Source: Stentor roeselii
Lineage: Eukaryota > Ciliophora > Heterotrichea > Heterotrichida > Stentoridae
DNA: 64,000 nucleotides
Direction of reading: 5' to 3'
Assembly: GCA_006503475.1 (NCBI GenBank)
Contig: RSEH01000214.1
Span: forward strand, 1 to 64,000
In this document: positions 1 through 64,000 of the stretch, one piece after another
Layout: every line of letters begins with the position of its first letter
How positions within the stretch are numbered: the first letter of the stretch is position 1
The notes under the pieces: generated by a model
Seen by the model: the letters and a program-made list of their open reading frames with translations, nothing else
Told to the model about the DNA's origin: nothing
Databases searched by the model: none
Position numbers and translations under genes: made by a program

Positions 1-581
1 TCTCAATTTGATAAATAAATCGAATTATTCCCTGATGATAAAGATAAATATAATTGATATATGCAAAATAAAGAAAGGGTCAAATTTGTAAATAAAATAT
101 ATAAAAAGCAGACTTTTTAATAGTATTATATCTAAGAAAAACAATTACTATTGCAATCAAATTGAGGTAAAAAAATTGGCAAAATGGAATTTCTCATAAG
201 ATTTAATTCGCAATAGAGTAATAAATAAGATTCTCTGTTTATAATTTATTGAAGATTAGAGAGCTCTATAATCAGTGGGATTAGTTTTTATCAGAAAAAA
301 TATTGCAACCATGTATAAATTAGGTTCTGATATATTTCAAAGAGGCTGTAGCCAAAGAAAGTCTCATGTTAGAAACAGGATAAATCAGCATTTAATAGGG
401 TAACCTAAAACATCAGTGAGTAAATTGAAAGTATGAATATAAATTAATATTATCCTCCTATTATCAAACCATTATAAAAAACTAATCTTACATCAGTTAA
501 ATTATTCACTTATCATACTAAAATCAAAAACATGAATAATGAGCAGGAAAATTAAATAAATTGAAAGAATTTCTAGCTTAG
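1..581. other. Intergenic flank, no supported gene
   Basis: This AT-rich flank lies beyond the stop of the first giant receptor gene. It holds no long frame. A short plus-strand frame at 311-403 (about 30 codons, basic, ending in a NQHL-like segment) loosely recalls the end of a Myb/SANT repeat and could be a last exon or a gene relic. I could not join it to an upstream exon using the 15-nt intron rule, so it is not called as a gene. Confidence 0.4.
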
Positions 582-3500
582 TTAACTATCATCACTAACA
601 CTCAGTAAAATATCTTGAGGACTGTTCTCCGTCGCTTCTATTTCTTTAGAATCTTTATCAACTTTTTTACCCTTCTTTTTAGATTTATCATTTTTTAGTG
701 TATGTTTTTTAGCTACTGGTAATTTTTTGTTCTTTTCTTCATCTTGAAGATGATTTGATATGCTTTTCTCTTTTCCTATTTCATCATCTTGATCATATTC
801 TTTTGATTGAGAGTTTTCATCATATTCATTTGATTGAGAGTCTTTTTCATATTTGCTTGATTGAGAGTCATTTTCATATTCGCTTGATTGAGAGTCTTTT
901 TCATATTCGCTTGATTGAGAGTCTTTTTCATATTCGCTTGATTGAGAGTCTTTTTCATATTCATTTGAAGTATCCTGAACTAGTGAAATATCAGCGAATG
1001 AAACTTTCTTATCTATTTTCAAATTCGATTTATCTTGAGAATTCTCTAAATATTTTTCATTTATTGAACTTTGAGACCTTGATTGAAAATAAGGATTATT
1101 TTGGTTATCAAGATTTTCTCTAAAGACATTATAATAAAGTTGCTTCATTGAAAGAATATTGAAGTTGGCTGGGTTGTAATCTTCTGAATGAATAAAAGTG
1201 AACTTTCTAGCTCCATCAGCTTTATCATAAAACGAGCCTGGAATTCTAACAGTTTCAGTGTTAAAGTCTTCATTGAAAGCATCTCCTTTTTTAAACAAAT
1301 ATTTGAGATAAGGAAAGACCTTTATAAGTATAATAAGCAAAGCAGCAAACATCCAGTAAAGCCAGGTGATTACAAAGAAAAGGTTTCCAAAAACAATTAA
1401 AAAGAATAGGATTAACTTGAAAACATCTCCGATATCATTAGTTAAATAATAAAGTCCACAGTATATGGTTAAAGTTGCTGTTATCAAGGCTTGCATTTCC
1501 ATATGGTTTAGCTCTTTTGAATTGTAAGGGTTTAGCCGGTATTGCAAAAATATTGAGAATAGTAAAATTAACGTTACTGTTAAAGCTTGAACTTCTATTG
1601 AAACTTTAGAAAGGAATACAATTATGCAGATAATGATGATTTTTCGGTATATTATTAAAAATTCCCAGTAAAATTTAGAGGTTTTGTAACCGTTGCATAA
1701 AAATCCGTATAATACTTTGTGTTTGTGCCGGTAAAGCATTTTCCTCTTTTTTATCATTCGAATCATAACAAGTGTGGGCATTCCTAAAGACCAGATAACT
1801 ATTGATGGGATTGAAACCAAAATAGAGTACTTTACATGTGTAGTTGTCCAACATTTGATAGCGAAGTTATCACTCAAATAACTTCCAATTTTATCAAACT
1901 CTCTGCATGAAAAATTGGAAAACAAAAACTTCACCAAATTAGGGTGCACTATAAAGTAAATAATTGTTATAGTAAGTGGTAATTCTCTTTTAAGCACCTT
2001 CGTAGATTCCTGCAAAAAGCTCAGCATAACCCAAGCCAAAGTCGAAAAAAAGATAATAAAAATCGGTAACAAAGAATAAAGGATCATTTTTCTGTAATAA
2101 ATAGTTTCATAATAATTCCCATCATCATTTCTTTTATAGCAGTCCACTGAAAACGCCGAATCCGAAGCAGAAGCAGCTGATTTCTGAACACCAAACATTT
2201 TAACAACATAAGAAGGCCAAGAAAGATCAAACTCACTCGTCAAAAACACAAGTTGCAAGTAATTCGTAAAAATTTTAATATAAATCGAATGTTTCGCCTT
2301 AGCTGTAAATGCCGACCTGATAGTAGTATGAACTAAAATCGCACTAACACAAATAAAAGCAATGACAATAACAACAAGAATAAAGTAGTTTAAATTTTCA
2401 TCAGGGCATTTACTACATCTCCCATTAGTTGTTTTAACATACCCCACATCACAAACACTGCAAGTAATCCCTGAGTATCCTTCTAAACATTCAGTTTTAT
2501 AGTCCTGATCATTTCCTGAGCATGAATCCTCAAAATAACATTTATAAAGTACTTCAGACTCATTCGTAGTTCTATAAAATCCAGGCTTGACCCAAATAGC
2601 TGAACCTCCAGGACAGATGCCTCCATCAGGGCACGATTTGCATGAACTTTCCGTTTTCATTAAATATTTTCCTTCCGGGCAGATAGAACATGCATCAGTT
2701 TCAGTTGCTTCTCCAAAGGTGCAAGTTCTTAAAGAAACTTTTATTTCAAAACTGCTTTGATAAGAAGAGTCATCGTTTTTTATACTTTCTTTTGATATCG
2801 AATTCGTTGTTGCGTTAAAGGAAACTATTGATCCAGGAGAAGCTCTTAAAATAAAGCCGGTGATGTTAAAAGCTCCTGATTCAGCTTTAAATGTTTTAGT
2901 TCCTGCAATGATTAATTTAGGGCTAACAGGAACAAGTGATAATTCACTTGAATGATCTGTTTTTATGATGTTTTTTTCACTATCGTAAATGTAAATTATC
3001 ATTGAATCGTTTACTTGCTGACCAGGGGCAACATTTTCAAGGGAACAGTCGAAACAATTGGATTTTTTTTCTGATAAGAGCCTTTTGTTAAAGCCTAAGT
3101 AAGCTGGAACACTTGCTGAATTATTTCCAGAAGATGCTGAGTTGTTTGTGATGAGAACGTTTGAATCTATATTCGGTTTAAAGTTTAACCACCTGAGTCC
3201 TCCGCCGTTCCTTCCAGCTTTATTTCCTGAAATTTCACTATTTTCTGTGATGTTAAATTCACATGTTTTACAATTGGGAGATTCGAAGAAAATCCCTCCA
3301 CCATCTAAAGTGGCTTGATTAGATGAAATAACAGAATCTTCTAGTATCAGGTTCATATCCTTCACAAATAAGGCTCCTCCACTATTATTACAAGAGTTAT
3401 CCTTAAAATTTGACTGATGTACATACAAATTTCCATATAAAATATCTCCATTAGCCATAATCGCTCCATAAGAATCTCCTTTTATTCCAGAAATAAAAGA

Positions 3501-6500
3501 TTTTAAAATAATGACTTTTTTTAAGCCAATACATGAAAGTGCTGAAACTGATGATCCAAGACTTTTAATTGAAACCTTTTCAAGACTTAGACTATCTCCA
3601 GTTACTTCAATTGAAAACTTTTGACTTTTTGAATTGTTTTTATTGTTGGTGAAGGTTGAGTTGATTATTGAGTAACTATTTTCTGAAAGGTGTAAATCTA
3701 GCGCTGATGATGCTGAATTGTCTTCAAAAATACTGTCTTTTATTGTGGTTTTTGTTCTCCATGATTTGATTGCACCTCCACTTTCAAAAGATGTGTTGTT
3801 TTTGAAGAGGCATCCTTTTATTATAACACTTCGGCACTCGGCTATTGCTAAGGCTCCACCGTGTAGCTTTGAGATGCCGTTTAGGAAATTAGAATCGATT
3901 ATTGTCAGGTTTCCAAATATCCCTGAGTAAATGAATGAACCGTAAGCTTTTCTTGTTGAACTTGAGAAGGTAGTGTTTTTTATGTAAAGTTTGGTAGTGT
4001 AAGCTACAATTCCAGAATATTCAGAAACTTCTGCTATATTGTTTATGTATTCTGAATCGGTTAAGGATAGGTTTGTATTTGAAAGTTCTATAAGTTTACC
4101 ACCGTTTGACTTATTATCCCTGATAACAGTTCTCTGCACAAAATTATTTTCTTTCCCAAGCGAATCTATTCTAAACAAAGAACATCCAGATCCAGTATAA
4201 GTATTATTGAAAATCTCTGAATCACTAACAATAATATAGCTTCCACCATCCACATTAAACAAATTCGCATCATTATTATAAACCTTACAAAAAGCACATG
4301 TAAAAAACCCTTGATTTTGAATTTTAATTAAAAATTCCGTCAAACCATAAAACTCTCCATCAACAACATTAAGCCCAGCATTGACCAAATCAGCAGCAAG
4401 ACTCATAAGACTAACACTGATTCTATTCGCCGTTAAAGTAACACCATTTAATGAAATAGTTTTCGCCATTTTATTTTCAAGTGTCGAAGTAACATTATTA
4501 ACAACAACATCTTGAAAACTAATTAAAACATTTTCAATATTTTTCCCAACAATCTGAAAAACCTGTTCAGCTTCTGTACTATTAAAAACCCTGAAGTTAA
4601 CAACTTCTAGCAACTGACTTTTTCCCTGATATTCCGCAAGTATTCCTGGATAACTAATCAGATGATTATTTGTAAATTCTACATCAACTAGACTTAAAGT
4701 CCCTGCATTATGTGAATCATAAATCATTGAAAACGAGTTATAATTGAAACTTCCTCGAATCCCTGAAATTAAAGAGTTTTTTATTGATAGAGTTTTGGAA
4801 GTGTAGAGAAAAATGCCGTGACCTGCTGAAATGTTTTGAAAAGTGATGTTTTTTATGTAAATGTTGTGTTGTTGAGACCCGCCTAGTGCGTAGATCATGA
4901 AAATACCTGAGTTTCCGTTGACGTATATTTTTTCTGCTATTAGATTTGATATGTTTATTGTTGATTCCGTTGTTCCTGATGATTCAAATACTATGAAACC
5001 GCCATCGCCGTAGTGGTTTATTATACTTTCGGATATTGTGTCTTTCATTGTGAAAGATGAAAAATCTGAGACTAAGATTGGTGATGAAACGTTTAGGTCT
5101 AAGCGGCTTGCGTTCAATTTGAGGATTGATATTGAATCACACTCGATAAACTTTAGTAAAGTGCCTGAGTTTGAGATTAGATCTAGTGATGCATTGTAGA
5201 TATTAATAGGGCAATCTATCTTTGAAAACGAAAGCAAACTTCCATCAGTACTCGTAGAATAAACATCAAAAAATTTAATAGAATCCAAACTCAAGTTCGC
5301 ATTGATTTTCTCAAAAATCAATCCAGAAGGAGCCAATTCTTTTTCACAAAAGCAAGATTCAATGTAAATTTGAAAGATCTCAACATCATAACATTCTTCA
5401 AGCTTGATACTGCCAGAGCACTTCAAATCTCCAACTTGATCAGTTCTAGGAATAATAGACAAGTACTTCCCCTTTCTTTTAAATTCCTCAATAATATCAT
5501 AAAGAAAGTATCTGTTTCCATCATACAAAAACTTGATAGAGCTATTTTTGACAGAAACATTCGGATTTCTCTTAACATTAATCACAAATTCTCCAGCATT
5601 AACATCTAAAAAATGAAGATTATTCATTTTCACAGTCCTTTTATTGATAGTTGCATTGACTCCATTCAGTTTAACAATATCTCCATCAGTATCTTTTGTT
5701 TTCAAAGTCCCATCAAAAGTTAAAAAAATGATGGAAGATCCAGCAGCACTTATTTTATTAAATGTTAAATTTTCCATCTTCACATTTTGAGTGGTCTGCA
5801 GAGTATTATATCTTAAAAAGCTAGTGGAAGTGTAGATCTTTTCAAATAAAGAGTTTGATAATTGAAAATGAAGTTGGTTGTAAGCAGTACTTCCACCTTG
5901 CTTATCTTTTAAAAGGTCTTCATAGATCAAGTTCGATGTGTCAATTTTTATCAAGGTATTCAGGTAAAGATTAGTAAAATTACAATGATCGATGAGAAAA
6001 GTTCCAAGAAAATCACTGACACTTATTAATGCAGAGCTTAGCATGGAACTTGGGCTACTATAGATAATATTGAACTGAAAATCTATTTTCGATAGTTCGA
6101 TTGAATGAATATCTTTAATTTTAAGAAAACTTCCTGTTGTGATGTCGTCATTTATTTCATAACCGTAGTTCATGTCTTCTACTAAACCTTTATTGAAAGA
6201 AAAATCGATCGCGTGACAGTCACTCGAACAAGAAACGTCAATTACTGAACCTTTACCACTTGGTTGCATTTTTATAAAATAGACATTTTCTAGTTCTAAA
6301 GATGAATAAGACTTTATGAAAGATTTGAACTGGTTGCGAAATGATTGGAAAGTTACATTGACCAGGCTAGCTTTTCCATAAAACACAAAAATCTCAGAAT
6401 TCGAATAATTTTTACACTTTGCCATCTGTGCATCAGGGTCAAAATACTGACTAGAATAAAAGATTTTATTTTTATCACTAACAATTTGCTCTTTTTGATT

Positions 6501-8276
6501 AAAATCATAAAAGTGGTCAAAAAACGGACAATAAAAACAAATGTCAGAGTCAAGTTCGCATCCTTTCTTTAAAATTTTTTCTCCATTAAACTTCACATTT
6601 TTTATAATAATTTTTCCATTCCAGGCGATTTTAACCAGGCCGTAGCTTGACTCGAAGCTGAAACCTTCTGACCAGTAAATTGAAGAAGGGCTCTCTGGAG
6701 AGAAACTTTCAATTACGAGAGTTTGGGATGATGAAGAACTTAAAGGACTGAAAATGTTGTTTCCTTGTATGGTCACGTTACTATCGTATTGGAATAGGAA
6801 GTTTCCTGGAAGTAGTTTAAGTTTTGTGTATTCTTGTGATATGTTTGCGAAAGCTTGGTATAGGGATAGGAAAGGATTTTCAAAGCTTCCGTTTCCTTGG
6901 ATCTGTGGGGTATTACTTGAATTTACGTAAATCTCTTGGGGGTCATTACCTGTTCCAACCCACAACTTAGTGCACCAGTCAACTTTCGCTGAACTGCTAG
7001 AAAAAAGTTCACTCAAGTTCTTACTAACTTCAAAATCCTTAGGACATGACGTTAAATCAACTCCACAAGACTCATCAACCATAAATCCTTCACAAACAAC
7101 ACAGCTTTGATTGGTAGCTCTTAAACAATTCTTAAAGCTATTCTCACTTCTACCCATGCACCAAAGTGCCTGATAAGAATAACAAGGCGAATTCAAATCA
7201 CATTTCGGTCCATCCGGCGAGTCAAACATAATCAAATCAGCTTCATCGCATCCATCAGGGAGTCGATTAACATCAAAAAACGAGTAATTTTTATTGACCA
7301 AAGTGCTTAAAATCCTAGCCCTTCTAACGAAATCATCTTGAGAATCCCTGATATTAAACCAGCAATCAGACACATAACAACTTGCGTTATTTTCACTGGG
7401 CAAGACAGAAACAAATTGATTTCCTTGCAAATACATGAAACAGTCTGAAGCGCATTGACAGTCAGAATCATCGAAATTGCATTCTTTGGTTAAACACTCA
7501 GAGTTACAGATAGAGTCTCCAATCATAGACTCAAAACATCCAGGTGCACAGTCTCCGCATTTTCCATACTTAAATAAACAGTTCAAGTTATTGCAAGGGT
7601 CAGAAAGTCCTTGACAGTCATTTTTCATTTCAGTTTGAGTGCATCCTTGACTGCAAAGACAGTCATCTCCATCAAAATCACAGGAGTCTCTGTAACAAGA
7701 AGATTCACAAATACCGTTATTGACCTGAGAATGAAAACACCCGACATCACAATGATCACTGCAAGGATTTCCTTTGATTCGATAGCAATTTTCATGTCTA
7801 CAAAGATCATTTTCACATTTTTCTTTGAGAACATCTGACCTTCCACATCCTTCAACACATAAATTGCATTCAAATAAGTCATAGTCACAATTTTTTGTAT
7901 CACAAGGACTCTTCTTATCACATCTCTGGTTAAGTAGCGTATCTAAAGTACATCCAAAGTCACATACTCCACAATGTCCCAAGTCAAAAGCGCACTCTTT
8001 GTTGTTGCAGGCTTCGTCGCAGTAGTCGTTTTCTAAAAGCTCTTCTGAGCAGCTTGTCAATAAACAAGACATGAAACAATCTGAAGCGGTGAAAATTTCT
8101 AGATTTGAAAGATCTTTTGATGAGACTCCTGAATCGAAGTTGCATAAGATGTTGTTGCAACCTAAGTCACAGTTTTTGTCTCCGATGTTAGACGCTGGGC
8201 ATGAAGTGAATGGGCATTGGGCTTCAGAACTTGCATTTGAGAGGAAGAAGAAGGAGAGGAGCAAATGAATAAGCAT
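582..8276 (-). CDS. Giant LNR/beta-helix multi-pass membrane protein (copy A)
   Basis: This 2,564-residue surface protein has a hydrophobic signal sequence starting MLIHLLLSFFF. Residues about 20-300 hold seven or eight cysteine modules of the Notch/LNR type, such as CDxxCN...C followed by acidic F-D-x-D-D-C segments. A central region of roughly 1,500 residues is rich in N-linked sites and short beta-helix repeats, with GGAI and F-x-x-N motifs in its C-terminal half, like Chlamydia Pmp or pectate-lyase folds. A GCC2/GCC3-like block follows (CPEGKY, CPDGGICPGGS, GITCSVCDVGY). About eight or nine membrane segments come next, including a conserved FYWEFLIIYRK motif, and then a charged cytoplasmic tail with tandem repeats. 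A role as receptor, adhesin or channel-like protein is inference; no ligand or catalytic site is recognisable. Copies B and C share the whole architecture. The start is the first ATG, directly before the signal peptide and preceded by AAATAAAA. The gene ends in TAA. Confidence 0.9.
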   Translation of the reverse strand: MLIHLLLSFFFLSNASSEAQCPFTSCPASNIGDKNCDLGCNNILCNFDSGVSSKDLSNLEIFTASDCFMSCLLTSCSEELLENDYCDEACNNKECAFDLGHCGVCDFGCTLDTLLNQRCDKKSPCDTKNCDYDLFECNLCVEGCGRSDVLKEKCENDLCRHENCYRIKGNPCSDHCDVGCFHSQVNNGICESSCYRDSCDFDGDDCLCSQGCTQTEMKNDCQGLSDPCNNLNCLFKYGKCGDCAPGCFESMIGDSICNSECLTKECNFDDSDCQCASDCFMYLQGNQFVSVLPSENNASCYVSDCWFNIRDSQDDFVRRARILSTLVNKNYSFFDVNRLPDGCDEADLIMFDSPDGPKCDLNSPCYSYQALWCMGRSENSFKNCLRATNQSCVVCEGFMVDESCGVDLTSCPKDFEVSKNLSELFSSSSAKVDWCTKLWVGTGNDPQEIYVNSSNTPQIQGNGSFENPFLSLYQAFANISQEYTKLKLLPGNFLFQYDSNVTIQGNNIFSPLSSSSSQTLVIESFSPESPSSIYWSEGFSFESSYGLVKIAWNGKIIIKNVKFNGEKILKKGCELDSDICFYCPFFDHFYDFNQKEQIVSDKNKIFYSSQYFDPDAQMAKCKNYSNSEIFVFYGKASLVNVTFQSFRNQFKSFIKSYSSLELENVYFIKMQPSGKGSVIDVSCSSDCHAIDFSFNKGLVEDMNYGYEINDDITTGSFLKIKDIHSIELSKIDFQFNIIYSSPSSMLSSALISVSDFLGTFLIDHCNFTNLYLNTLIKIDTSNLIYEDLLKDKQGGSTAYNQLHFQLSNSLFEKIYTSTSFLRYNTLQTTQNVKMENLTFNKISAAGSSIIFLTFDGTLKTKDTDGDIVKLNGVNATINKRTVKMNNLHFLDVNAGEFVINVKRNPNVSVKNSSIKFLYDGNRYFLYDIIEEFKRKGKYLSIIPRTDQVGDLKCSGSIKLEECYDVEIFQIYIESCFCEKELAPSGLIFEKINANLSLDSIKFFDVYSTSTDGSLLSFSKIDCPINIYNASLDLISNSGTLLKFIECDSISILKLNASRLDLNVSSPILVSDFSSFTMKDTISESIINHYGDGGFIVFESSGTTESTINISNLIAEKIYVNGNSGIFMIYALGGSQQHNIYIKNITFQNISAGHGIFLYTSKTLSIKNSLISGIRGSFNYNSFSMIYDSHNAGTLSLVDVEFTNNHLISYPGILAEYQGKSQLLEVVNFRVFNSTEAEQVFQIVGKNIENVLISFQDVVVNNVTSTLENKMAKTISLNGVTLTANRISVSLMSLAADLVNAGLNVVDGEFYGLTEFLIKIQNQGFFTCAFCKVYNNDANLFNVDGGSYIIVSDSEIFNNTYTGSGCSLFRIDSLGKENNFVQRTVIRDNKSNGGKLIELSNTNLSLTDSEYINNIAEVSEYSGIVAYTTKLYIKNTTFSSSTRKAYGSFIYSGIFGNLTIIDSNFLNGISKLHGGALAIAECRSVIIKGCLFKNNTSFESGGAIKSWRTKTTIKDSIFEDNSASSALDLHLSENSYSIINSTFTNNKNNSKSQKFSIEVTGDSLSLEKVSIKSLGSSVSALSCIGLKKVIILKSFISGIKGDSYGAIMANGDILYGNLYVHQSNFKDNSCNNSGGALFVKDMNLILEDSVISSNQATLDGGGIFFESPNCKTCEFNITENSEISGNKAGRNGGGLRWLNFKPNIDSNVLITNNSASSGNNSASVPAYLGFNKRLLSEKKSNCFDCSLENVAPGQQVNDSMIIYIYDSEKNIIKTDHSSELSLVPVSPKLIIAGTKTFKAESGAFNITGFILRASPGSIVSFNATTNSISKESIKNDDSSYQSSFEIKVSLRTCTFGEATETDACSICPEGKYLMKTESSCKSCPDGGICPGGSAIWVKPGFYRTTNESEVLYKCYFEDSCSGNDQDYKTECLEGYSGITCSVCDVGYVKTTNGRCSKCPDENLNYFILVVIVIAFICVSAILVHTTIRSAFTAKAKHSIYIKIFTNYLQLVFLTSEFDLSWPSYVVKMFGVQKSAASASDSAFSVDCYKRNDDGNYYETIYYRKMILYSLLPIFIIFFSTLAWVMLSFLQESTKVLKRELPLTITIIYFIVHPNLVKFLFSNFSCREFDKIGSYLSDNFAIKCWTTTHVKYSILVSIPSIVIWSLGMPTLVMIRMIKKRKMLYRHKHKVLYGFLCNGYKTSKFYWEFLIIYRKIIIICIIVFLSKVSIEVQALTVTLILLFSIFLQYRLNPYNSKELNHMEMQALITATLTIYCGLYYLTNDIGDVFKLILFFLIVFGNLFFVITWLYWMFAALLIILIKVFPYLKYLFKKGDAFNEDFNTETVRIPGSFYDKADGARKFTFIHSEDYNPANFNILSMKQLYYNVFRENLDNQNNPYFQSRSQSSINEKYLENSQDKSNLKIDKKVSFADISLVQDTSNEYEKDSQSSEYEKDSQSSEYEKDSQSSEYENDSQSSKYEKDSQSNEYDENSQSKEYDQDDEIGKEKSISNHLQDEEKNKKLPVAKKHTLKNDKSKKKGKKVDKDSKEIEATENSPQDILLSVSDDS
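785..966 (-). repeat. 27-nt coding tandem repeat in the tail of copy A
   Basis: About six to seven copies of a 27-nt unit encode the nonapeptide EYEKDSQSS with drift (EYENDSQSS, KYEKDSQSN, EYDENSQSK). The central copies are nearly identical at DNA level, which suggests recent expansion. Copies B and C lack this repeat in their tails, so it is specific to this paralogue. It sits in the predicted cytoplasmic tail and is acidic and serine-rich. Confidence 0.9.
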
Positions 8277-8619
8277 TTTTATTTAAGAAAAGTTGAAGGA
8301 TTTAAGATTGGAAGGGTCTGTTGAGGGAGATGATTTTAGGAAACGTTTTTTGGGAATTATATTTTCATAGGTTTTAACTTTTTATTATAGAATTTTTTTT
8401 TAAGAGTTTTGGATTTTAGGAATTCTTTTAACTTAAGATGATGATAGGAGATTAAGTCTTGGATGTTGGATTATTATTTTTTGTTTAAACCTTGAACCGA
8501 TAGATAAAGATTGATATAGAATTCAACAGGATTTTTATATAGGGAACTAAAAAATATATAAGTCGTTATTTGGTAATAATATACTTTCAGATGAATTAAT
8601 TAAAAATTTATAAGAAAAT

Positions 8620-9695
8620 ATCAACAGGTGTCTTAAGTGATGATTTCGGTTGCTTCAATAAACCTTTTTATAAATTTAAATTTTCCTAGATTATACTCTT
8701 TTATAAATGTTAGGTGACTGGCGATTTTTTACTTCCTTTATCTTAAAAATGATTTAATTTCTAATCTATTATATCATCATCTTATTGGATTTTAATTATA
8801 TTCATTTGAATTATTCTTGCTAGTGAGTTCTAAATAATAGATCTTTCTTATCTATTTTAAAATTTGATTATTCGTGATAGCACTAAAAAAATTTTAACAT
8901 CAGGACTTGATTCATCATCAAGATGCCAATTTCATAAAGATTATTCTTTAATTATATAATAAAAAGATTCCTTATTAAACTTGGTAATATAATTATCTTC
9001 TGAGTTAATAAATCAATCCCTAGTTCAATATGTGTTGAGGTATTGACCAACACAACTCTTTTTACATAGAGACTTGAAATTAGAAAAGATCTTTACAGTT
9101 ATGTTAAGAAAAGTATTGAAAATCATTAGAGACATATGATTAAAAGCATATTTTCACAAAACAATAAAAACAGCAGGATTAACTTGAAAATTATATAAAA
9201 TCACTAATTATATAATAAAATATATAGTTTATTATTAAAGCCACTGCTATCAAGGATTTCTTTCCATTTGTTTTAGTTCTTTTTGAATCAAAAGGATTCA
9301 ATTGGTTTACAAAAGTATTGATATAATTATTCTCATTGAATAAACTAGAGAAATTTCGCTTGATTATCGGTTTAATTAAATATCTTTAATAATTATACAT
9401 GTAATATTAATTAATCGTTTAACAGCTAAATATTAGCAAAATTTGATAGCTGTCTAAACTATTTAATTGTTTTTTCAGTCTAATATCTGTGATTAAAGCA
9501 GAGCAGATCAAACACTTGCTAATTATTTTAAAATGCTATTGAGTTAATTGCCATAACAACTAATAATTCAAGAAGTAGAGAACTTTGCTAAATTGATGAA
9601 ATACTCTTAACATATTAGTTTAATTTTTGCCTGAAAGTTCTATTAAGTGTACCACCTTTTGACTTTAATTGAATCTCAAAGGCTCACATAGCAAT
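8620..9695 (-). pseudogene. Decayed fourth giant-receptor copy
   Basis: The 1.65-kb spacer between copies A and B has no open frame but contains a minus-strand relic of the same family. The 16 bases aggattaacttgaaaa at 9175-9190 also occur in copy A at 1408-1423. They are followed by a recognisable series (tgctatcaagga, ccatttgttttagttcttttg) matching copy A up to about 1570. Upstream, 8815-8880 matches the tail around 960-1040, and 8930-9110 follows 1120-1325. At 9560-9680 the match jumps to copy A 4020-4115 (shared tgaaagttctat, then taccacc-tttgact), so about 2.5 kb of the middle was deleted. The boundaries are approximate. The DNA further 5' (9696-9927) is probably the promoter of copy B. 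Confidence 0.82.
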
Positions 9696-9927
9696 ATCGA
9701 ATTATCATCATTAATCAATTAGTGATAGTGATAAACTAGTACTACACAAAATCACCCATAAGCAGTTGAAGAACTAAATCCACTTTGATAAAAAATTAAA
9801 TTTCCAAATATTGAACTTAAAAAATGTCTTCAAAATCTAAAATATTCTCATATTCAAAGTATTCCTCTTCTCCCTTCTTCATATTCCATAGATTTAAATT
9901 CCATTCACAAAATTCATTGATTATAAA

Positions 9928-12900
9928 ATGTTCGTGGGTTTAACCTTGTATTTGCTAAGGCTGCTTCAAATACACTCGATCTTTGAATGTCCCTTTGAGT
10001 CTTGTCCTCGATATGACATAGGTAATGATTTCTGCGATACCTCCTGCAATAATTTCCTCTGTAATTTTGATTCTCCAGTCTTTTCTGAAAATATCTCAAA
10101 TCTAGATATTTTCAGATCTTCTGATTGTTTTCTTTATTGTTTGCTGACTGGCTGCACAGAGGAACTTCTGGACAACGACCAATGTGATTCAGTCTGCAAT
10201 AATATAGAATGCGCTTTTGATTTAGGAAAATGCGGATTCTGCAGCCCAGGATGCTTTATAGAAGAGTTGATGAACAAGAAGTGTGATAAAGACGGCCCTT
10301 GTAATACAGAAGACTGTAAATATGATTTGCATGAATGCAATATTTGTGTTGAAGGCTGTGGAAAGTCTGATGTTATTAAAGAAACCTGCGAAAATGACCT
10401 GTGTAAAAATGAGAAGTGCTTAGGTGTTAAAGGAAACCCTTGCAGTGATTATTGTGAAGAAGGCTGCTTACATTCTCAAGTTAATGATGGTGTCTGTCAA
10501 TACTCTTGCAAATCAGACTTATGCAATAACGATGGAAATGATTGTCTTTGCAGTGAAGGGTGCACTGATAAAGAATGGAAAAGGGACTGTAAAGGTATTT
10601 CAGATCCATGTAATACCAAAGAATGTTACTTTAAGTACCGAAAATGCGGTGATTGTGCCCCAGGATGTTTTAATTATATGAAAGGAGACCGATTTTGTAA
10701 CCTAGAATGTTTTAATTCTGATTGCTACTTTGATGATTCAGACTGCGAATGTGCTTCAGGTTGTTATCAATATATAAGAGAAAATGAATTTATTCTTATA
10801 CATGAAAGTAAGACACCTGAGAGTTGTTATGTGAGTGAGTGTTGGTTTAACATCCAGAGTTCAAATGATGATTTTATAAGAAGATCAAGAATTTTAAGCG
10901 TTTTAATTTATGGAAATTTCAATTATTTCCAAGTCAGTCAACTACCAGATGGTTGCAGTGAGGATGATTTAAAGTTATTTGATTCACCAAATGGTCCAAA
11001 GTGCGATGTGACTTCTCCTTGTTATTCACCTGAAGCTCTCTGGTGCATGGGACGGAGCAATAATAGCATTGAAAATTGTTTAAGGGCTACTAATGAAAGT
11101 TGTGTTATTTGTGAAGGATACATGGTGAATGATACATGCCATTCAGAATTAGAGTCTTGCCCAGAGCCTACTAAACCAAATAAAAACTTGACTAATCTAT
11201 TCAATAATGATTCAAAAGAGATGACATGGTGCACCTTGTTAAGAATTGGAACAGGTAATAATCCTGAAATGATCTATGTCGGCTCAGGTGACGAGTCTGA
11301 CCTTTCAGGAGATGGGAGCTTCGAAAACCCTTTCCTTTCTTTTTATCAAGCTTTGGCCAGTGTATCCGAAAAATTCACCCATATAAAACTGCTTCCAGGA
11401 AATATTATTTACAAATACAATAGCGGTGTCACTATAAAAAGTAGCAGTGTTTTTAGTCCTTTAACCTCTTCTAGTTCACAAGACATTATCATTGAAAGTT
11501 TAAATCCGGATAATCCTTCAAAGATTTATTGGTCAAAAGGCTTCGAAATTGGGGAATTCTTTGATATACTAAAGATTACTTGGAAAGGAATAATAACTAT
11601 AAAAAATGTTGAATTTAATGGAGAAAATATATTAAAAAGCGGGTGTTTTTTTAACTCTGATGAATGTTTTTATTGCTTTGATTTAAAGATTATCCATAAA
11701 AACCATCAAACTCTTACTGTGAATGACAAAAATCAGTTCTATCCTAATGAAGCGATTTACTTCTTAATTAAACATACAGAAAAATGCAAGCGCTATGAAG
11801 ATGCTGAATTATTCGTGTTTGATGGAAAAGCAAGTTTAATCAATGTAACTTTTCAATCTTTTCGAAATCAGTTCAAGTCGTTCATTAAGTCTATTTCAAC
11901 CTTAGAATTAGAAAATGTGACATTTTTGAAAATGCAACCAAGTGGAAAAGGAGTTGTTATAGATATATCTTGTTTGTCTAACTGCAATCAAATTAATTTT
12001 AGTTTCAATAAAGGGTTAATTGAGGATATGAACTATGGTTATGAAATTAAAGATGACTTACAAACTGGTGGATTCCTAAAAATAAACGATATTCACTCTA
12101 TTAAACTTGTTAATATCAAATTTAAATTCAGTGTCGCTTATAGCAGTCCGAGCTCCTTGATAAGTACTGCGTTTATAAGTTTGACTAACTTCCTTGGAAC
12201 CGTACTGATAGATCAATGTTTTTTTTCAAATCTTTACGTGAATTCATTGATAAAAATTGATACATCTACATTGGTTTATAAAAATCTTTCGATAGATGAA
12301 AAAGATGGGTGTCCTTCTTACAACCAGCTTCATTTTCAGCTCTCAAACTCAAGATTCGAAAAAATTTACACCTCTACAAACTTCATCAAGTATTCTACTC
12401 ATAAAACAGTTCAAAACATAAAAATTTCTGATTTGCAGTTCGAAGATGTTATAGCTGCTGAATCCTCAATCATTTCTATTATCTTTGATGCGACTTTGAA
12501 AAAAATAGATATTGAGGGTGGAGAAATTAAGGTAAATAGAGATTTTGCAACAGTTAATAAAAGGGTAATCGAACTGGAAAGGATTAGTTTAAAGGGAGTG
12601 AACACTGGAGAGTATTTGATATATATCAAGAGAAATCCAAATGTTTACATCAAAGATATTGAAATTATTGATTTTTTTGATGGAAGTCGAAATACTGTTT
12701 CACGTATTATTAATAGCTTCAAGGAAAATAATAAGTATTTATCGATCATTCCCAGAAATGATATTATAGGAAATATAGGCTGTTTAGGGAGCATTAAACT
12801 TCAAGAATGTTATAATGTTGAAAGTCTAAGGGTTCAGATTAAAGGAAGCTACTGTGCTAGTAATTCTGCTCCTTCTGGAATGATCTTTGAAAAAATAACA

Positions 12901-15900
12901 GGAAGCTTGATTCTTAATTCAACAAAATTTTATAATATAAACTCAACAAGTCTTGTTGGAAATTTGTTACTATTTTTGGAAATAAATATTCCAATTATTA
13001 TAGAGACCACATCTACTGAACTAATTTTCAACTCAGAAGGTGGAATGATCGAGTTTTATAAATGCAAATCTATTTTCATAGTCGATTTCAATTCAAATAG
13101 ATTAACTTTCAACATATCTTCGCCAATCTATGTTAATGATTTTTCATCATTCACAATGATAAACTCATTTTCACAAGCCACTAAAAACATTTATGGCGAT
13201 TGTGGGTTTTTGAGATTTCAAGCATCAGGAACAACAGAATCAACAATAAACGTAACAAATTTAATGGTTAAAAACATTGATGTCTACGGAGACTCAGGTC
13301 TTTTCATGATAGACTCTTTAGGAGGATCCAAGTTTCACAACATTTACATAAAAAATGTGACTTTTCAAAAAGTTTCAGTTGCTCACGGTGTTTTTCTTTA
13401 CATATCAAAAAAACTATCAATCAAAGACTCTTTAATTTCAGAGATTCGAGGAAGTTTCAATTTTGACTCAATTTCAATGATTTACGATTCTCATACTGGT
13501 GGAATTCTCAGGTTTTTAGATGTTGAGTTTGCATATAATGACTTTATTAATTACCCTGGAGTACTTGCGGAGTATCAAGGAGATAAAAATCAGCTTGAAT
13601 TAAATAATTTCAGAGTTATTCACTGTGCAAATGCTGATCATGTGTTTCAGCTTACAGGGAAAAATATTGAAAAAGTTTTTATAGAATTTAATGATGTTTA
13701 CGTTCAGAATGTTTCATCTAACCTTGAAGATTATAAACTTGCTGCAACTTTCAAGCTTAATGGTCTCACATTAACTGGAAAGAAACTTGAAGTCAGCTTG
13801 ATGAGTCTAGCTGCGGAAATAGTGAATGCAGGGTTTCGAGTAACAAACAGCAAATTTTATAAAATGACTGATTTTCTTATAAAAACTCAAAATGGAGGTT
13901 TTTTTATATGTTCGAATTGCAGAATTTTTGATAACTTTGGAACTCTTTTTATTGTTACTGGAGGAAGTTATATTCAATTGTATGATTCAGAAATTTTTAA
14001 TAATTTTTATGATGGGCCGAAATGTACTTTATTTGAAATTGATTCATCAGGGAATGAAAAAAACATAGTTGAACGAACAGTTATAAAAGATAATAAGTCA
14101 ATCATCAGTAAACTTGCTGAGTTTTCAAGCACAAACTTTTACTTAATTGATTCTGATTACTCAGACAACATCATTGAATCATCTACTTTTTCAGAAATAG
14201 TTTCATATAGGTCTAGCCTAATCATAAAAAACACTACTTTTTTACGTTCTTCTCCAGAGGCTTTCGGTTCATTCATTTACTCAACCTTGTTTGGAGACCT
14301 GACAATACTTTCTTCTACTTTCCTAAATGGAAACTCTATGCTAAGCGGAGGAGCGATTACAGTCGACGAGTGCAAAAACCTTGTTATATCTGGATGCACC
14401 TTCATAAACAACACCTCTTATCAAAACGGAGGAGCTATCAAATCATGGAAAACAAAAACAACTATTTCCAACTGTTACTTCGAAGGTAACTCAGCTCTAT
14501 TAGGTTCAGATTTACATCTATCAGAAAATAAATATTCAATTACAGGATCACGTTTCTTTAAAACAAAATCTTTATCTCAAGACCAAAATTTCTCTATTCA
14601 AGTGTCTGGAGGTGTTTTGAGTTTAGATCAAGTAGAGGTAAAAGATCCTGATATTTTTGTCTCAGCTCTTTCATGCATCAGTTTAACAGAAGTTACCATC
14701 AATAATACCTTCATATCTGGAATTGAAGCAGTCAAATATTCACCTGTTTACTTTGATGGTAGTTCTTCATTTGGTTCAATTATTATTCATAACTCTACAT
14801 TTGTAAATAATATTTGTATTAATAGTGGAGGAGCTTTATTTGTAAGTGATATGAACCTTATTTTAAATGATTCTGTCATCGCCTATAATGAAGCCTTAGT
14901 TGATGGAGGTGGAATGTTTTTACAGGCTCCAAATTGCAGGACATGCAAATTCAGTATAACAGGTCGAACTAGTATTGTAGAAAATAAGGCTGGATACAAT
15001 GGAGGAGCGCTTCGATGGCTCAACTTCAAACCAATCATCAGTTCAACTGTTTTCATATCAAATAACTCAGCAGAAAGCGGGAATAATATTGCAAGTGTTC
15101 CAGCTTACTTAGCTTTAAAAAGCAGAAGTTTAACTGAAAAGACTTCAAATAATTCTGACTTCTTTCTTGAAAATGTTGCTCCTGGTCAGTTAATTAACGA
15201 TTCGATAATGATTTACATTTATGATAGTGAAGACAACCTCATCACAACAGAAAATTCTATCAATATCTCACTTGTTTCTACAGATGACCAAGTAATCATC
15301 ACAGGAAACAAGACTTTTCAAGCTGTTTCAGGAGAACTAAATATCACTGGATTTATTTTAAGAACCACTCCAGGTTCACAGGTTTTGATAAAAGTCGAAA
15401 CTGATTCAATATCACAAGAAAAAGTGAAAAACGATGAAATGGAATATCGAAATAGTTTTTATTTTAAGGTAAAACTCAGGACTTGCACTTATGGAGAAAA
15501 AACTGAAAAAGATGCTTGTTCTCCTTGTCCAGAAGAAAAGTATTTAATAAAAACAGAAGAATCATGCAAATTATGTCCTGAAGGAGGTATTTGTCCTGGA
15601 GGTTCATCTATTTGGGTCAAGCCAGGCTACTATCGAACCACTAATAATTCTGAAGTTCTTTATAAATGTCATTTGGAAAAATCTTGCTTGGGAAATGATA
15701 AAGACTACCAAACAGAATGTTTAGAAGGATATACAGGAATCACTTGCAGTGTCTGTGATGTGGGTTATACAAAGTCAAGTAATGGGGAATGTGGTAAGTG
15801 TCCTGATCAAATACAACATTATGTCATCGTCTTTTTTACTATCATCGCTTTTACCATTTTAAGTTCTATTATTGTAAGATCTACTATAAAATCTGCATTT

Positions 15901-17463
15901 GTAGCACAGGTAAAACATTCAATTTATATTAAAATTTTTACGAATTACTTGCAACTTGTGGTCTTGACTAGTGAATTTGATCTTTCATGGCCGAATTATG
16001 TAGTTAAAATGTTTGGAATACAAAAAGCTGCAGTTTCTGCTTCGGATTCGATGTTTTCGATAGACTGTTATAAAAGAAAAGATGATGGAAAACACTTTGA
16101 AACAATTTATTACCAAAAGATGATTCTATATTCAATATTACCTATAATTATTATATATATATCAAGTTTAGTTTGGATTCTTATAAGTAAGCTCAATGGT
16201 TCATATAGATATTTGAAAAGAGAACTACCACTAACAATCATCGTCATCTACTTTCTGATTCATCCAAACCTAGTGAAGTTCATGTTTTCAAATTTTTCAT
16301 GTAAAGAGTTTGATCAGATCGGTAGTTATCTAAGTGATAACTATGCTATAACATGTTGGACTAAGACCCACATAAAATTCTCTTTATCTATATCACTTCC
16401 TTCAATCATTTTGTGGTCTTTAGGTATTCCCACGATTGTTTTAATCCAAATGATTAAAAAACGAAAGCATCTTTACAAAGACCAAAACAGAGTTAAGTAC
16501 GGGTTTTTATGCAACGGCTACAAAACCTCTAAATTTTATTGGGAAATTCTGATTATTTACAGGAAAATCATCATTATTTGCATAAGTGTATTCATGTCCC
16601 AAATATCTATTGAAGTTCAAGCACTTACAGTGACATTAATATTATTTCTATCAATATTTTTGCACTATAAAATAAATCCTTACAATTCTATAGAACTTAA
16701 TCGAATGGAAATGGAAGCCTTGTTAACAGCAACGTTAACAATATATTGTGGTCTTTACTATTTGACTGATGATATTGGAGAAGTTTTCAAGTTGATCTTA
16801 TTTTTATTCATTTTATTAGGAAACAGTTTTTTTATTTTAACTTGGATTTGCTGGATGTTTACGGCTGTGGTAGATATTATTATAAAAATTATTCCAAGTC
16901 TTAAACACTTCTGCAAAAAAGGCGATGCTTATGATGAAGATTTCAATACTGAAAAAGTTCTGATTCCAAACACTTTTTATGATGAAGGGGATGGAGATCG
17001 AAAATTCACATTTTTCACCTCAGAAGAAGTAACTACTAGTAAATTCAATATTCAGTCGATGCAACATCTTTATTATTATATATTTTGTGAAAGTGCTGAA
17101 AATGAAAGCAGTAATCATTCGACTTCAAGAATTCCTACCTCAAGAATAAAGAAAATAATTGCTAAGGAAAAAAATAAAATAATTTCAGAAGTTCCTTATG
17201 AAGATACTATGGTTGAATTATCTGAAGAGGATAAATCAATAGAAAAATATGATGAATCTCAATCAATTGAAAATGAAGTTGAGGAAAAGAAAAATGAAGT
17301 TGAGGAAAAGAATATAGCAAATTACACACAAAGAAAATGTAAATCAGAAATATTATCTTTTATTGACGTTTATTCTTCGAATAGCAAAAGCTCTAAAGAT
17401 GAAAAAAGTAGTGATAACGAGAATTCTAGTTTTGAGGACTCTTTCGAAGAAAACTTTTTTTAG
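9928..17463 (+). CDS. Giant LNR/beta-helix multi-pass membrane protein (copy B)
   Basis: This 2,511-residue paralogue of copy A has the same order of parts. It opens with a signal sequence (MFVGLTLYLLRLLQ), then LNR-like cysteine modules to about residue 290. A long asparagine- and serine-rich beta-helix ectodomain with GGAI repeats follows near residues 1,450-1,700. The GCC2/GCC3-like block (CPEGGICPGGSS, GITCSVCDVGY) precedes a multi-pass C-terminus carrying FYWEILIIYRK. The cytoplasmic tail differs from A: it has a short NEVEEKK duplication and an acidic, phenylalanine-rich end (DSFEENFF). It points away from A across the relic and converges with copy C, leaving only 241 bp between stops (17464-17704), in which I see nothing. 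The start ATG follows TTATAAA directly. Ligand and function are unknown; surface sensing or adhesion is inference. The stop is TAG. Confidence 0.9.
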   Translation: MFVGLTLYLLRLLQIHSIFECPFESCPRYDIGNDFCDTSCNNFLCNFDSPVFSENISNLDIFRSSDCFLYCLLTGCTEELLDNDQCDSVCNNIECAFDLGKCGFCSPGCFIEELMNKKCDKDGPCNTEDCKYDLHECNICVEGCGKSDVIKETCENDLCKNEKCLGVKGNPCSDYCEEGCLHSQVNDGVCQYSCKSDLCNNDGNDCLCSEGCTDKEWKRDCKGISDPCNTKECYFKYRKCGDCAPGCFNYMKGDRFCNLECFNSDCYFDDSDCECASGCYQYIRENEFILIHESKTPESCYVSECWFNIQSSNDDFIRRSRILSVLIYGNFNYFQVSQLPDGCSEDDLKLFDSPNGPKCDVTSPCYSPEALWCMGRSNNSIENCLRATNESCVICEGYMVNDTCHSELESCPEPTKPNKNLTNLFNNDSKEMTWCTLLRIGTGNNPEMIYVGSGDESDLSGDGSFENPFLSFYQALASVSEKFTHIKLLPGNIIYKYNSGVTIKSSSVFSPLTSSSSQDIIIESLNPDNPSKIYWSKGFEIGEFFDILKITWKGIITIKNVEFNGENILKSGCFFNSDECFYCFDLKIIHKNHQTLTVNDKNQFYPNEAIYFLIKHTEKCKRYEDAELFVFDGKASLINVTFQSFRNQFKSFIKSISTLELENVTFLKMQPSGKGVVIDISCLSNCNQINFSFNKGLIEDMNYGYEIKDDLQTGGFLKINDIHSIKLVNIKFKFSVAYSSPSSLISTAFISLTNFLGTVLIDQCFFSNLYVNSLIKIDTSTLVYKNLSIDEKDGCPSYNQLHFQLSNSRFEKIYTSTNFIKYSTHKTVQNIKISDLQFEDVIAAESSIISIIFDATLKKIDIEGGEIKVNRDFATVNKRVIELERISLKGVNTGEYLIYIKRNPNVYIKDIEIIDFFDGSRNTVSRIINSFKENNKYLSIIPRNDIIGNIGCLGSIKLQECYNVESLRVQIKGSYCASNSAPSGMIFEKITGSLILNSTKFYNINSTSLVGNLLLFLEINIPIIIETTSTELIFNSEGGMIEFYKCKSIFIVDFNSNRLTFNISSPIYVNDFSSFTMINSFSQATKNIYGDCGFLRFQASGTTESTINVTNLMVKNIDVYGDSGLFMIDSLGGSKFHNIYIKNVTFQKVSVAHGVFLYISKKLSIKDSLISEIRGSFNFDSISMIYDSHTGGILRFLDVEFAYNDFINYPGVLAEYQGDKNQLELNNFRVIHCANADHVFQLTGKNIEKVFIEFNDVYVQNVSSNLEDYKLAATFKLNGLTLTGKKLEVSLMSLAAEIVNAGFRVTNSKFYKMTDFLIKTQNGGFFICSNCRIFDNFGTLFIVTGGSYIQLYDSEIFNNFYDGPKCTLFEIDSSGNEKNIVERTVIKDNKSIISKLAEFSSTNFYLIDSDYSDNIIESSTFSEIVSYRSSLIIKNTTFLRSSPEAFGSFIYSTLFGDLTILSSTFLNGNSMLSGGAITVDECKNLVISGCTFINNTSYQNGGAIKSWKTKTTISNCYFEGNSALLGSDLHLSENKYSITGSRFFKTKSLSQDQNFSIQVSGGVLSLDQVEVKDPDIFVSALSCISLTEVTINNTFISGIEAVKYSPVYFDGSSSFGSIIIHNSTFVNNICINSGGALFVSDMNLILNDSVIAYNEALVDGGGMFLQAPNCRTCKFSITGRTSIVENKAGYNGGALRWLNFKPIISSTVFISNNSAESGNNIASVPAYLALKSRSLTEKTSNNSDFFLENVAPGQLINDSIMIYIYDSEDNLITTENSINISLVSTDDQVIITGNKTFQAVSGELNITGFILRTTPGSQVLIKVETDSISQEKVKNDEMEYRNSFYFKVKLRTCTYGEKTEKDACSPCPEEKYLIKTEESCKLCPEGGICPGGSSIWVKPGYYRTTNNSEVLYKCHLEKSCLGNDKDYQTECLEGYTGITCSVCDVGYTKSSNGECGKCPDQIQHYVIVFFTIIAFTILSSIIVRSTIKSAFVAQVKHSIYIKIFTNYLQLVVLTSEFDLSWPNYVVKMFGIQKAAVSASDSMFSIDCYKRKDDGKHFETIYYQKMILYSILPIIIIYISSLVWILISKLNGSYRYLKRELPLTIIVIYFLIHPNLVKFMFSNFSCKEFDQIGSYLSDNYAITCWTKTHIKFSLSISLPSIILWSLGIPTIVLIQMIKKRKHLYKDQNRVKYGFLCNGYKTSKFYWEILIIYRKIIIICISVFMSQISIEVQALTVTLILFLSIFLHYKINPYNSIELNRMEMEALLTATLTIYCGLYYLTDDIGEVFKLILFLFILLGNSFFILTWICWMFTAVVDIIIKIIPSLKHFCKKGDAYDEDFNTEKVLIPNTFYDEGDGDRKFTFFTSEEVTTSKFNIQSMQHLYYYIFCESAENESSNHSTSRIPTSRIKKIIAKEKNKIISEVPYEDTMVELSEEDKSIEKYDESQSIENEVEEKKNEVEEKNIANYTQRKCKSEILSFIDVYSSNSKSSKDEKSSDNENSSFEDSFEENFF

Positions 17464-17704
17464 AGGAGAAAGTTTAGTTAGATTTAATAGAAAGATTCAT
17501 TAAATTCTTAGGGTTTTTGATAATATATATGTTTTTATTAAACCGAGCAAGAATAAATTTTTGACTTAAAATTTAAAAAAGAAGATGGCTTTATTCACTT
17601 TATAACTATTATTGATATAAATTAATACCAAGAATACTTCATTCCAGTATCTCAAGATGAAAAATAATCTTAAACTAATATTTTATCTTACTAAAATCCT
17701 CTAC

Positions 17705-20700
17705 TTATGAACTTTTCGGCTCTTTTAGTGATGACTGAAAATCTTGCTCACTTTTCACACAAAATTCAGAATGGGAGTTTAATTCACTTTTCTTTTCATT
17801 GGCATCATCAAAGCTTGTCTGGAATGTATTTTCTAATCTTTCAAACCTTCTAAAAGAATCTTGACTGTTGTTATAGTAATTTTGTTGAAATACTGAAGGG
17901 TTTTCTCTAAAGCTAATCAAATTTCCATTATTCTCAATGTTTTGCTCTTCAAATTTTTTTTCAGGATGGCCTGGTTCATTTAAATCGTTTACAAATGCTA
18001 GGAGGTAAAGCTGCTTCATTGATTTAATCTTAAAATTTTGAGTCATAGTCTCATTTATATTAATAAATGTACACTTACGAGCTCCATCATCTACATCATA
18101 AAACGTTCCTGGTATTGATATCTTTTCAGAATTGAAATCTTCATTAAAAGCGTCTCCTCTACTGAAGACATATTTCAGCTTAGGATTAATTTTTACAAAG
18201 ATATCGACAATAGCTTTACACATCCAGTACAGCCAAGTAAATACAAAATAAGCATTACCCAAAACAATCAAAATAAAAAGTAGTAACTTGACTTCTTCTC
18301 CGATATCATTTGTTAGATAGTAAAGTCCACAGTAAATCGTTAATGATGCTGTTATCAGAGCTTCTAGTTCTAAATAATTAAGTTCAAAAGAATTGAAAGG
18401 ATTAAGTCGATACTGTAACAAAAGAGCAAACATTAAAATTATAGTCACACAAAGAGCTTGAACTTGATAAGAGACCTGAGCTAAGAAGACAATGATGCAA
18501 ATAATAACGATTTTTCTGTATATTATAATAAATTCCCAGTAAAATATAGATGACTTGTAACCATTGCATAAAAAGCCAAAAATCGCTCTGTTGTTTTCCT
18601 GGTAGAGACATTTCCTCTTTTTCACAATTTTGATAAGTATTGCAGTTGGTATTCCGAAGGACCATATAATGATAGATGGTAGTGAAACTAGTAGAGAATA
18701 CTTTTTATGTATCTGAGTCCAGCATTGTATCGCGACATTTTGATTCAAGTACGACCCTATCTGATCAAAGTACTTACAAGAATAATTAGAAAGCATAAAC
18801 TTTGCTATATTCAAGTGAATTATAAAGTAAACAATAATAATAGTCAATGGCAACTCTCTAAAGAAAAATCTATTAGATTTAAACAGCCAGCTAATAATTC
18901 CCCACGCAAAACAAGAAGCAATAACAATAAAAACAGGTAACAATGAATAAAGAATCATTTTTTTATAATAAATTTCTTCATAAAAATCTTCTTTTTCACT
19001 ACTTTCAGAACATTCAGCTGAAAACAAGACATCAAAAGCAGAAGATAAAAACCTTTGAGTTCCAAACAACTGAACAACATACTCAGGCCAAGAAAGGTTG
19101 AACTCAGTGACTAAAAACAATAATTGCAAGTAATTTGTAAAGATTTTAATGTAAATCGAATGCTTGGCCTTCCTGAGAAAGGCTGACCTGATGATGCTCT
19201 TGACAAAAACAGCGATAAAAACAACGAAACCAACAACAATGAAGAATAAAATTATATTGTTCACTGTTCGACTTGGACATTCTCCGCATTTTTCATTAGT
19301 AGATTTGAAATAGCCTTGTTGACAAGCAGCACAGGTGATTCCAGTGTATCCTTTCAAACATTTTGTTTGAAAATCTTGGTCACTACCCAAACAGGTTCCT
19401 TTTACCGGGCACTTGTAAAGGACTTCTGACATGTTTGTGGTACGGTAAAAGCCTGGCTTGACTAGAATGACTGAGCCTCCTGGACAAATGCCTCCATCCG
19501 GGCAGGTCTTACATGAATTTTCTGTCTCAATCAAATACTTATCCTGTGGACAAACTGAGCAAGTATCCGCTTCGGTCGCTTCACCAAATGTACAATTTCT
19601 AAGTTGAACTTCAACACTTAAGTAGTTTTCATAACTTCCCTCATCATTTTTAACACTTGCTTGAGATATCGAGTCAGTTGTCATATTCAAATAAACTACA
19701 GACCCTGGCACTGATCTTAAAACAAAGCCAGAAATATTAAAAATTCCAGAATTTGCCAAAAATTTCTTTTTTCCCATGATTATCAAATTTTCATCATTAG
19801 TGACTAGTTCCAACTCACTATAATCATCAGTGACGACTCTTTGTCCATAGCTATCATAAATACTAATAAAAATTGAATCATTTATCAACTGACCAGGAGG
19901 AACATTTTCAAGAAAGTATTGAGAATCATTCATTTTTTCATTAAATCTTCTGAAAACAGATAAAAAAGCTGGAACACTTGCAATATCTTTTCCATACTCA
20001 GCGGAATTGTTAAAAATCACAACAGAGGGTCCTAGATAAGGTTTATTGTTAAGCCAGCGAAAGGCTCCTCCATTTCTTTCAGCTTTATTATTAGAAATAA
20101 CGCTTTCTCCTGTAATTTTAAATCCACAAGCTTCACAATCAAGAACCTGTAAAAAAAAAGCTCCACCGTCAAGGGCAGCAGAGTTAGAATCAATCACTGA
20201 GTCACTCACTTCAAGATTCATATCATTTAAAAAAACTGCTCCTCCACTTTTATTTGAAAAATTGTTTAAAAATCTTGAATTTTTCATTAAAACTGTTCCT
20301 TTTATACTCCCTCCTTCAAAGTAAATCGCGCCATAGTCTAATCCAGAAATATTCATAAAGAGACTTTCGTTGATTATGACGCTTTTCATGTTGATACATG
20401 AAAGACCTGATACTGGAAATTCCAAGTCTTTCATTGAGATTTGATCGATTTTTAAAGAATTTCCTGAAGTGAAGATTGAAAACTGCTGATTTTTTGATAA
20501 GGCTTCAGTTTTTTCGAAATTTGAGTTGATTATCCAAGACTCTTGATCTGAAAAATGTAAATCTGAACCTATAAGAGCCTTATTACCTGAAAAGATGCTT
20601 TTTTTAACTTTTGTGAATGTTTTTCTTGAAAGAATCGCCCCTCCTTGTTGAAGAGAGGTGTTATTTTTAAAGATGCTGTTACTTACTGAGAAAATTTTAC

Positions 20701-23700
20701 AGTTGTCCACTGAAAGAGCTCCTGCTTGTTTTTGTGAGAAACCATTGAAAAAGTAAGAATTGTTTATACTAACATTTCCAAGAGAACCAGAATAAATAAA
20801 AGGTCCTGCAGATTTATCAGAATGTGAAAAAGTCGAGTTTTCCACAATTAAATCAGTTTCCAAAGCCCTTAACCCGAAAGATTCACGGTCAGCTGAATTA
20901 TTAAAGTACTCAAAACCAACCAGATCAAGGGTGGTACTCGAAAGTTCAAAAATGCTACTTTCAAGTGCCTGGTTATCCTTCATTATCGAAAAAAAAAAGA
21001 AATTTCTCTCATTTCCCACCTTTTCAATTTCAATCAAAGTCCCTTTTGATCCTTTATTAAAATTACTGAAAACTTCAGAAAAGCTTAACTGGACAAAACT
21101 TCCTCCACTGGCCTTGATCAAATTTCCGAAGTTTTCAAAAATCTTGCAAAAAAAACATTTAAAAAACCCGAAACTTTGAGATTTCAAAAAATCTCCTCTC
21201 AGATGATGGAAAGTTCCGTTGTAAACATCGAGACCAGCATTATTTAAATCAGCGAAGGAATTTATAAAGCTCACTTCGAATTGATAGGCTTTTAAAGTTG
21301 CACCTGATATCTTTAAGGCTTTTGATAGTTCAGTTTCATGGCTTGATGAAATGTTTTTCACTGAAACTTGATGGAAGATTATGGAAGTCTTTTGAATGGA
21401 TTTTCCTGTTAGTAAAAAAACTGTTTCAGATTCGGTGATGTCTGAAATTTGGAAGTTTTTTAGTTCTAATTGCAACCCGGAACCTTGGTACTCGGCGATG
21501 ATACCTGGGAAGTCAATATGGTGGTTATTTTTGAACTCCACGTTTGATAATTGAAGAAGGCCTCCTGAATGACCGTCGAAAATCATAGAAGTTGACTCAA
21601 AGTTATCATTCCCTCTAACATCTGAAATAAAAGAATCATATATCACCAGTTTTTTAGTTATAAACAGAAACACGCTATATAAAGCTGAAACTCTCGTGAA
21701 ATTGATATTCTGAATGTAAATATTATGTCCTTGGACACCTCCTAAAGAATCGATTAAAAAAATGCCAGAGTCTCCATTCACCTTCACATCTTCAATACTA
21801 AATTTTTCAATTCTTATCGTTGACTGAGTTGTTCCTGAAGCCGTCATTTTCAAGAACCCACAATCTCCATAATAATTTTTCACATTCTTCACAAAACTAT
21901 CAATGAGTAAAAACGCTTCAAATTCAAACACAAGTAAAGGTGAAGCATAATTAACTTCCACTTGAGATACCTTAAGATAAGCAATGCTAATATTCAAAGA
22001 CTTTGAAAACTCAACAAGACTTCCAGCTGAATTCGAAACATTTGAAAGGTTCAAAGTTTCAATTTTCACTTGGTCGATTTGGTTAAATGAAAGAAGACCG
22101 CCAAGTCCACTATTCGCGACAATTGAGAAAAAAGTTGTGGATGTTAGGTTTAAGCCTCCTTCAATATTTTCGAAAATGATCCCTAAAGTAGAATTTGAAA
22201 GACAAGAAGTTTTTTCAATGTAAATGTCATTCAAACTCACTCTATAGCATTCGAATATTTTTATGGTTCCTGTGCATTTTAAGTCTTCGATAAGGTCTGC
22301 CCTTGGAATGATAGATAAATACTTCCGTATTTTCGGATAACTATCAATGATCAGCTTTACAATTTCACGTCCTCCATCATGAAGGTTGTGAAATTTGATA
22401 TTTTTAAAGTCAATATTCGCATTCTTCTGAATAAAAATCGCGAAATCTCCAGCACTAATCCTATTAAAAGAAACTTGATTGAATTCCACAGTTCTTTTCT
22501 TCACGAAAGTCATCATTCCATTAAGCAAAACACTTTCTCCTATTTTATCAATATTTTTCAAGTTCCCATTAAAAATCAAGGAAATAATCGAATTTCCAGC
22601 TGAAGCGATTGTATCAAACTGAACATTGAAAATTCTTATATTATGCGTGATCTGAGTGAAGTATCTGATAAAACTAGTAGATGAGTAAATATTTTCAAAT
22701 CTTGAATTTAACAACTGAAAATGTATTTGACTGTAAGCTTCACTTTCAAAGCCATTATACTTTGGGTCCTCGTATTCCAATGACGAGGTATCAATGTCAA
22801 GCAAGGAGTTCACATATATACTCTGAAATAAACAGTCATCGATTAGAAAGGTCCCCAAAAAATCCTTCACTCTTATCAGGGCTGAGTTGAATTTGAACTT
22901 CGGGTTGCTGTAGGCGACGCTCATGGAAAATTTAATTCCTGTGAGTTTTATTGAGTTGATGTTTTGGATCTTTAAAAATCCTCCTGTTCTGATGAAGTCG
23001 TTTATTTCGTAACCAGCACTCAAATCTTGTACTAGTCCGTTTTTATATTCAAAGTTGACTTCTGAACACTGTGCTAAACAAGATGATTCAATCACGACTC
23101 CTTTGTGGCCTGCCTGCATTTCTAAGAAGTTCACATTTTCTAGTGTTAGGGTTGATGTAGACTTTATGAAATACTTGAACTTGTTTCGAAAAGACTTGAA
23201 AGTCACATTGGTTAATGTCGCTTTTCCATCAAAGCTGAAAAAATAATCATTGATATAATAATAGCATTTATATAATTGAAAAAAAACTTCCCAGTATAGG
23301 CTAAAGTCATAAATTTCATTTTTGTCATTTACCATATTTAGTTTAACTGAATTATCAGTTAGGGATCTGTAGTTCGGACAGTAAAAACAATCTTGGTTAG
23401 GCAAATGACAGTCTTCTGATAGAATTCTTTCTCCACTGAACCAAACATTTTTTATTAAAATTTGTCCAGCCCAAGAAATCTTTAATAGACCTTCTCCAGA
23501 AAAAAAATCTAAAGTTTTCGACCAATAAATAACCGAAGGTCTAGAAGGATCAAAGCTTTCAATAGTAAGAAAATAATCCTTAGAGTATATCAGTGGATTT
23601 TTAGAACTTCTTCCATCTTCAAGTTTAACACTTTTGTTGAACACATAAAAGAACTCTCCAGGTAGCAGTTTGACGATAGTATGTTTATAAGAGATAAAAG

Positions 23701-25135
23701 CAAAAGCTTGAAAAAGTGAAAGAAAAGGACTACTCAAATTTCCATCTCCAGCGACTTGCGGTGGATCACTTGACTTGACATAGATCACTTGAGGATTATT
23801 ACCAAGGCCAAGGTTTGACTTTAAACACCAAGTAAAGTTACTGGAGTTAGAAAATAAAGAGGTTAAATTCGTATTTCTTATTAAGCCTGAAGGACATTTC
23901 TCTGCATCTGGTTTGCATTCACTGTTGTGCATATACCCTTCACATATCACGCAGGTTTCATTTGTAGATCTTAAACATTTTTCAATGGTGTTTTTACTTC
24001 GACCCATGCACCAAAGTGATTTAGATGAATAACATGCAGATGTTAGTTCACATTTTTCTCCATCTAATGAGTCGTAAAGTCTTAAGTCTGACTCGCTGCA
24101 GCCTTCTGGAAGGTTTTTTAAAGAAAAAAATGAAAAATTTCCAGATATTAAAGTACTCAGAATTCGGGATCTTCTTATGAAGTTGTCAGTTGAGTTTTGG
24201 ATGTTGAACCAACAGTCAGATACATAACAAGCTTGTTCATCAATTGCGTTTGGAAAACGACTGGTGAATTGATTTCCATCTTGATATAGGTTACAGCTTT
24301 TAGAACAGAAACAGTCTTTATAATCAAACTCGCAGTCCTCGGTCAAGCATTCATTATCGCAAATATTATTACCAATCATATGGCTAAAGCATCCTGATGC
24401 GCAGACTCCACATCTTCCATTCTTATAACCACACTCTTTATTGTTACAAGGGTCATAAGGTTCTTTACACTTATAATTAAAAAACTGTTCATTACGTTTG
24501 CATTCAGGAGTGCACTGACAATCACTCTCATCATCATTACATGAATCTGTCAGGCATTGAAGATCACAAACTCCATCCCCAACCTGTGAATGCTTACAAT
24601 TCAAATCACAATACTCAGAACAAGGATTTCCTATAACAGATCGACATTTAACATCTCTACAAATCTCATTTTCACATTTTTCTTTTGCAATATCTTGTTT
24701 GCCACATCCCTGCACACAAATATTACATTCAAGTAAGTCAAAATCACAATTTTTCGTATCACAAAAGCCATTCGCATCACATTTTTCATTAAAAAGTTCA
24801 TCAAAAGTGCATCCAGATGAACAGACTCCACAAAGTCCCAAGTCAAAGCCGCACATTTCATTGTTGCACACTTCATCACATTCATTGTTTTTTAAGAGTT
24901 CAATTGAACATTTTGTCTTTAAACATGAGGAAAGACAGTCAGACATCATGAAAATCTCGAAGTTTGAATTTCCTTCAGAAGGAACTAATGAGTCGAAATT
25001 GCAAAGAATGTTGTTGCAGCTCAAGTTGCAAATGTAGTCTCCTAGCATTTCTATTTTACAATTTTTTAAAGGACAGTGAAGCTCTGAGATTGTTAAGGGC
25101 AGAAGAGATAAAAGAAAGAAGAGGTGTAGAACCAT
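17705..25135 (-). CDS. Giant LNR/beta-helix multi-pass membrane protein (copy C)
   Basis: This is the third paralogue, 2,476 residues. The signal sequence (MVLHLFFLLSLLPLTIS) is followed by LNR-like cysteine repeats to about residue 290 and then the beta-helix region, with GGAFFL and GGAILS repeats near residues 1,450-1,650. The GCC2/GCC3-like cysteine block (CPDGGICPGGSV, GITCAACQQGY) precedes the multi-pass membrane domain with FYWEFIIIYRK. Its tail is polar and rich in Asn, Gln and Ser and has no tandem repeat. It reads as the most divergent of the three, for example in the loop after the second membrane segment. The start ATG is preceded by CATATAAA, close to the TATAA-type start contexts of other genes here. 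It probably arose by local duplication with inversion, since neighbours A, relic and C are on minus and B on plus. Confidence 0.9.
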   Translation of the reverse strand: MVLHLFFLLSLLPLTISELHCPLKNCKIEMLGDYICNLSCNNILCNFDSLVPSEGNSNFEIFMMSDCLSSCLKTKCSIELLKNNECDEVCNNEMCGFDLGLCGVCSSGCTFDELFNEKCDANGFCDTKNCDFDLLECNICVQGCGKQDIAKEKCENEICRDVKCRSVIGNPCSEYCDLNCKHSQVGDGVCDLQCLTDSCNDDESDCQCTPECKRNEQFFNYKCKEPYDPCNNKECGYKNGRCGVCASGCFSHMIGNNICDNECLTEDCEFDYKDCFCSKSCNLYQDGNQFTSRFPNAIDEQACYVSDCWFNIQNSTDNFIRRSRILSTLISGNFSFFSLKNLPEGCSESDLRLYDSLDGEKCELTSACYSSKSLWCMGRSKNTIEKCLRSTNETCVICEGYMHNSECKPDAEKCPSGLIRNTNLTSLFSNSSNFTWCLKSNLGLGNNPQVIYVKSSDPPQVAGDGNLSSPFLSLFQAFAFISYKHTIVKLLPGEFFYVFNKSVKLEDGRSSKNPLIYSKDYFLTIESFDPSRPSVIYWSKTLDFFSGEGLLKISWAGQILIKNVWFSGERILSEDCHLPNQDCFYCPNYRSLTDNSVKLNMVNDKNEIYDFSLYWEVFFQLYKCYYYINDYFFSFDGKATLTNVTFKSFRNKFKYFIKSTSTLTLENVNFLEMQAGHKGVVIESSCLAQCSEVNFEYKNGLVQDLSAGYEINDFIRTGGFLKIQNINSIKLTGIKFSMSVAYSNPKFKFNSALIRVKDFLGTFLIDDCLFQSIYVNSLLDIDTSSLEYEDPKYNGFESEAYSQIHFQLLNSRFENIYSSTSFIRYFTQITHNIRIFNVQFDTIASAGNSIISLIFNGNLKNIDKIGESVLLNGMMTFVKKRTVEFNQVSFNRISAGDFAIFIQKNANIDFKNIKFHNLHDGGREIVKLIIDSYPKIRKYLSIIPRADLIEDLKCTGTIKIFECYRVSLNDIYIEKTSCLSNSTLGIIFENIEGGLNLTSTTFFSIVANSGLGGLLSFNQIDQVKIETLNLSNVSNSAGSLVEFSKSLNISIAYLKVSQVEVNYASPLLVFEFEAFLLIDSFVKNVKNYYGDCGFLKMTASGTTQSTIRIEKFSIEDVKVNGDSGIFLIDSLGGVQGHNIYIQNINFTRVSALYSVFLFITKKLVIYDSFISDVRGNDNFESTSMIFDGHSGGLLQLSNVEFKNNHHIDFPGIIAEYQGSGLQLELKNFQISDITESETVFLLTGKSIQKTSIIFHQVSVKNISSSHETELSKALKISGATLKAYQFEVSFINSFADLNNAGLDVYNGTFHHLRGDFLKSQSFGFFKCFFCKIFENFGNLIKASGGSFVQLSFSEVFSNFNKGSKGTLIEIEKVGNERNFFFFSIMKDNQALESSIFELSSTTLDLVGFEYFNNSADRESFGLRALETDLIVENSTFSHSDKSAGPFIYSGSLGNVSINNSYFFNGFSQKQAGALSVDNCKIFSVSNSIFKNNTSLQQGGAILSRKTFTKVKKSIFSGNKALIGSDLHFSDQESWIINSNFEKTEALSKNQQFSIFTSGNSLKIDQISMKDLEFPVSGLSCINMKSVIINESLFMNISGLDYGAIYFEGGSIKGTVLMKNSRFLNNFSNKSGGAVFLNDMNLEVSDSVIDSNSAALDGGAFFLQVLDCEACGFKITGESVISNNKAERNGGAFRWLNNKPYLGPSVVIFNNSAEYGKDIASVPAFLSVFRRFNEKMNDSQYFLENVPPGQLINDSIFISIYDSYGQRVVTDDYSELELVTNDENLIIMGKKKFLANSGIFNISGFVLRSVPGSVVYLNMTTDSISQASVKNDEGSYENYLSVEVQLRNCTFGEATEADTCSVCPQDKYLIETENSCKTCPDGGICPGGSVILVKPGFYRTTNMSEVLYKCPVKGTCLGSDQDFQTKCLKGYTGITCAACQQGYFKSTNEKCGECPSRTVNNIILFFIVVGFVVFIAVFVKSIIRSAFLRKAKHSIYIKIFTNYLQLLFLVTEFNLSWPEYVVQLFGTQRFLSSAFDVLFSAECSESSEKEDFYEEIYYKKMILYSLLPVFIVIASCFAWGIISWLFKSNRFFFRELPLTIIIVYFIIHLNIAKFMLSNYSCKYFDQIGSYLNQNVAIQCWTQIHKKYSLLVSLPSIIIWSFGIPTAILIKIVKKRKCLYQENNRAIFGFLCNGYKSSIFYWEFIIIYRKIVIICIIVFLAQVSYQVQALCVTIILMFALLLQYRLNPFNSFELNYLELEALITASLTIYCGLYYLTNDIGEEVKLLLFILIVLGNAYFVFTWLYWMCKAIVDIFVKINPKLKYVFSRGDAFNEDFNSEKISIPGTFYDVDDGARKCTFININETMTQNFKIKSMKQLYLLAFVNDLNEPGHPEKKFEEQNIENNGNLISFRENPSVFQQNYYNNSQDSFRRFERLENTFQTSFDDANEKKSELNSHSEFCVKSEQDFQSSLKEPKSS

Positions 25136-25923
25136 TTTATATGGAAAGGGTTTTTAAAGGTACTGAGGATGATAGGAGATGATTTAATCATGTGGGAATA
25201 AAAGGTTTGTTTATGGATTTAGGTTTATTTAGATTTTTATAAAGAAATCTGGGGGTTAGGTTGAATTAGTTTGAGTTTGGATTCTTATAAGGATTTTCTT
25301 GAATTTTACTATTGTAATAAAATCAAGGATTAGATTATTAAAAATTATTGTATAATTATTTAATATCTTGGAAATTTGATAATCTTTATAGTTTGGATTA
25401 AGTATTCAGTGAGATTATTAAAGTTCATAATCGAGTTGAAAGACTTTTTAGGGTAAACAAGATGATATACTTATAACTATTTGCCTCAGAGTTTAGACAA
25501 TAGATATATTTTAAATATAGGGAAAATCTAGAATCCATTTATAAACTTTGCAAAAATTAGATGATATGCAAAAAAAATGAATCTTTTGAATATAGATTAT
25601 TTCAAGTGATTGGAATTATCTGAACTTCTAGTTTAAAAACTCAGTGTTTATTGAAAATCTGTTATCTAATCAATTTATTGATCATCTTTAGACTAATCAT
25701 GAATTATGAAGAATTTCGAAAACTAAGATTTTCATGATGATCTTATTTCTTCATTTTTTTACTTGTGATAAGTAAAATATTAAGCCTGAACTATTGAACG
25801 ATGATACTAAAAAAGTATCATCATTATCGATCTAATAATCACAATATTTCTAATTCTAATAAGTTTTATCAAATTCAAAAGAGATTAATTATAATTAATT
25901 CTCTCTAGACATTCAAAAGACAC
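25136..25923. other. Intergenic, 788 bp, no gene seen
   Basis: AT-rich DNA between the start of copy C and the end of the next minus-strand gene. It should hold the promoter of copy C at its left end. I found no open frame, no 15-nt intron pattern joining short frames, and no clear relic of the receptor family. The only structure noted is a perfect short inverted repeat near 25800. Confidence 0.6.
25800..25822. repeat. Perfect 9-bp hairpin
   Basis: GATGATACT, an AAAAA loop, then AGTATCATC form a perfect 9-bp stem. It lies about 100 bp past the stop of the minus-strand gene ending at 25924, on its 3' side. It could be a fold in a transcript or a chance palindrome in AT-rich DNA. Confidence 0.5.
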
Positions 25924-26892
25924 TTAATTATTATGTCCTACTCTACTAAACTCTAACCTCAGCCTTTGCAGCTGTTGCAAGAAGTGCCTGATAATAGACT
26001 CTAAACTTTTCAACTGTCGATCTCCAGGATTGATACTCGGATCAAATTCATCATCACTTATCTTCACAACATTATCATCACTAATCTTCCCAAAACTATT
26101 ATCACAGCTCTTCCCAATATCATCATCACAGATCTTCACAGCCCATTCACGATTGACCTTTGCATTACTCTCATCAATTCTATAATTTCCCTTAACCTCA
26201 TCATTATCTTGTTTATCTTTCTCATCAATGCAATGATTTTCAACGATTTTCGCTTGTAAATCATTTAAAATATCATTTTTCTGTTTCAAATTCTTTCCTT
26301 TTCCTCCAAAAGCCTTTTTTCTCTGTCTTTTCGTAGTTAAAACCGGTTCCAACTCAACAATATAAGTATCAGGTGTTAAAGTATGTTGTCTATAATCATA
26401 AAGCCAGTACCATTCATTTGCCTTATCCTTCGCTTTACTCTTTAAAGCTGCATTGAGCCTTGTCTTTAAAATCCTAGGAAATAATTTTTCATTAAAAACC
26501 AAAGCATTTTGATGTAAATTCAAAAAATTGCCTATCAAGAACTGATTTTTAGGCAATAATGAAACAAGTCTGATATTCAAATACTCAAAATTTGAAAGCA
26601 AGTAAGTGATTTGGGTTTTGAAATAAAGAATTAGAAATTTGTATCCTCCTGTCTTGATGATTCCAACGGCTTCTGTCATGTGTCGAGGACTTTTGCTTTT
26701 AGGTGAGTCGAATGTGTCTGAGTCCCATAGGCCGAACTTCCACCTGCTTGTTGAAAGAAGAGCTTTTTCACTTTCCAGGTTCGCCCAGAGTGCGAAGTCA
26801 AGGAATTCAGATGTGGAATATTTTGGTTCAATAAATTTCATTATTAACCAATTTTTTGACCCCCCGGGGAAAATGGAATTTGAACTAATCAT
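25924..26892 (-). CDS. Unknown protein with acidic 8-residue repeats
   Basis: The frame encodes 322 residues if it starts at the first ATG. A second ATG at about 26841 (MKFIEPKY) has the more usual TTAATA context and may be the real start. Residues 20-175 look globular and aromatic (SRWKFGLWDSD, EWYWLYDYRQ) and are followed by a very basic stretch (TTKRQRKKAFGGKGK). The last third is acidic and low in complexity, with a degenerate eight-residue repeat of the type ISDDNVVK. It ends in a leucine-rich segment that may form a coiled coil (RQLKSLESIIRHFLQQL). I recognise no family. The basic patch could be a nuclear localisation or nucleic-acid-binding segment, but that is inference. No introns are needed. 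Confidence 0.7.
   Translation of the reverse strand: MISSNSIFPGGSKNWLIMKFIEPKYSTSEFLDFALWANLESEKALLSTSRWKFGLWDSDTFDSPKSKSPRHMTEAVGIIKTGGYKFLILYFKTQITYLLSNFEYLNIRLVSLLPKNQFLIGNFLNLHQNALVFNEKLFPRILKTRLNAALKSKAKDKANEWYWLYDYRQHTLTPDTYIVELEPVLTTKRQRKKAFGGKGKNLKQKNDILNDLQAKIVENHCIDEKDKQDNDEVKGNYRIDESNAKVNREWAVKICDDDIGKSCDNSFGKISDDNVVKISDDEFDPSINPGDRQLKSLESIIRHFLQQLQRLRLEFSRVGHNN
26049..26145 (-). repeat. 24-nt degenerate coding repeat
   Basis: Four adjacent 24-nt units (plus-strand units like tcatcactaatcttcccaaa) encode eight-residue blocks of the pattern (I/S)-(S/C)-D-D/N-x-x-(V/G)-K. The copies have diverged, so the expansion is older than the one in the tail of receptor copy A. Confidence 0.7.
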
Positions 26893-27437
26893 TGATTGAA
26901 GGGTTTTATGGAATGTTATGATTTTAGTTAAGTGGGGAGATAAAGGAATGATTTAAGGGGTTTTTTTGGAGATTTTTATGGGGATTTTGATTGAAATTTT
27001 TATGGAGAGATGATTTTAATTAGAAAGAAGTAGAGAGGGTTTTGAATTTTTAGTGGGTATAGGAGAGATATTCTTTTAATCATTTAAGAATTAGAGATTT
27101 AGCTTTCATGAGTTCAGTTTTTGGGGATTTAGATAAATTTTCTTGTCATTCTGGTAAGTTAAGAATTAGAATCTTATACAAATTTCATCTTTTTAATTAA
27201 TGATCTTTAAATAAATTATAGACTTAGTGGTAAATAACGAAATTCTATCTCTTCTACTCAACATTCAATTTTCAGGATATCAAACAAAAGTTATATGGTA
27301 AAAATTTTAAAAATTAATCAAAAATCGCTTATTAGGTAATACAAGAAATAAGCTTTACTATTGTTTCTATCTCTAAAGTAATATTTTATTTAATTTGTTA
27401 TAAGAGATCTCTTTTAAGTGATAATTGTTTATTTAAA
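26893..27437. other. Intergenic, 545 bp
   Basis: AT-rich DNA between two minus-strand genes, expected to hold the promoter of the gene starting near 26892. A plus-strand frame of about 30 codons from 27108 contains a 16-nt GT...AG stretch (27154-27169), but it lacks the pyrimidine-A at positions 9-10 seen in every accepted intron here. I see no supported gene. Confidence 0.5.
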
Positions 27438-27983
27438 CTAATTGGAGTCTTTTAAAGCACTCATCTTCTTAATCGTTAGTTCAAAAAGAAGTTGGATATT
27501 CTGTCCAGTTAAGGCACTGACTTCGATATATGCAGCATTGAATCTAGCAGCTAACTCATACCCTTCATCAAAAGAAATGATTGGATCAAGGTCAGATTTA
27601 TTCCCAGCAATAACAAATCCAACATGATCATCAACTTCTTCAAACATCTTGATAGCTATTTCTAGTTCCTGTAAAGATTGACTTGTCGATTTATCAAAAA
27701 CAAAAATAATGACTCGGCTATATTGAAAAAATCCGAGTATCTTAGAGAACCATTCACCTGTGACGTTCCACTATGTGAACTTTACTATCTTTAGATGAAC
27801 TTGCTTATCTTCGAAAAAGACGGCTGTCTGAGTATAGTTGAATGGTGATTTGAAACGATAAGTATTTTCAAATTTATTATATAAGTATCTCTCTAAAATT
27901 TTAGACTTTCCTGATTTTGACGGTCCGACTATACAAATGTTCAAAGGGCTAATTGGAGTTTACTTAATTTCCGAATATTCCAT
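27438..27983 (-). CDS. Atypical Rab/Ras-like small GTPase, two introns
   Basis: Two 15-nt introns at 27949-27963 (gtaaactccaattag) and 27771-27785 (gtaaagttcacatag) join short frames into a protein of 171 residues. It begins MEYSEINPLNICIVG. The P-loop is GPSKSGKS near residues 15-22. Switch II normally reads WDTAGQE but here reads WNVTGEW, and intron 2 falls exactly before its Trp codon. G4 is NKSD, and G5 SAL follows. The length is close to a bare G domain. The C-terminus (MSALKDSN) has no prenylation cysteine, so ordinary Rab membrane anchoring is unlikely. Loss of the G3 Asp and of the catalytic Gln predicts poor hydrolysis or a switch-defective role, by analogy with known small GTPases. 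The start ATG follows TTATA. A decaying gene is possible, but both introns splice cleanly and keep the frame. Confidence 0.8.
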
Positions 27984-28755
27984 TATAAGACATGATAATC
28001 ATGAAGATTGATAATCTTTATAGTAAATATCTCTTATATCAAACCTGATAACTATTTAATCCTAAAGATAGTATGAAGATTAAGTAATGGGATATAAAAC
28101 TTAGTTTATAAGTTTTGACAAATCTAAGTCTGTTTACACTCAATATCCTTGTGTCGCTAGATGCTACTGAAGTAAAACAATTAATGGATTTGTAATAATA
28201 TGATAAAAGAAATTAATCCAGGAAAGTATTGTTTTCAAAGAGTGACTCCTTTCAAATAATTGCCTAAAGCACAATGTCTTTCAAAAAATGATAAATGTTT
28301 AGACTTGGATTGAAATACCCCAAAGAGTCCCTTAATGTTTATATGTATTGTCTGGATTTAGAAAGGATGAAAATCAAAAATGCGATAGTTTAGAATTAGA
28401 TGATAAGCAGTGTTTTTTGCCATATTGACATTTCCTTTAAAGAGGGATTCTATGAATATCATCTGAATATATAAAGTTTATCAGAAAGAAACGTCAAAAT
28501 TTGAAGAAGAGAGCAAATAAACAATTAAATTGGATTATAAACATAAGAAAAAAAAATTCTACCAATTTTATACATGAAGATATTATATACTTAACAATTA
28601 ACTCATATATATGAATAAGATATTTTGAAGATTTCCTCTAATAATTACTATTCTTTTCCAAAGTTATGCACAAACTACGATAATAAAACTAATAAATCCA
28701 TAAAACAATTAATTTATCCCCTGATATAGAAATAAATAATTAACCTCAAATAAAA
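27984..28755. other. Intergenic, 772 bp, possible unidentified relic
   Basis: The DNA between the Rab-like gene and the RING/FW gene has no open frame. Around 28220-28400 the base composition looks more coding-like, and a plus-strand reading gives short cysteine- and lysine-containing stretches broken by stops, which could be an old gene fragment. I could not assign it to a family. Confidence 0.35.
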
Positions 28756-29982
28756 CTACAAAACTATTAACTCTATAGTTAAAAAAGGTCCAAAAATGCC
28801 AGATCTTTGATCCCTTTCAAACGCCCAAACCGACTTATAATACCCAGGAACATTCTGAGTAATAACCCCTCTAATAAAAATATCCCTTTCACACTTAGAA
28901 TTCACAACTTTTCCAGGAAACCTGACATACTGAAAATCAACTTTTTAACTCTTACAACAAGGATCCCCGCGAATACAAACAGCTCCAAAGTCACTTAAAT
29001 CCTGATCCCCTTCATTAAAAACCTTCCACCCTCTGACGATTTCCTCTCCAGCCCTAAACGCACTTTTAACAACAGGTAAAGGTTTAACAGAGATAATCAA
29101 AGGTTTCGAGCAAATAAATCGATGATGTGAATGGACCTCTTTTTTCAAGCACTTATGGCAAAGATCTATTTACCCTTTACCGAAATTTTCACATTCCTGA
29201 CATTTATACCTAAGTCCACTAATAGGATAAAATCCGCACCCATCACACATAACATTTTCATGCACTCCATATTTGTTAAAAACAGCGAAATCCGAATGTT
29301 CATGATTCTTTGCATCATGACACTTCCAGCACTCATTGTAATCCTCACAAGTCAAGCAAAGGTACCGTTGGACCTGAATAGGTTCCATTCCACAAGCTTT
29401 ACACCTTGAGCCAAAATGCAAATTACTATGCTCGTTAAACAAATGATTGTAAAAATAACATTCGTCCATTGTTTTATGCACCTTCGCGTCTAAATCGCTT
29501 AGAACTTGCCCCAGAGCTAGAAGACAACTGTGCTCGTTTGCTTTCGCAAGGATGTACTTCGAGCAGCAATCAACACATTTAACTTGGCGATAATCACAGA
29601 TATCTTCGTGATTTTTAATGTTTCTTCGAATGTCTTTAAATCCGCAGTCGTTTAAACAGCTGGTTAAGGAAAAGTCACAAGTTTTTTCATGGGCTTCTAT
29701 TGATTCTAGTCTTATAACTTCTAAACAGCCTTCGTCTTTGAAGATGCAGGTTATTTGAAGCTTGTCTAGCTCTGATCGGAGAAACTTGTGGGATCTTTGA
29801 AGTTTTAACTCGCAGGTGTTTGGACAGCTGTTTTTTTTCTTTGACCAGCTTTGGATGCAGGATGAACAGAAACTTGTTTGGCATGTTTGACATTCTTGAG
29901 GGTCTTCTAGGACGTCTAGGCAGATCATGCATTTTAAGTCGTCGCTTATTGGATGAGGAAATCTTTCGCTGTCGTAACCCAT
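28756..29982 (-). CDS. RING-TRAF zinc finger-ZZ-ZZ protein with NBR1-like FW domain
   Basis: Two 15-nt introns, 29166-29180 (gtaaagggtaaatag) and 28941-28955 (gtaagagttaaaaag), give a 398-residue protein. A RING finger spans residues about 18-57 (CMICLDVL, CPNTC). TRAF-type zinc fingers follow at about 79-150 (H-x3-TC, H-x3-IC spacing). Two ZZ fingers come next: CKACGMEPI...C-x2-C and CDGCGFYPI...CHKC. Intron 1 splits the second. The last 95 residues read as the immunoglobulin-like FW domain of NBR1/ILRUN proteins: GWKVFNEGDQDL, a short loop, then VPGYYKSVWAF and FGPFLTIEL. NBR1 pairs ZZ with FW in selective autophagy; here an E3-type RING is fused in front. An E3 ligase or autophagy adaptor role is inference. 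The gene starts 40 bp from a divergent neighbour, directly after TTATAA. Confidence 0.85.
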
Positions 29983-30022
29983 TTATAAGGGATTTTTATG
30001 GAAGTTTAATGAGTTTGTTATA
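29983..30022. promoter_or_regulatory. 40-bp bidirectional spacer
   Basis: Only 40 bp separate the start codons of the divergent genes at 29982 (minus) and 30023 (plus). Both ATGs are preceded by TTATAA. Any promoter must be contained here or overlap the coding sequences. Confidence 0.6.
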
Positions 30023-30511
30023 ATGGACGACTTTATTCTTGATCACATTCCCAAATCCAAGTCCTCTCCAGAGACCTACATCCAAGAGCGAGACACATAC
30101 GGTAAACACCTTCAAAGTAAAAAAAACTCAGCAACAATAAACCGTCGAATATACCTTGGATCGATAGACGAGTCATCCTTATTATTTATCCCACCGCGTA
30201 GCAATAGAAGTTACAAAGAACTAGCAATTGACATGTTTCCAAGCGTGGTTTCTTTATGGTTATTCGGTCTTTCAGTGCTTTACACATACCCGCGGTGCGT
30301 CAGTCTTTATCGCCACGTCTTTCCGAATTCAAACAGTTTTATAATGATCCACCTGGTAATTAACACCTAGGGCATTGCCCCGATGATGATGTTTATCAAT
30401 ACAAATTTACTTGGATTCTTCAAAGGCTTGTCTTACATTTACTTTTCGAACATGGTCGGCGATGTAGAAGTCAATAGTAAAGTCCTTGAGAAGGTAAATC
30501 TTGATACTTAG
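30023..30511 (+). CDS. Unknown small two-pass membrane protein
   Basis: A single 15-nt intron at 30356-30370 (gtaattaacacctag) joins two frames into 157 residues. The N-terminal 75 residues are polar and basic. A hydrophobic segment (SVVSLWLFGLSVLY) and a second around the splice site (MIHLGIAPMMMFIN) look like membrane helices or a hairpin. The C-terminus is short and polar (EVNSKVLEKVNLDT). I recognise no family; the hydrophobic hairpin could suggest an ER or mitochondrial membrane protein, as inference only. The intron obeys the pyrimidine-A rule. The reading frame ends at TAG. An 18-nt GT...AG stretch overlaps that stop but does not match the intron pattern, so I keep the TAG as the end. 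Confidence 0.7.
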
Positions 30512-30556
30512 AATTCTTAGATAATCACTTCTGATCTAACCTTTTATAATGTTTTA

Positions 30557-31006
30557 ATGGAACTGGTCAAAAAACCCGTCCTGGATACTTTTATCCCTTC
30601 CTTCAAAGAAGATAGTTCAAAGTTGAATCCTTTTCTTGAAAACTTTAAAATTTCCTGTTTTTCTGAAAAAAAAAATTTCAAGTTTATAGACAATCCTCAG
30701 GTGGTAACAAAAGACTTAAAAAACCTAGAAAGTCCCTTCAAACTAACTAAACCAATCACTTCTTTCACCGAAATCTCTGAAACTCTTTCCCCTCTCAGCA
30801 AAAAAATCCCTAATGAAAAAAACTCCACCTTCCTCGAAGACCCTTTCAACTTCGAATCCTGTTTCAACTTCAACTCAGACGACATAAACACCGAAATAAA
30901 CCAAGACTACTCCGACATTGACCTAAAAGAATTATTCCAAAGTCTAAAACTACCAAATCCTCCAACCCCTAATCCCCTATCAATCCACTTAAAAACTCAT
31001 AAATAA
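30557..31006 (+). CDS. Unknown low-complexity protein
   Basis: This 149-residue frame is rich in Ser, Pro, Lys, Asn and Phe, with no cysteine motif, membrane segment or catalytic signature. Short acidic segments near the end (DYSDIDLKELFQSL) could form an amphipathic helix of the transactivation or docking type. It lies 45 bp after the previous gene and 23 bp before the CXC-domain gene, all on the plus strand. Codon use resembles its neighbours, which supports a real gene. Function is unknown; a partner for the adjacent CXC protein is only a thought from position. Confidence 0.6.
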   Translation: MELVKKPVLDTFIPSFKEDSSKLNPFLENFKISCFSEKKNFKFIDNPQVVTKDLKNLESPFKLTKPITSFTEISETLSPLSKKIPNEKNSTFLEDPFNFESCFNFNSDDINTEINQDYSDIDLKELFQSLKLPNPPTPNPLSIHLKTHK

Positions 31007-31029
31007 TAATCCGCCAATTCATGCAATAA

Positions 31030-31827
31030 ATGGACTTTAACCTAGAAAATCAATCCCTGGATTCCTCGTCAATTCAGATCCAAAAGCCAACTCCACGATT
31101 TTGCACGCCGAAATACTCTCCTTTCACTCAATCCGTGATGAACCTGACGCCAATCCACGGTTACATAACAACCCCGACGCTTTACATCAACCCGTAAGCC
31201 TTATTCAGAATAACTCCAGACCAAAGCTTTCGACAATTCACTCAAATTTCACCTTTTGAGTCAGAAACGCCGTGCATTGCACGGCGCGTTATTCAAAAGA
31301 TTGATTTTTCACAGTACCTTGAAAATCATGGAAAGTTAAAAGCGAATTCGCTTCCTGTGGAAATAAAAGTTTATCAAGATGATGCCTTTGAACATAGCTC
31401 GCTTCTTACTAGTCTTAGTAAATCGAAACCAATGAAAAGGTCTCGGAATTCGACGAATTCGAAACTTGGATGCACTTGTCCTAAAAGCAAGTGTTTGAAA
31501 CTTTATTGTGAATGTTTTGCTAGACAGGAATTTTGTGATGGATGTAATTGTAATGATTGTCACAATATTATGGAATTTGATGATGTTAGGAAAGAAGCTG
31601 TTAGGGCTACTCTTGAAAGAAATCCGAATGCTTTTGTACCGAAAATTGGAGGATGTCATTCTGGACCTGTGCATCGGAAAGGCTGTCACTGCAGTAAAAG
31701 TGGATGTCTTCAGAACTATTGCGAGTGCTTTCAAAGCGGTGCAGTTTGTTCTGACATGTGCCAATGCTCCGGCTGCAGGAACAATGAAATCACTAAAAAG
31801 AAGAAAAAAAGAATGAATTTTAACTAA
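31030..31827 (+). CDS. Tesmin/LIN54-type CXC-domain protein
   Basis: A 15-nt intron at 31194-31208 (gtaagccttattcag) fuses a 54-codon first exon to the main frame, giving 260 residues. Two CXC (CRC) repeats bind DNA in this family: CTCPKSKCLKLYCECF near residue 150 and CHCSKSGCLQNYCECF near residue 220, each followed by further cysteine pairs (CNCNDC, CQCSGC). In animals and plants such proteins (LIN54, tesmin, TSO1) recognise CHR-type promoter elements and serve the DREAM/MuvB complex in cell-cycle genes. The N-terminus is Pro/Ser/Thr-rich and may be regulatory. It ends in a basic KKKKK-like tail that could aid nuclear import. Its stop is only 2 nt from the stop of the next gene on the other strand. 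Confidence 0.9.
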
Positions 31828-31829
31828 GA

Positions 31830-32438
31830 TTAATGAAAATTTTGAATGCAAAACATATCCTCCGACTCATTTAAAGTACTTTGAGACTCTTGGAGCTTAT
31901 GAGTCTTTTTTCCCCCTGATTTTTTTAATTTCTTCAAAAGACTCATTTTTTGTTTTAATTCGTTTCTCAATTCACGAATAATTTTCGCATTTTTCACATT
32001 TTCCACTTCAAGTTCATGAACTTTGCTATTAAATCTAGAATAATTCGCATCTTTAAGCAAAGATTTAATGAGTTGAAGTAAAAAAAAGCAGTCTTGTGAT
32101 GTGAATTCAACAGCTTCTTGCTTATCTGACAAGAGTTTTTGAAAAACATCAGAATCATCAGGTCTAATATGAGTATTTTTTAAAAATTCAGTACAAATGA
32201 CAGAAACAAGAGAAGTTAAAGTTGCGAGGTTTGGTTCTGAAGTATCATCATCGTACCCAGTACTTGAAAGTGTCGAAGTAAGAAGACCAATGATCTCAGA
32301 ATAATCATCTCGAAGAATTTTTGACTGTTGCGGCGTTCTTTCATATTCCATCTCGTCAGACTCCGCTCCTGAAGACAAAGAATCAAAATCCGAAGAAGAA
32401 ACTGAAATCTTACAGACCTTCTGTGTGCTATTTTCCAT
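31830..32438 (-). CDS. Unknown coiled-coil protein
   Basis: This 202-residue protein has an acidic, serine-rich N-terminal third (SSSDFDSLSSGAESDEMEY). A helical middle follows (FTSQDCFFLLQLIKSLLKD), then a convincing coiled coil near residues 140-180 (ELEVENVKNAKIIRELRNEL), and a basic lysine-rich stretch. I do not recognise a family. It converges with the CXC gene with a 2-nt gap and diverges from the next plus-strand gene with a 33-bp spacer (32439-32471). Such architecture is common in centrosomal or cytoskeletal ciliate proteins, but that is inference. No intron is needed. Confidence 0.65.
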   Translation of the reverse strand: MENSTQKVCKISVSSSDFDSLSSGAESDEMEYERTPQQSKILRDDYSEIIGLLTSTLSSTGYDDDTSEPNLATLTSLVSVICTEFLKNTHIRPDDSDVFQKLLSDKQEAVEFTSQDCFFLLQLIKSLLKDANYSRFNSKVHELEVENVKNAKIIRELRNELKQKMSLLKKLKKSGGKKTHKLQESQSTLNESEDMFCIQNFH

Positions 32439-32471
32439 CTAATAAAAATATTAATCCACTCATTACTTATA

Positions 32472-33245
32472 ATGGGAAAGCATAAAAGAACTAAAAAGAA
32501 AAAAAGTCAAATTTCTTTCATCAACTCCCCTTTGGCCCTCATCGAGTCAAAAGAAAAATTCATTGAAAATCTGATCCACATCTTTTCAAGCTACTCCCAA
32601 GCCTTCAAAACATTCATCCAGGGCAAGGTCCACTCAAAGACTTCAGTGGTTTTAACAAGTCTTCATCTTTCACTAAAAGACCAGAAATGTGAATTATTCT
32701 ATCAAAAAGACGAATCTCGAGAATTTCATCACATTTTTTATTACCACCTTCAAAAGTTTCTCAATAACCTTACCTCGACCCTTGCTGAACTTGATGACTT
32801 GAATCACAAGCTCATCATTCCTGCAATCAACGACGCGCTAGTTCTTTTAGAAGTAGTTCAAACTGACATTGAAAGAATCAGCGGGTTTCTATTTGAACCC
32901 ACTGGAATTAACTGCAAAGAAATGATTTTGATTATCTTTCACGAACACCTTGTAAAGGAAAAATGGGTTCAGAGGATTTTGCAGGAAGACCATCTGAAAG
33001 ATGAGGATTTTCTTAGTTTTATTGAAAAAAACCTGGTTTATGACGGGTTTACTGTGAAAACTGGGAAAAAACGAAGAAGAAAAAGTAAAAAAGTAGAAGG
33101 ACTTGATGAAATGGATGAAGAAATCCTTTTATTTGAACAGCGGATTATGAAAGAACAAAATTCTGAAACTAAAACCAGGCCGAATGTGTCGAATGAATGG
33201 ATAAAAACGCTTCGAAGGACTTTAAAAAATCGTTATTTTAATTAA
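32472..33245 (+). CDS. Unknown basic protein, possibly nuclear
   Basis: The product is 257 residues. It opens with MGKHKRTKKKKSQ, a strongly basic tract of the kind seen in nuclear or nucleolar proteins. The middle (residues 20-190) reads as an all-helical domain with regularly spaced hydrophobics. A second basic block (KTGKKRRRKSKK) precedes an acidic linker (LDEMDEEILLFEQR), and the end is again basic (EWIKTLRRTLKNRY). I recognise no catalytic motif. A chromatin or ribosome-biogenesis role is a guess from composition alone. The start ATG follows TTATA directly and lies 33 bp from a divergent gene. Confidence 0.65.
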   Translation: MGKHKRTKKKKSQISFINSPLALIESKEKFIENLIHIFSSYSQAFKTFIQGKVHSKTSVVLTSLHLSLKDQKCELFYQKDESREFHHIFYYHLQKFLNNLTSTLAELDDLNHKLIIPAINDALVLLEVVQTDIERISGFLFEPTGINCKEMILIIFHEHLVKEKWVQRILQEDHLKDEDFLSFIEKNLVYDGFTVKTGKKRRRKSKKVEGLDEMDEEILLFEQRIMKEQNSETKTRPNVSNEWIKTLRRTLKNRYFN

Positions 33246-33279
33246 TGTTCAATTAAAAAAGCTGTCCTAGTCTCACTAT

Positions 33280-33765
33280 CTATTTTTTACCTTTTTTCCA
33301 GTTAAAGTTTTTTTTCGCTTTTGTGAAAGAATGTGACTGACTTGTAAGAATTTCTCTTGAAGTATATCGACCCACTCCTGGAAATTCCGGGTTTTTCACA
33401 AGGACTAAGTTATGTCCTGTTCTTTTAAATGAGTATCTTGGAGGACTTGACAGGTCTGAGATGTGGTAGTTTAAAGACCCTTGAATTGAAGATTCTTCTA
33501 GTTTTTTTATTTGAATTCTTAAAGTATTTAGATGGTTTGATAAGAAACGGTCTGACCTGCAGATTGACACTGATGGACTTTTCGCTTTTGTTGATAAAAA
33601 AGAATCGCTTGGGTTGTATGAACCTGGACCTACCAGAGAGTCTTCTAGGTCTAAACGGATCTTTGGAGAGCATAGGTTTAGAAGACGGGACTTTGGAAGT
33701 TTTGGGGTTTTTGAGTGACTTTTTAGGGGATGAGATAGGAGAAGTTGTTGTAGGTCTTTAGACAT
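33280..33765 (-). CDS. STPG/SHIPPO-like microtubule-associated protein
   Basis: The product is 161 residues and basic. It has two Pro-Gly repeats of the SHIPPO/STPGR type: VGPGSYNPSDSF near residue 45 and FPGVGRYTSREI near residue 128, each with a Tyr after the PG core. Proteins with such repeats sit in or on ciliary microtubules as inner or tip proteins. A ciliate with many cilia and cortical microtubules would be expected to have many of them. The rest is Ser- and Lys-rich with no other domain, and ends in a basic KKNFNWKKGKK tail. Two degenerate repeats make this a moderate rather than strong call. Confidence 0.6.
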   Translation of the reverse strand: MSKDLQQLLLSHPLKSHSKTPKLPKSRLLNLCSPKIRLDLEDSLVGPGSYNPSDSFLSTKAKSPSVSICRSDRFLSNHLNTLRIQIKKLEESSIQGSLNYHISDLSSPPRYSFKRTGHNLVLVKNPEFPGVGRYTSREILTSQSHSFTKAKKNFNWKKGKK

Positions 33766-34027
33766 TTTTAGCTGTGAGGAGATTAGAGCTGGTGCTTGGT
33801 GAAGTTAATGTTATTGAAAGGTGAAGATTTTGAATTGGATCCATGTTGATTTTATTTAAAGATTGGATTTTTTAAGGGTTGAGTTAAAAAAAGATTCAGA
33901 ATGTTTTAAGATAATAAATTTATTGATAATAAGAAAGATATTTAAACGATGCAAATGAAAAATAAAAGGCAAGATATTAAATCCAACACAAAAAAAAAAT
34001 CCCTAAAATTCTAATAAACTATCCTAA

Positions 34028-36175
34028 CTACATCACCACAATCTTCTCCTTATCCATCCCCGCTTTTCTCAGTATCTTCTTATAACTCCTATTAAACCCA
34101 GAAGGTCCACAAATCCAAGCTAAGTCAAACCCATCCTTCGCGAGCCCATCCACAATTTCAGGTATATCCTTCTTCTTCGGATTTTCATCAGTAACAACTT
34201 CAAGTTCAAGCCATTTCGCATTCTTAGCAAATTCATTCAAATTATCAATTCCAAATCCATCTTTGTAAGTTCTAAAAAAGACAAACAAATGCAACTTGAA
34301 CACATCTGAACTATTTCCAAACTTCTTATAAGCCATGTCGACCAAGTCAATAAACGGAACAAGTCCAGTTCCTCCAGCAAGAGCTAAGAATTTTCCAGAC
34401 AAATCATGAAGTAGTAGTCCGGGGCCGAGGGGACCTCTGATGGTGACAGGGTCTCCGATTTTAAGTGAATCAAGATAGTTGGTCATTTTTCCGCCTGGGT
34501 AAACTTTATACACGAATTTCAGGTCTCCGAAGGAGGAGTCGTTGATTGGCTTGGAAGATTCGTTTGGACTCCAGGATGATAGGTCTGTGAAAATGCTTGA
34601 GTAGTATCTTTGAACTGATTTAAAACGCTTTTGGAATTTGAACATGAAATGCTTTCCTAACCAGGAGGATTCTTTGCAGGATTGGGATACTTTGAAGTCG
34701 GAACTTGTTAGGTAAAGGATACTTGTATGTGGGTTTAGTTTTAGCCTGTCTTTAAGGGAAAAGGTTAGATATACACTTGATTGAGGGTAAAGTGGTGACA
34801 GGTATCCAGGAATTTCTGGAATTTTTCCTATGGCTAGTGTTTTTAACATTGAGAAAGCTTTTTTAGTGTGGGTATAAGGGTTGTAGGATCCTCCGTAACT
34901 ACTACAGCCTACCATGTACTTCCCAGCGTCTTCTCCCAAGTTATTTTTAATCATAAAGCTACCTCCAGGATGCGCTCTATAAAAATGTCTAACATCAATA
35001 ACAAGTTCATCAGCAAACATGATTTTTTTCCCATTCTTGACCATTTCCATAGCTTCAAAGTGACTAATCTCTTTAAGTTTCGAACTCGGCAATCTAACCT
35101 TATTCCTATAAACTCTCTGAAACGCTTCAAACCCAACAAAAAAAGCAAACAAAATCGCATAAATAACGACTATCAACCCATTGTTACCTTCCTCATTCAA
35201 ATCCCACCCGAGATCCAAGTTCATCAGCCCAGCAATAAACATGACATACCCAATAACTCTATGAATCTTGAGTAAAGCCATCGTAATCGCAGTGTTCTTA
35301 GTAAAAACCGTGAAATACCATCCCATCAAGCCGAAAACCACCTGACCGATGACCAAAGCAGCTAAAATATGCCCGATTCTTGAATGTGAAATTTGATCAT
35401 CATCAAAGAAGTTATGAGATATTTCTCCTTCTTTAAAAGTCGTCGCTGAGCTGATTAAAGTCAGAATAGAAGTCGCTGAAAGACAGAAAAAATGAACATA
35501 AAACCACCAAGAAGAGGCTTTAAAATAACGAGCTGCTATAATTCCTATTGATGCTAATAATCCCCAGCATATTGTCATTACTCTACCGTGAGTTGTTCGG
35601 TCTTTCTCTGAACTTAATTTTTTTATGGAGAAGTCTTCACTGTTTACTGCGAAGGTCATTTTTGCGGAATCTAAATGGAATTTACATCTGCTTTTGCCGT
35701 GATAACTAACACCTGATGTGCCATCCACATATGCCCATATTATTGATTGGGATGAGTCTGGGGTTATTATAGCGTCAAGGGAATCCCCGGTGTCGAGCTT
35801 TCTTGAGAATTTCACGATGGCTCCTTCGGATGAAGTGTAAGTTGTTGAAATGAGGTTAATGCTGTTTTTGCCTCCTTGATCAGAATCATCTAGAGGAAAC
35901 AGATAATCTGTCACATAGCAATCAGTCACTTCAATGTTCGATCCATCAATCGTTACAAGGTAAATATCAGATTTTGCCATCTGGGATCCTAGGCCCAATC
36001 CACAATAACCGTCGGATATTTTGCACTAAATAAAGGGTACAGAGAGAGTAATATCAATCTCATTGTCACTTTGCCTTATTTCCCAGCCCAGGGTCATTAT
36101 ATCATCCAGTGAGGTTTCAATATAATCGCCTTGGACTATAAGGTTTACAAAGTGAACAAGCAAAAGGAACGCCAT
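34028..36175 (-). CDS. DOMON-cyt b561-cyt b5-ferredoxin reductase fusion, copy 1
   Basis: One 15-nt intron at 36026-36040 (gtaccctttatttag) gives 710 residues. After a signal sequence (MAFLLLVHFVNLIVQG) comes a luminal DOMON domain (about 20-170). A six-helix cytochrome b561 core follows, with the expected histidines in HGRVM, YVHFF, HSRIGH and KIHRVIGY. A cytochrome b5-like domain carries AHPGGSF and a second His in YTHTKKA. A flavin/NAD(P)H reductase module then shows RYYSS (FAD), RGPLGPGLLL, AGGTGLVPFIDL (nucleotide) and a CGPSGFNRSY end. The parts order into a cytosolic NAD(P)H to FAD to haem b5 to b561 to DOMON trans-membrane electron chain, probably a ferric or ascorbate-type reductase; the substrate is inference. 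The frame stays open upstream to an ATG at 36331, but the signal peptide and ATATAAAT context favour 36175. Confidence 0.88.
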
Positions 36176-36507
36176 ATTTATATTTGAAGGTTTTACCTTT
36201 GATTTGAATGAATTGAACTTAGAAAGTTGAATTTTTCTTTTATTGGGAATAGAGAACTGAAATTCATAAGATGTGGTGAGTGAAGAACCATCCTTTTCAA
36301 GAGAATAAATACTTAATAAAAGAATGATCATTTTCTTATAATCCTAATATATTAGACTAAAAATAATCTATTTAAAAATTTGCATTGTATATCAAAGCTA
36401 TGAAGAAAAACAATACTATTGCATTTACAAATAATAAATATAATTAAAAACATCGAAACCAAAATCACAGCTTAAGCTCTACTTAACCCTATTACTTATC
36501 TACCTCT
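36176..36507. other. Spacer between reductase copies 1 and 2
   Basis: This 332-bp spacer contains the promoter side of copy 1 and the 3' end region of copy 2. On the minus strand an in-frame extension of copy 1 (52 codons from an ATG at 36331, opening MIILLLSIYSLEK) stays open. It starts like a second signal peptide and may be a leftover of an older 5' end. I see no separate gene. Confidence 0.5.
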
Positions 36508-38664
36508 CTACATCAATATAATATTATCCTTAGGCAGTCCAGCTTTTCTCAATAGTTTTTTATAACTTCTATTAAACCCAGAAGGTCCACAAATCCAAGC
36601 CAGGTCAAAATTACTACTAGCAAGTCCTTTAATAATATTTCTCACATCGTTTTTATTTGGAAGTTCATCAGTAACAATCAGAAGTTCAAGCCACTTCGCA
36701 TTTTCAGCTAATTCTTTAAGTCTTTCAAGAGCGAATCCATCCTGAAAACTTTTAAAAAAAACAAACATATTCAAATGAAAGTCTTCTGCCGTAATTCCAA
36801 ACTTCTGATACGCCATTTCAACCAAGTCAATAAACGGTACAAGTCCAGTTCCCCCAGCAAGAGCTAAAAAAGTTCCTGAAAGTTCTTGAAGAAGTAGTCC
36901 AGGGCCGAGAGGACCTCTGATCATTACTTGGTCCCCCTCGTTAAGAGACTCAAGATAATTCGTCATTTTTCCATCTGGGTAAACTTTAAACACGAACTTC
37001 AACAAGCCTGAGGATCTTTCAGTTGTCTCTTGAAGTGGATCTGAACCTTCAGTGAAGTCTGTAAAAATACAGGAATAGTATCTTTTTATCAAGTCGAATT
37101 TTCGCTTGAAGATAAACATGAAATGCTTTCCTAACCATTGAGGCTCTTTGCAACTTTCAGAGACTTTGAAGTCTGGACTGGATATGTAGAGCATTCTTGT
37201 GTGATGGTTTAAGTTTTTCTTTTGGGTTACTGAAAAAGTCATGTAAATACTTTCTTGAGATTTTAAGGGGACTAGAAATTCTGGAATTTTGGAGATTTTT
37301 CCTATTGCTAAGGATTTTAACATTGAGAAGGCTTCTTCGGAGTGGCTGTATGCGTTGTAAGAGTTACCGTAACTGCTGCAGCCTACCATGTACTTGCCAG
37401 CGTCTTCTCCAACTGTCCTATTAATCATAAATGAACCTCCAGGATGCGACTTGTAAAAATGACTAACATTAACCACAAACTCATCAGCAAACATAATTTT
37501 TTTCCCTTCCCTAACCATTTCCATGACCTCAAAATGATTCATTTCCTTTAATTTCTCACTAGGCAAAGAAGTCTTATTCCTAAAAACTTTCTGATAAACT
37601 TCCAAAGCAACAAACAAAACCGGTACAATAACATAAATAATAATCATAAATTCCTTGCGATCTTTTGTATTCAAATCCCAACCGACATACAAGTTCCTAA
37701 GCCCAACAATGAACATAACATACCCAACAAATCGATGAATCTTCAACAACATTAAAGTCACCGTCGTATTCCTGGTGAAAATCTTGAAGCACGAGCCCAT
37801 AATGCCAAAAATAGTCTGACCAATGACCAAAGCAGCTAAAAAGTGCCCGGTTCTTGAATGTAAAACTCGATCATCATCAAAACTCTGATAAATACTTTTT
37901 TCTGCTTTATAAGCACTTGAAGAACTGTAGATTGTGAGAATCGAAGTAGCTAAAAATGAAAGAACATGAACTATGATCCACCAGGGATAAGCTTTAAAGT
38001 ACCTCGCTGAAATAATTCCAATAGTCGCTAAAAGTCCCCAAGCTATTGTCATTCTGATTCCATGTCTAGTCCCGTTTTTTTTTGAGTTGGTATCATCTTC
38101 TGAAAAGTCTTCACTAGAATAGGTTTCAGATGGTGATGAAAAATTTATCGTTCTTCTAACTGTTTAGGACTTACATCTGTTATTTCCATGATAAGAGACT
38201 CCGGACTGGCCGTCAACATAGGCCCAGATGATTGATTGGGAATTATCTGGAATTATTTCCCTGTCGAGGGAATCTCCTGTGTTAAGCTTTCTGGAAAACT
38301 TCACAATTGCAGATTTGGAAGTTGAATAAATTTTTGAAAGGACTTTGATGCTAGTTTTACCGCCTTGATCTGAATCTTCAAGTGGTAAGGAATGGGTAGT
38401 TGCATAACAGTCTTTCACTTCGATTGTATCTTCGTCGATAGTGACTAAATAAATGTCAGCTTTCGACATCTGAGACCCTAGGCCTAGTCCGCAGAAACCT
38501 TTGGATATTTTGCACTAAATGAAGAGTACTTTTAAAGTGATCTCAATTTCGTTGTCGTTTTGGTTTATTTCCCATCCTAGGGTCATTATATCATCGAGTT
38601 CTTCTTCGATGTAGTCACCTTGGACCATTAGGACAAAAATTTCCACCATCAAAAACAATCCCAT
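36508..38664 (-). CDS. DOMON-cyt b561-cyt b5-ferredoxin reductase fusion, copy 2
   Basis: Two 15-nt introns, 38515-38529 (gtactcttcatttag) and 38160-38174 (gtaagtcctaaacag), give 708 residues. It is the tandem neighbour of copy 1, on the same strand, 332 bp away, with the same domain order. It has a signal sequence (MGLFLMVEIFVLMVQG), DOMON, a b561 core with HSRTGH and KIHRFVGY, a b5 domain with SHPGGSF, and a reductase with RYYSC, RGPLGPGLLL and AGGTGLVPFIDL. Intron 1 is at the same position as in copies 1 and 4. Intron 2 lies at the end of DOMON, near but not identical to the second intron of copy 4. The linker after DOMON (SSEDFSEDDTNSKKN) has diverged strongly. The start context is TTATAAATATG. 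Confidence 0.88.
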
Positions 38665-39626
38665 ATTTATAAAGTTTTTAATTTGACGAGTTGATGAATA
38701 ATACTTTTCTGATTTAGATGAAAAAAGAATTGGTTCTAAATAATATAGGTTTTATTATTATTAGGGAAAGTTTGAAAGATTTATTAACTTTTAGGATTTA
38801 TTTGAAGATTAATATTGGAAAATATTTTGGATATGGATTTTTTCTTTATTTTGAAGTTTTAAGCATGTTTGGAAATGATTCAAATTTTGAGAATTGCTAG
38901 TTGAATATTATTGTAATGATATAAGGAAAATATACTTGAAATATGTAATTTTAACATCAACTCCACTAGTCGTTATTATACAGATATGTGGAAATGAATT
39001 ATATTGTTAAATATTAATCTTATTAGCTAATGAAAATTTCGGAATTTATATGATCTAAGTTTATCTATTCTAGTTATTCATTCTAAAAAATAGATAAAGT
39101 TTCGAAAATTTATCGTATTTTATCTGCAAAGGTATTTTCCCAGTTAAATTCAATAAAAAAAGATTTAATTTCAAATTTTATCTAACTTGGTAAGATATCT
39201 TGTTACTTCATGTCCCTTTAATTTACTTGATATCAATGTCTCTAGGATATAAAATAATTTGAATTGGAGAAAATAAATTCTTGATCGAGTTTTTATATAA
39301 TTAAATTAGAATTATTTAGAATTATACTAAATAAATAAGATTTAAGGTAATAAAACTACTTGAATTCAGATGAATTTCATAAAATTTTCACAATAACTCA
39401 CATAACGGAATAAATTTTCATACATCCAGGTCTTAGCAACACCAAAATTAAAGTAATGATAAAAAAGAAATAAAGGATAACGATAATTAAAATCCTAAAG
39501 ATGTTTGAAGTAAAATTTATTCATTCATAGTTCATTAAGTATCCAATATTAACTATTTACTTACTAAAAAATACTAACTTTAGATGAAAAGCCCAATAAT
39601 TAACCCTCCTTAAAAAAACATCTAAA
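38665..39626. other. Intergenic, 962 bp, no gene seen
   Basis: Very AT-rich DNA upstream of reductase copy 2 and downstream of the kelch gene. A plus-strand frame at 38718-38900 is AT-biased and of low complexity, and I do not accept it as a gene. I looked for a reductase relic like the one beyond copy 4 and found none that I can support. Confidence 0.55.
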
Positions 39627-40748
39627 TTACTCGTTTTTATTAGGAACAGCCGACAAGTCTCTAATAACAAAAACATCATTCATCGCCTTCATTTTTTCCC
39701 ATCCTCCAAATACCAACAAATGAGGTCCAATAGGTGTAGAAGTATGTCCATACCTTTGCTGAGGAGGTGCTCCATTGACAGGAACTCGATTCCAAGTCAT
39801 AGTATCCGTATCAAGTATAACAAAATAATCAGTAACATCTCCTTGAACCTTCTGAAAGACTCCATATCCTCCAAACACAAGAATATCACTTCCAGAGATA
39901 TCCATACTATGTCCATAGCAATGTCTTGGCGGGACTCCAGAGACCCTAAGTCGACTCCAGACAAAACTTTCAGTATCCAAGACCCTCAAGTCATTTAAAT
40001 AACTTTCTTTAAGTCGACTGCCCATCTTATCACTGACCTGACTTTTATCATAATAAAACCCTCCCTGAATAAGCACATTAGTACCAACGACAGTAGCGAC
40101 ATGTCCCATTCTCGGCAAAGGTGCAGGTCCTGAAGTTTCAGGCTGAGTCCAGGCCATAGCTGCAAGATCCAAAACAAACAAATCATTAAAAAACACGTCT
40201 TTATTCCACCCTCCAAAGATATACATTTTCGTCCCAATTAAACTCGCTGAATGATTCAATCGTCCAAGTGGTGCATTGCCTCCTTCAGGGCCTTGATACC
40301 AGGTCATAGTCAGAGGGTCTAAAGCGTGTAAGTCTCTGAAATGCGTGGACCCTGCGCCTCTTCCAGCGAAAATAACGATTCTTGACCCTGCTAAAACTGC
40401 TGAATGACCATATCGAGCAGGAGGAGGAATACCGTTGAGCTTCGGTCGATACCATCTGTTGTCATTCACATCTAAGACAATTGTGTCGTTTAGATAAATG
40501 AAGCCGTCATTCTTACCGGCGTAGTAATGTCCTCCGAAAATAATAAGCGAAGCACCTACTAAAGTCGCAGAATGACCTCCTCTTGGACTTGGAGGAACTC
40601 CCTCTATTGTCGGGTATGCCCATTGCCAGTTTCTTGGCTTGTTCGCAGTCTTTGGAAGGGAAAACGACCCACTTGACTTCACGCTTTCTTGTGACTTAAG
40701 ACCTGTCAAGACTTCAGGGTTTGAAAGAGCGGAGTACTTTTCTTCCAT
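39627..40748 (-). CDS. Kelch-repeat beta-propeller protein
   Basis: The product is 373 residues made almost entirely of six kelch repeats. Each has an R-x-G-H-S motif, a hydrophobic strand with a FGG-type turn (LIIFGGHYY, IVIFAGRG, MYIFGGWN, ILVFGGYG, LLVFGGWE) and a Trp. This predicts a single six-blade propeller with no added BTB or other domain. The pattern resembles Rab9-effector p40/RABEPK and other cytosolic kelch scaffolds, but orthology is not certain. It follows CACYBP on the same strand with only 17 bp between that stop and this ATG, so its promoter overlaps the CACYBP end. The start context is CAAATAAATATG. Confidence 0.88.
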   Translation of the reverse strand: MEEKYSALSNPEVLTGLKSQESVKSSGSFSLPKTANKPRNWQWAYPTIEGVPPSPRGGHSATLVGASLIIFGGHYYAGKNDGFIYLNDTIVLDVNDNRWYRPKLNGIPPPARYGHSAVLAGSRIVIFAGRGAGSTHFRDLHALDPLTMTWYQGPEGGNAPLGRLNHSASLIGTKMYIFGGWNKDVFFNDLFVLDLAAMAWTQPETSGPAPLPRMGHVATVVGTNVLIQGGFYYDKSQVSDKMGSRLKESYLNDLRVLDTESFVWSRLRVSGVPPRHCYGHSMDISGSDILVFGGYGVFQKVQGDVTDYFVILDTDTMTWNRVPVNGAPPQQRYGHTSTPIGPHLLVFGGWEKMKAMNDVFVIRDLSAVPNKNE

Positions 40749-40765
40749 ATTTATTTGAATAACAG

Positions 40766-41395
40766 CTACACTGACGGCTTGTCTTTTGACTTCGACCAGG
40801 CTTCTGCGATGGTTCTTTTCATGTCGTCGTCGCCTTCTTCGTAGAGGTTTTTCATCATTTTCATTAGACTGTCGCCGGGCTCTGCGTCTTTGCTTTCTTC
40901 TTCGTCTTTGGCGATTAAGGACTTCTTAGGAGTGACTGACTCCCAATGGCCTTTGTCTTTTTTCTTAAGAGTTAAAGAAAAGCCATTTGACTTGACAGTT
41001 GTCCTGGCGCCTTTAATATCTTTACAGAGTTTTGGAAATTTCAACCTGTAGTTAACACCTTTAAAGTCAACAACTGAAGCACAAACTGAATTTTCAGAAC
41101 TTTCTAAAACCAGCTGGTCCTTAGGGTGAGTTTTAAAACCTTCAAAGCAAGTCACGTAAATTTTTACCTCGTCATCTGTTTGTTCCCAGGCGAACTTGTC
41201 AATAGCTTTCCAAGTCTTATCACTCGTCTCACCCACAGTCGTCACTTTTTCCGTCACCGGGATCAAAGACAGCTCATGACTCAACCGAAGTCTTTCATTG
41301 ACTAAAACCGTTTTCGAGTTTTCTCGACTTGCTAACTGCAAAAGTCGATCCAAGTCTTCAAGGTCATTCTGCAATTCGAATCTTCGAGAATCCAT
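40766..41395 (-). CDS. CACYBP: Calcyclin-binding protein / Siah-interacting protein (CACYBP)
   Basis: The product is 209 residues, close to the 228 of human CACYBP. The helical N-terminal hairpin (ELQNDLEDLDRLLQLASREN) corresponds to the Siah-binding dimerisation region. A CS domain follows with FAWEQTDDEVKIYVTCF, then an SGS-type C-terminus with GDSLMKMMKNLYEEGDDD and KRTIAEAW, both near-diagnostic of this family. In animals it links Siah1 to Skp1 in ubiquitination of beta-catenin and also acts with HSP90 and as a phosphatase adaptor; a generic co-chaperone role is likelier in a ciliate. The gene is divergent from a second CS-domain gene only 17 bp away. Confidence 0.93.
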   Translation of the reverse strand: MDSRRFELQNDLEDLDRLLQLASRENSKTVLVNERLRLSHELSLIPVTEKVTTVGETSDKTWKAIDKFAWEQTDDEVKIYVTCFEGFKTHPKDQLVLESSENSVCASVVDFKGVNYRLKFPKLCKDIKGARTTVKSNGFSLTLKKKDKGHWESVTPKKSLIAKDEEESKDAEPGDSLMKMMKNLYEEGDDDMKRTIAEAWSKSKDKPSV

Positions 41396-41412
41396 TTCAA
41401 GGTTTATTAAAA
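41396..41412. promoter_or_regulatory. 17-bp bidirectional spacer between CACYBP and NUDCD2
   Basis: Only 17 bp (ttcaaggtttattaaaa) separate the start codons of two divergent genes. There is no room for two independent promoters with 5' UTRs, so the elements must be shared or lie within the coding sequences. Confidence 0.6.
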
Positions 41413-41952
41413 ATGGAAATTCCGAAAGCTGTCCAAGAAAAAGCTCGAGGTCGACAACAGTTCAAGCATGGAGAGCAAGTGATTTATGAATGGGAACAAA
41501 ATCTTGATGAAGTTTTAATGTTTTTAAAGCCTCCACAATGGGCGCTGCCGAAATATCAGAAGGAAATGGCGAAAGACTTGAAACCTGGGCAAGTCCTTCC
41601 TCAGCTTTACGTGAATATTGAAAGAGATCGAGTTGAAATAGGAGTAAGGCCGAATCCTCCTTTTTTGAATGAAGAACTTGGAGGACTTGTGGTGAAAAGT
41701 GAGAGTTATTGGATGATTGATGATGATGAACTTGTGATTAACTTGCAGAAGATGAGGAAAGCGGAGACTTGGGCTTGTTGTTGTAAAAGACATGGAGAAC
41801 TTGACCCTTTTACGAAGACTGAGGTTCAGAAGAAGATTATGTTGGAGAGGTTTCAAGAAGAAAATCCTGGATTTGACTTCTCGAATGCTCAGTTTAATGG
41901 AATGGTTCCTGATGCCAGAACTTTTATGGGAGGGGTCAGTTATACTAAGTAA
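41413..41952 (+). CDS. NUDCD2: NudC domain-containing protein 2-like (NUDCD2)
   Basis: The product is 179 residues starting MEIPKAVQEKARGRQQ. The frame is open further upstream into the CACYBP gene, but this ATG is preceded by TTATTAAAA and gives the usual size. A CS/p23-like fold spans about 25-110 (YEWEQNLDEVLMFL, ENYWMI-like segments), and the C-terminal signature ERFQEENPGFDFSNAQF is close to the animal NUDCD2 ending. Family members are HSP90 co-chaperones that stabilise LIS1 and dynein-related clients. It contains a CCCKRH segment where animal forms have a Trp-Thr stretch. Its stop is 5 nt from the stop of the MFS gene on the other strand. Confidence 0.92.
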   Translation: MEIPKAVQEKARGRQQFKHGEQVIYEWEQNLDEVLMFLKPPQWALPKYQKEMAKDLKPGQVLPQLYVNIERDRVEIGVRPNPPFLNEELGGLVVKSESYWMIDDDELVINLQKMRKAETWACCCKRHGELDPFTKTEVQKKIMLERFQEENPGFDFSNAQFNGMVPDARTFMGGVSYTK

Positions 41953-41957
41953 TTAAG

Positions 41958-43169
41958 TTAAGAAGGGGTTATCAAGGAATTTAAAAGAAGCATTGAAATT
42001 ATCAAAGTCAAGGCTATTGGGTGTGATGAAAGATTTGATGTTAGCAAATGAGAGGTCAGGAAGGAAAAAAGGACTAGGAAAGAATGAAATGATGCTTTTT
42101 GTTTTTTTGATATTTCGTGGGTTTTTCTTTGAAGTAAGAGAAATTCAAGTGGAAGTAAAAATTGGACTATTGGCCAGAAGACCTCAGGAATCAGATCCAG
42201 ATGAAGACTTATCAAAGAGACTCGAGAAGCTACCAAGATTAATCGAAAGTATTTCAAAGGAACTTCTGGCTTTGATATTGCGATACCTAGAGATATGAGA
42301 CTTATCAAACTTGCACTGACCTTCAATTGATTTTCTTCATCATAAGCCTCATTCATCATCAAACAAGAAATCATTGAAAAGCTGATCCATTCTCCAATTA
42401 ATATAAAAAATCTTGAATTTATTCCAAGCCCCAATCCAATATCATCCTCATTCTCCTCAAGTTCAACATTCTCAAAAACCTGGTTAATCCCCGCAATTTT
42501 CATTAAAATCATCTCAGTCTTCAAAGACCCATACTTGAAAAAATTCCATTCAACCGACTCAAATGCCTTATCAATAAAATACAAAGCAAAAAAAGCAAAT
42601 AAACCATCAAGTCCAATTATCATTCTCCAGTTCACCTGAAAGTAAAACAAGGCATTCAAGAGTACCAGGCAAAAATAAAGACAACCCATCAAAACCCCAG
42701 AATTAAAAACATGCTTCTCCTTTGGGGAGCTTTCGTTAATATACAAAAAACACAAAATAACCCCTGCCAATGAAAAACTTCCTAAAAAAATGCTGCAAAG
42801 AACTAAAACATTAGTTGTAAGACTGATCGATGCGAAAACTCGGAAGACAATATTCCACATCAGCAGATTTTTTATTGTCTTCTGCCGCCCGAGCAAATCG
42901 CTGAGATATGAAAAGAAAAGAGCTCCTAAAGGAATCATCAAGTAACATGAATATTTAATGTGAGCTCTTATTGGATAGTCCTTGGTTATCAGGATAAACT
43001 CGTTGGTTATGTTCGAAGAGGAGGGGTCGTCGCGGAGTAACAGGGGCATCGCGAAGACGTAGCTTGAAAATGGAAAAATTGACAAGCTTAACGCAAGGAG
43101 GAGCTTTTTTTGGTAGGCTGATGTGTTTAAAGTGACCTGCAGAGCGTTTGAAACTTTAAGTGGTTCCAT
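41958..43169 (-). CDS. MFS transporter
   Basis: The product is 403 residues with about 12 hydrophobic segments. The MFS loop 2-3 signature is visible as FSYLSDLLGRQKTIK, a variant of the G-x3-D-x-x-G-R-R/K pattern. The acidic, glycine-rich cytoplasmic loop (ELEENEDDIGLGLG) separates the halves. An N-glycosylation-like luminal loop after the first helix (SSSNITNEF) recalls organic-cation or sugar carriers of the SLC22/SV2 type, but the substrate cannot be read from the sequence. It is shorter than most SLC22 members. The gene converges with NUDCD2, leaving 5 nt between stops, and is followed upstream by a 182-bp spacer. Confidence 0.8.
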   Translation of the reverse strand: MEPLKVSNALQVTLNTSAYQKKLLLALSLSIFPFSSYVFAMPLLLRDDPSSSNITNEFILITKDYPIRAHIKYSCYLMIPLGALFFSYLSDLLGRQKTIKNLLMWNIVFRVFASISLTTNVLVLCSIFLGSFSLAGVILCFLYINESSPKEKHVFNSGVLMGCLYFCLVLLNALFYFQVNWRMIIGLDGLFAFFALYFIDKAFESVEWNFFKYGSLKTEMILMKIAGINQVFENVELEENEDDIGLGLGINSRFFILIGEWISFSMISCLMMNEAYDEENQLKVSASLISLISLGIAISKPEVPLKYFRLILVASRVSLISLHLDLIPEVFWPIVQFLLPLEFLLLQRKTHEISKKQKASFHSFLVLFSFLTSHLLTSNLSSHPIALTLIISMLLLNSLITPS

Positions 43170-43351
43170 TTATTGTAATTAAAAGGAATGAAAAGTTGGA
43201 AAATTTTGTTATGATTTGAGAAGAATTAGAAGAATGAGAAGAGAATGGAATTTTTTAAAGATCATTGAAAGAACATTAAAAATTTCTACTAGAACCTACA
43301 ATCATTACCTTCTATATTTATTGTAACTAACTTTTTTCACAATTAAAGATA

Positions 43352-44707
43352 TCAATCCCTCTCAAGTTCAATCAAACTATAAATAATCGGGACGAATTCA
43401 GCTTGAGTATCCTTATCCATCAAATGTTGAAGCCTGGGAAAGAGCAGTTCAAAGTCAAGATCCTCTTCACTCGAAACAGACTGATTAATAATATGAATAG
43501 CTTGACTGACCACATGTTTTCCCAAACTTTTTTCAAGGTACATTTTTACCAGCTTTGCTTTTCCAGTCTCTTCCTTTTTCTCCTCGTCTTCAATTTCATC
43601 ATCTCTGTCAGGTGGGACTTCGACCATGCTAACCTTTGTAGAAACATCAGAACCATCTTCATTATTTGAATAAGCGACTTCACTCATTTCACAAAACATT
43701 AAAGCTTGTTCCTTTTCCTCCTTATCCATCTCATCATTATTCTTCAATTCAACTTTCAACTGTTTTATTGACCGAAGAAGTTCAGGGTTTTCTTTGATCT
43801 CTTCAGAACTGAGACTATTGTCCAAGGGGAGGACGGTGGGGTTGATGATGTTGAAATTATGAAGAATTGTATGAGAAAACTCTTGATTTTGCTCACTTGT
43901 TGATAAAAAATGTCTGATTCGCTGACGAATTATCGGCTCTTTTAAGACCTGGTGAATGTTAGGTCGTTGATCTGGGTCGACTTTTAAAAGTTTTTCTATC
44001 AAACCTCTTAAAGGCTGCTGAAAAGTCCTGGGAACTGGGTTGAACTTGCCCTTGACTATCTTCAGTGCTAAAAAATGTAAAGAACTAGCATCAAAAGGAG
44101 GTTTTAAACAACAAAGTTCATATAAAAGTACCCCCAAACTCCAGATATCACTTTTAAAGTTATAAGGACGACCTTCAATAATCTCCGGTGATAGATAATA
44201 AGGAGTCCCTACCATTGTTCTTGCATTATCAACCGTTGCATTAAGTACTTTCGCAATTCCAAAGTCTCCTAACTTAACTCTTCCCGTTTTAGTCAGAAAA
44301 ATATTCTGAGACTTCAAATCACGATGCAAGATTTTCCGGTCATGAACGTGTTTAATAGCGAGACAGATCTGAACGAACCAGTCAATTATCTGGTCTTCAG
44401 GGAAAGGCCGTCCATTGCGTTCCTTGATCCTCGTTTGCAGGTCTCCGCCGTCAGCGAAGTCCATAATAATGCAAAGTTTCTGCTTTTTCGTGGTATAAGC
44501 GTCTCTAAAGCTGATGATGTTCGGATGTTTCAAGTTCTGCAAAATCAGAGCTTCTCGGATGGTCTCTTCTTTTTCTTCTTTTGACATGTGCTTGATGTCG
44601 ATTTGCTTTATCACGCATCGTGAGTTGTCCGAGTTGCACTCAACAAGATAACACTTTCCAAAGGACCCTTCTCCGAGAAGTTTGATCATTTTGTACCTTT
44701 CTCCCAT
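43352..44707 (-). CDS. NIMA-related (NEK) protein kinase
   Basis: The product is 451 residues. A complete kinase domain spans about 6-262: GEGSFGKCYLV loop, CVIKQIDI lysine, HRDLKSQN catalytic loop, GDFGIAKVL, and the activation segment ending GTPYYLSPE. The order and the glycine-loop wording fit the NEK1/3/5 group, which in ciliates is much expanded and regulates cilia length and the cortex. The C-terminal 190 residues are acidic with possible coiled coils (KEEKEQALMFCEM) and no other domain. The ATG lies 2 nt after the stop of the MFS gene upstream on the same strand, so its promoter and 5' leader must lie within that gene. The stop is TGA, read as a stop. Confidence 0.93.
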   Translation of the reverse strand: MGERYKMIKLLGEGSFGKCYLVECNSDNSRCVIKQIDIKHMSKEEKEETIREALILQNLKHPNIISFRDAYTTKKQKLCIIMDFADGGDLQTRIKERNGRPFPEDQIIDWFVQICLAIKHVHDRKILHRDLKSQNIFLTKTGRVKLGDFGIAKVLNATVDNARTMVGTPYYLSPEIIEGRPYNFKSDIWSLGVLLYELCCLKPPFDASSLHFLALKIVKGKFNPVPRTFQQPLRGLIEKLLKVDPDQRPNIHQVLKEPIIRQRIRHFLSTSEQNQEFSHTILHNFNIINPTVLPLDNSLSSEEIKENPELLRSIKQLKVELKNNDEMDKEEKEQALMFCEMSEVAYSNNEDGSDVSTKVSMVEVPPDRDDEIEDEEKKEETGKAKLVKMYLEKSLGKHVVSQAIHIINQSVSSEEDLDFELLFPRLQHLMDKDTQAEFVPIIYSLIELERD

Positions 44708-44709
44708 TT

Positions 44710-46413
44710 TTAATGATTTACTTTAAGTCTGCGGTAGAATAGTGAAAAGACGATTAAAGCGAGAAGAGAAAAACAGGAAAGAGGAATAAACAACAAGTTT
44801 TCAATGGAAGATGAATTTATCCACCCTGCAAATGCAATCAAAAAACCTCCAACGCCTCTTGCTGAAGACCCGGCAAAGGTGACGATGAGTCCTGCATTGA
44901 AAATTCCTCGTGCCATGTAAGGTGGAAGGACTTTTGACAGTAAAGATGCAGTGACACCGTCATCCATGTTCATTCCGATGAACATCAAGACAGTGCCCAG
45001 GGTGTATTGAGACTCAAAAAAAGAGCCTAGTCCAAAATCAATCAACAGAAACGATCCAAGCAATGTGAAGACCAGCGCTGAAAAAATAAATTCACGGTCT
45101 TGAATCCACTTAGAAGTATAAGCGATAAAAATATGCACTGGAGCGATTCCTAATGATAAAATCGCGATGAAATTTCCGACTTTCTCATCTGACCAGGTAA
45201 ATTCAGAAGGAGCGACTAAAGGCACTGAAGTCACAAAAGCCTCATGAACCATCTTTGGAACTATCAGAGCTAGAAGGACTACGAATAATGGAAGAAGGGA
45301 AGAAGAGTCTTTTTCTTTAGATGTTGCTGGCTTTGGAGGGGTCACTACTGGCTCTTGGAAGAAGAGGAGGACTGTTAGTGCATAGATGAGCCATACTGAG
45401 CCCATCAGTAAAGGCGCTGCGGTGAATTCGTTGATCTCTACAAAAAATAAAGAAAAATTCACATCGAGTAAAAAGGTTGAAATGTAAGGTCCTAGTCCCC
45501 TTCCAATGATACTTCCAGCGACAAAGGCCGAGTTCCAAAAAGTCCTTGCACGTGGATGGACATAAGTCGCGATATATCTTCTATTAATCACCCTTGCCCC
45601 TCCTACTCCAATCAACAACCTTCCAAGTAACATAATTCCAGGACTTTTCAAAGGATAGGCCAAAAAATAAGTAAAATCTCCTAAAACCACAAACAAAGCA
45701 CATATAAAAGTTGGAACCTTGTATTGATAGTTACTCCAATATGAGTAAACAAATGTGAAAACAACTGCAGATGCCCAGTTCGCTGCACTTAAAAGTCCTG
45801 AATACTCTCCGTCCATTCCTACATAAACCGCGAAGTCCTTCGCGGAAAGGGTTAAAATGTAAAAGTTTGTCACATGGATAAAAGAACTGAAAACACTTAA
45901 AAAGACTGTCATGAAGTCAGGGTAGTCAGGGTCTTTGAATAATGAATGGCTTTTTAAACTTGAATGAAAAGACTTTAAAGAGATGAGCAAAGAGTCCCAG
46001 TCTTGGTCGAGAAGAGAGCAACGAGATGAAAGTGAATTGAGTGAAGATTGAAGGGATTCGAATAGGTCTAAGTTTTGATAAGATTTCAGAAGGGAGTGGT
46101 TGGAGATTAGGAAAGATGACTTGAATGATGAGGAGTTCAGAGAATTTAGGACTAGGTCTAAGTTTTTTATTGTGGACAGGCCTAGATGGCGACAGTTCTC
46201 TGAGAACTGGTGGAAAGTGTCAGGTGATGAAAGTTCTGAAGTTTTTAATGTTTCTATCAGTGACTTGGAGATTTCAGATGAGTAAGAATTCAGTCTAACC
46301 AGTTCTGACTTCAAAGACTCTTCTTGAGGCGGGAATAAGAGTTTTTGATCGATTTCCAAGTTCTTACTCGCCTGAGTTTTCAGATCCTTCAATTCAACTG
46401 TCACCTTCTCCAT
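44710..46413 (-). CDS. PHT5/SPX-MFS-like carrier with degenerate SPX region
   Basis: The product is 567 residues. The MFS half (from about residue 165) contains LLGRLLIGVGGARVINRRYI, a wording I recall from plant vacuolar phosphate carriers (PHT5/VPT1, SPX-MFS) and CLN7-related proteins. In plants an SPX domain of about 150 residues precedes it. Here the first 160 residues are Ser-rich and helical but show no basic inositol-phosphate site, so the SPX is absent or strongly eroded. The substrate (phosphate) is inference from the family. The position is unusual: its stop is 2 nt from the NEK start codon. Confidence 0.75.
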   Translation of the reverse strand: MEKVTVELKDLKTQASKNLEIDQKLLFPPQEESLKSELVRLNSYSSEISKSLIETLKTSELSSPDTFHQFSENCRHLGLSTIKNLDLVLNSLNSSSFKSSFLISNHSLLKSYQNLDLFESLQSSLNSLSSRCSLLDQDWDSLLISLKSFHSSLKSHSLFKDPDYPDFMTVFLSVFSSFIHVTNFYILTLSAKDFAVYVGMDGEYSGLLSAANWASAVVFTFVYSYWSNYQYKVPTFICALFVVLGDFTYFLAYPLKSPGIMLLGRLLIGVGGARVINRRYIATYVHPRARTFWNSAFVAGSIIGRGLGPYISTFLLDVNFSLFFVEINEFTAAPLLMGSVWLIYALTVLLFFQEPVVTPPKPATSKEKDSSSLLPLFVVLLALIVPKMVHEAFVTSVPLVAPSEFTWSDEKVGNFIAILSLGIAPVHIFIAYTSKWIQDREFIFSALVFTLLGSFLLIDFGLGSFFESQYTLGTVLMFIGMNMDDGVTASLLSKVLPPYMARGIFNAGLIVTFAGSSARGVGGFLIAFAGWINSSSIENLLFIPLSCFSLLALIVFSLFYRRLKVNH

Positions 46414-46547
46414 ACTTCTATTACTAAAAAGAATAAAAACACTGAAACTCTGATGAAAACTTTTAAAAAACCTAAAAATTCAACTTTAACTTAATCCAAA
46501 GTTTTAAAATTCATATCCTTCTGCTAAATCATCAACAAATAATTTAA

Positions 46548-48038
46548 ATGGGAGGCAATTCATCTCAATCAAAGCAGTCCACCCCATGCAAGACCCTTCC
46601 AAAGTTTTCATATCTCAATCGTCGCGAAGGAAAACTTCTAGTCTTCGAGAGTTCTCAGCCAAATGTCGACTCCCTTCCTCAAGAAGTTCGCTGTTACAAT
46701 GACTCAGCTCTTTGCGAATCAGAAGGCGTGATATTCGTAGCAGGTGGTTCAGAAAGTTCTAAAAATTTAAACTCTTTGTTTTTTTCAATTGACACTAACA
46801 GTCCACGAGTGAAGCTCTTAGAAGACCTTCCGATACCAAGTAAATGTGGATACCTCTTTCCTCATAAAAGTTCTTTTTTCTATGCTGGGGGAGTTTCGAT
46901 CGATTCTTTAACAAGACGAAAAATTCAAAGTCCGATTATGAGATACAACATCTTAAAAGAGACTTGGGAAATTTTTAACCACTCGAATTTATCCTTCGGT
47001 AAAAAAAAAAACCTCCAATTTAAAAATTTGAGAAAACCTGGATTCGCTATTATTAAAAACAAGTTATTACTCTTTGGCGGGTATTTTCGAGTAGGTAATC
47101 AAAGAGTGCCTAATATTCAATGTGTGAGTTTTGACCTTTCTTGTGAAGGTCTTGACTGGAAATTTGAGTCTTTGAACTTTCCAGTGAGTCTTTATAGTCC
47201 TGTTGTGGGTTGCTTTGAAAGTCGAGCAGTGATCGCAGGAGGGAAACTTATGGACTCTTCTAGAAGTTCAGATATTGTCGAGTTCAAAAAGTCCAGTTTC
47301 AAGTTGATGAAGAAAAAAAAATTAACGATTATTGAGAATCATCCACCGATTTATCAGAAGACTTATATAATTATCTTCGCTTTTCCTAAAGTTCACATTC
47401 AAGAAAAAAAGACGAAAGATTGGCTTCAGTTTTCTCTTCCTTCCAACCCGGCCACTTTACTTCCAGTTGAAAAAAATAGATCAGAGACTCTTTTTCGTAA
47501 GCCTCTCACTTTCAGCCCGAACTCGACTGGAGGATATAAAAGTTCTGATAGTTTCAACCCAATTATGACATTTGGAAGTGACACGGCTAGAAGTTTAGGA
47601 GTTTGCACTAATATTGAAGACCTTGATCTTGATATCGACTTTATTATGCAAATTGAAACAGATGAAAAGGTCACCGTTTTTCATAAACAAGCTATTAGGT
47701 TGTTTGGTTTCGCTTGTGAAAAACTAGAAGGTAAGAAATTGACTCCTCTTGAAATTAATCAGATCTCGACACAACTTGGGTTTAAAGGTTTTGTCAATAT
47801 TTTAGAGATTTCGGCTGTTTTAACTGAACTATTGCAGAGAAAAGGATATGAAGTGGCGGGATTACTTAAGTTTTACCAAATCGTGCATAAAGTCCTTGAT
47901 CGCCCTCGCATTCGCTCGGGGGTTATTTTAATGATGCTTCGGATGAATGAGATTAACAAGACCAAAGAGTGCATCACGGCAAGTGTCAGCGTTTTTGTTA
48001 TGACGCGCATTATCAAGATCACTGTTGTTGGGGTATAA
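46548..48038 (+). CDS. Kelch-like protein with predicted N-myristoylation
   Basis: The product is 496 residues beginning MGGNSSQS, matching the G2 and S6 pattern of N-myristoylated proteins. Residues 60-270 contain four kelch-like repeats (VIFVAGGSES, SFFYAGGVS, LLLFGGYF, AVIAGGKLM). The second half is unlike kelch partners I know: a polar linker, then a helical domain (residues about 370-470) with QAIRLFGFACEKLEG and INQISTQLGFKGF. The C-terminal 30 residues are hydrophobic and read like a membrane or amphipathic tail. A membrane-tethered adaptor is plausible but is inference. The start follows TTTAA. Confidence 0.72.
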   Translation: MGGNSSQSKQSTPCKTLPKFSYLNRREGKLLVFESSQPNVDSLPQEVRCYNDSALCESEGVIFVAGGSESSKNLNSLFFSIDTNSPRVKLLEDLPIPSKCGYLFPHKSSFFYAGGVSIDSLTRRKIQSPIMRYNILKETWEIFNHSNLSFGKKKNLQFKNLRKPGFAIIKNKLLLFGGYFRVGNQRVPNIQCVSFDLSCEGLDWKFESLNFPVSLYSPVVGCFESRAVIAGGKLMDSSRSSDIVEFKKSSFKLMKKKKLTIIENHPPIYQKTYIIIFAFPKVHIQEKKTKDWLQFSLPSNPATLLPVEKNRSETLFRKPLTFSPNSTGGYKSSDSFNPIMTFGSDTARSLGVCTNIEDLDLDIDFIMQIETDEKVTVFHKQAIRLFGFACEKLEGKKLTPLEINQISTQLGFKGFVNILEISAVLTELLQRKGYEVAGLLKFYQIVHKVLDRPRIRSGVILMMLRMNEINKTKECITASVSVFVMTRIIKITVVGV

Positions 48039-48062
48039 GTGTTAAAAATATTATTTATTATA

Positions 48063-48605
48063 ATGAACAATAATCTCACTGTTGACGAGTCAAGTCTTCT
48101 TGTTTGTTTTCAGTTCTTATCTCGCTTTTCCAGTTATTTTCATGAAATCAGTCCAGAAATCAAGGAATTATTGCAAATTTATGAATCTTTAAAAAATGAA
48201 GAGAACATCTTCTCAATGAAACCTTTTCTGAAATTTCAAGACAGGTTCTGTCATCCAGTTAATATTTTAAAAGAAATGAATTTTCAACAGATTAACTTTC
48301 GAAGTCCTCGAGTAGGAGAAATATTTGTTAAGGGTGTTAATTGTGAAATGAATCTTGGGGCGCTGTTGTTGATATCGGAGTTTAAGAATGCTCAGTCGAA
48401 GATGGTTTTATTTGCAGTGATTTTTCAGGATTATTATGGATATTTTCAATTTGCTGATAAGGAGAGGAAGTACTGGAATATTAGTGAAAATAGCTTTTTG
48501 AATAAACTCTCGGTTGTTAGGCTTGAAGGGTTTTCGGAACTTGTTGTTTATTCAAATAAGATGAATTATTCCCCGAAGGTTTTGTTTTTCAATGTAGTTA
48601 AATAG
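48063..48605 (+). CDS. Unknown 180-residue protein
   Basis: The frame is open from 48039, but the first ATG (MNNNLTVDESSL) has a TTATAATG context and is taken as the start. The C-terminal half reads as beta-rich (KMVLFAVIFQDYYGYFQF), with a Trp and a G-F-S-E-L segment near the end, somewhat like the final strands of a ubiquitin-specific protease, but no Cys or His box supports this. I assign no family. It follows the kelch gene by 24 bp and precedes the BI-1-like gene by 6 nt, all on the plus strand. Confidence 0.6.
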   Translation: MNNNLTVDESSLLVCFQFLSRFSSYFHEISPEIKELLQIYESLKNEENIFSMKPFLKFQDRFCHPVNILKEMNFQQINFRSPRVGEIFVKGVNCEMNLGALLLISEFKNAQSKMVLFAVIFQDYYGYFQFADKERKYWNISENSFLNKLSVVRLEGFSELVVYSNKMNYSPKVLFFNVVK

Positions 48606-48611
48606 ATATAA

Positions 48612-49226
48612 ATGAATCGAATACTTATACAGCAGTATTTTTTAAAATTGTTTTCAACTCTTAGTCTTTCTGCCAGTTTTTTCTTGGCAGGTTTGTCAAT
48701 ACATTACTCAGGAGGAATCCGTGACCTAAAGTTCTCAGTCCTCGTTCTAGTTTCCTTCATCCTGATATTTTTACATAAAAAGCCTTGTTTTTTCCAGCTG
48801 GTATGTCTCCTGTGCATCAGTTCAATTCAAGGTGTGTTAGTTTCAGCTTGTTTCGTGATGGAAAAAAAGATCCCAGAAGTAACTTTAATAAAAGGAATCC
48901 TTTCAACCTTCGCTCTTCTAACAAGCATCTTAGGAGCAACTTACTATTCCGACAACATCTTCAAACAAAACCTAGGAAGAGCATGTGAACTTTGTTTTTA
49001 CACTTTTTTAGTAATTTTACTTTCAACAAGACTATTAAATCTAGACCTGCAAGTAAAATTTTACGAAAAAGGATTATTTTTATTGATGATCGCGATGTTT
49101 ATGATGTCATTGCGACAGATCTACTGTTACGAAGAGATAAAAAATCGAAACCACATTCTTGACTCCCTAGTCTTAGGCTTCTGCATTCTTCAAGTGCTGA
49201 TAAAAATGCTGGTTGTTTTAAACTAG
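48612..49226 (+). CDS. Bax inhibitor-1-like (TMBIM) membrane protein
   Basis: The product is 204 residues with six or seven hydrophobic segments. The region IPEVTLIKGILSTFALLTSI matches the BI-1 helix that normally reads I-D-P-S-I-L-V-T-A-F. The closing segment (QIYCYEEIKNRNHILDSLVL) corresponds to the D-T-Q-L-I-I-E and acidic/His motif near the C-terminus. BI-1 proteins are ER and Golgi membrane proteins that leak Ca2+ and modulate cell-death and ER-stress signalling. Here the final basic tail is lacking, and the Asp of the Ca2+ latch is Glu or absent in my reading. The ATG is preceded by ATATAA, 6 nt after the previous stop. Confidence 0.65.
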   Translation: MNRILIQQYFLKLFSTLSLSASFFLAGLSIHYSGGIRDLKFSVLVLVSFILIFLHKKPCFFQLVCLLCISSIQGVLVSACFVMEKKIPEVTLIKGILSTFALLTSILGATYYSDNIFKQNLGRACELCFYTFLVILLSTRLLNLDLQVKFYEKGLFLLMIAMFMMSLRQIYCYEEIKNRNHILDSLVLGFCILQVLIKMLVVLN

Positions 49227-49245
49227 CTGCTGGTTAATTAGTAAT

Positions 49246-49515
49246 ATGAATGTCCTGCTTGTTTCCAAGAGATGCTGGTAAAAAATAAGCAGTGCTCCTT
49301 GTCAGGCCGCCAGGTTCGTTCTTGATAAAGTCAGTTCTCGCCTTGGCTTCAGTTATCAGGTCGTTTATGTCGACTCCAGTAAAGACCTCAAGTTGAAATA
49401 CGCTGCAAAGGTCCCTGTTGTGATCTGTGATGGCAAAGAAATAGCGAGTCTTAAAATCAGAGAAAGTGAAATTCGTGAGTCCTTTCAGAAGTTGATGGGA
49501 ATAAATAGGCTTTAA
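49246..49515 (+). CDS. Miniature thioredoxin/glutaredoxin-like protein
   Basis: A 15-nt intron at 49278-49292 (gtaaaaaataagcag) joins a 32-nt first exon to the rest, giving 84 residues. The intron interrupts the codon of the first active-site cysteine, and splicing creates CCAPCQAARF at residues 10-19, a CxxC redox motif in the usual place after the first strand. Further along, KYAAKVPVVICDGKEI reads as the cis-Pro loop (V-P) and the following strand with D-G-K. The size matches the YbbN-free DUF836/glutaredoxin-like family rather than full thioredoxin. Its TAA overlaps the ATG of the next gene by one base (TAATG). Confidence 0.8.
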
Positions 49516-50702
49516 TGGAAATCGTCAATTTTCAGGTCGGAAACTGTGGAATGAAGATTGGAACAGAATTTTTTTATGAGATTTTCAGGGAAAGAGTTGA
49601 AAGTGGCTTTAGTGATCAGGTTTTTCTTGATAGTCTTCGGCCTAGAACGGTTTTAATTGACTTGGATAAGGAAAATATCGCGAAAATGAAGGACTTGCAG
49701 ATTTATCAGGGACTTGATGATTACTTTATCGCGGATAATGGAAGAGCTGGCAATTGGTCTGCTGGTCATTACACTGAAGGTCAGGAGGTATTAGAGAAAA
49801 TAGAGGAAATTACCAGGAAACTTGTTGAAAACTGTGAAAAACTTCAAGGATTTCAAGTTTTTCACTCAGCTGGAGGGTGCTCTGGAGGAGGTCTTGGCAC
49901 TTTGATTGTAGAAAGGCTGAAAGACTTGTATTATGAGAAGACTTTACAGACTGTTACTGTTTTTTACAAGGAAGGTGTTGATGATCGCATAACTGAACCT
50001 TATAATACTGTTTTTAGCATGAACAGTCTTATTCAATTCTCTGATGTTTCTTTTGTCATTTCAAATGAAAGTCTTTTCAAGGTTTTTAAAAATCGTCTTG
50101 ATTATGGCTCGGATGTGTTCAAGTCATTGAACCAGTTCGCAGCGAAGGCTTGCTTAGCAGGACTTTACCCTGTTTGCAAAAGAGAAAGTTCTTTTGGTAG
50201 TCTTTACAAATATGCGAATAACTTGGTACCTTTCAGCAGGCTTCACTTTCTGGATATCAGTTTTAATGATAAGGTCTTTTGGGATGTTGATTTAACTGAT
50301 GAGTCTTTTTCACTTGGAAGTAGAGCTGCGGGAAAGTTTTTTACTTGTTTAGGAATCTGCAAAATGAGGAATTTTCGGGAAATTCAAAGTGAAATTAAAG
50401 GGAAAATTAAGGAAAAATCACTTTCCTGGGCTAAAAACTTTAAATTTTTTAATTATCACGTGAAAAGTGATGAGTTTTTTTGCTTAACTAGCAATGGGAC
50501 TGGACTTTTGCCACTTTTTAAGGGAGTTAATAAGGGCTTTGAGTATTTGTTTAAGAGAAAGGCCTTTGTGCACTGGTATACTGGTGAAGGACTGGATTCA
50601 ATGGAGTTTGAATGTGCTCAAGGTAATTTTCAGGATTTGATTGAAGAGTACCAGAATTATGATATTGAAGGGGAGTTAGAAGATGGGCTTAAGAATGATT
50701 AA
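49515..50702 (+). CDS. Divergent beta-type tubulin
   Basis: The product is 395 residues, about 50 fewer than ordinary tubulins. The opening MEIVNFQVGNCGMKIG parallels the beta-tubulin start. The stretch RTVLIDLDKE and the AGHYTEGQE segment match beta-tubulin. The nucleotide signature, GGGTGSG in all conventional tubulins, is here GGCSGGGLG. EPYNTVFSMNSL follows the expected E-P-Y-N-A pattern. The second half has drifted (FFCLTSNGTGLLP) but keeps tubulin spacing. Ciliates are known to carry rare tubulin types (theta, iota, kappa); this may be such a form or a new one. Polymerisation with normal dimers is uncertain. Its start codon overlaps the stop of the thioredoxin-like gene. Confidence 0.85.
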   Translation: MEIVNFQVGNCGMKIGTEFFYEIFRERVESGFSDQVFLDSLRPRTVLIDLDKENIAKMKDLQIYQGLDDYFIADNGRAGNWSAGHYTEGQEVLEKIEEITRKLVENCEKLQGFQVFHSAGGCSGGGLGTLIVERLKDLYYEKTLQTVTVFYKEGVDDRITEPYNTVFSMNSLIQFSDVSFVISNESLFKVFKNRLDYGSDVFKSLNQFAAKACLAGLYPVCKRESSFGSLYKYANNLVPFSRLHFLDISFNDKVFWDVDLTDESFSLGSRAAGKFFTCLGICKMRNFREIQSEIKGKIKEKSLSWAKNFKFFNYHVKSDEFFCLTSNGTGLLPLFKGVNKGFEYLFKRKAFVHWYTGEGLDSMEFECAQGNFQDLIEEYQNYDIEGELEDGLKND

Positions 50703-51156
50703 TAACGCATATATTCTAGCTGGTAGGTTCTTCAGTTGATAATTGAATTTAGAATTTTTTGATTCTATTTTTAATTTTTAGATAGAACTTGATTTTCATA
50801 TTAATTAAAGTCTTGTTAGCCATTAACTCATCTATTTTTTTCAATTATTTTTTTGTTCATGAAAAATATTTACATATAATAAAACTTTATACAACTAATA
50901 TTGTTTAACCATTTACTTTACTCAATCAATTTTATAATTAGAAAATCATAAAGATAACTAATTCAAACTATCCAGTAAAAGCCACAGGAAACACCATTCA
51001 AAGAAACATCCTCAAGGTATATAAACCCACTGACTAAACTTCCTCATAAAACTTCCTTAATGTTTTGATAAATATCAATCAACTTAAAAATAAAACATCT
51101 AAATACACAAATTTCCAATCATTTCATATAAAACTAAGTACATATAGGTTACTAAT
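50703..51156. other. Intergenic, 454 bp
   Basis: AT-rich convergent region between the tubulin gene and the ANTH gene, holding both 3' ends. No open frame or structure beyond short A/T runs was seen. Confidence 0.6.
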
Positions 51157-52269
51157 CTACTTGGGCATATAGGGATAGTAATACATCGGATTAGGTTGCA
51201 TATTCGCATACATCCCATAATACTGAAAATTATTCATAATCGGTACCTGCATAGTCGGCATTCCAGGCATATTAGTCATCCCTTGCACAGTCTGCATGCC
51301 CTTCATATTCATTACCTGCATATTAGGCACACTTTGTGCGAGTGGCACAGAAGCAAACAAAAACGCGCCTTCAGGAAAGCTATTTCTTTTCTCATGAACC
51401 ACAGGCAAACTGGCCTTAACAGGACTTCCATCCTTATTAACTTCCTTGAACCCAAGAAGATTGACTCCAGTATTTAAATTTTCTTTTCCTCTCACAACTT
51501 TCTGCACTTCTTTAATGCAGTCTTCACTTAACTGCTGAAAAGTTGGAATGTCTCCAGGGTATTCTTCTGCCCAGACCCGAATAAAGCCTTTGAGACTTCT
51601 GATGTATTTATTGTACTTCAAAAATAAACCTTCAGCTTGACTTGCTGAAAAAGCTTCGAATGAGGAATAAGAAGTCCACAAACAATTCATCAAAGCTTTA
51701 CTTGCTGCGTAGATTTCTTTACTGTCAATGAAAAGTCTTGTCGCTATTTCACTGGAAAAGTTCAACTTTTCCTTATTTTGATTCAAAGGCTTCAACGGCT
51801 TTTTTACTCCTAACAAGGCTTGAAGGATGTTTAAAGCTTCTTCGGTTTTATGAAGAAGGTCACTTGGACATGATTTGATTGAATTCAGATAATTTTGAGT
51901 GAGGCAGGAAGTCAAAGTCACTGAAAATCGCATTTTTGTTTTTAAGTAGTTGTGATAAGCGATAAAGACTTGAACTAACTCGCATGACTTGTGGGAATCG
52001 ATTTGGATTGAAGTTGTTGGAAACCAAGACTGGATCTGAGGGTTCGTGTTTTGGACTAAGAAGTGAATCACCATCAAAGTTCGGATTCTTGCCGCTGGTG
52101 ACTTGTGATGAAGCTGTTTTAAGAACATTTCTTTTATACTGTCGAATGGAACTTCTGAAAACGTGTTGTGCATCACTTTTTAGTTATTACTTCTTAAGTG
52201 CTTTTCTTTTGGCTTGTCGGTGTTACGACGGCCTGTCGCTTTTTTGAACGCGGTTTTGAAGGACTTCAT
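51157..52269 (-). CDS. ANTH-domain clathrin adaptor (AP180/CALM-like)
   Basis: A 15-nt intron at 52176-52190 (gtaataactaaaaag) adds a 30-residue first exon (MKSFKTAFKKATG...KEKHLR), giving 365 residues. The helical ANTH fold spans about 1-260: a basic phosphoinositide-binding patch in the first helices (KPKEKHLR, as in plant P-K-E-R-H-V-R), HKSPAARIRTLMVIHFLVQN, and the bundle up to residue 260. The C-terminus is Met-, Pro- and Asn-rich (MPNMQ/MPGMP-like), a flexible tail which in AP180 carries clathrin and AP2 sites; I see no DLL or NPF box. The protein probably recruits clathrin at the plasma membrane. The start ATG lies in TTCAAATATG. Confidence 0.85.
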
Positions 52270-52738
52270 ATTTGAATTATGAATATGGAAATTTAATGTC
52301 GATCGGGTAGTTTAAACATGAGTTATGAGATGGAATGGAGAGTTTTATCATTTGAGAAAATTTTGAGATTTTGTTTGGAGCGTGATAGGGTCGGGGTTGA
52401 ATTGTTGGAAAGGACTGAGATCTTTATAGAATTTACAGGAATATTGGAAGGTGTTTAAAGGTATTGAAAACAGAAGTTTAAATAGATTTTCGATGCGATT
52501 AAATGATGATGAATTTTTAAGTTTTTAAAACATCTCACTTATCATTATTATTACTTCAGGTCAGAATTATTTATAATAAAATATAGCGATTCAAAAGCTT
52601 GAACAAGCAAAAAAGTCGATTCCAATAATACAAATTTTTTCACAAAACTCTCTAAAAATCAGTTAATTCGTAAAGAAAATATTTAAATAAATCTAAAAAT
52701 CCCTCTCAAAAAAAATCCAATTAATAAATCTTAACTAA
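52270..52738. other. Intergenic, 469 bp
   Basis: Spacer between the start of the ANTH gene and the 3' end of reductase copy 3. It should contain the promoter of the ANTH gene. I found no frame or repeat. Confidence 0.6.
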
Positions 52739-54880
52739 TCACATCAAAACGACCTTATTCTTCTCCAATCCAGCTTTCAAAACCATCTGATAATAAAATC
52801 GATTAAATCCAGAAGGTCCACAAATCCAAGCCAAGTCGACTCCACCAGTAGCCTTATCACGAATCTCCTCCTGCACATCTTTCAAAGCAGAATTCGCATG
52901 AGTGACAACTTTAAACTCAAGCCAATTAACTTTTTTACAAATTTTTTCAAGTATCTCTAAAGCGAACCCATCTTTTTGATTTCTAAAGAAAGTAAAAAGC
53001 GAGAGTTTAAAACTTTTAGAAAAATCTCCAAAAGTCCTCCAAGCAAGATGCACCAAATCTATAAAAGGAACAAGTCCAGTTCCCCCAGCCAAAGCAAGGA
53101 AATCGCCATCCAAGTCATTTAAAAGTAATCCAGGTCCTAAAGGTCCCTTTAAAGCGATGGAGTCTCCAACTTTTAACTCAGCCAAATGTTCAGTCATTAA
53201 TCCCTGAGGATAGACTTTATAAATAAATTTGACAAGTCCTTCTTCTCTCAGGACTTCGTCCTTCGAAGTGACTTCCAACTGCCCAGCCCATTCAACAAGG
53301 TCAACAAAGAGACTTGAGTAGTACCTTTGAATGAGATTTGACTTTTTCTTGAAGGCAAGCATGAAATGCTTGCCAAGCCAAGAAGGTGCTTCACATTGTT
53401 TGTTCATTTGAAAGTCTTCATTTTTCAAGTAGATGATAAAAGTATTGCTGTTGAGAGGTTTCTGCTCTTTTACTTTGAAAGTCATGAAAATCGATTTCGA
53501 CTCTTTTGAAATGTTCAGGTACCCTGAAGGGTAAGGAATCCGGGCAACTGCCAATGTTTTCAGCATTGCAAAGGCCTTTGAAGAGTGGGTGTAAGGGTTG
53601 AAGTTCCCATCATAACTACTGCATCCGACCATGTACTTCCCCGCGTCTTCCCCGACGCTCTCACTGATTAAAAAGCTGCCTCCAGGGTGAGACAAGGCGA
53701 AATGTTTCACATCAACCACCAAGTCATCAGCAAACATGAGCGCTTTTCCCGCTTTTACCATTTCAAGAGCTTTAAAATGAGTCATTTCAGGCAAAGACGT
53801 CTTAGGCAGTGCCATGCGGCCCCAAAAGAACCTCTGAAGAATTTCAAGGACTACGAAAAACAAGACATTCAAGACAAAGCCAAGTATTATCAAGGCCTTG
53901 CCCTTGGAACCATACAAGTCCCACCCGACCCAACAGTTATAAAGTCCAGTCACAAATAAAGAATACCCCACAAACTTATGAGCCCTGTTCATTAAAACCA
54001 TCATCGAGGTGTTTTTCGTGAAAATCTTAAAGTAAGAACTCGCCATTCCAAATACAACCTGCCCAACGACCAACGATGCAAGAATCATTCCAACTCTAGA
54101 ATGCAAAAAAGTCTCATCACTGATAGAATCATAAGGAAACTGCCCTTCTTTAAACAACTGAGCCGAAGTGATAATCGTTGACAGAGAAGTAAACAAAAGA
54201 CACAAGAAATGAACGTAAAACCACCACCAGTGCTGTTTGAAGTACCTGGCGACTCCAATTCCTAAAGTAGCTGAGCAGGCCCAAGCCATACTCATTAAAA
54301 TTCCGTGTTGCTCTTGATCAGCGCTTGATGACTGGAAGTACATGTTTCCTGAAGACGTTGCCCAGGTGAAAGTAGCTGAGTCTTTATAAGGATTACCGAA
54401 GTCTGAATGTTCATGCCACCCTGCTCGGTTGTCCAGGTAGCCCCAGCAGATCTGCGAGTGAACGTCAAGGACAATGTCTTGGTCGAACTCGTCATTTGTT
54501 TGAAGTTTTCTTTTCATCTCGGCGACTAGACCTGTTGCGCTGTCGTAACTCGAAGAGACCAACTCGTAGTCAGAAGAGCCGCCTTCTGCTTTGTCTGTTT
54601 TAGGGCTTCGGTGATTTCGTGACCAGTAGTCTTCGATTGTCACTGATTTGGAATCGGTGAAGGCGGCAAACATGTCGCAGTTTGTCATCGTTTTACGAAG
54701 ACCTACTGAACAGTAGCCTTTGGAAATTTTGCACTGTTTAGATGGTACTTTTAAGGTTATTTTTATTTCTTGAGATGAAGTGTCGATGTCCCAACCCATC
54801 GTCATTACCTGGTCGAGTTTTTGCTCGAGGTAGACTGAGAGGACTGGGGAAAGAAGAAGAATTTTGACCAATGATTTCAT
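52739..54880 (-). CDS. DOMON-cyt b561-cyt b5-ferredoxin reductase fusion, copy 3
   Basis: The uninterrupted frame is 713 residues with the family order. It has a signal sequence (MKSLVKILLLSPVLSVY), DOMON, b561 helices (YVHFLC, LHSRVGM, NRAHKFVGY), b5 (SHPGGSF, YTHSSKA) and a reductase (RYYSS, KGPLGPGLLL, AGGTGLVPFIDL, CGPSGFNRFY). At 54734-54748 a 15-nt stretch (gtaccatctaaacag) matches the intron pattern at the exact place of the introns in copies 1, 2 and 4 but contains no stop. It is probably spliced, giving 708 residues. Copies 3 and 4 resemble each other more than copies 1 and 2, for example in the Y-x-F-A-D-D-L segment. The stop is TGA, aligned with the TAA or TAG of its paralogues, which supports the standard code. 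Confidence 0.9.
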   Translation of the reverse strand: MKSLVKILLLSPVLSVYLEQKLDQVMTMGWDIDTSSQEIKITLKVPSKQCKISKGYCSVGLRKTMTNCDMFAAFTDSKSVTIEDYWSRNHRSPKTDKAEGGSSDYELVSSSYDSATGLVAEMKRKLQTNDEFDQDIVLDVHSQICWGYLDNRAGWHEHSDFGNPYKDSATFTWATSSGNMYFQSSSADQEQHGILMSMAWACSATLGIGVARYFKQHWWWFYVHFLCLLFTSLSTIITSAQLFKEGQFPYDSISDETFLHSRVGMILASLVVGQVVFGMASSYFKIFTKNTSMMVLMNRAHKFVGYSLFVTGLYNCWVGWDLYGSKGKALIILGFVLNVLFFVVLEILQRFFWGRMALPKTSLPEMTHFKALEMVKAGKALMFADDLVVDVKHFALSHPGGSFLISESVGEDAGKYMVGCSSYDGNFNPYTHSSKAFAMLKTLAVARIPYPSGYLNISKESKSIFMTFKVKEQKPLNSNTFIIYLKNEDFQMNKQCEAPSWLGKHFMLAFKKKSNLIQRYYSSLFVDLVEWAGQLEVTSKDEVLREEGLVKFIYKVYPQGLMTEHLAELKVGDSIALKGPLGPGLLLNDLDGDFLALAGGTGLVPFIDLVHLAWRTFGDFSKSFKLSLFTFFRNQKDGFALEILEKICKKVNWLEFKVVTHANSALKDVQEEIRDKATGGVDLAWICGPSGFNRFYYQMVLKAGLEKNKVVLM
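54734..54748 (-). other. Stop-free 15-nt intron hidden in copy 3
   Basis: The sequence gtaccatctaaacag has GT...AG ends, a pyrimidine-A at positions 9-10, and sits between the codons that flank the introns of the other three paralogues (TGC-AAA follows in each). Its 15 nt keep the frame and hold no stop, so a plain frame search reads through it. If retained it inserts five residues (VPSKQ). Confidence 0.75.
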
Positions 54881-55003
54881 TTTTTACTAGATTTTTGAAC
54901 TAGTTTGAATATGTCTGAAATTTTATTGTTTTGGTTGAAATTGAGATAGAATTGGAAGTTTAATGATCAATTTTTGAATCTTCACAAGAATATCACGAAG
55001 AAT

Positions 55004-55112
55004 TATGTTGATTATTTTGAACATTTAGATATATGTTGATTATTTAAAACATTGAGAAATATGTTGATTTTTTAAACATTTAGAAATTTTTTATGTTGAT
55101 AATTAACTACTC
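55004..55112. repeat. Short AT-rich tandem repeat, 28-32 nt period
   Basis: Four copies of a unit opening tatgttgat begin at 55004, 55032, 55060 and 55092, the first three spaced exactly 28 nt and the last 32. The spacer (54881-55143) lies between the 3' end of reductase copy 4 and the promoter of copy 3. The repeat could be a replication-slippage array or a repeated binding site. Confidence 0.75.
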
Positions 55113-55143
55113 AGTCATTCTAAAGACTGTAAAAACTAACCTA

Positions 55144-57336
55144 TTACAATAGGACTATCTTAGATTTCACAATTCCATTGTCTATCAGAAGGTTGTTATA
55201 AGATCTGTTAAATCCAGAAGGTCCACAAATCCAAGCCAAGTCAAATCCTTCTTTAGCCTCAGCTCTGATATCCTCTCTAATATTTTTCTTATTCGGGTCC
55301 TCATCACTGACAAGTCTGAATTGTAGCCACGGGCAAGATTCAGCCATTTTATGTAAAATTTCAATTGCGAAGCCGTCTTTCGAAGTTCTGAAAAATGCAA
55401 AAAGTCTCAGTCTAAATTTATCAGTTTTTGAACCATAAGCCTTCCAAGCCATATAAACCAAGTCCAAGAAAGGAACTAGTCCAGTACCTCCACCAAGTGC
55501 AAGATAATTTCCATTCAAACTGCTCATCAACAGGCCAGGTCCCAGGGGTCCTCGAAGTAAAACACTTTCATTTTCACTGAGAGAAGAAAGATGATTTGTC
55601 ATCTTGCCTCCTGGATAGACTTTATAGATAAACTTGACAAGTCCATCATCAGTGATCTCCTCTCTTTTAGATAGAATGTTCAGTTCTTTTTCCCATTGAA
55701 AGAGGTCGACAAAGAGGCTTGAGTAGTAGCGCTTCACGTAGCCGATTCTTTTCTTTAGACCTATTTTCTTTCTGTATGAAATCATGAAGTGCTTTCCGAG
55801 CCACTCTGGAGAATTGCAAATGTTGCTCATTTTAAAGTTCGGGTGGCTGAAGTAAATTACACTGGTGTGCTCGTTTAACTTCACTTGCTTTATCATTGAA
55901 AATTTTATGAATACATGGTCTTTTGAGTCAGTACTTGAAAAGTAACCTTCTGGAGTTTTTATTCTTCCGATTGCTAAAGTTTTTAACATTGAGAATGCTT
56001 TTTCTGAGTGAGCGTAAGGGTTTAAGTCTGCTCCATAGCTGCTGCATCCAACCATGTACTTCCCAGTATCTTCTCCAATACTTTCCTTGACCATATACGA
56101 TCCTCCAGGATGACTGACAATAAAATGTCCGACATTAATAACAAGTTCATCTGCAAACATAAGTTGTTTCCCATCATTGATCATATCCATGACCTGCAGA
56201 TGAGTATATTCAGGTAAATTCTTCTTAGGCAGAGTGATTTTATTCCACCAAAACACCTGCACAATCTCTAAAACTCCGAAGAAAAGAACATTCAAAATAA
56301 ATCCTATAGTAATCAAAGCCCTTCCCATAGATCCATACAAGTCCCATCCAATCCAACAGTTATAAAGTCCCGCGATGAACAAAGCATACCCAACAGCTCG
56401 ATGTGCTCTATTAAACATAAGAGTCGCATGAGTATTTTTCGTAAATATCTTAAAATACGACGTGCAAAAGCCAAACATAACTTGTCCGATGACCAAAGAA
56501 GCAAGACACATTCCGACTCGTGAATGTAAAAAAGTATCGTCACTTATTGTCTCATATGGAAACTGACCGTCTTTGAATAGGTCTGCTGATGTGATGATTG
56601 TTGCAAGAGAGGAAAACATTAAACATATGAAATGAACGTAAAACCACCACCATCGTTCTTTGAAGTATCTGGCAGCTGCTATTCCGATCGTTGCTGAGAG
56701 TGCCCAGGCGACGCTCATAAGAATACCGTGTTTCTTTTTTTCGTCGCTTGATTTCTCGAAGTACATCTTGGACTCACTTGTTGCCCATGCAAATGTTGCT
56801 GAATCTGGCTAGAAATTACCGTAGTCCGAATGTTCTACCCAAAGTCGGTTTGCTCTTTTTGAAGAAGGGTCTAAGTCGATGTAGCCCCAGCAGATTTGTG
56901 ACCGGATATCAGGATAAATTTGCTGATCCCATTTATCAGAAGTTTTCAATTTTCTAGTGAAAGTGATATCGATATCCCCATTAGAGTCTATATGACTGCC
57001 GGTAGATGTAATAGTATAATCATTCTCACCTCCTTCAGCTGCATCAGTCTTGGGAGTTCCATGGTCACGGGACCAGTAGTCTTGAATAGTCACCACTTTA
57101 TCCTTATCAACTAAAGCGGCAAACATGTCGCAGTCAGTCATTGTTTTTCTGAGGCCCACCGAACAATACCCCAGACCAATTTGGCACTAAATAAAGATCA
57201 CCTTTAAAGTAATACTGATTTCTTGATTAACCTCGTCGATATCCCAGCCCATAGTCATGACACTATCGAGTTGTTGTTCAAGGTAGATTGAGTAACTCCC
57301 TGATAAAAGTAGGAATAACGCCAGATGTGAGGTCAT
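55144..57336 (-). CDS. DOMON-cyt b561-cyt b5-ferredoxin reductase fusion, copy 4
   Basis: Two 15-nt introns, 57187-57201 (gtgatctttatttag) and 56805-56819 (gtaatttctagccag), give 720 residues. The first uses GTG rather than GTA. The domain order is unchanged: a signal sequence (MTSHLALFLLLSGSYS), DOMON, b561 (YVHFIC, LHSRVGM, NRAHRAVGY), b5 (SHPGGSY, YAHSEKA) and a reductase (RYYSS, RGPLGPGLLM, GGGTGLVPFLDL, CGPSGFNRSY). An additional insertion (KIGLKKRIGY) lies before the reductase, and GGGTGLV replaces AGGTGLV. It is tandem with copy 3 on the minus strand, 263 bp apart. The start follows ATATAAATATG. Confidence 0.88.
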
Positions 57337-57854
57337 ATTTATATACTGGAAAAATGGCCGAATATTTTGATGAATTTTTAGATTTTTTGAACTTTTCTGG
57401 CTTTGGATTCTTTTTTTAAGACATTTTCCATGGGTTTAATTTTTGGGAATGATAGGAATAGGTGAATAATGAGTGGATTTTGATTGGGAAGTACTGGTGA
57501 GGATCGTAATTTGATTTGGATTCATGCAAAGTTGTATGATTCTGATTGAAAAAAAGGAATTTTATTTAAACTAAAAAGATATGAGTTTGAGTTATTTCAT
57601 CAATAAGATTATTAGGATTATATTCAACAAGAATTCAATTAGATGAATGGAAAAGTTCATTTTAGATACACTTAGTTTTGAATAATGGTAGCCAAATTGA
57701 ATAACTTCTTTAAGATAGGGTTAAATTAAAGTAAACTTCAACAATAGGAATGTTTAGTTTTAGGTCTAAAAATAACAAAATCAAAGATCTCAAACGATCA
57801 AACAACAAATCAAAAAAATAACTAAAAAATTTTAACTTATTATAAAGAAAAATA

Positions 57855-58790
57855 TTGTCTCCTGTACATATTCATGAATAAAAACCCTTCGATATATTTA
57901 TTTAGGCCAGCAAGTTCACAAACCCAACCAATACTCAATCCTAAAACTTATTGTAACCTTATAACCCGTTACTTTATATTAAATTTTTGAGTAAGAAGTT
58001 CTTATATTTAACCATTTTCTGCTTTTAGCTAATCCAAAAGATATCAGATGTGAAATCATTACATCGAAAAAAGGGATAAAGTTTGAGAATTAATTAATTA
58101 TCATGTGTCCTAAAGTCTTCCGAGCTTTGTAAGCAGATCTATGAAAACAATAAGCTGCTTCAGTAAGTTTAAATTTGACTTTCAGAGACTTCTGAGGCAG
58201 TGCAAGGACTATATTAAGAAGCCCTCTAGTCAATAAGCTGAATCTAAGTTTAAGCATTCAAATACTTACTCGTCTTTCCTTTTGGATGGACTTTGTAGAT
58301 GAACTTAACCATCCATTCAGTTTTCGTCGTTTTCAAATCGCTGATTTCAATCAGCTTTGAATTTTAATATATCTACAAAGAAATTGAATTAGTTTCTGTT
58401 CATATCACTTATTTTGTTGTGGGTTAAAGTTTTCTCATATACTACCTGAAAATTCTTTGCCAAAATAAAGGATTTGTATTACTTCTATTAAATTTGATAT
58501 CCCTATTACTTAAACATCTTGCTGTTGAAAAGTATTTTATGTTCTTGCTTCACAATTTCAATATCATAAACAATGGTCTTTCTACAGCTGTAAAGTAATC
58601 TTAAGAACACTAATCCTTTCGATTGCCATTTTTCACCATTGAAAAACTTTTTTTATGTGCATGAGGATGAAAGTCTTATAAAATACTACTCTACTTATCA
58701 TGCACTTTCCAGCATCTTCTCGATTCAATTTATTTAAAATAAATCCTTCTTCTTGAAAAAGTTCAAGATCCTAAATTAGTTCTCATTTCA
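57855..58790 (-). pseudogene. Decayed fifth DOMON-b561-b5-FNR copy
   Basis: The 1.8-kb region 57337-59144 between copy 4 and the ABCG gene contains no open frame but follows the minus-strand sequence of the family. At 57905-57945 (agttcacaaacccaaccaat) it matches the CGPSGFNR end. At 58120-58220 it tracks the AGGTGLV region (cttccgagc..., cagtgcaagga). At 58275-58310 it matches the Y-P-G-G-K-M segment (ttggatggactttgtagatg). At 58370-58470 it follows the RYYSS/KHFM region. At 58610-58740 it matches the second b5 His and D-A-G-K-Y-M-V-G segment (tgcactttccagcatcttct). The frame is broken throughout. Beyond 58790 the match fades; the frame at 58809-59030 on the plus strand is a by-product of the decay. 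DNA at 57337-57854 and 58791-59144 shows nothing else. Confidence 0.82.
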
Positions 58791-59144
58791 AACACAATAA
58801 TTCCTTGAATGTTTTTGGGCGAAATAGAATCAATAATAATAACCATTGAGACTTTCAATAATTATAAGATTATCTTTGTCATTATTTTAAAAATCACCTT
58901 TCTGCCCATTCTAGAATTTTTATTGAATTTAGCTTCAGGAGAAGAAATAAGAAAATGTGTGAGAAATCAAGAAGACCAAAACGAATATATTCGACATATA
59001 AAAGAAGATATAAGATTTCTATATATTTAGTTGATTTTATCTAAAATAATCGAGATTGCTGAGTGAATCTAAATTACCATCAAATCATAATAAACATCTA
59101 CTTAATCTTCCCCTTCAAATAAAATTACAGTACCCATTATCTAC

Positions 59145-60947
59145 TTAATTACTTAATTTACTTTTCCTTACAGAAAATTTCATAAGAGCCAAAGAAGCCA
59201 ATCTCACTCCAACAGAGATCATAGAGACAATTAAAATACTAGTACTTTCACTCAACTTAACATCAAAGTCATCAAGAGGTGTGCAATCCGTTCCCGAACT
59301 TTTCGAGCCAGGAGGATAACAATCTTTAATAGTCATAGTGCTATACTGATTCTTCATCATAGCTTGAAACAAATAATAAAAAGGCGAGCAGTACTTTGCC
59401 CATTTAAACGAATCCGGTAAAGTCCCACTTCGATAAAACCCAGCAAAATACATAAACGGAAAAAGGACTCCAGAAGTAGAAGCCAAGGCAAGTTCAAACT
59501 TATCAGTAGAACATCCACAAAGCATCCCCATGGACCCTCCAAGATAAAGACACAAAAAGACAATCAAGTAAAACTTAATAACCACATCAGCTCCAGAATC
59601 ATTAAGTCCAACAGCCCAGTAAATAATAGAACAGTACCCAACAGTCATGATCAAATCAAAAATCAAATCATTTAAATTCTGTGCAATAAAATAAGGAATA
59701 ATTCCATAAGTGTTAGACTGATACTCTTTCGTCATAATATTCTTCATGCTAGGAAAAGCAAGAACACATGATAAAATATTGCAAAAAGTCATGCAAGCCA
59801 TAGTGAAAAACAAGAATCCAGTTCTATTTGTTTGTGCTTTTATCTCTTTAGTCCCCATGTCCCAGTAAAAAATAAGCTGCATTCCGGCGATGGAAAAAAC
59901 AACGATGATCCTCATCCCTCCAATCATGAAGTTCCTTCTAACTCTCTGCATGCTGCGGGCGAATAAAAGAAAAAGTTGAATAAAAAAACCTGCAGTGACC
60001 AGATGTGTTCCTTGAATGGAATCACTGATAAAGTCCCCAGAAGTGTAATTTAATTTTTGAAGTTCAACTAATTTCGAGCTGGTGTTTTTTTCATCATTTG
60101 TCAATTCGCGACTGTTTTTCACATAAAGAACTTCCATGAAATAATCTGCAGGATTCGTGAATCTCGGGCATTCAAAACCTGCCTTCGCAAAAAAACCGAC
60201 ACTGTTCTTCGCTGGTCCATGATAAGCGACTTGTCCATCACTTAGAAGCATTAACTTGTCAAATAAATGAAAAATATCACTACTCGGTTGATGAATGGTG
60301 CTGATGACTGTCTTGCCTTCAAGTGCCTGGGTGTTAAGTATTTTCATTAAAACCAGAGCTGTGTAGCTATCAAGTCCTGAAGTAGGTTCATCTAAAAAAA
60401 GCACACTCGGGTCAGTGATCAACTCAATCCCAATAGACGTTCTTTTCTTTTCACCTCCTGAAATTCCTTTAAGATAAGGTCCCCCGATGTAGGTATTTTT
60501 ACAGTTTTCTAGTTTAAGTAATTCAATCATTTTCAGAACTTTTAACTTCTTGTCAGGATGATTCGTTTTCAACCGTGCAGCGAATAATAAACATTCGAAG
60601 ACTGTCATGCTTTCTATCAAATTGTCTTCTTGGGTCACGTAGCCGATGTGTTGTGAGAAGAAACTTGATGAGGGAAGAGAGGAGTTCACTAGTATCTGCC
60701 CTGTTATTGATGTTTTCGAGGTGTTCACCAGCCTGTTGCTTAAAATGTTGAGAAGAGTTGATTTTCCAGCACCTGAAGACCCCATTATTACCAGAAACTC
60801 TCCGTGTCGCACGTGGCCTGAGACATTTTTTAAGATTTCTCGGGTTTCAAATTTTGTTTTTAATGTGCAGGTCAGGTTTTTCCAAGAAATGTCGACTTTC
60901 GCTGGCGAGGTGAAACTTTCATCAACAAGTTTAGTGAAATCAGCCAT
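59145..60947 (-). CDS. ABCG (White/ABCG2-type) half-transporter
   Basis: The product is 600 residues with the ABCG order: nucleotide-binding domain first, then six membrane helices. Walker A is GSSGAGKST (residue about 55), the signature is ISGGEKKR, Walker B is VLFLDEP and the H-loop is STIHQPSSD. The membrane half begins near residue 330 and carries the family motif near GGSMGMLCGC and YFAGFYRSG. The last luminal loop contains Cys pairs (IKDCYPPGSK, GTDCTP) that in ABCG proteins form disulfides. Such half-transporters dimerise and export lipids, pigments or xenobiotics; the substrate is not evident. The gene starts 43 bp from the divergent TBCK gene and follows GTATAA. Confidence 0.92.
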   Translation of the reverse strand: MADFTKLVDESFTSPAKVDISWKNLTCTLKTKFETREILKNVSGHVRHGEFLVIMGSSGAGKSTLLNILSNRLVNTSKTSITGQILVNSSLPSSSFFSQHIGYVTQEDNLIESMTVFECLLFAARLKTNHPDKKLKVLKMIELLKLENCKNTYIGGPYLKGISGGEKKRTSIGIELITDPSVLFLDEPTSGLDSYTALVLMKILNTQALEGKTVISTIHQPSSDIFHLFDKLMLLSDGQVAYHGPAKNSVGFFAKAGFECPRFTNPADYFMEVLYVKNSRELTNDEKNTSSKLVELQKLNYTSGDFISDSIQGTHLVTAGFFIQLFLLFARSMQRVRRNFMIGGMRIIVVFSIAGMQLIFYWDMGTKEIKAQTNRTGFLFFTMACMTFCNILSCVLAFPSMKNIMTKEYQSNTYGIIPYFIAQNLNDLIFDLIMTVGYCSIIYWAVGLNDSGADVVIKFYLIVFLCLYLGGSMGMLCGCSTDKFELALASTSGVLFPFMYFAGFYRSGTLPDSFKWAKYCSPFYYLFQAMMKNQYSTMTIKDCYPPGSKSSGTDCTPLDDFDVKLSESTSILIVSMISVGVRLASLALMKFSVRKSKLSN

Positions 60948-60990
60948 TTATACTGATGTTTTAATTGGAAGATTTTATTATCTTTAGAAA
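60948..60990. promoter_or_regulatory. 43-bp bidirectional spacer
   Basis: Only 43 bp separate the start codons of the ABCG gene (60947, minus) and the TBCK gene (60991, plus). It contains a TATAA on the ABCG side. Both promoters must share this DNA or extend into coding sequence. Confidence 0.55.
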
Positions 60991-63366
60991 ATGGAAATTT
61001 TTGTACCTCCTTCTTTTTGTTTTTTTAGTAATCTTGTCGTCGTCGCAAGTGAAAGATTGGAAAAAAATGAAGAAAATGAATCAGCTTTTTCATTGCCTGA
61101 GGTTTATGCAAGGTTTTTAATGTGTAAAAAAATTATTCATCCTAATCTTTGCAGATATTTTGAAGTGGAAATGATTGACAAGGACTCAATTGTCATTATT
61201 TCTGAAAGTTATTCGTGGACTCTAGAAAAGTTGTTTTTAACGAGGATGTAAGAAACATGCAGAGCGAAAAGGCAGAACTTTCGAGAAGATGAAGTCTTAG
61301 AAATCGCCTTGCAGGTGGTTAAAGGACTGAAGGAAATCGCGAAAATGTCTTCTGTTTATTTAGAACTCTCCCCGGCGAACCTGGTCTTTTCAGATGACGG
61401 GTTGTTAAAGATTTCTCACCCTTTCGACTATTCAATCCTCAAAGGCTTTAAATCAAATTCAAGCTACCTGCCCCCAGAACAAGACCAGGTCTTTATTTTT
61501 AAACTTGACAGCTGGAGCTTAGGAGTGATCATGATCGAGTTATTAAAGTTAAAAAAACTATCAGAAACTGACCGAAAAGAGTAAATTTCATTCAGTTTCT
61601 TCAACCTCGACAGTCTTAATATTTCAGAAGAATTGAAAAATTGGATCCGAAATCTGACCATTGAAGACCTTGAAGCCCGTTTTGACATTTTTGATGCTTT
61701 TCAAAACTTTTACTTTTCCTGGAAATCGCCTTCAAAAGGTGTGAAAACGAACGGTTGTTTAATTTACCATCTTTGGAAACACCACAAGTCTTTAGAAACA
61801 CCAGAATCATTAAAAAACCATTTAAGCAATAACTTTTCACTGATCACTTCAATGAGATCAAAGCTAAGTCACAGCCCAAATATTTATTTTGAAGTCTTCA
61901 GAAGTCAAATTCAGCTCGATTCTCTTTCACTTGACTGCAAAAAAGAGCAGGACAGCGAAAGCTTTACAACTGAAGGAAAAATCTTCAGTGATACCCAACC
62001 TGCCCGCCCAGGGTCGATCATCGGCAAGTTAGGAGGCTTGTTTACTTCGAAATCAGTGAAAAGTTCAGATTCCGGTTCGAGTTCTCGCCCGAAACTAGCA
62101 GTTTCTGATCATTTCTCTGAAGTTTTAACACGTTTTCGCAGTTGTTTCAACTTTTTACACAGTGTAAAGCCTGAATTTCTTGAAGTGACGAAGGAAGGGT
62201 TTCCAGCTCCTCTTCGAGGGAGTATCTGGCAGAAGTTACTAGACCTTCCAGCAGGTTATTCTCATTTATACGATTTTTTAAAGGACTCTCGAAAAATTGA
62301 GATGAACAAACAGATCTCTTTAGATATTCCCAGATGTCATAAAAACAACTTGCTTCTTATCTCGACTTTAGGAAAATCAAGACTGGAAACTATTTTAAAG
62401 ATCTGGATTTTACATAACAATGGCATCCGGTACTCGCAAGGACTTGACTCTATTGCAGGTATTTGCGTTATTTTATATGAAGATGATGAAGCAGCTGCTT
62501 TTTTCTCTTTCAAGTCAATAATTTCTAAGTACCTTCTCCCGATTCTCATTCATGAAGACCTGGTTGGTAACTTTTTACTTATTCTTAGAAATCTTGTCTC
62601 TTTTCTAGACCCGGTACTCGCGAATCACCTGCATTCAAACCACATCAACCCTGAAATGTACGCAACTTCTTGGCTGTTAACTCTTTATTCACGTATTGAC
62701 TATTCAGATAACTTTCCACTGGCTTCTGTTTTAGTCCTTTGGGACCTTCTTCTTCAAAAGCCTCCTGAAATGGTTTTTATCGTCGCTTTCGCGATTTTAC
62801 AGCAGTTTCGAGAAGACCTGTTGGAAAACGAGCAGAATGAAATAATCGGGTTTTTAGCAGGGATTAACATGAAAATTGACTTGGAAAAGTGCATTAGTGA
62901 AAGTTTGAGTTATTTTGATGATGTGCCTTTAGGTGTCTGCAGACTTTCTTTTCCGAAAGACGGGCAGGCTGAGTGGGAAAAAGAAGTTTCTGTGGACTTG
63001 GCACAAGCGACGAGGTCGCCTTTGATTAATATGAAGGATTGCGAAATGATTAAAGGGGAGTACTTGATTGTTGACACCCGGCCTGTTGAGGATTACAAGG
63101 TTTTTATGATTAGCGGGTCTATTAACTTGCCGGTGAAGATTGGAAGTAATCAGGGAGTCTTGCCGAGTATTAAATTGACTCATGCTCAGCTTCAGGGACT
63201 TAAGGAACATGGCAAGGGAAAGACTATTATTTTAGTTGGAGACTCTACATTGACTGCTCATAGTGTAAGTGATAAGTAGCTGGCGAATATACTGGTTAAA
63301 CAAAATGTTCCAAGAGTTTGCATATTAAGAGGAGGAATCGATGCTGTTAAAGGGTCTAGTGGTTAA
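60991..63366 (+). CDS. TBCK: TBCK orthologue: pseudokinase-TBC-rhodanese protein
   Basis: Three 15-nt introns, 61248-61262 (gtaagaaacatgcag), 61581-61595 (gtaaatttcattcag) and 63265-63279 (gtaagtgataagtag), assemble 776 residues. The first 195 residues are a kinase-like fold with LELSPANLVF in place of HRDLKPxN and no DFG, so it is a pseudokinase, as in animal TBCK. A TBC Rab-GAP domain (about 395-610) keeps PLRGSIWQKLL, the arginine finger LDIPRCHKNN and the glutamine finger RYSQGLDS. A rhodanese-like domain (about 655-776) shows LIVDTRPVEDY but no catalytic Cys. Animal TBCK (893 residues) is longer. In animals it acts in the FERRY complex on early endosomes and in mTOR control; the same in a ciliate is inference. 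Confidence 0.93.
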
Positions 63367-63512
63367 TCGATGGATAATTGATAAAAGTCTTTCATGGTTT
63401 AGTAGAAATAGATCTTTATTAAAATAGAGATGAAAACTATTGATTTAAACTATTGATTAAAATAATCGATTAAAATAATTCAGAATAATTTCAAGACAGT
63501 TTGTTGAAGCAG

Positions 63513-64000
63513 TTAATTATTTATGGTATATCTACTTAAAAACGCTTTAATCCTTTCCATGCACTCTTCAATCACATAAGCAGGCTGACATAAAACAACT
63601 CGAAACCCATTCGAACTCATAAAAGCCTCACAAGGTAAAACCAAAACTCCTTCTTCCGCAGCAAGTTTCTCAGCAAAAGTAACCGAATTTTTAAATAAAA
63701 GATTTTCAAAGTTGATAGTAATAATGCAATAAATAGCACCTTCAGGGAATGATAAACTGAGTGATGGTATTTCTTCAACTTTTTTCTGTACAAGTTCTGC
63801 TCGTTGTTTAACTTTATTCATAACACTTGGGAAGTATCCCTTAGGAATATCTTTAAAAATCCTAGGAATAGCTTGCATGATAAAAGGAGGAGGATGCAGT
63901 AACATATTTTTAATTCGATACATGGCTTCCCTGATCTCTCCAAGTCTTCGATGTTTATCATAAATAATAACCCATCCTACCCTCCACCCAGGTACAAGGA
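63513..64000 (-). CDS. Tyrosine/alanine-type aminotransferase, C-terminal part
   Basis: A partial gene: the 5' end is beyond the right edge. From the edge the frame reads LVPGWRVGWVIIYD, then EIREAMYRIKN, HPPPFIMQAIPRIF and on to a TAA at 63513. The P-G-W-R-x-G-W segment lies just after the pyridoxal-phosphate lysine in class I aminotransferases of the tyrosine and alanine type; that lysine must be outside the window. The later stretch GFRVVLCQPAYVIEECMERI holds the R-V-x-x-C/A strand that contains the substrate-carboxylate Arg in this fold. It is presumably a PLP enzyme of amino-acid metabolism. The visible part is 162 residues. No intron is seen in it. Confidence 0.85.
   Translation of the reverse strand, partial: LVPGWRVGWVIIYDKHRRLGEIREAMYRIKNMLLHPPPFIMQAIPRIFKDIPKGYFPSVMNKVKQRAELVQKKVEEIPSLSLSFPEGAIYCIITINFENLLFKNSVTFAEKLAAEEGVLVLPCEAFMSSNGFRVVLCQPAYVIEECMERIKAFLSRYTINN

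Follow-up and report, generated by a model that had tools for sequence, protein, structure and literature searches.

The window, a stretch of 64,000 nucleotides from the heterotrich ciliate Stentor roeselii, encodes a protein in which a RING domain, TRAF-like zinc fingers, two ZZ domains and a C-terminal domain related to FW follow one another in that order. The protein is probably a TRAF-like RING E3 ligase carrying a ZZ-ZZ-FW-like substrate-binding module of the NBR1 kind at its C-terminus, and it belongs to a small family of paralogues in this ciliate. A RING-TRAF-ZZ-ZZ-FW order had been predicted from the nucleotide sequence alone and was confirmed here, the FW copy lying below the Pfam cut-off yet being homologous.

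Gene structure and tiny introns

The gene occupies positions 28756..29982 of the minus strand, with an ATG at 29982 and a TAG at 28756, exactly as originally predicted. From 29982 to 28756 this strand contains three open pieces in the same frame with two stops between them, and excision of two introns of 15 nt, each with an in-frame TAA inside, produced a single frame of 398 amino acids. Intron 1 (29166..29180, minus strand) interrupts the second ZZ domain, whilst intron 2 (28941..28955, minus strand) lies in the loop after strand 3 of the FW-like domain, with strands as in the predicted model. Both are GT..AG introns in phase 1 with an A at position 10. In the window, 16 in-frame stops were flanked on both sides by 60 or more open codons, and a 15-mer of this form covered 10 of them, compared with 182 of 8,303 stop triplets overall (2.2%), 17 start offsets being allowed for the 16 stops and 15 for the background. 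Both introns of the gene belong to the 10 covered stops and its splices are thus above chance; the other six stops were without explanation by 15-nt introns. According to the available part of a study of Stentor coeruleus, 8,806 annotated introns of 15–16 nt are present in that species, and of the annotated Stentor introns 90.9% have their branchpoint at position 10 (PMC9505925). An A was found at this position in all four introns of the gene and its full-length paralogue L010. The two tiny introns of the original prediction were therefore upheld by restoration of the frame with predicted splices, by the excess of 15-mers and by their presence in L010. As that prediction also held, the complete domain series becomes apparent only once both introns have been excised. 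We doubt its further statement that an automatic annotation would end at 270 residues, as introns of 15–16 nt are annotated in S. coeruleus.

Frames of at least 150 codons in the window ended in TAA (18), TAG (10) or TGA (2). In both TGA-ended frames another stop was present no more than 6 codons further, suggesting that TGA is a true stop, and we infer that the host uses the standard genetic code. On the minus strand at 41464 an in-frame TGA was observed between 91 and 231 open codons, with no intron candidate found at this site.

RING domain and TRAF-like zinc fingers

The RING domain (29812..29934, minus strand; residues 17–57) exceeded the Pfam cut-offs for PF13923 (28.5 bits, cut-off 27) and PF00097 (21.3 bits, cut-off 21) and was just under that for PF13639 (27.1 bits, cut-off 27.3). 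It contains eight cysteines (C18, C21, C31, C34, C39, C42, C53 and C57) and retains I20, W46 and P54. Relative to TRAF6, C31 is an extra cysteine and Thr36 occupies the position of the His ligand. When 11 related loci of the genome were screened, an ECxxC....C..C pattern was present in six of the eight RINGs caught by one expression. From these sequences we read the Thr36/eight-cysteine RING as a ciliate variant and not as a dead RING. The RING of L010 remained under the Pfam cut-offs (21.5 vs 27 and 20.5 vs 27.3 bits).

The RING is followed by TRAF-like zinc fingers (29527..29766, minus strand; approximately residues 73–152), for which the Pfam zf-TRAF score of 17.3 bits was below the cut-off of 27. 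In a phmmer search of the PDB, TRAF6 aligned with residues 2–157 of the window protein (E 2.1e-10), the likeness extending over the RING and zinc fingers and including a GYD start ahead of the RING. Unlike TRAF6, the window protein gave no match to a TRAF/MATH domain (Pfam, up to E 1) and carries the ZZ-ZZ-FW-like tail.

ZZ domains

The first ZZ domain (29296..29418, minus strand) scored 28.7 bits and the pair together 55 bits in Pfam (cut-off 21.4). The second (29119..29262, minus strand), split by intron 1, scored 40 bits across the intron. Its best PDB matches were the ZZ domains of HERC2 (E 1.3e-12) and p62 (E 1.4e-10), with that of PRT1 at E 1.4e-7; the ZZ domains of KCMF1 and MIB1 were also found by phmmer with the window protein. 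HERC2, the source of the top match, is a very large HECT ligase and in this respect unlike the window protein. Aligned to the p62 ZZ, the second ZZ retained D129, R139 and D149 and had Asn at 147. Alignments read by eye indicated that all four positions (D129, R139, D147 and D149) are retained in L010 and that the first ZZ of the window protein is without the 129 and 149 residues. In p62 a lysine at any single one of D129, D147 and D149 abolishes binding, as given in the accessible text of that work (PMC6197226). In a tree of 28 ZZ rows, the eight rows of the family and one outside row (C407) lay beyond one branch with support 82/83; 16 of the 25 inner branches were unresolved, and the tree has no bearing either way on an NBR1 origin of these domains.

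The FW-like C-terminus

The C-terminal domain (28759..29100, minus strand; approximately residues 290–398) matched the N_BRCA1_IG (FW) family, PF16158, at 15.8 bits (E 0.021) when the whole protein was searched and at 19.7 bits (E 0.0012; profile positions 6–108 of 108) when searched alone, in both cases without reaching the cut-off of 28. In a shuffle control it scored 27.2 bits, a value reached by none of 5,000 shuffles, and hhalign gave E 5.8e-6. Judged by sequence, therefore, the C-terminal domain is a divergent homologue of FW, and the predicted ZZ-then-FW arrangement is correct with a divergent FW copy, since the FW matches stay below the Pfam cut-off. The FW-like domain was not above its own shuffles in two of four paralogues, and the L010 score obtained with the eight ciliate FW rows alone was matched by 38 of 5,000 shuffles. 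A profile of four FW-like regions found nothing significant in the PDB, the human NBR1 FW appearing at E 0.5 behind the unrelated Dscam at E 0.2.

The predicted model of the domain did not depart from the beta-sandwich originally proposed and ranked three solved FW domains first, its underlying alignment being itself made of FW domains (54 of 79 bacterial FW rows were used, those of at least 100 aa). A single-sequence AlphaFold prediction of the region was uninformative (pLDDT 33). Because five intron residues were kept in the query, the full-row alignment is probably out of register at the strand following the long loop. Splitting the bacterial rows in halves to improve the alignment made the result worse, and a match of 30 residues in this region to the glutathione synthetase N-terminal domain was set aside (17.6 bits, cut-off 21.3).

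The pocket that binds N-terminal peptides in the CtNbr1 FW consists of F651, D654, D658, W672, L762 and W763 in the portion of the report available (PMC9233695). Only two of these six residues (W672 and L762) are retained in the window protein, with the F651 and D654 columns placed by spacing and by ILRUN because the printed CtNbr1 piece begins after them. By our own reading of the alignment two of four conserved FW tryptophans are retained, and the eight FW rows of the genome have just three invariant W columns in common.

The bacterial rows came from a scan of genome contigs with three FW rows, which gave 194 confirmed matches and 79 kept loci (L059–L137). All of these are bacterial by title, and their use was confined to profiles and alignment rows. 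FW domains were frequent in Chloroflexota, to judge by the 79 kept loci, whose titles name the phylum or groups that we assigned to it. A scan of viral contigs with the family alignment gave 72 pattern matches, none of which was confirmed.

Paralogues of the window gene

The 44.4 Mb assembly (522 contigs) was searched for related proteins, and this one genome formed the eukaryotic comparison set. Introns were ignored in the search and the FW copy of the window itself is unlisted there, so all counts for the genome are lower bounds. A full-length paralogue, L010 (C113:31851-33089), is 36% identical over residues 1–398 and has 15-nt introns at both sites of the window gene in equal phase. Two shorter paralogues, L011 and L023 (C6, 284 aa, and C64, 279 aa), consist of ZZ-ZZ plus the FW-like part. 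In these the RING is absent and there is no intron at either site of the window gene. As C6 and C64 keep this part alone, the ZZ-ZZ-FW-like module can exist without a RING.

Other receptor-like proteins in the genome

A further protein, L003 (C161:74014-75027, plus strand; 338 aa in one open frame), contains a RING (31.5 bits, cut-off 25.2) and an FW domain (75.5 bits, cut-off 28), separated by a middle part that is without a Pfam match and was taken for coil. Like the window protein it has RING and FW in one chain; unlike it, there is no ZZ or TRAF-finger match and the FW is above the cut-off. Five of the six pocket residues are retained by type, with Glu at D658 and Ser at W763. By its sequence, C161 appears to be a cleaner RING and FW fusion than the window gene and is the clearest seen here.

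Eight FW matches were found in the genome, and seven of the corresponding proteins (L001, L002, L004, L005, L006, L007 and L008) have NBR1-type parts. ZZ and FW occur together in C309, C151, C476, C281, C42 and C494, and PB1 and FW in C277. For C494 the FW score was 29.1 bits when the genome was searched and 27.0 bits, slightly below the cut-off, when the protein was scanned. Only some of the seven had PB1 and UBA above the respective cut-offs. The search also listed a 423-aa open frame, L031 (C10), with an apparent SWIM-RING-ZZ-RING order by eye, which we take to be the order of ZSWIM2, and a 279-aa open frame, L053 (C129), with a ZZ and, by eye, a UBA-like end. In L042 (C72) and L045 (C35), PB1, ZZ and UBA were each above the Pfam cut-off and an FW match was absent, giving a p62-like architecture. 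The available part of a review describes p62 as confined to metazoans and most non-metazoans as having a single NBR1 homologue (PMC9582228).

Proposed function and alternatives

The window protein is most likely an E3 that holds substrates by its second ZZ, perhaps together with the FW-like fold. The RING and TRAF-like fingers would recruit an E2, whilst the N-terminus of a substrate would dock to the second ZZ, which retains most of the residues by which p62 holds N-termini. The FW-like beta-sandwich may offer an added protein-protein surface, and ubiquitination of the substrate would lead to its turnover. Both FW and ZZ read N-terminal peptides in NBR1 proteins, as described in the accessible text (PMC9233695), and the presence of such N-terminus-reading domains together with a RING, as in the plant N-degron E3 PRT1, points to a ligase that recognizes its substrates by their N-termini. 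In the window protein this would be the role of the second ZZ rather than of the FW-like domain. The mode of action would therefore resemble that of PRT1, in which RING and ZZ also stand in a single chain, and differ from that of NBR1. PRT1 differs in having two RINGs and one ZZ, in a layout described without TRAF fingers and FW, and is reported, in the sections of the paper available, only from land plants and from charophyte and chlorophyte algae (PMC6933115). Points against a substrate-holding E3 are the Thr36 in place of His, the sub-cut-off RING of L010, the Asn at 147 and the divergence of the FW-like domain.

Some of the same observations would fit an adaptor, a ligase in name only, in which a RING-TRAF scaffold without E2 binding is joined to a ZZ-FW binding module. 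Replacement of the His ligand by Thr36, the L010 RING under the Pfam cut-offs and the RING-less paralogues L011 and L023 all point in this direction, but we regard it as unlikely given that the window RING is above the Pfam cut-off, has its eight cysteines in the pattern common to most of the RINGs caught and retains I20, W46 and P54. There is still less reason to consider the C-terminus a beta-sandwich unrelated to FW that was pulled towards it by a weak profile match and an FW-based alignment. The sub-cut-off FW score, the placing of Dscam ahead of human NBR1 in the four-region search and the uninformative single-sequence fold are in its favour; it is opposed by the shuffle control, the hhalign E value, the position right after ZZ as in NBR1 and the ranking of the three solved FW domains at the top.

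The original prediction had envisaged one protein that both ubiquitinates and captures cargo, that is, an E3 that doubles as an NBR1-type autophagy receptor and passes ubiquitinated cargo to the autophagosome via a LIR. The union of an E3 with NBR1-type modules stands, as does the NBR1-like order of a ZZ followed by an FW-like domain, but cargo capture in the NBR1 sense does not, and we consider this dual function highly improbable. Nine core LIR matches are present, but 8.1 were expected and 850 of 2,000 shuffles reached nine, so that the LIR scan proposed with the prediction gave no excess; eight of the nine also fall inside the domain limits drawn here. Unlike NBR1, the window protein has no PB1 or UBA match and, unlike ILRUN (UBA-like plus FW), no match to the ILRUN-type UBA-like domain (Pfam, up to E 1 for all three); a RING stands in front, and the divergent FW-like domain has lost four of its six pocket residues. 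Nor is the window protein needed as a receptor, because the genome has seven other proteins with NBR1-type parts.

The substrate-holding E3 that we favour has no counterpart in the available part of a 2022 review, which allows eukaryotic FW domains in NBR1 and ILRUN only and thus leaves both RING-TRAF-ZZ-ZZ-FW-like and RING-coil-FW proteins outside its scheme (PMC9582228). No description of a RING-FW protein was present among the matches listed in a search confined to open-licence papers. The same holds for the RING-TRAF-ZZ-ZZ-FW order, in line with the original statement that no such family was known. It is conceivable, if rather doubtful, that heterotrichs made the cargo-reading modules of NBR1 into ligase substrate receptors more than once, as RING-TRAF-ZZ-ZZ-FW (window and C113) and as RING-coil-FW (C161). 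These proteins would be N-degron ligases because FW and ZZ can both bind free protein N-termini, with FW as the reader in C161, a use of FW of which no mention was found in the available portions of the FW literature cited here. If active, they would couple ubiquitin transfer directly to the modules with which an autophagy receptor reads N-termini, and would allow a test of whether FW first served to read cargo or to read N-termini in general.

Other features of the window

A minus-strand frame at 34034-36025 combines DOMON, cytochrome b561, cytochrome b5 and FAD-binding domains, and two further minus-strand stretches (approximately 36511-38517 and 57189-56811) are similar to it by eye. Each of the three is interrupted by 15-nt introns. 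On the plus strand, 31198-31824 encodes a Tesmin/TSO1-like CXC protein with two TCR stretches (86.5 bits). A frame at 27438-27959 on the minus strand resembles, by eye, a Rab-like small GTPase, and a 15-nt intron covers its stop at 27773.
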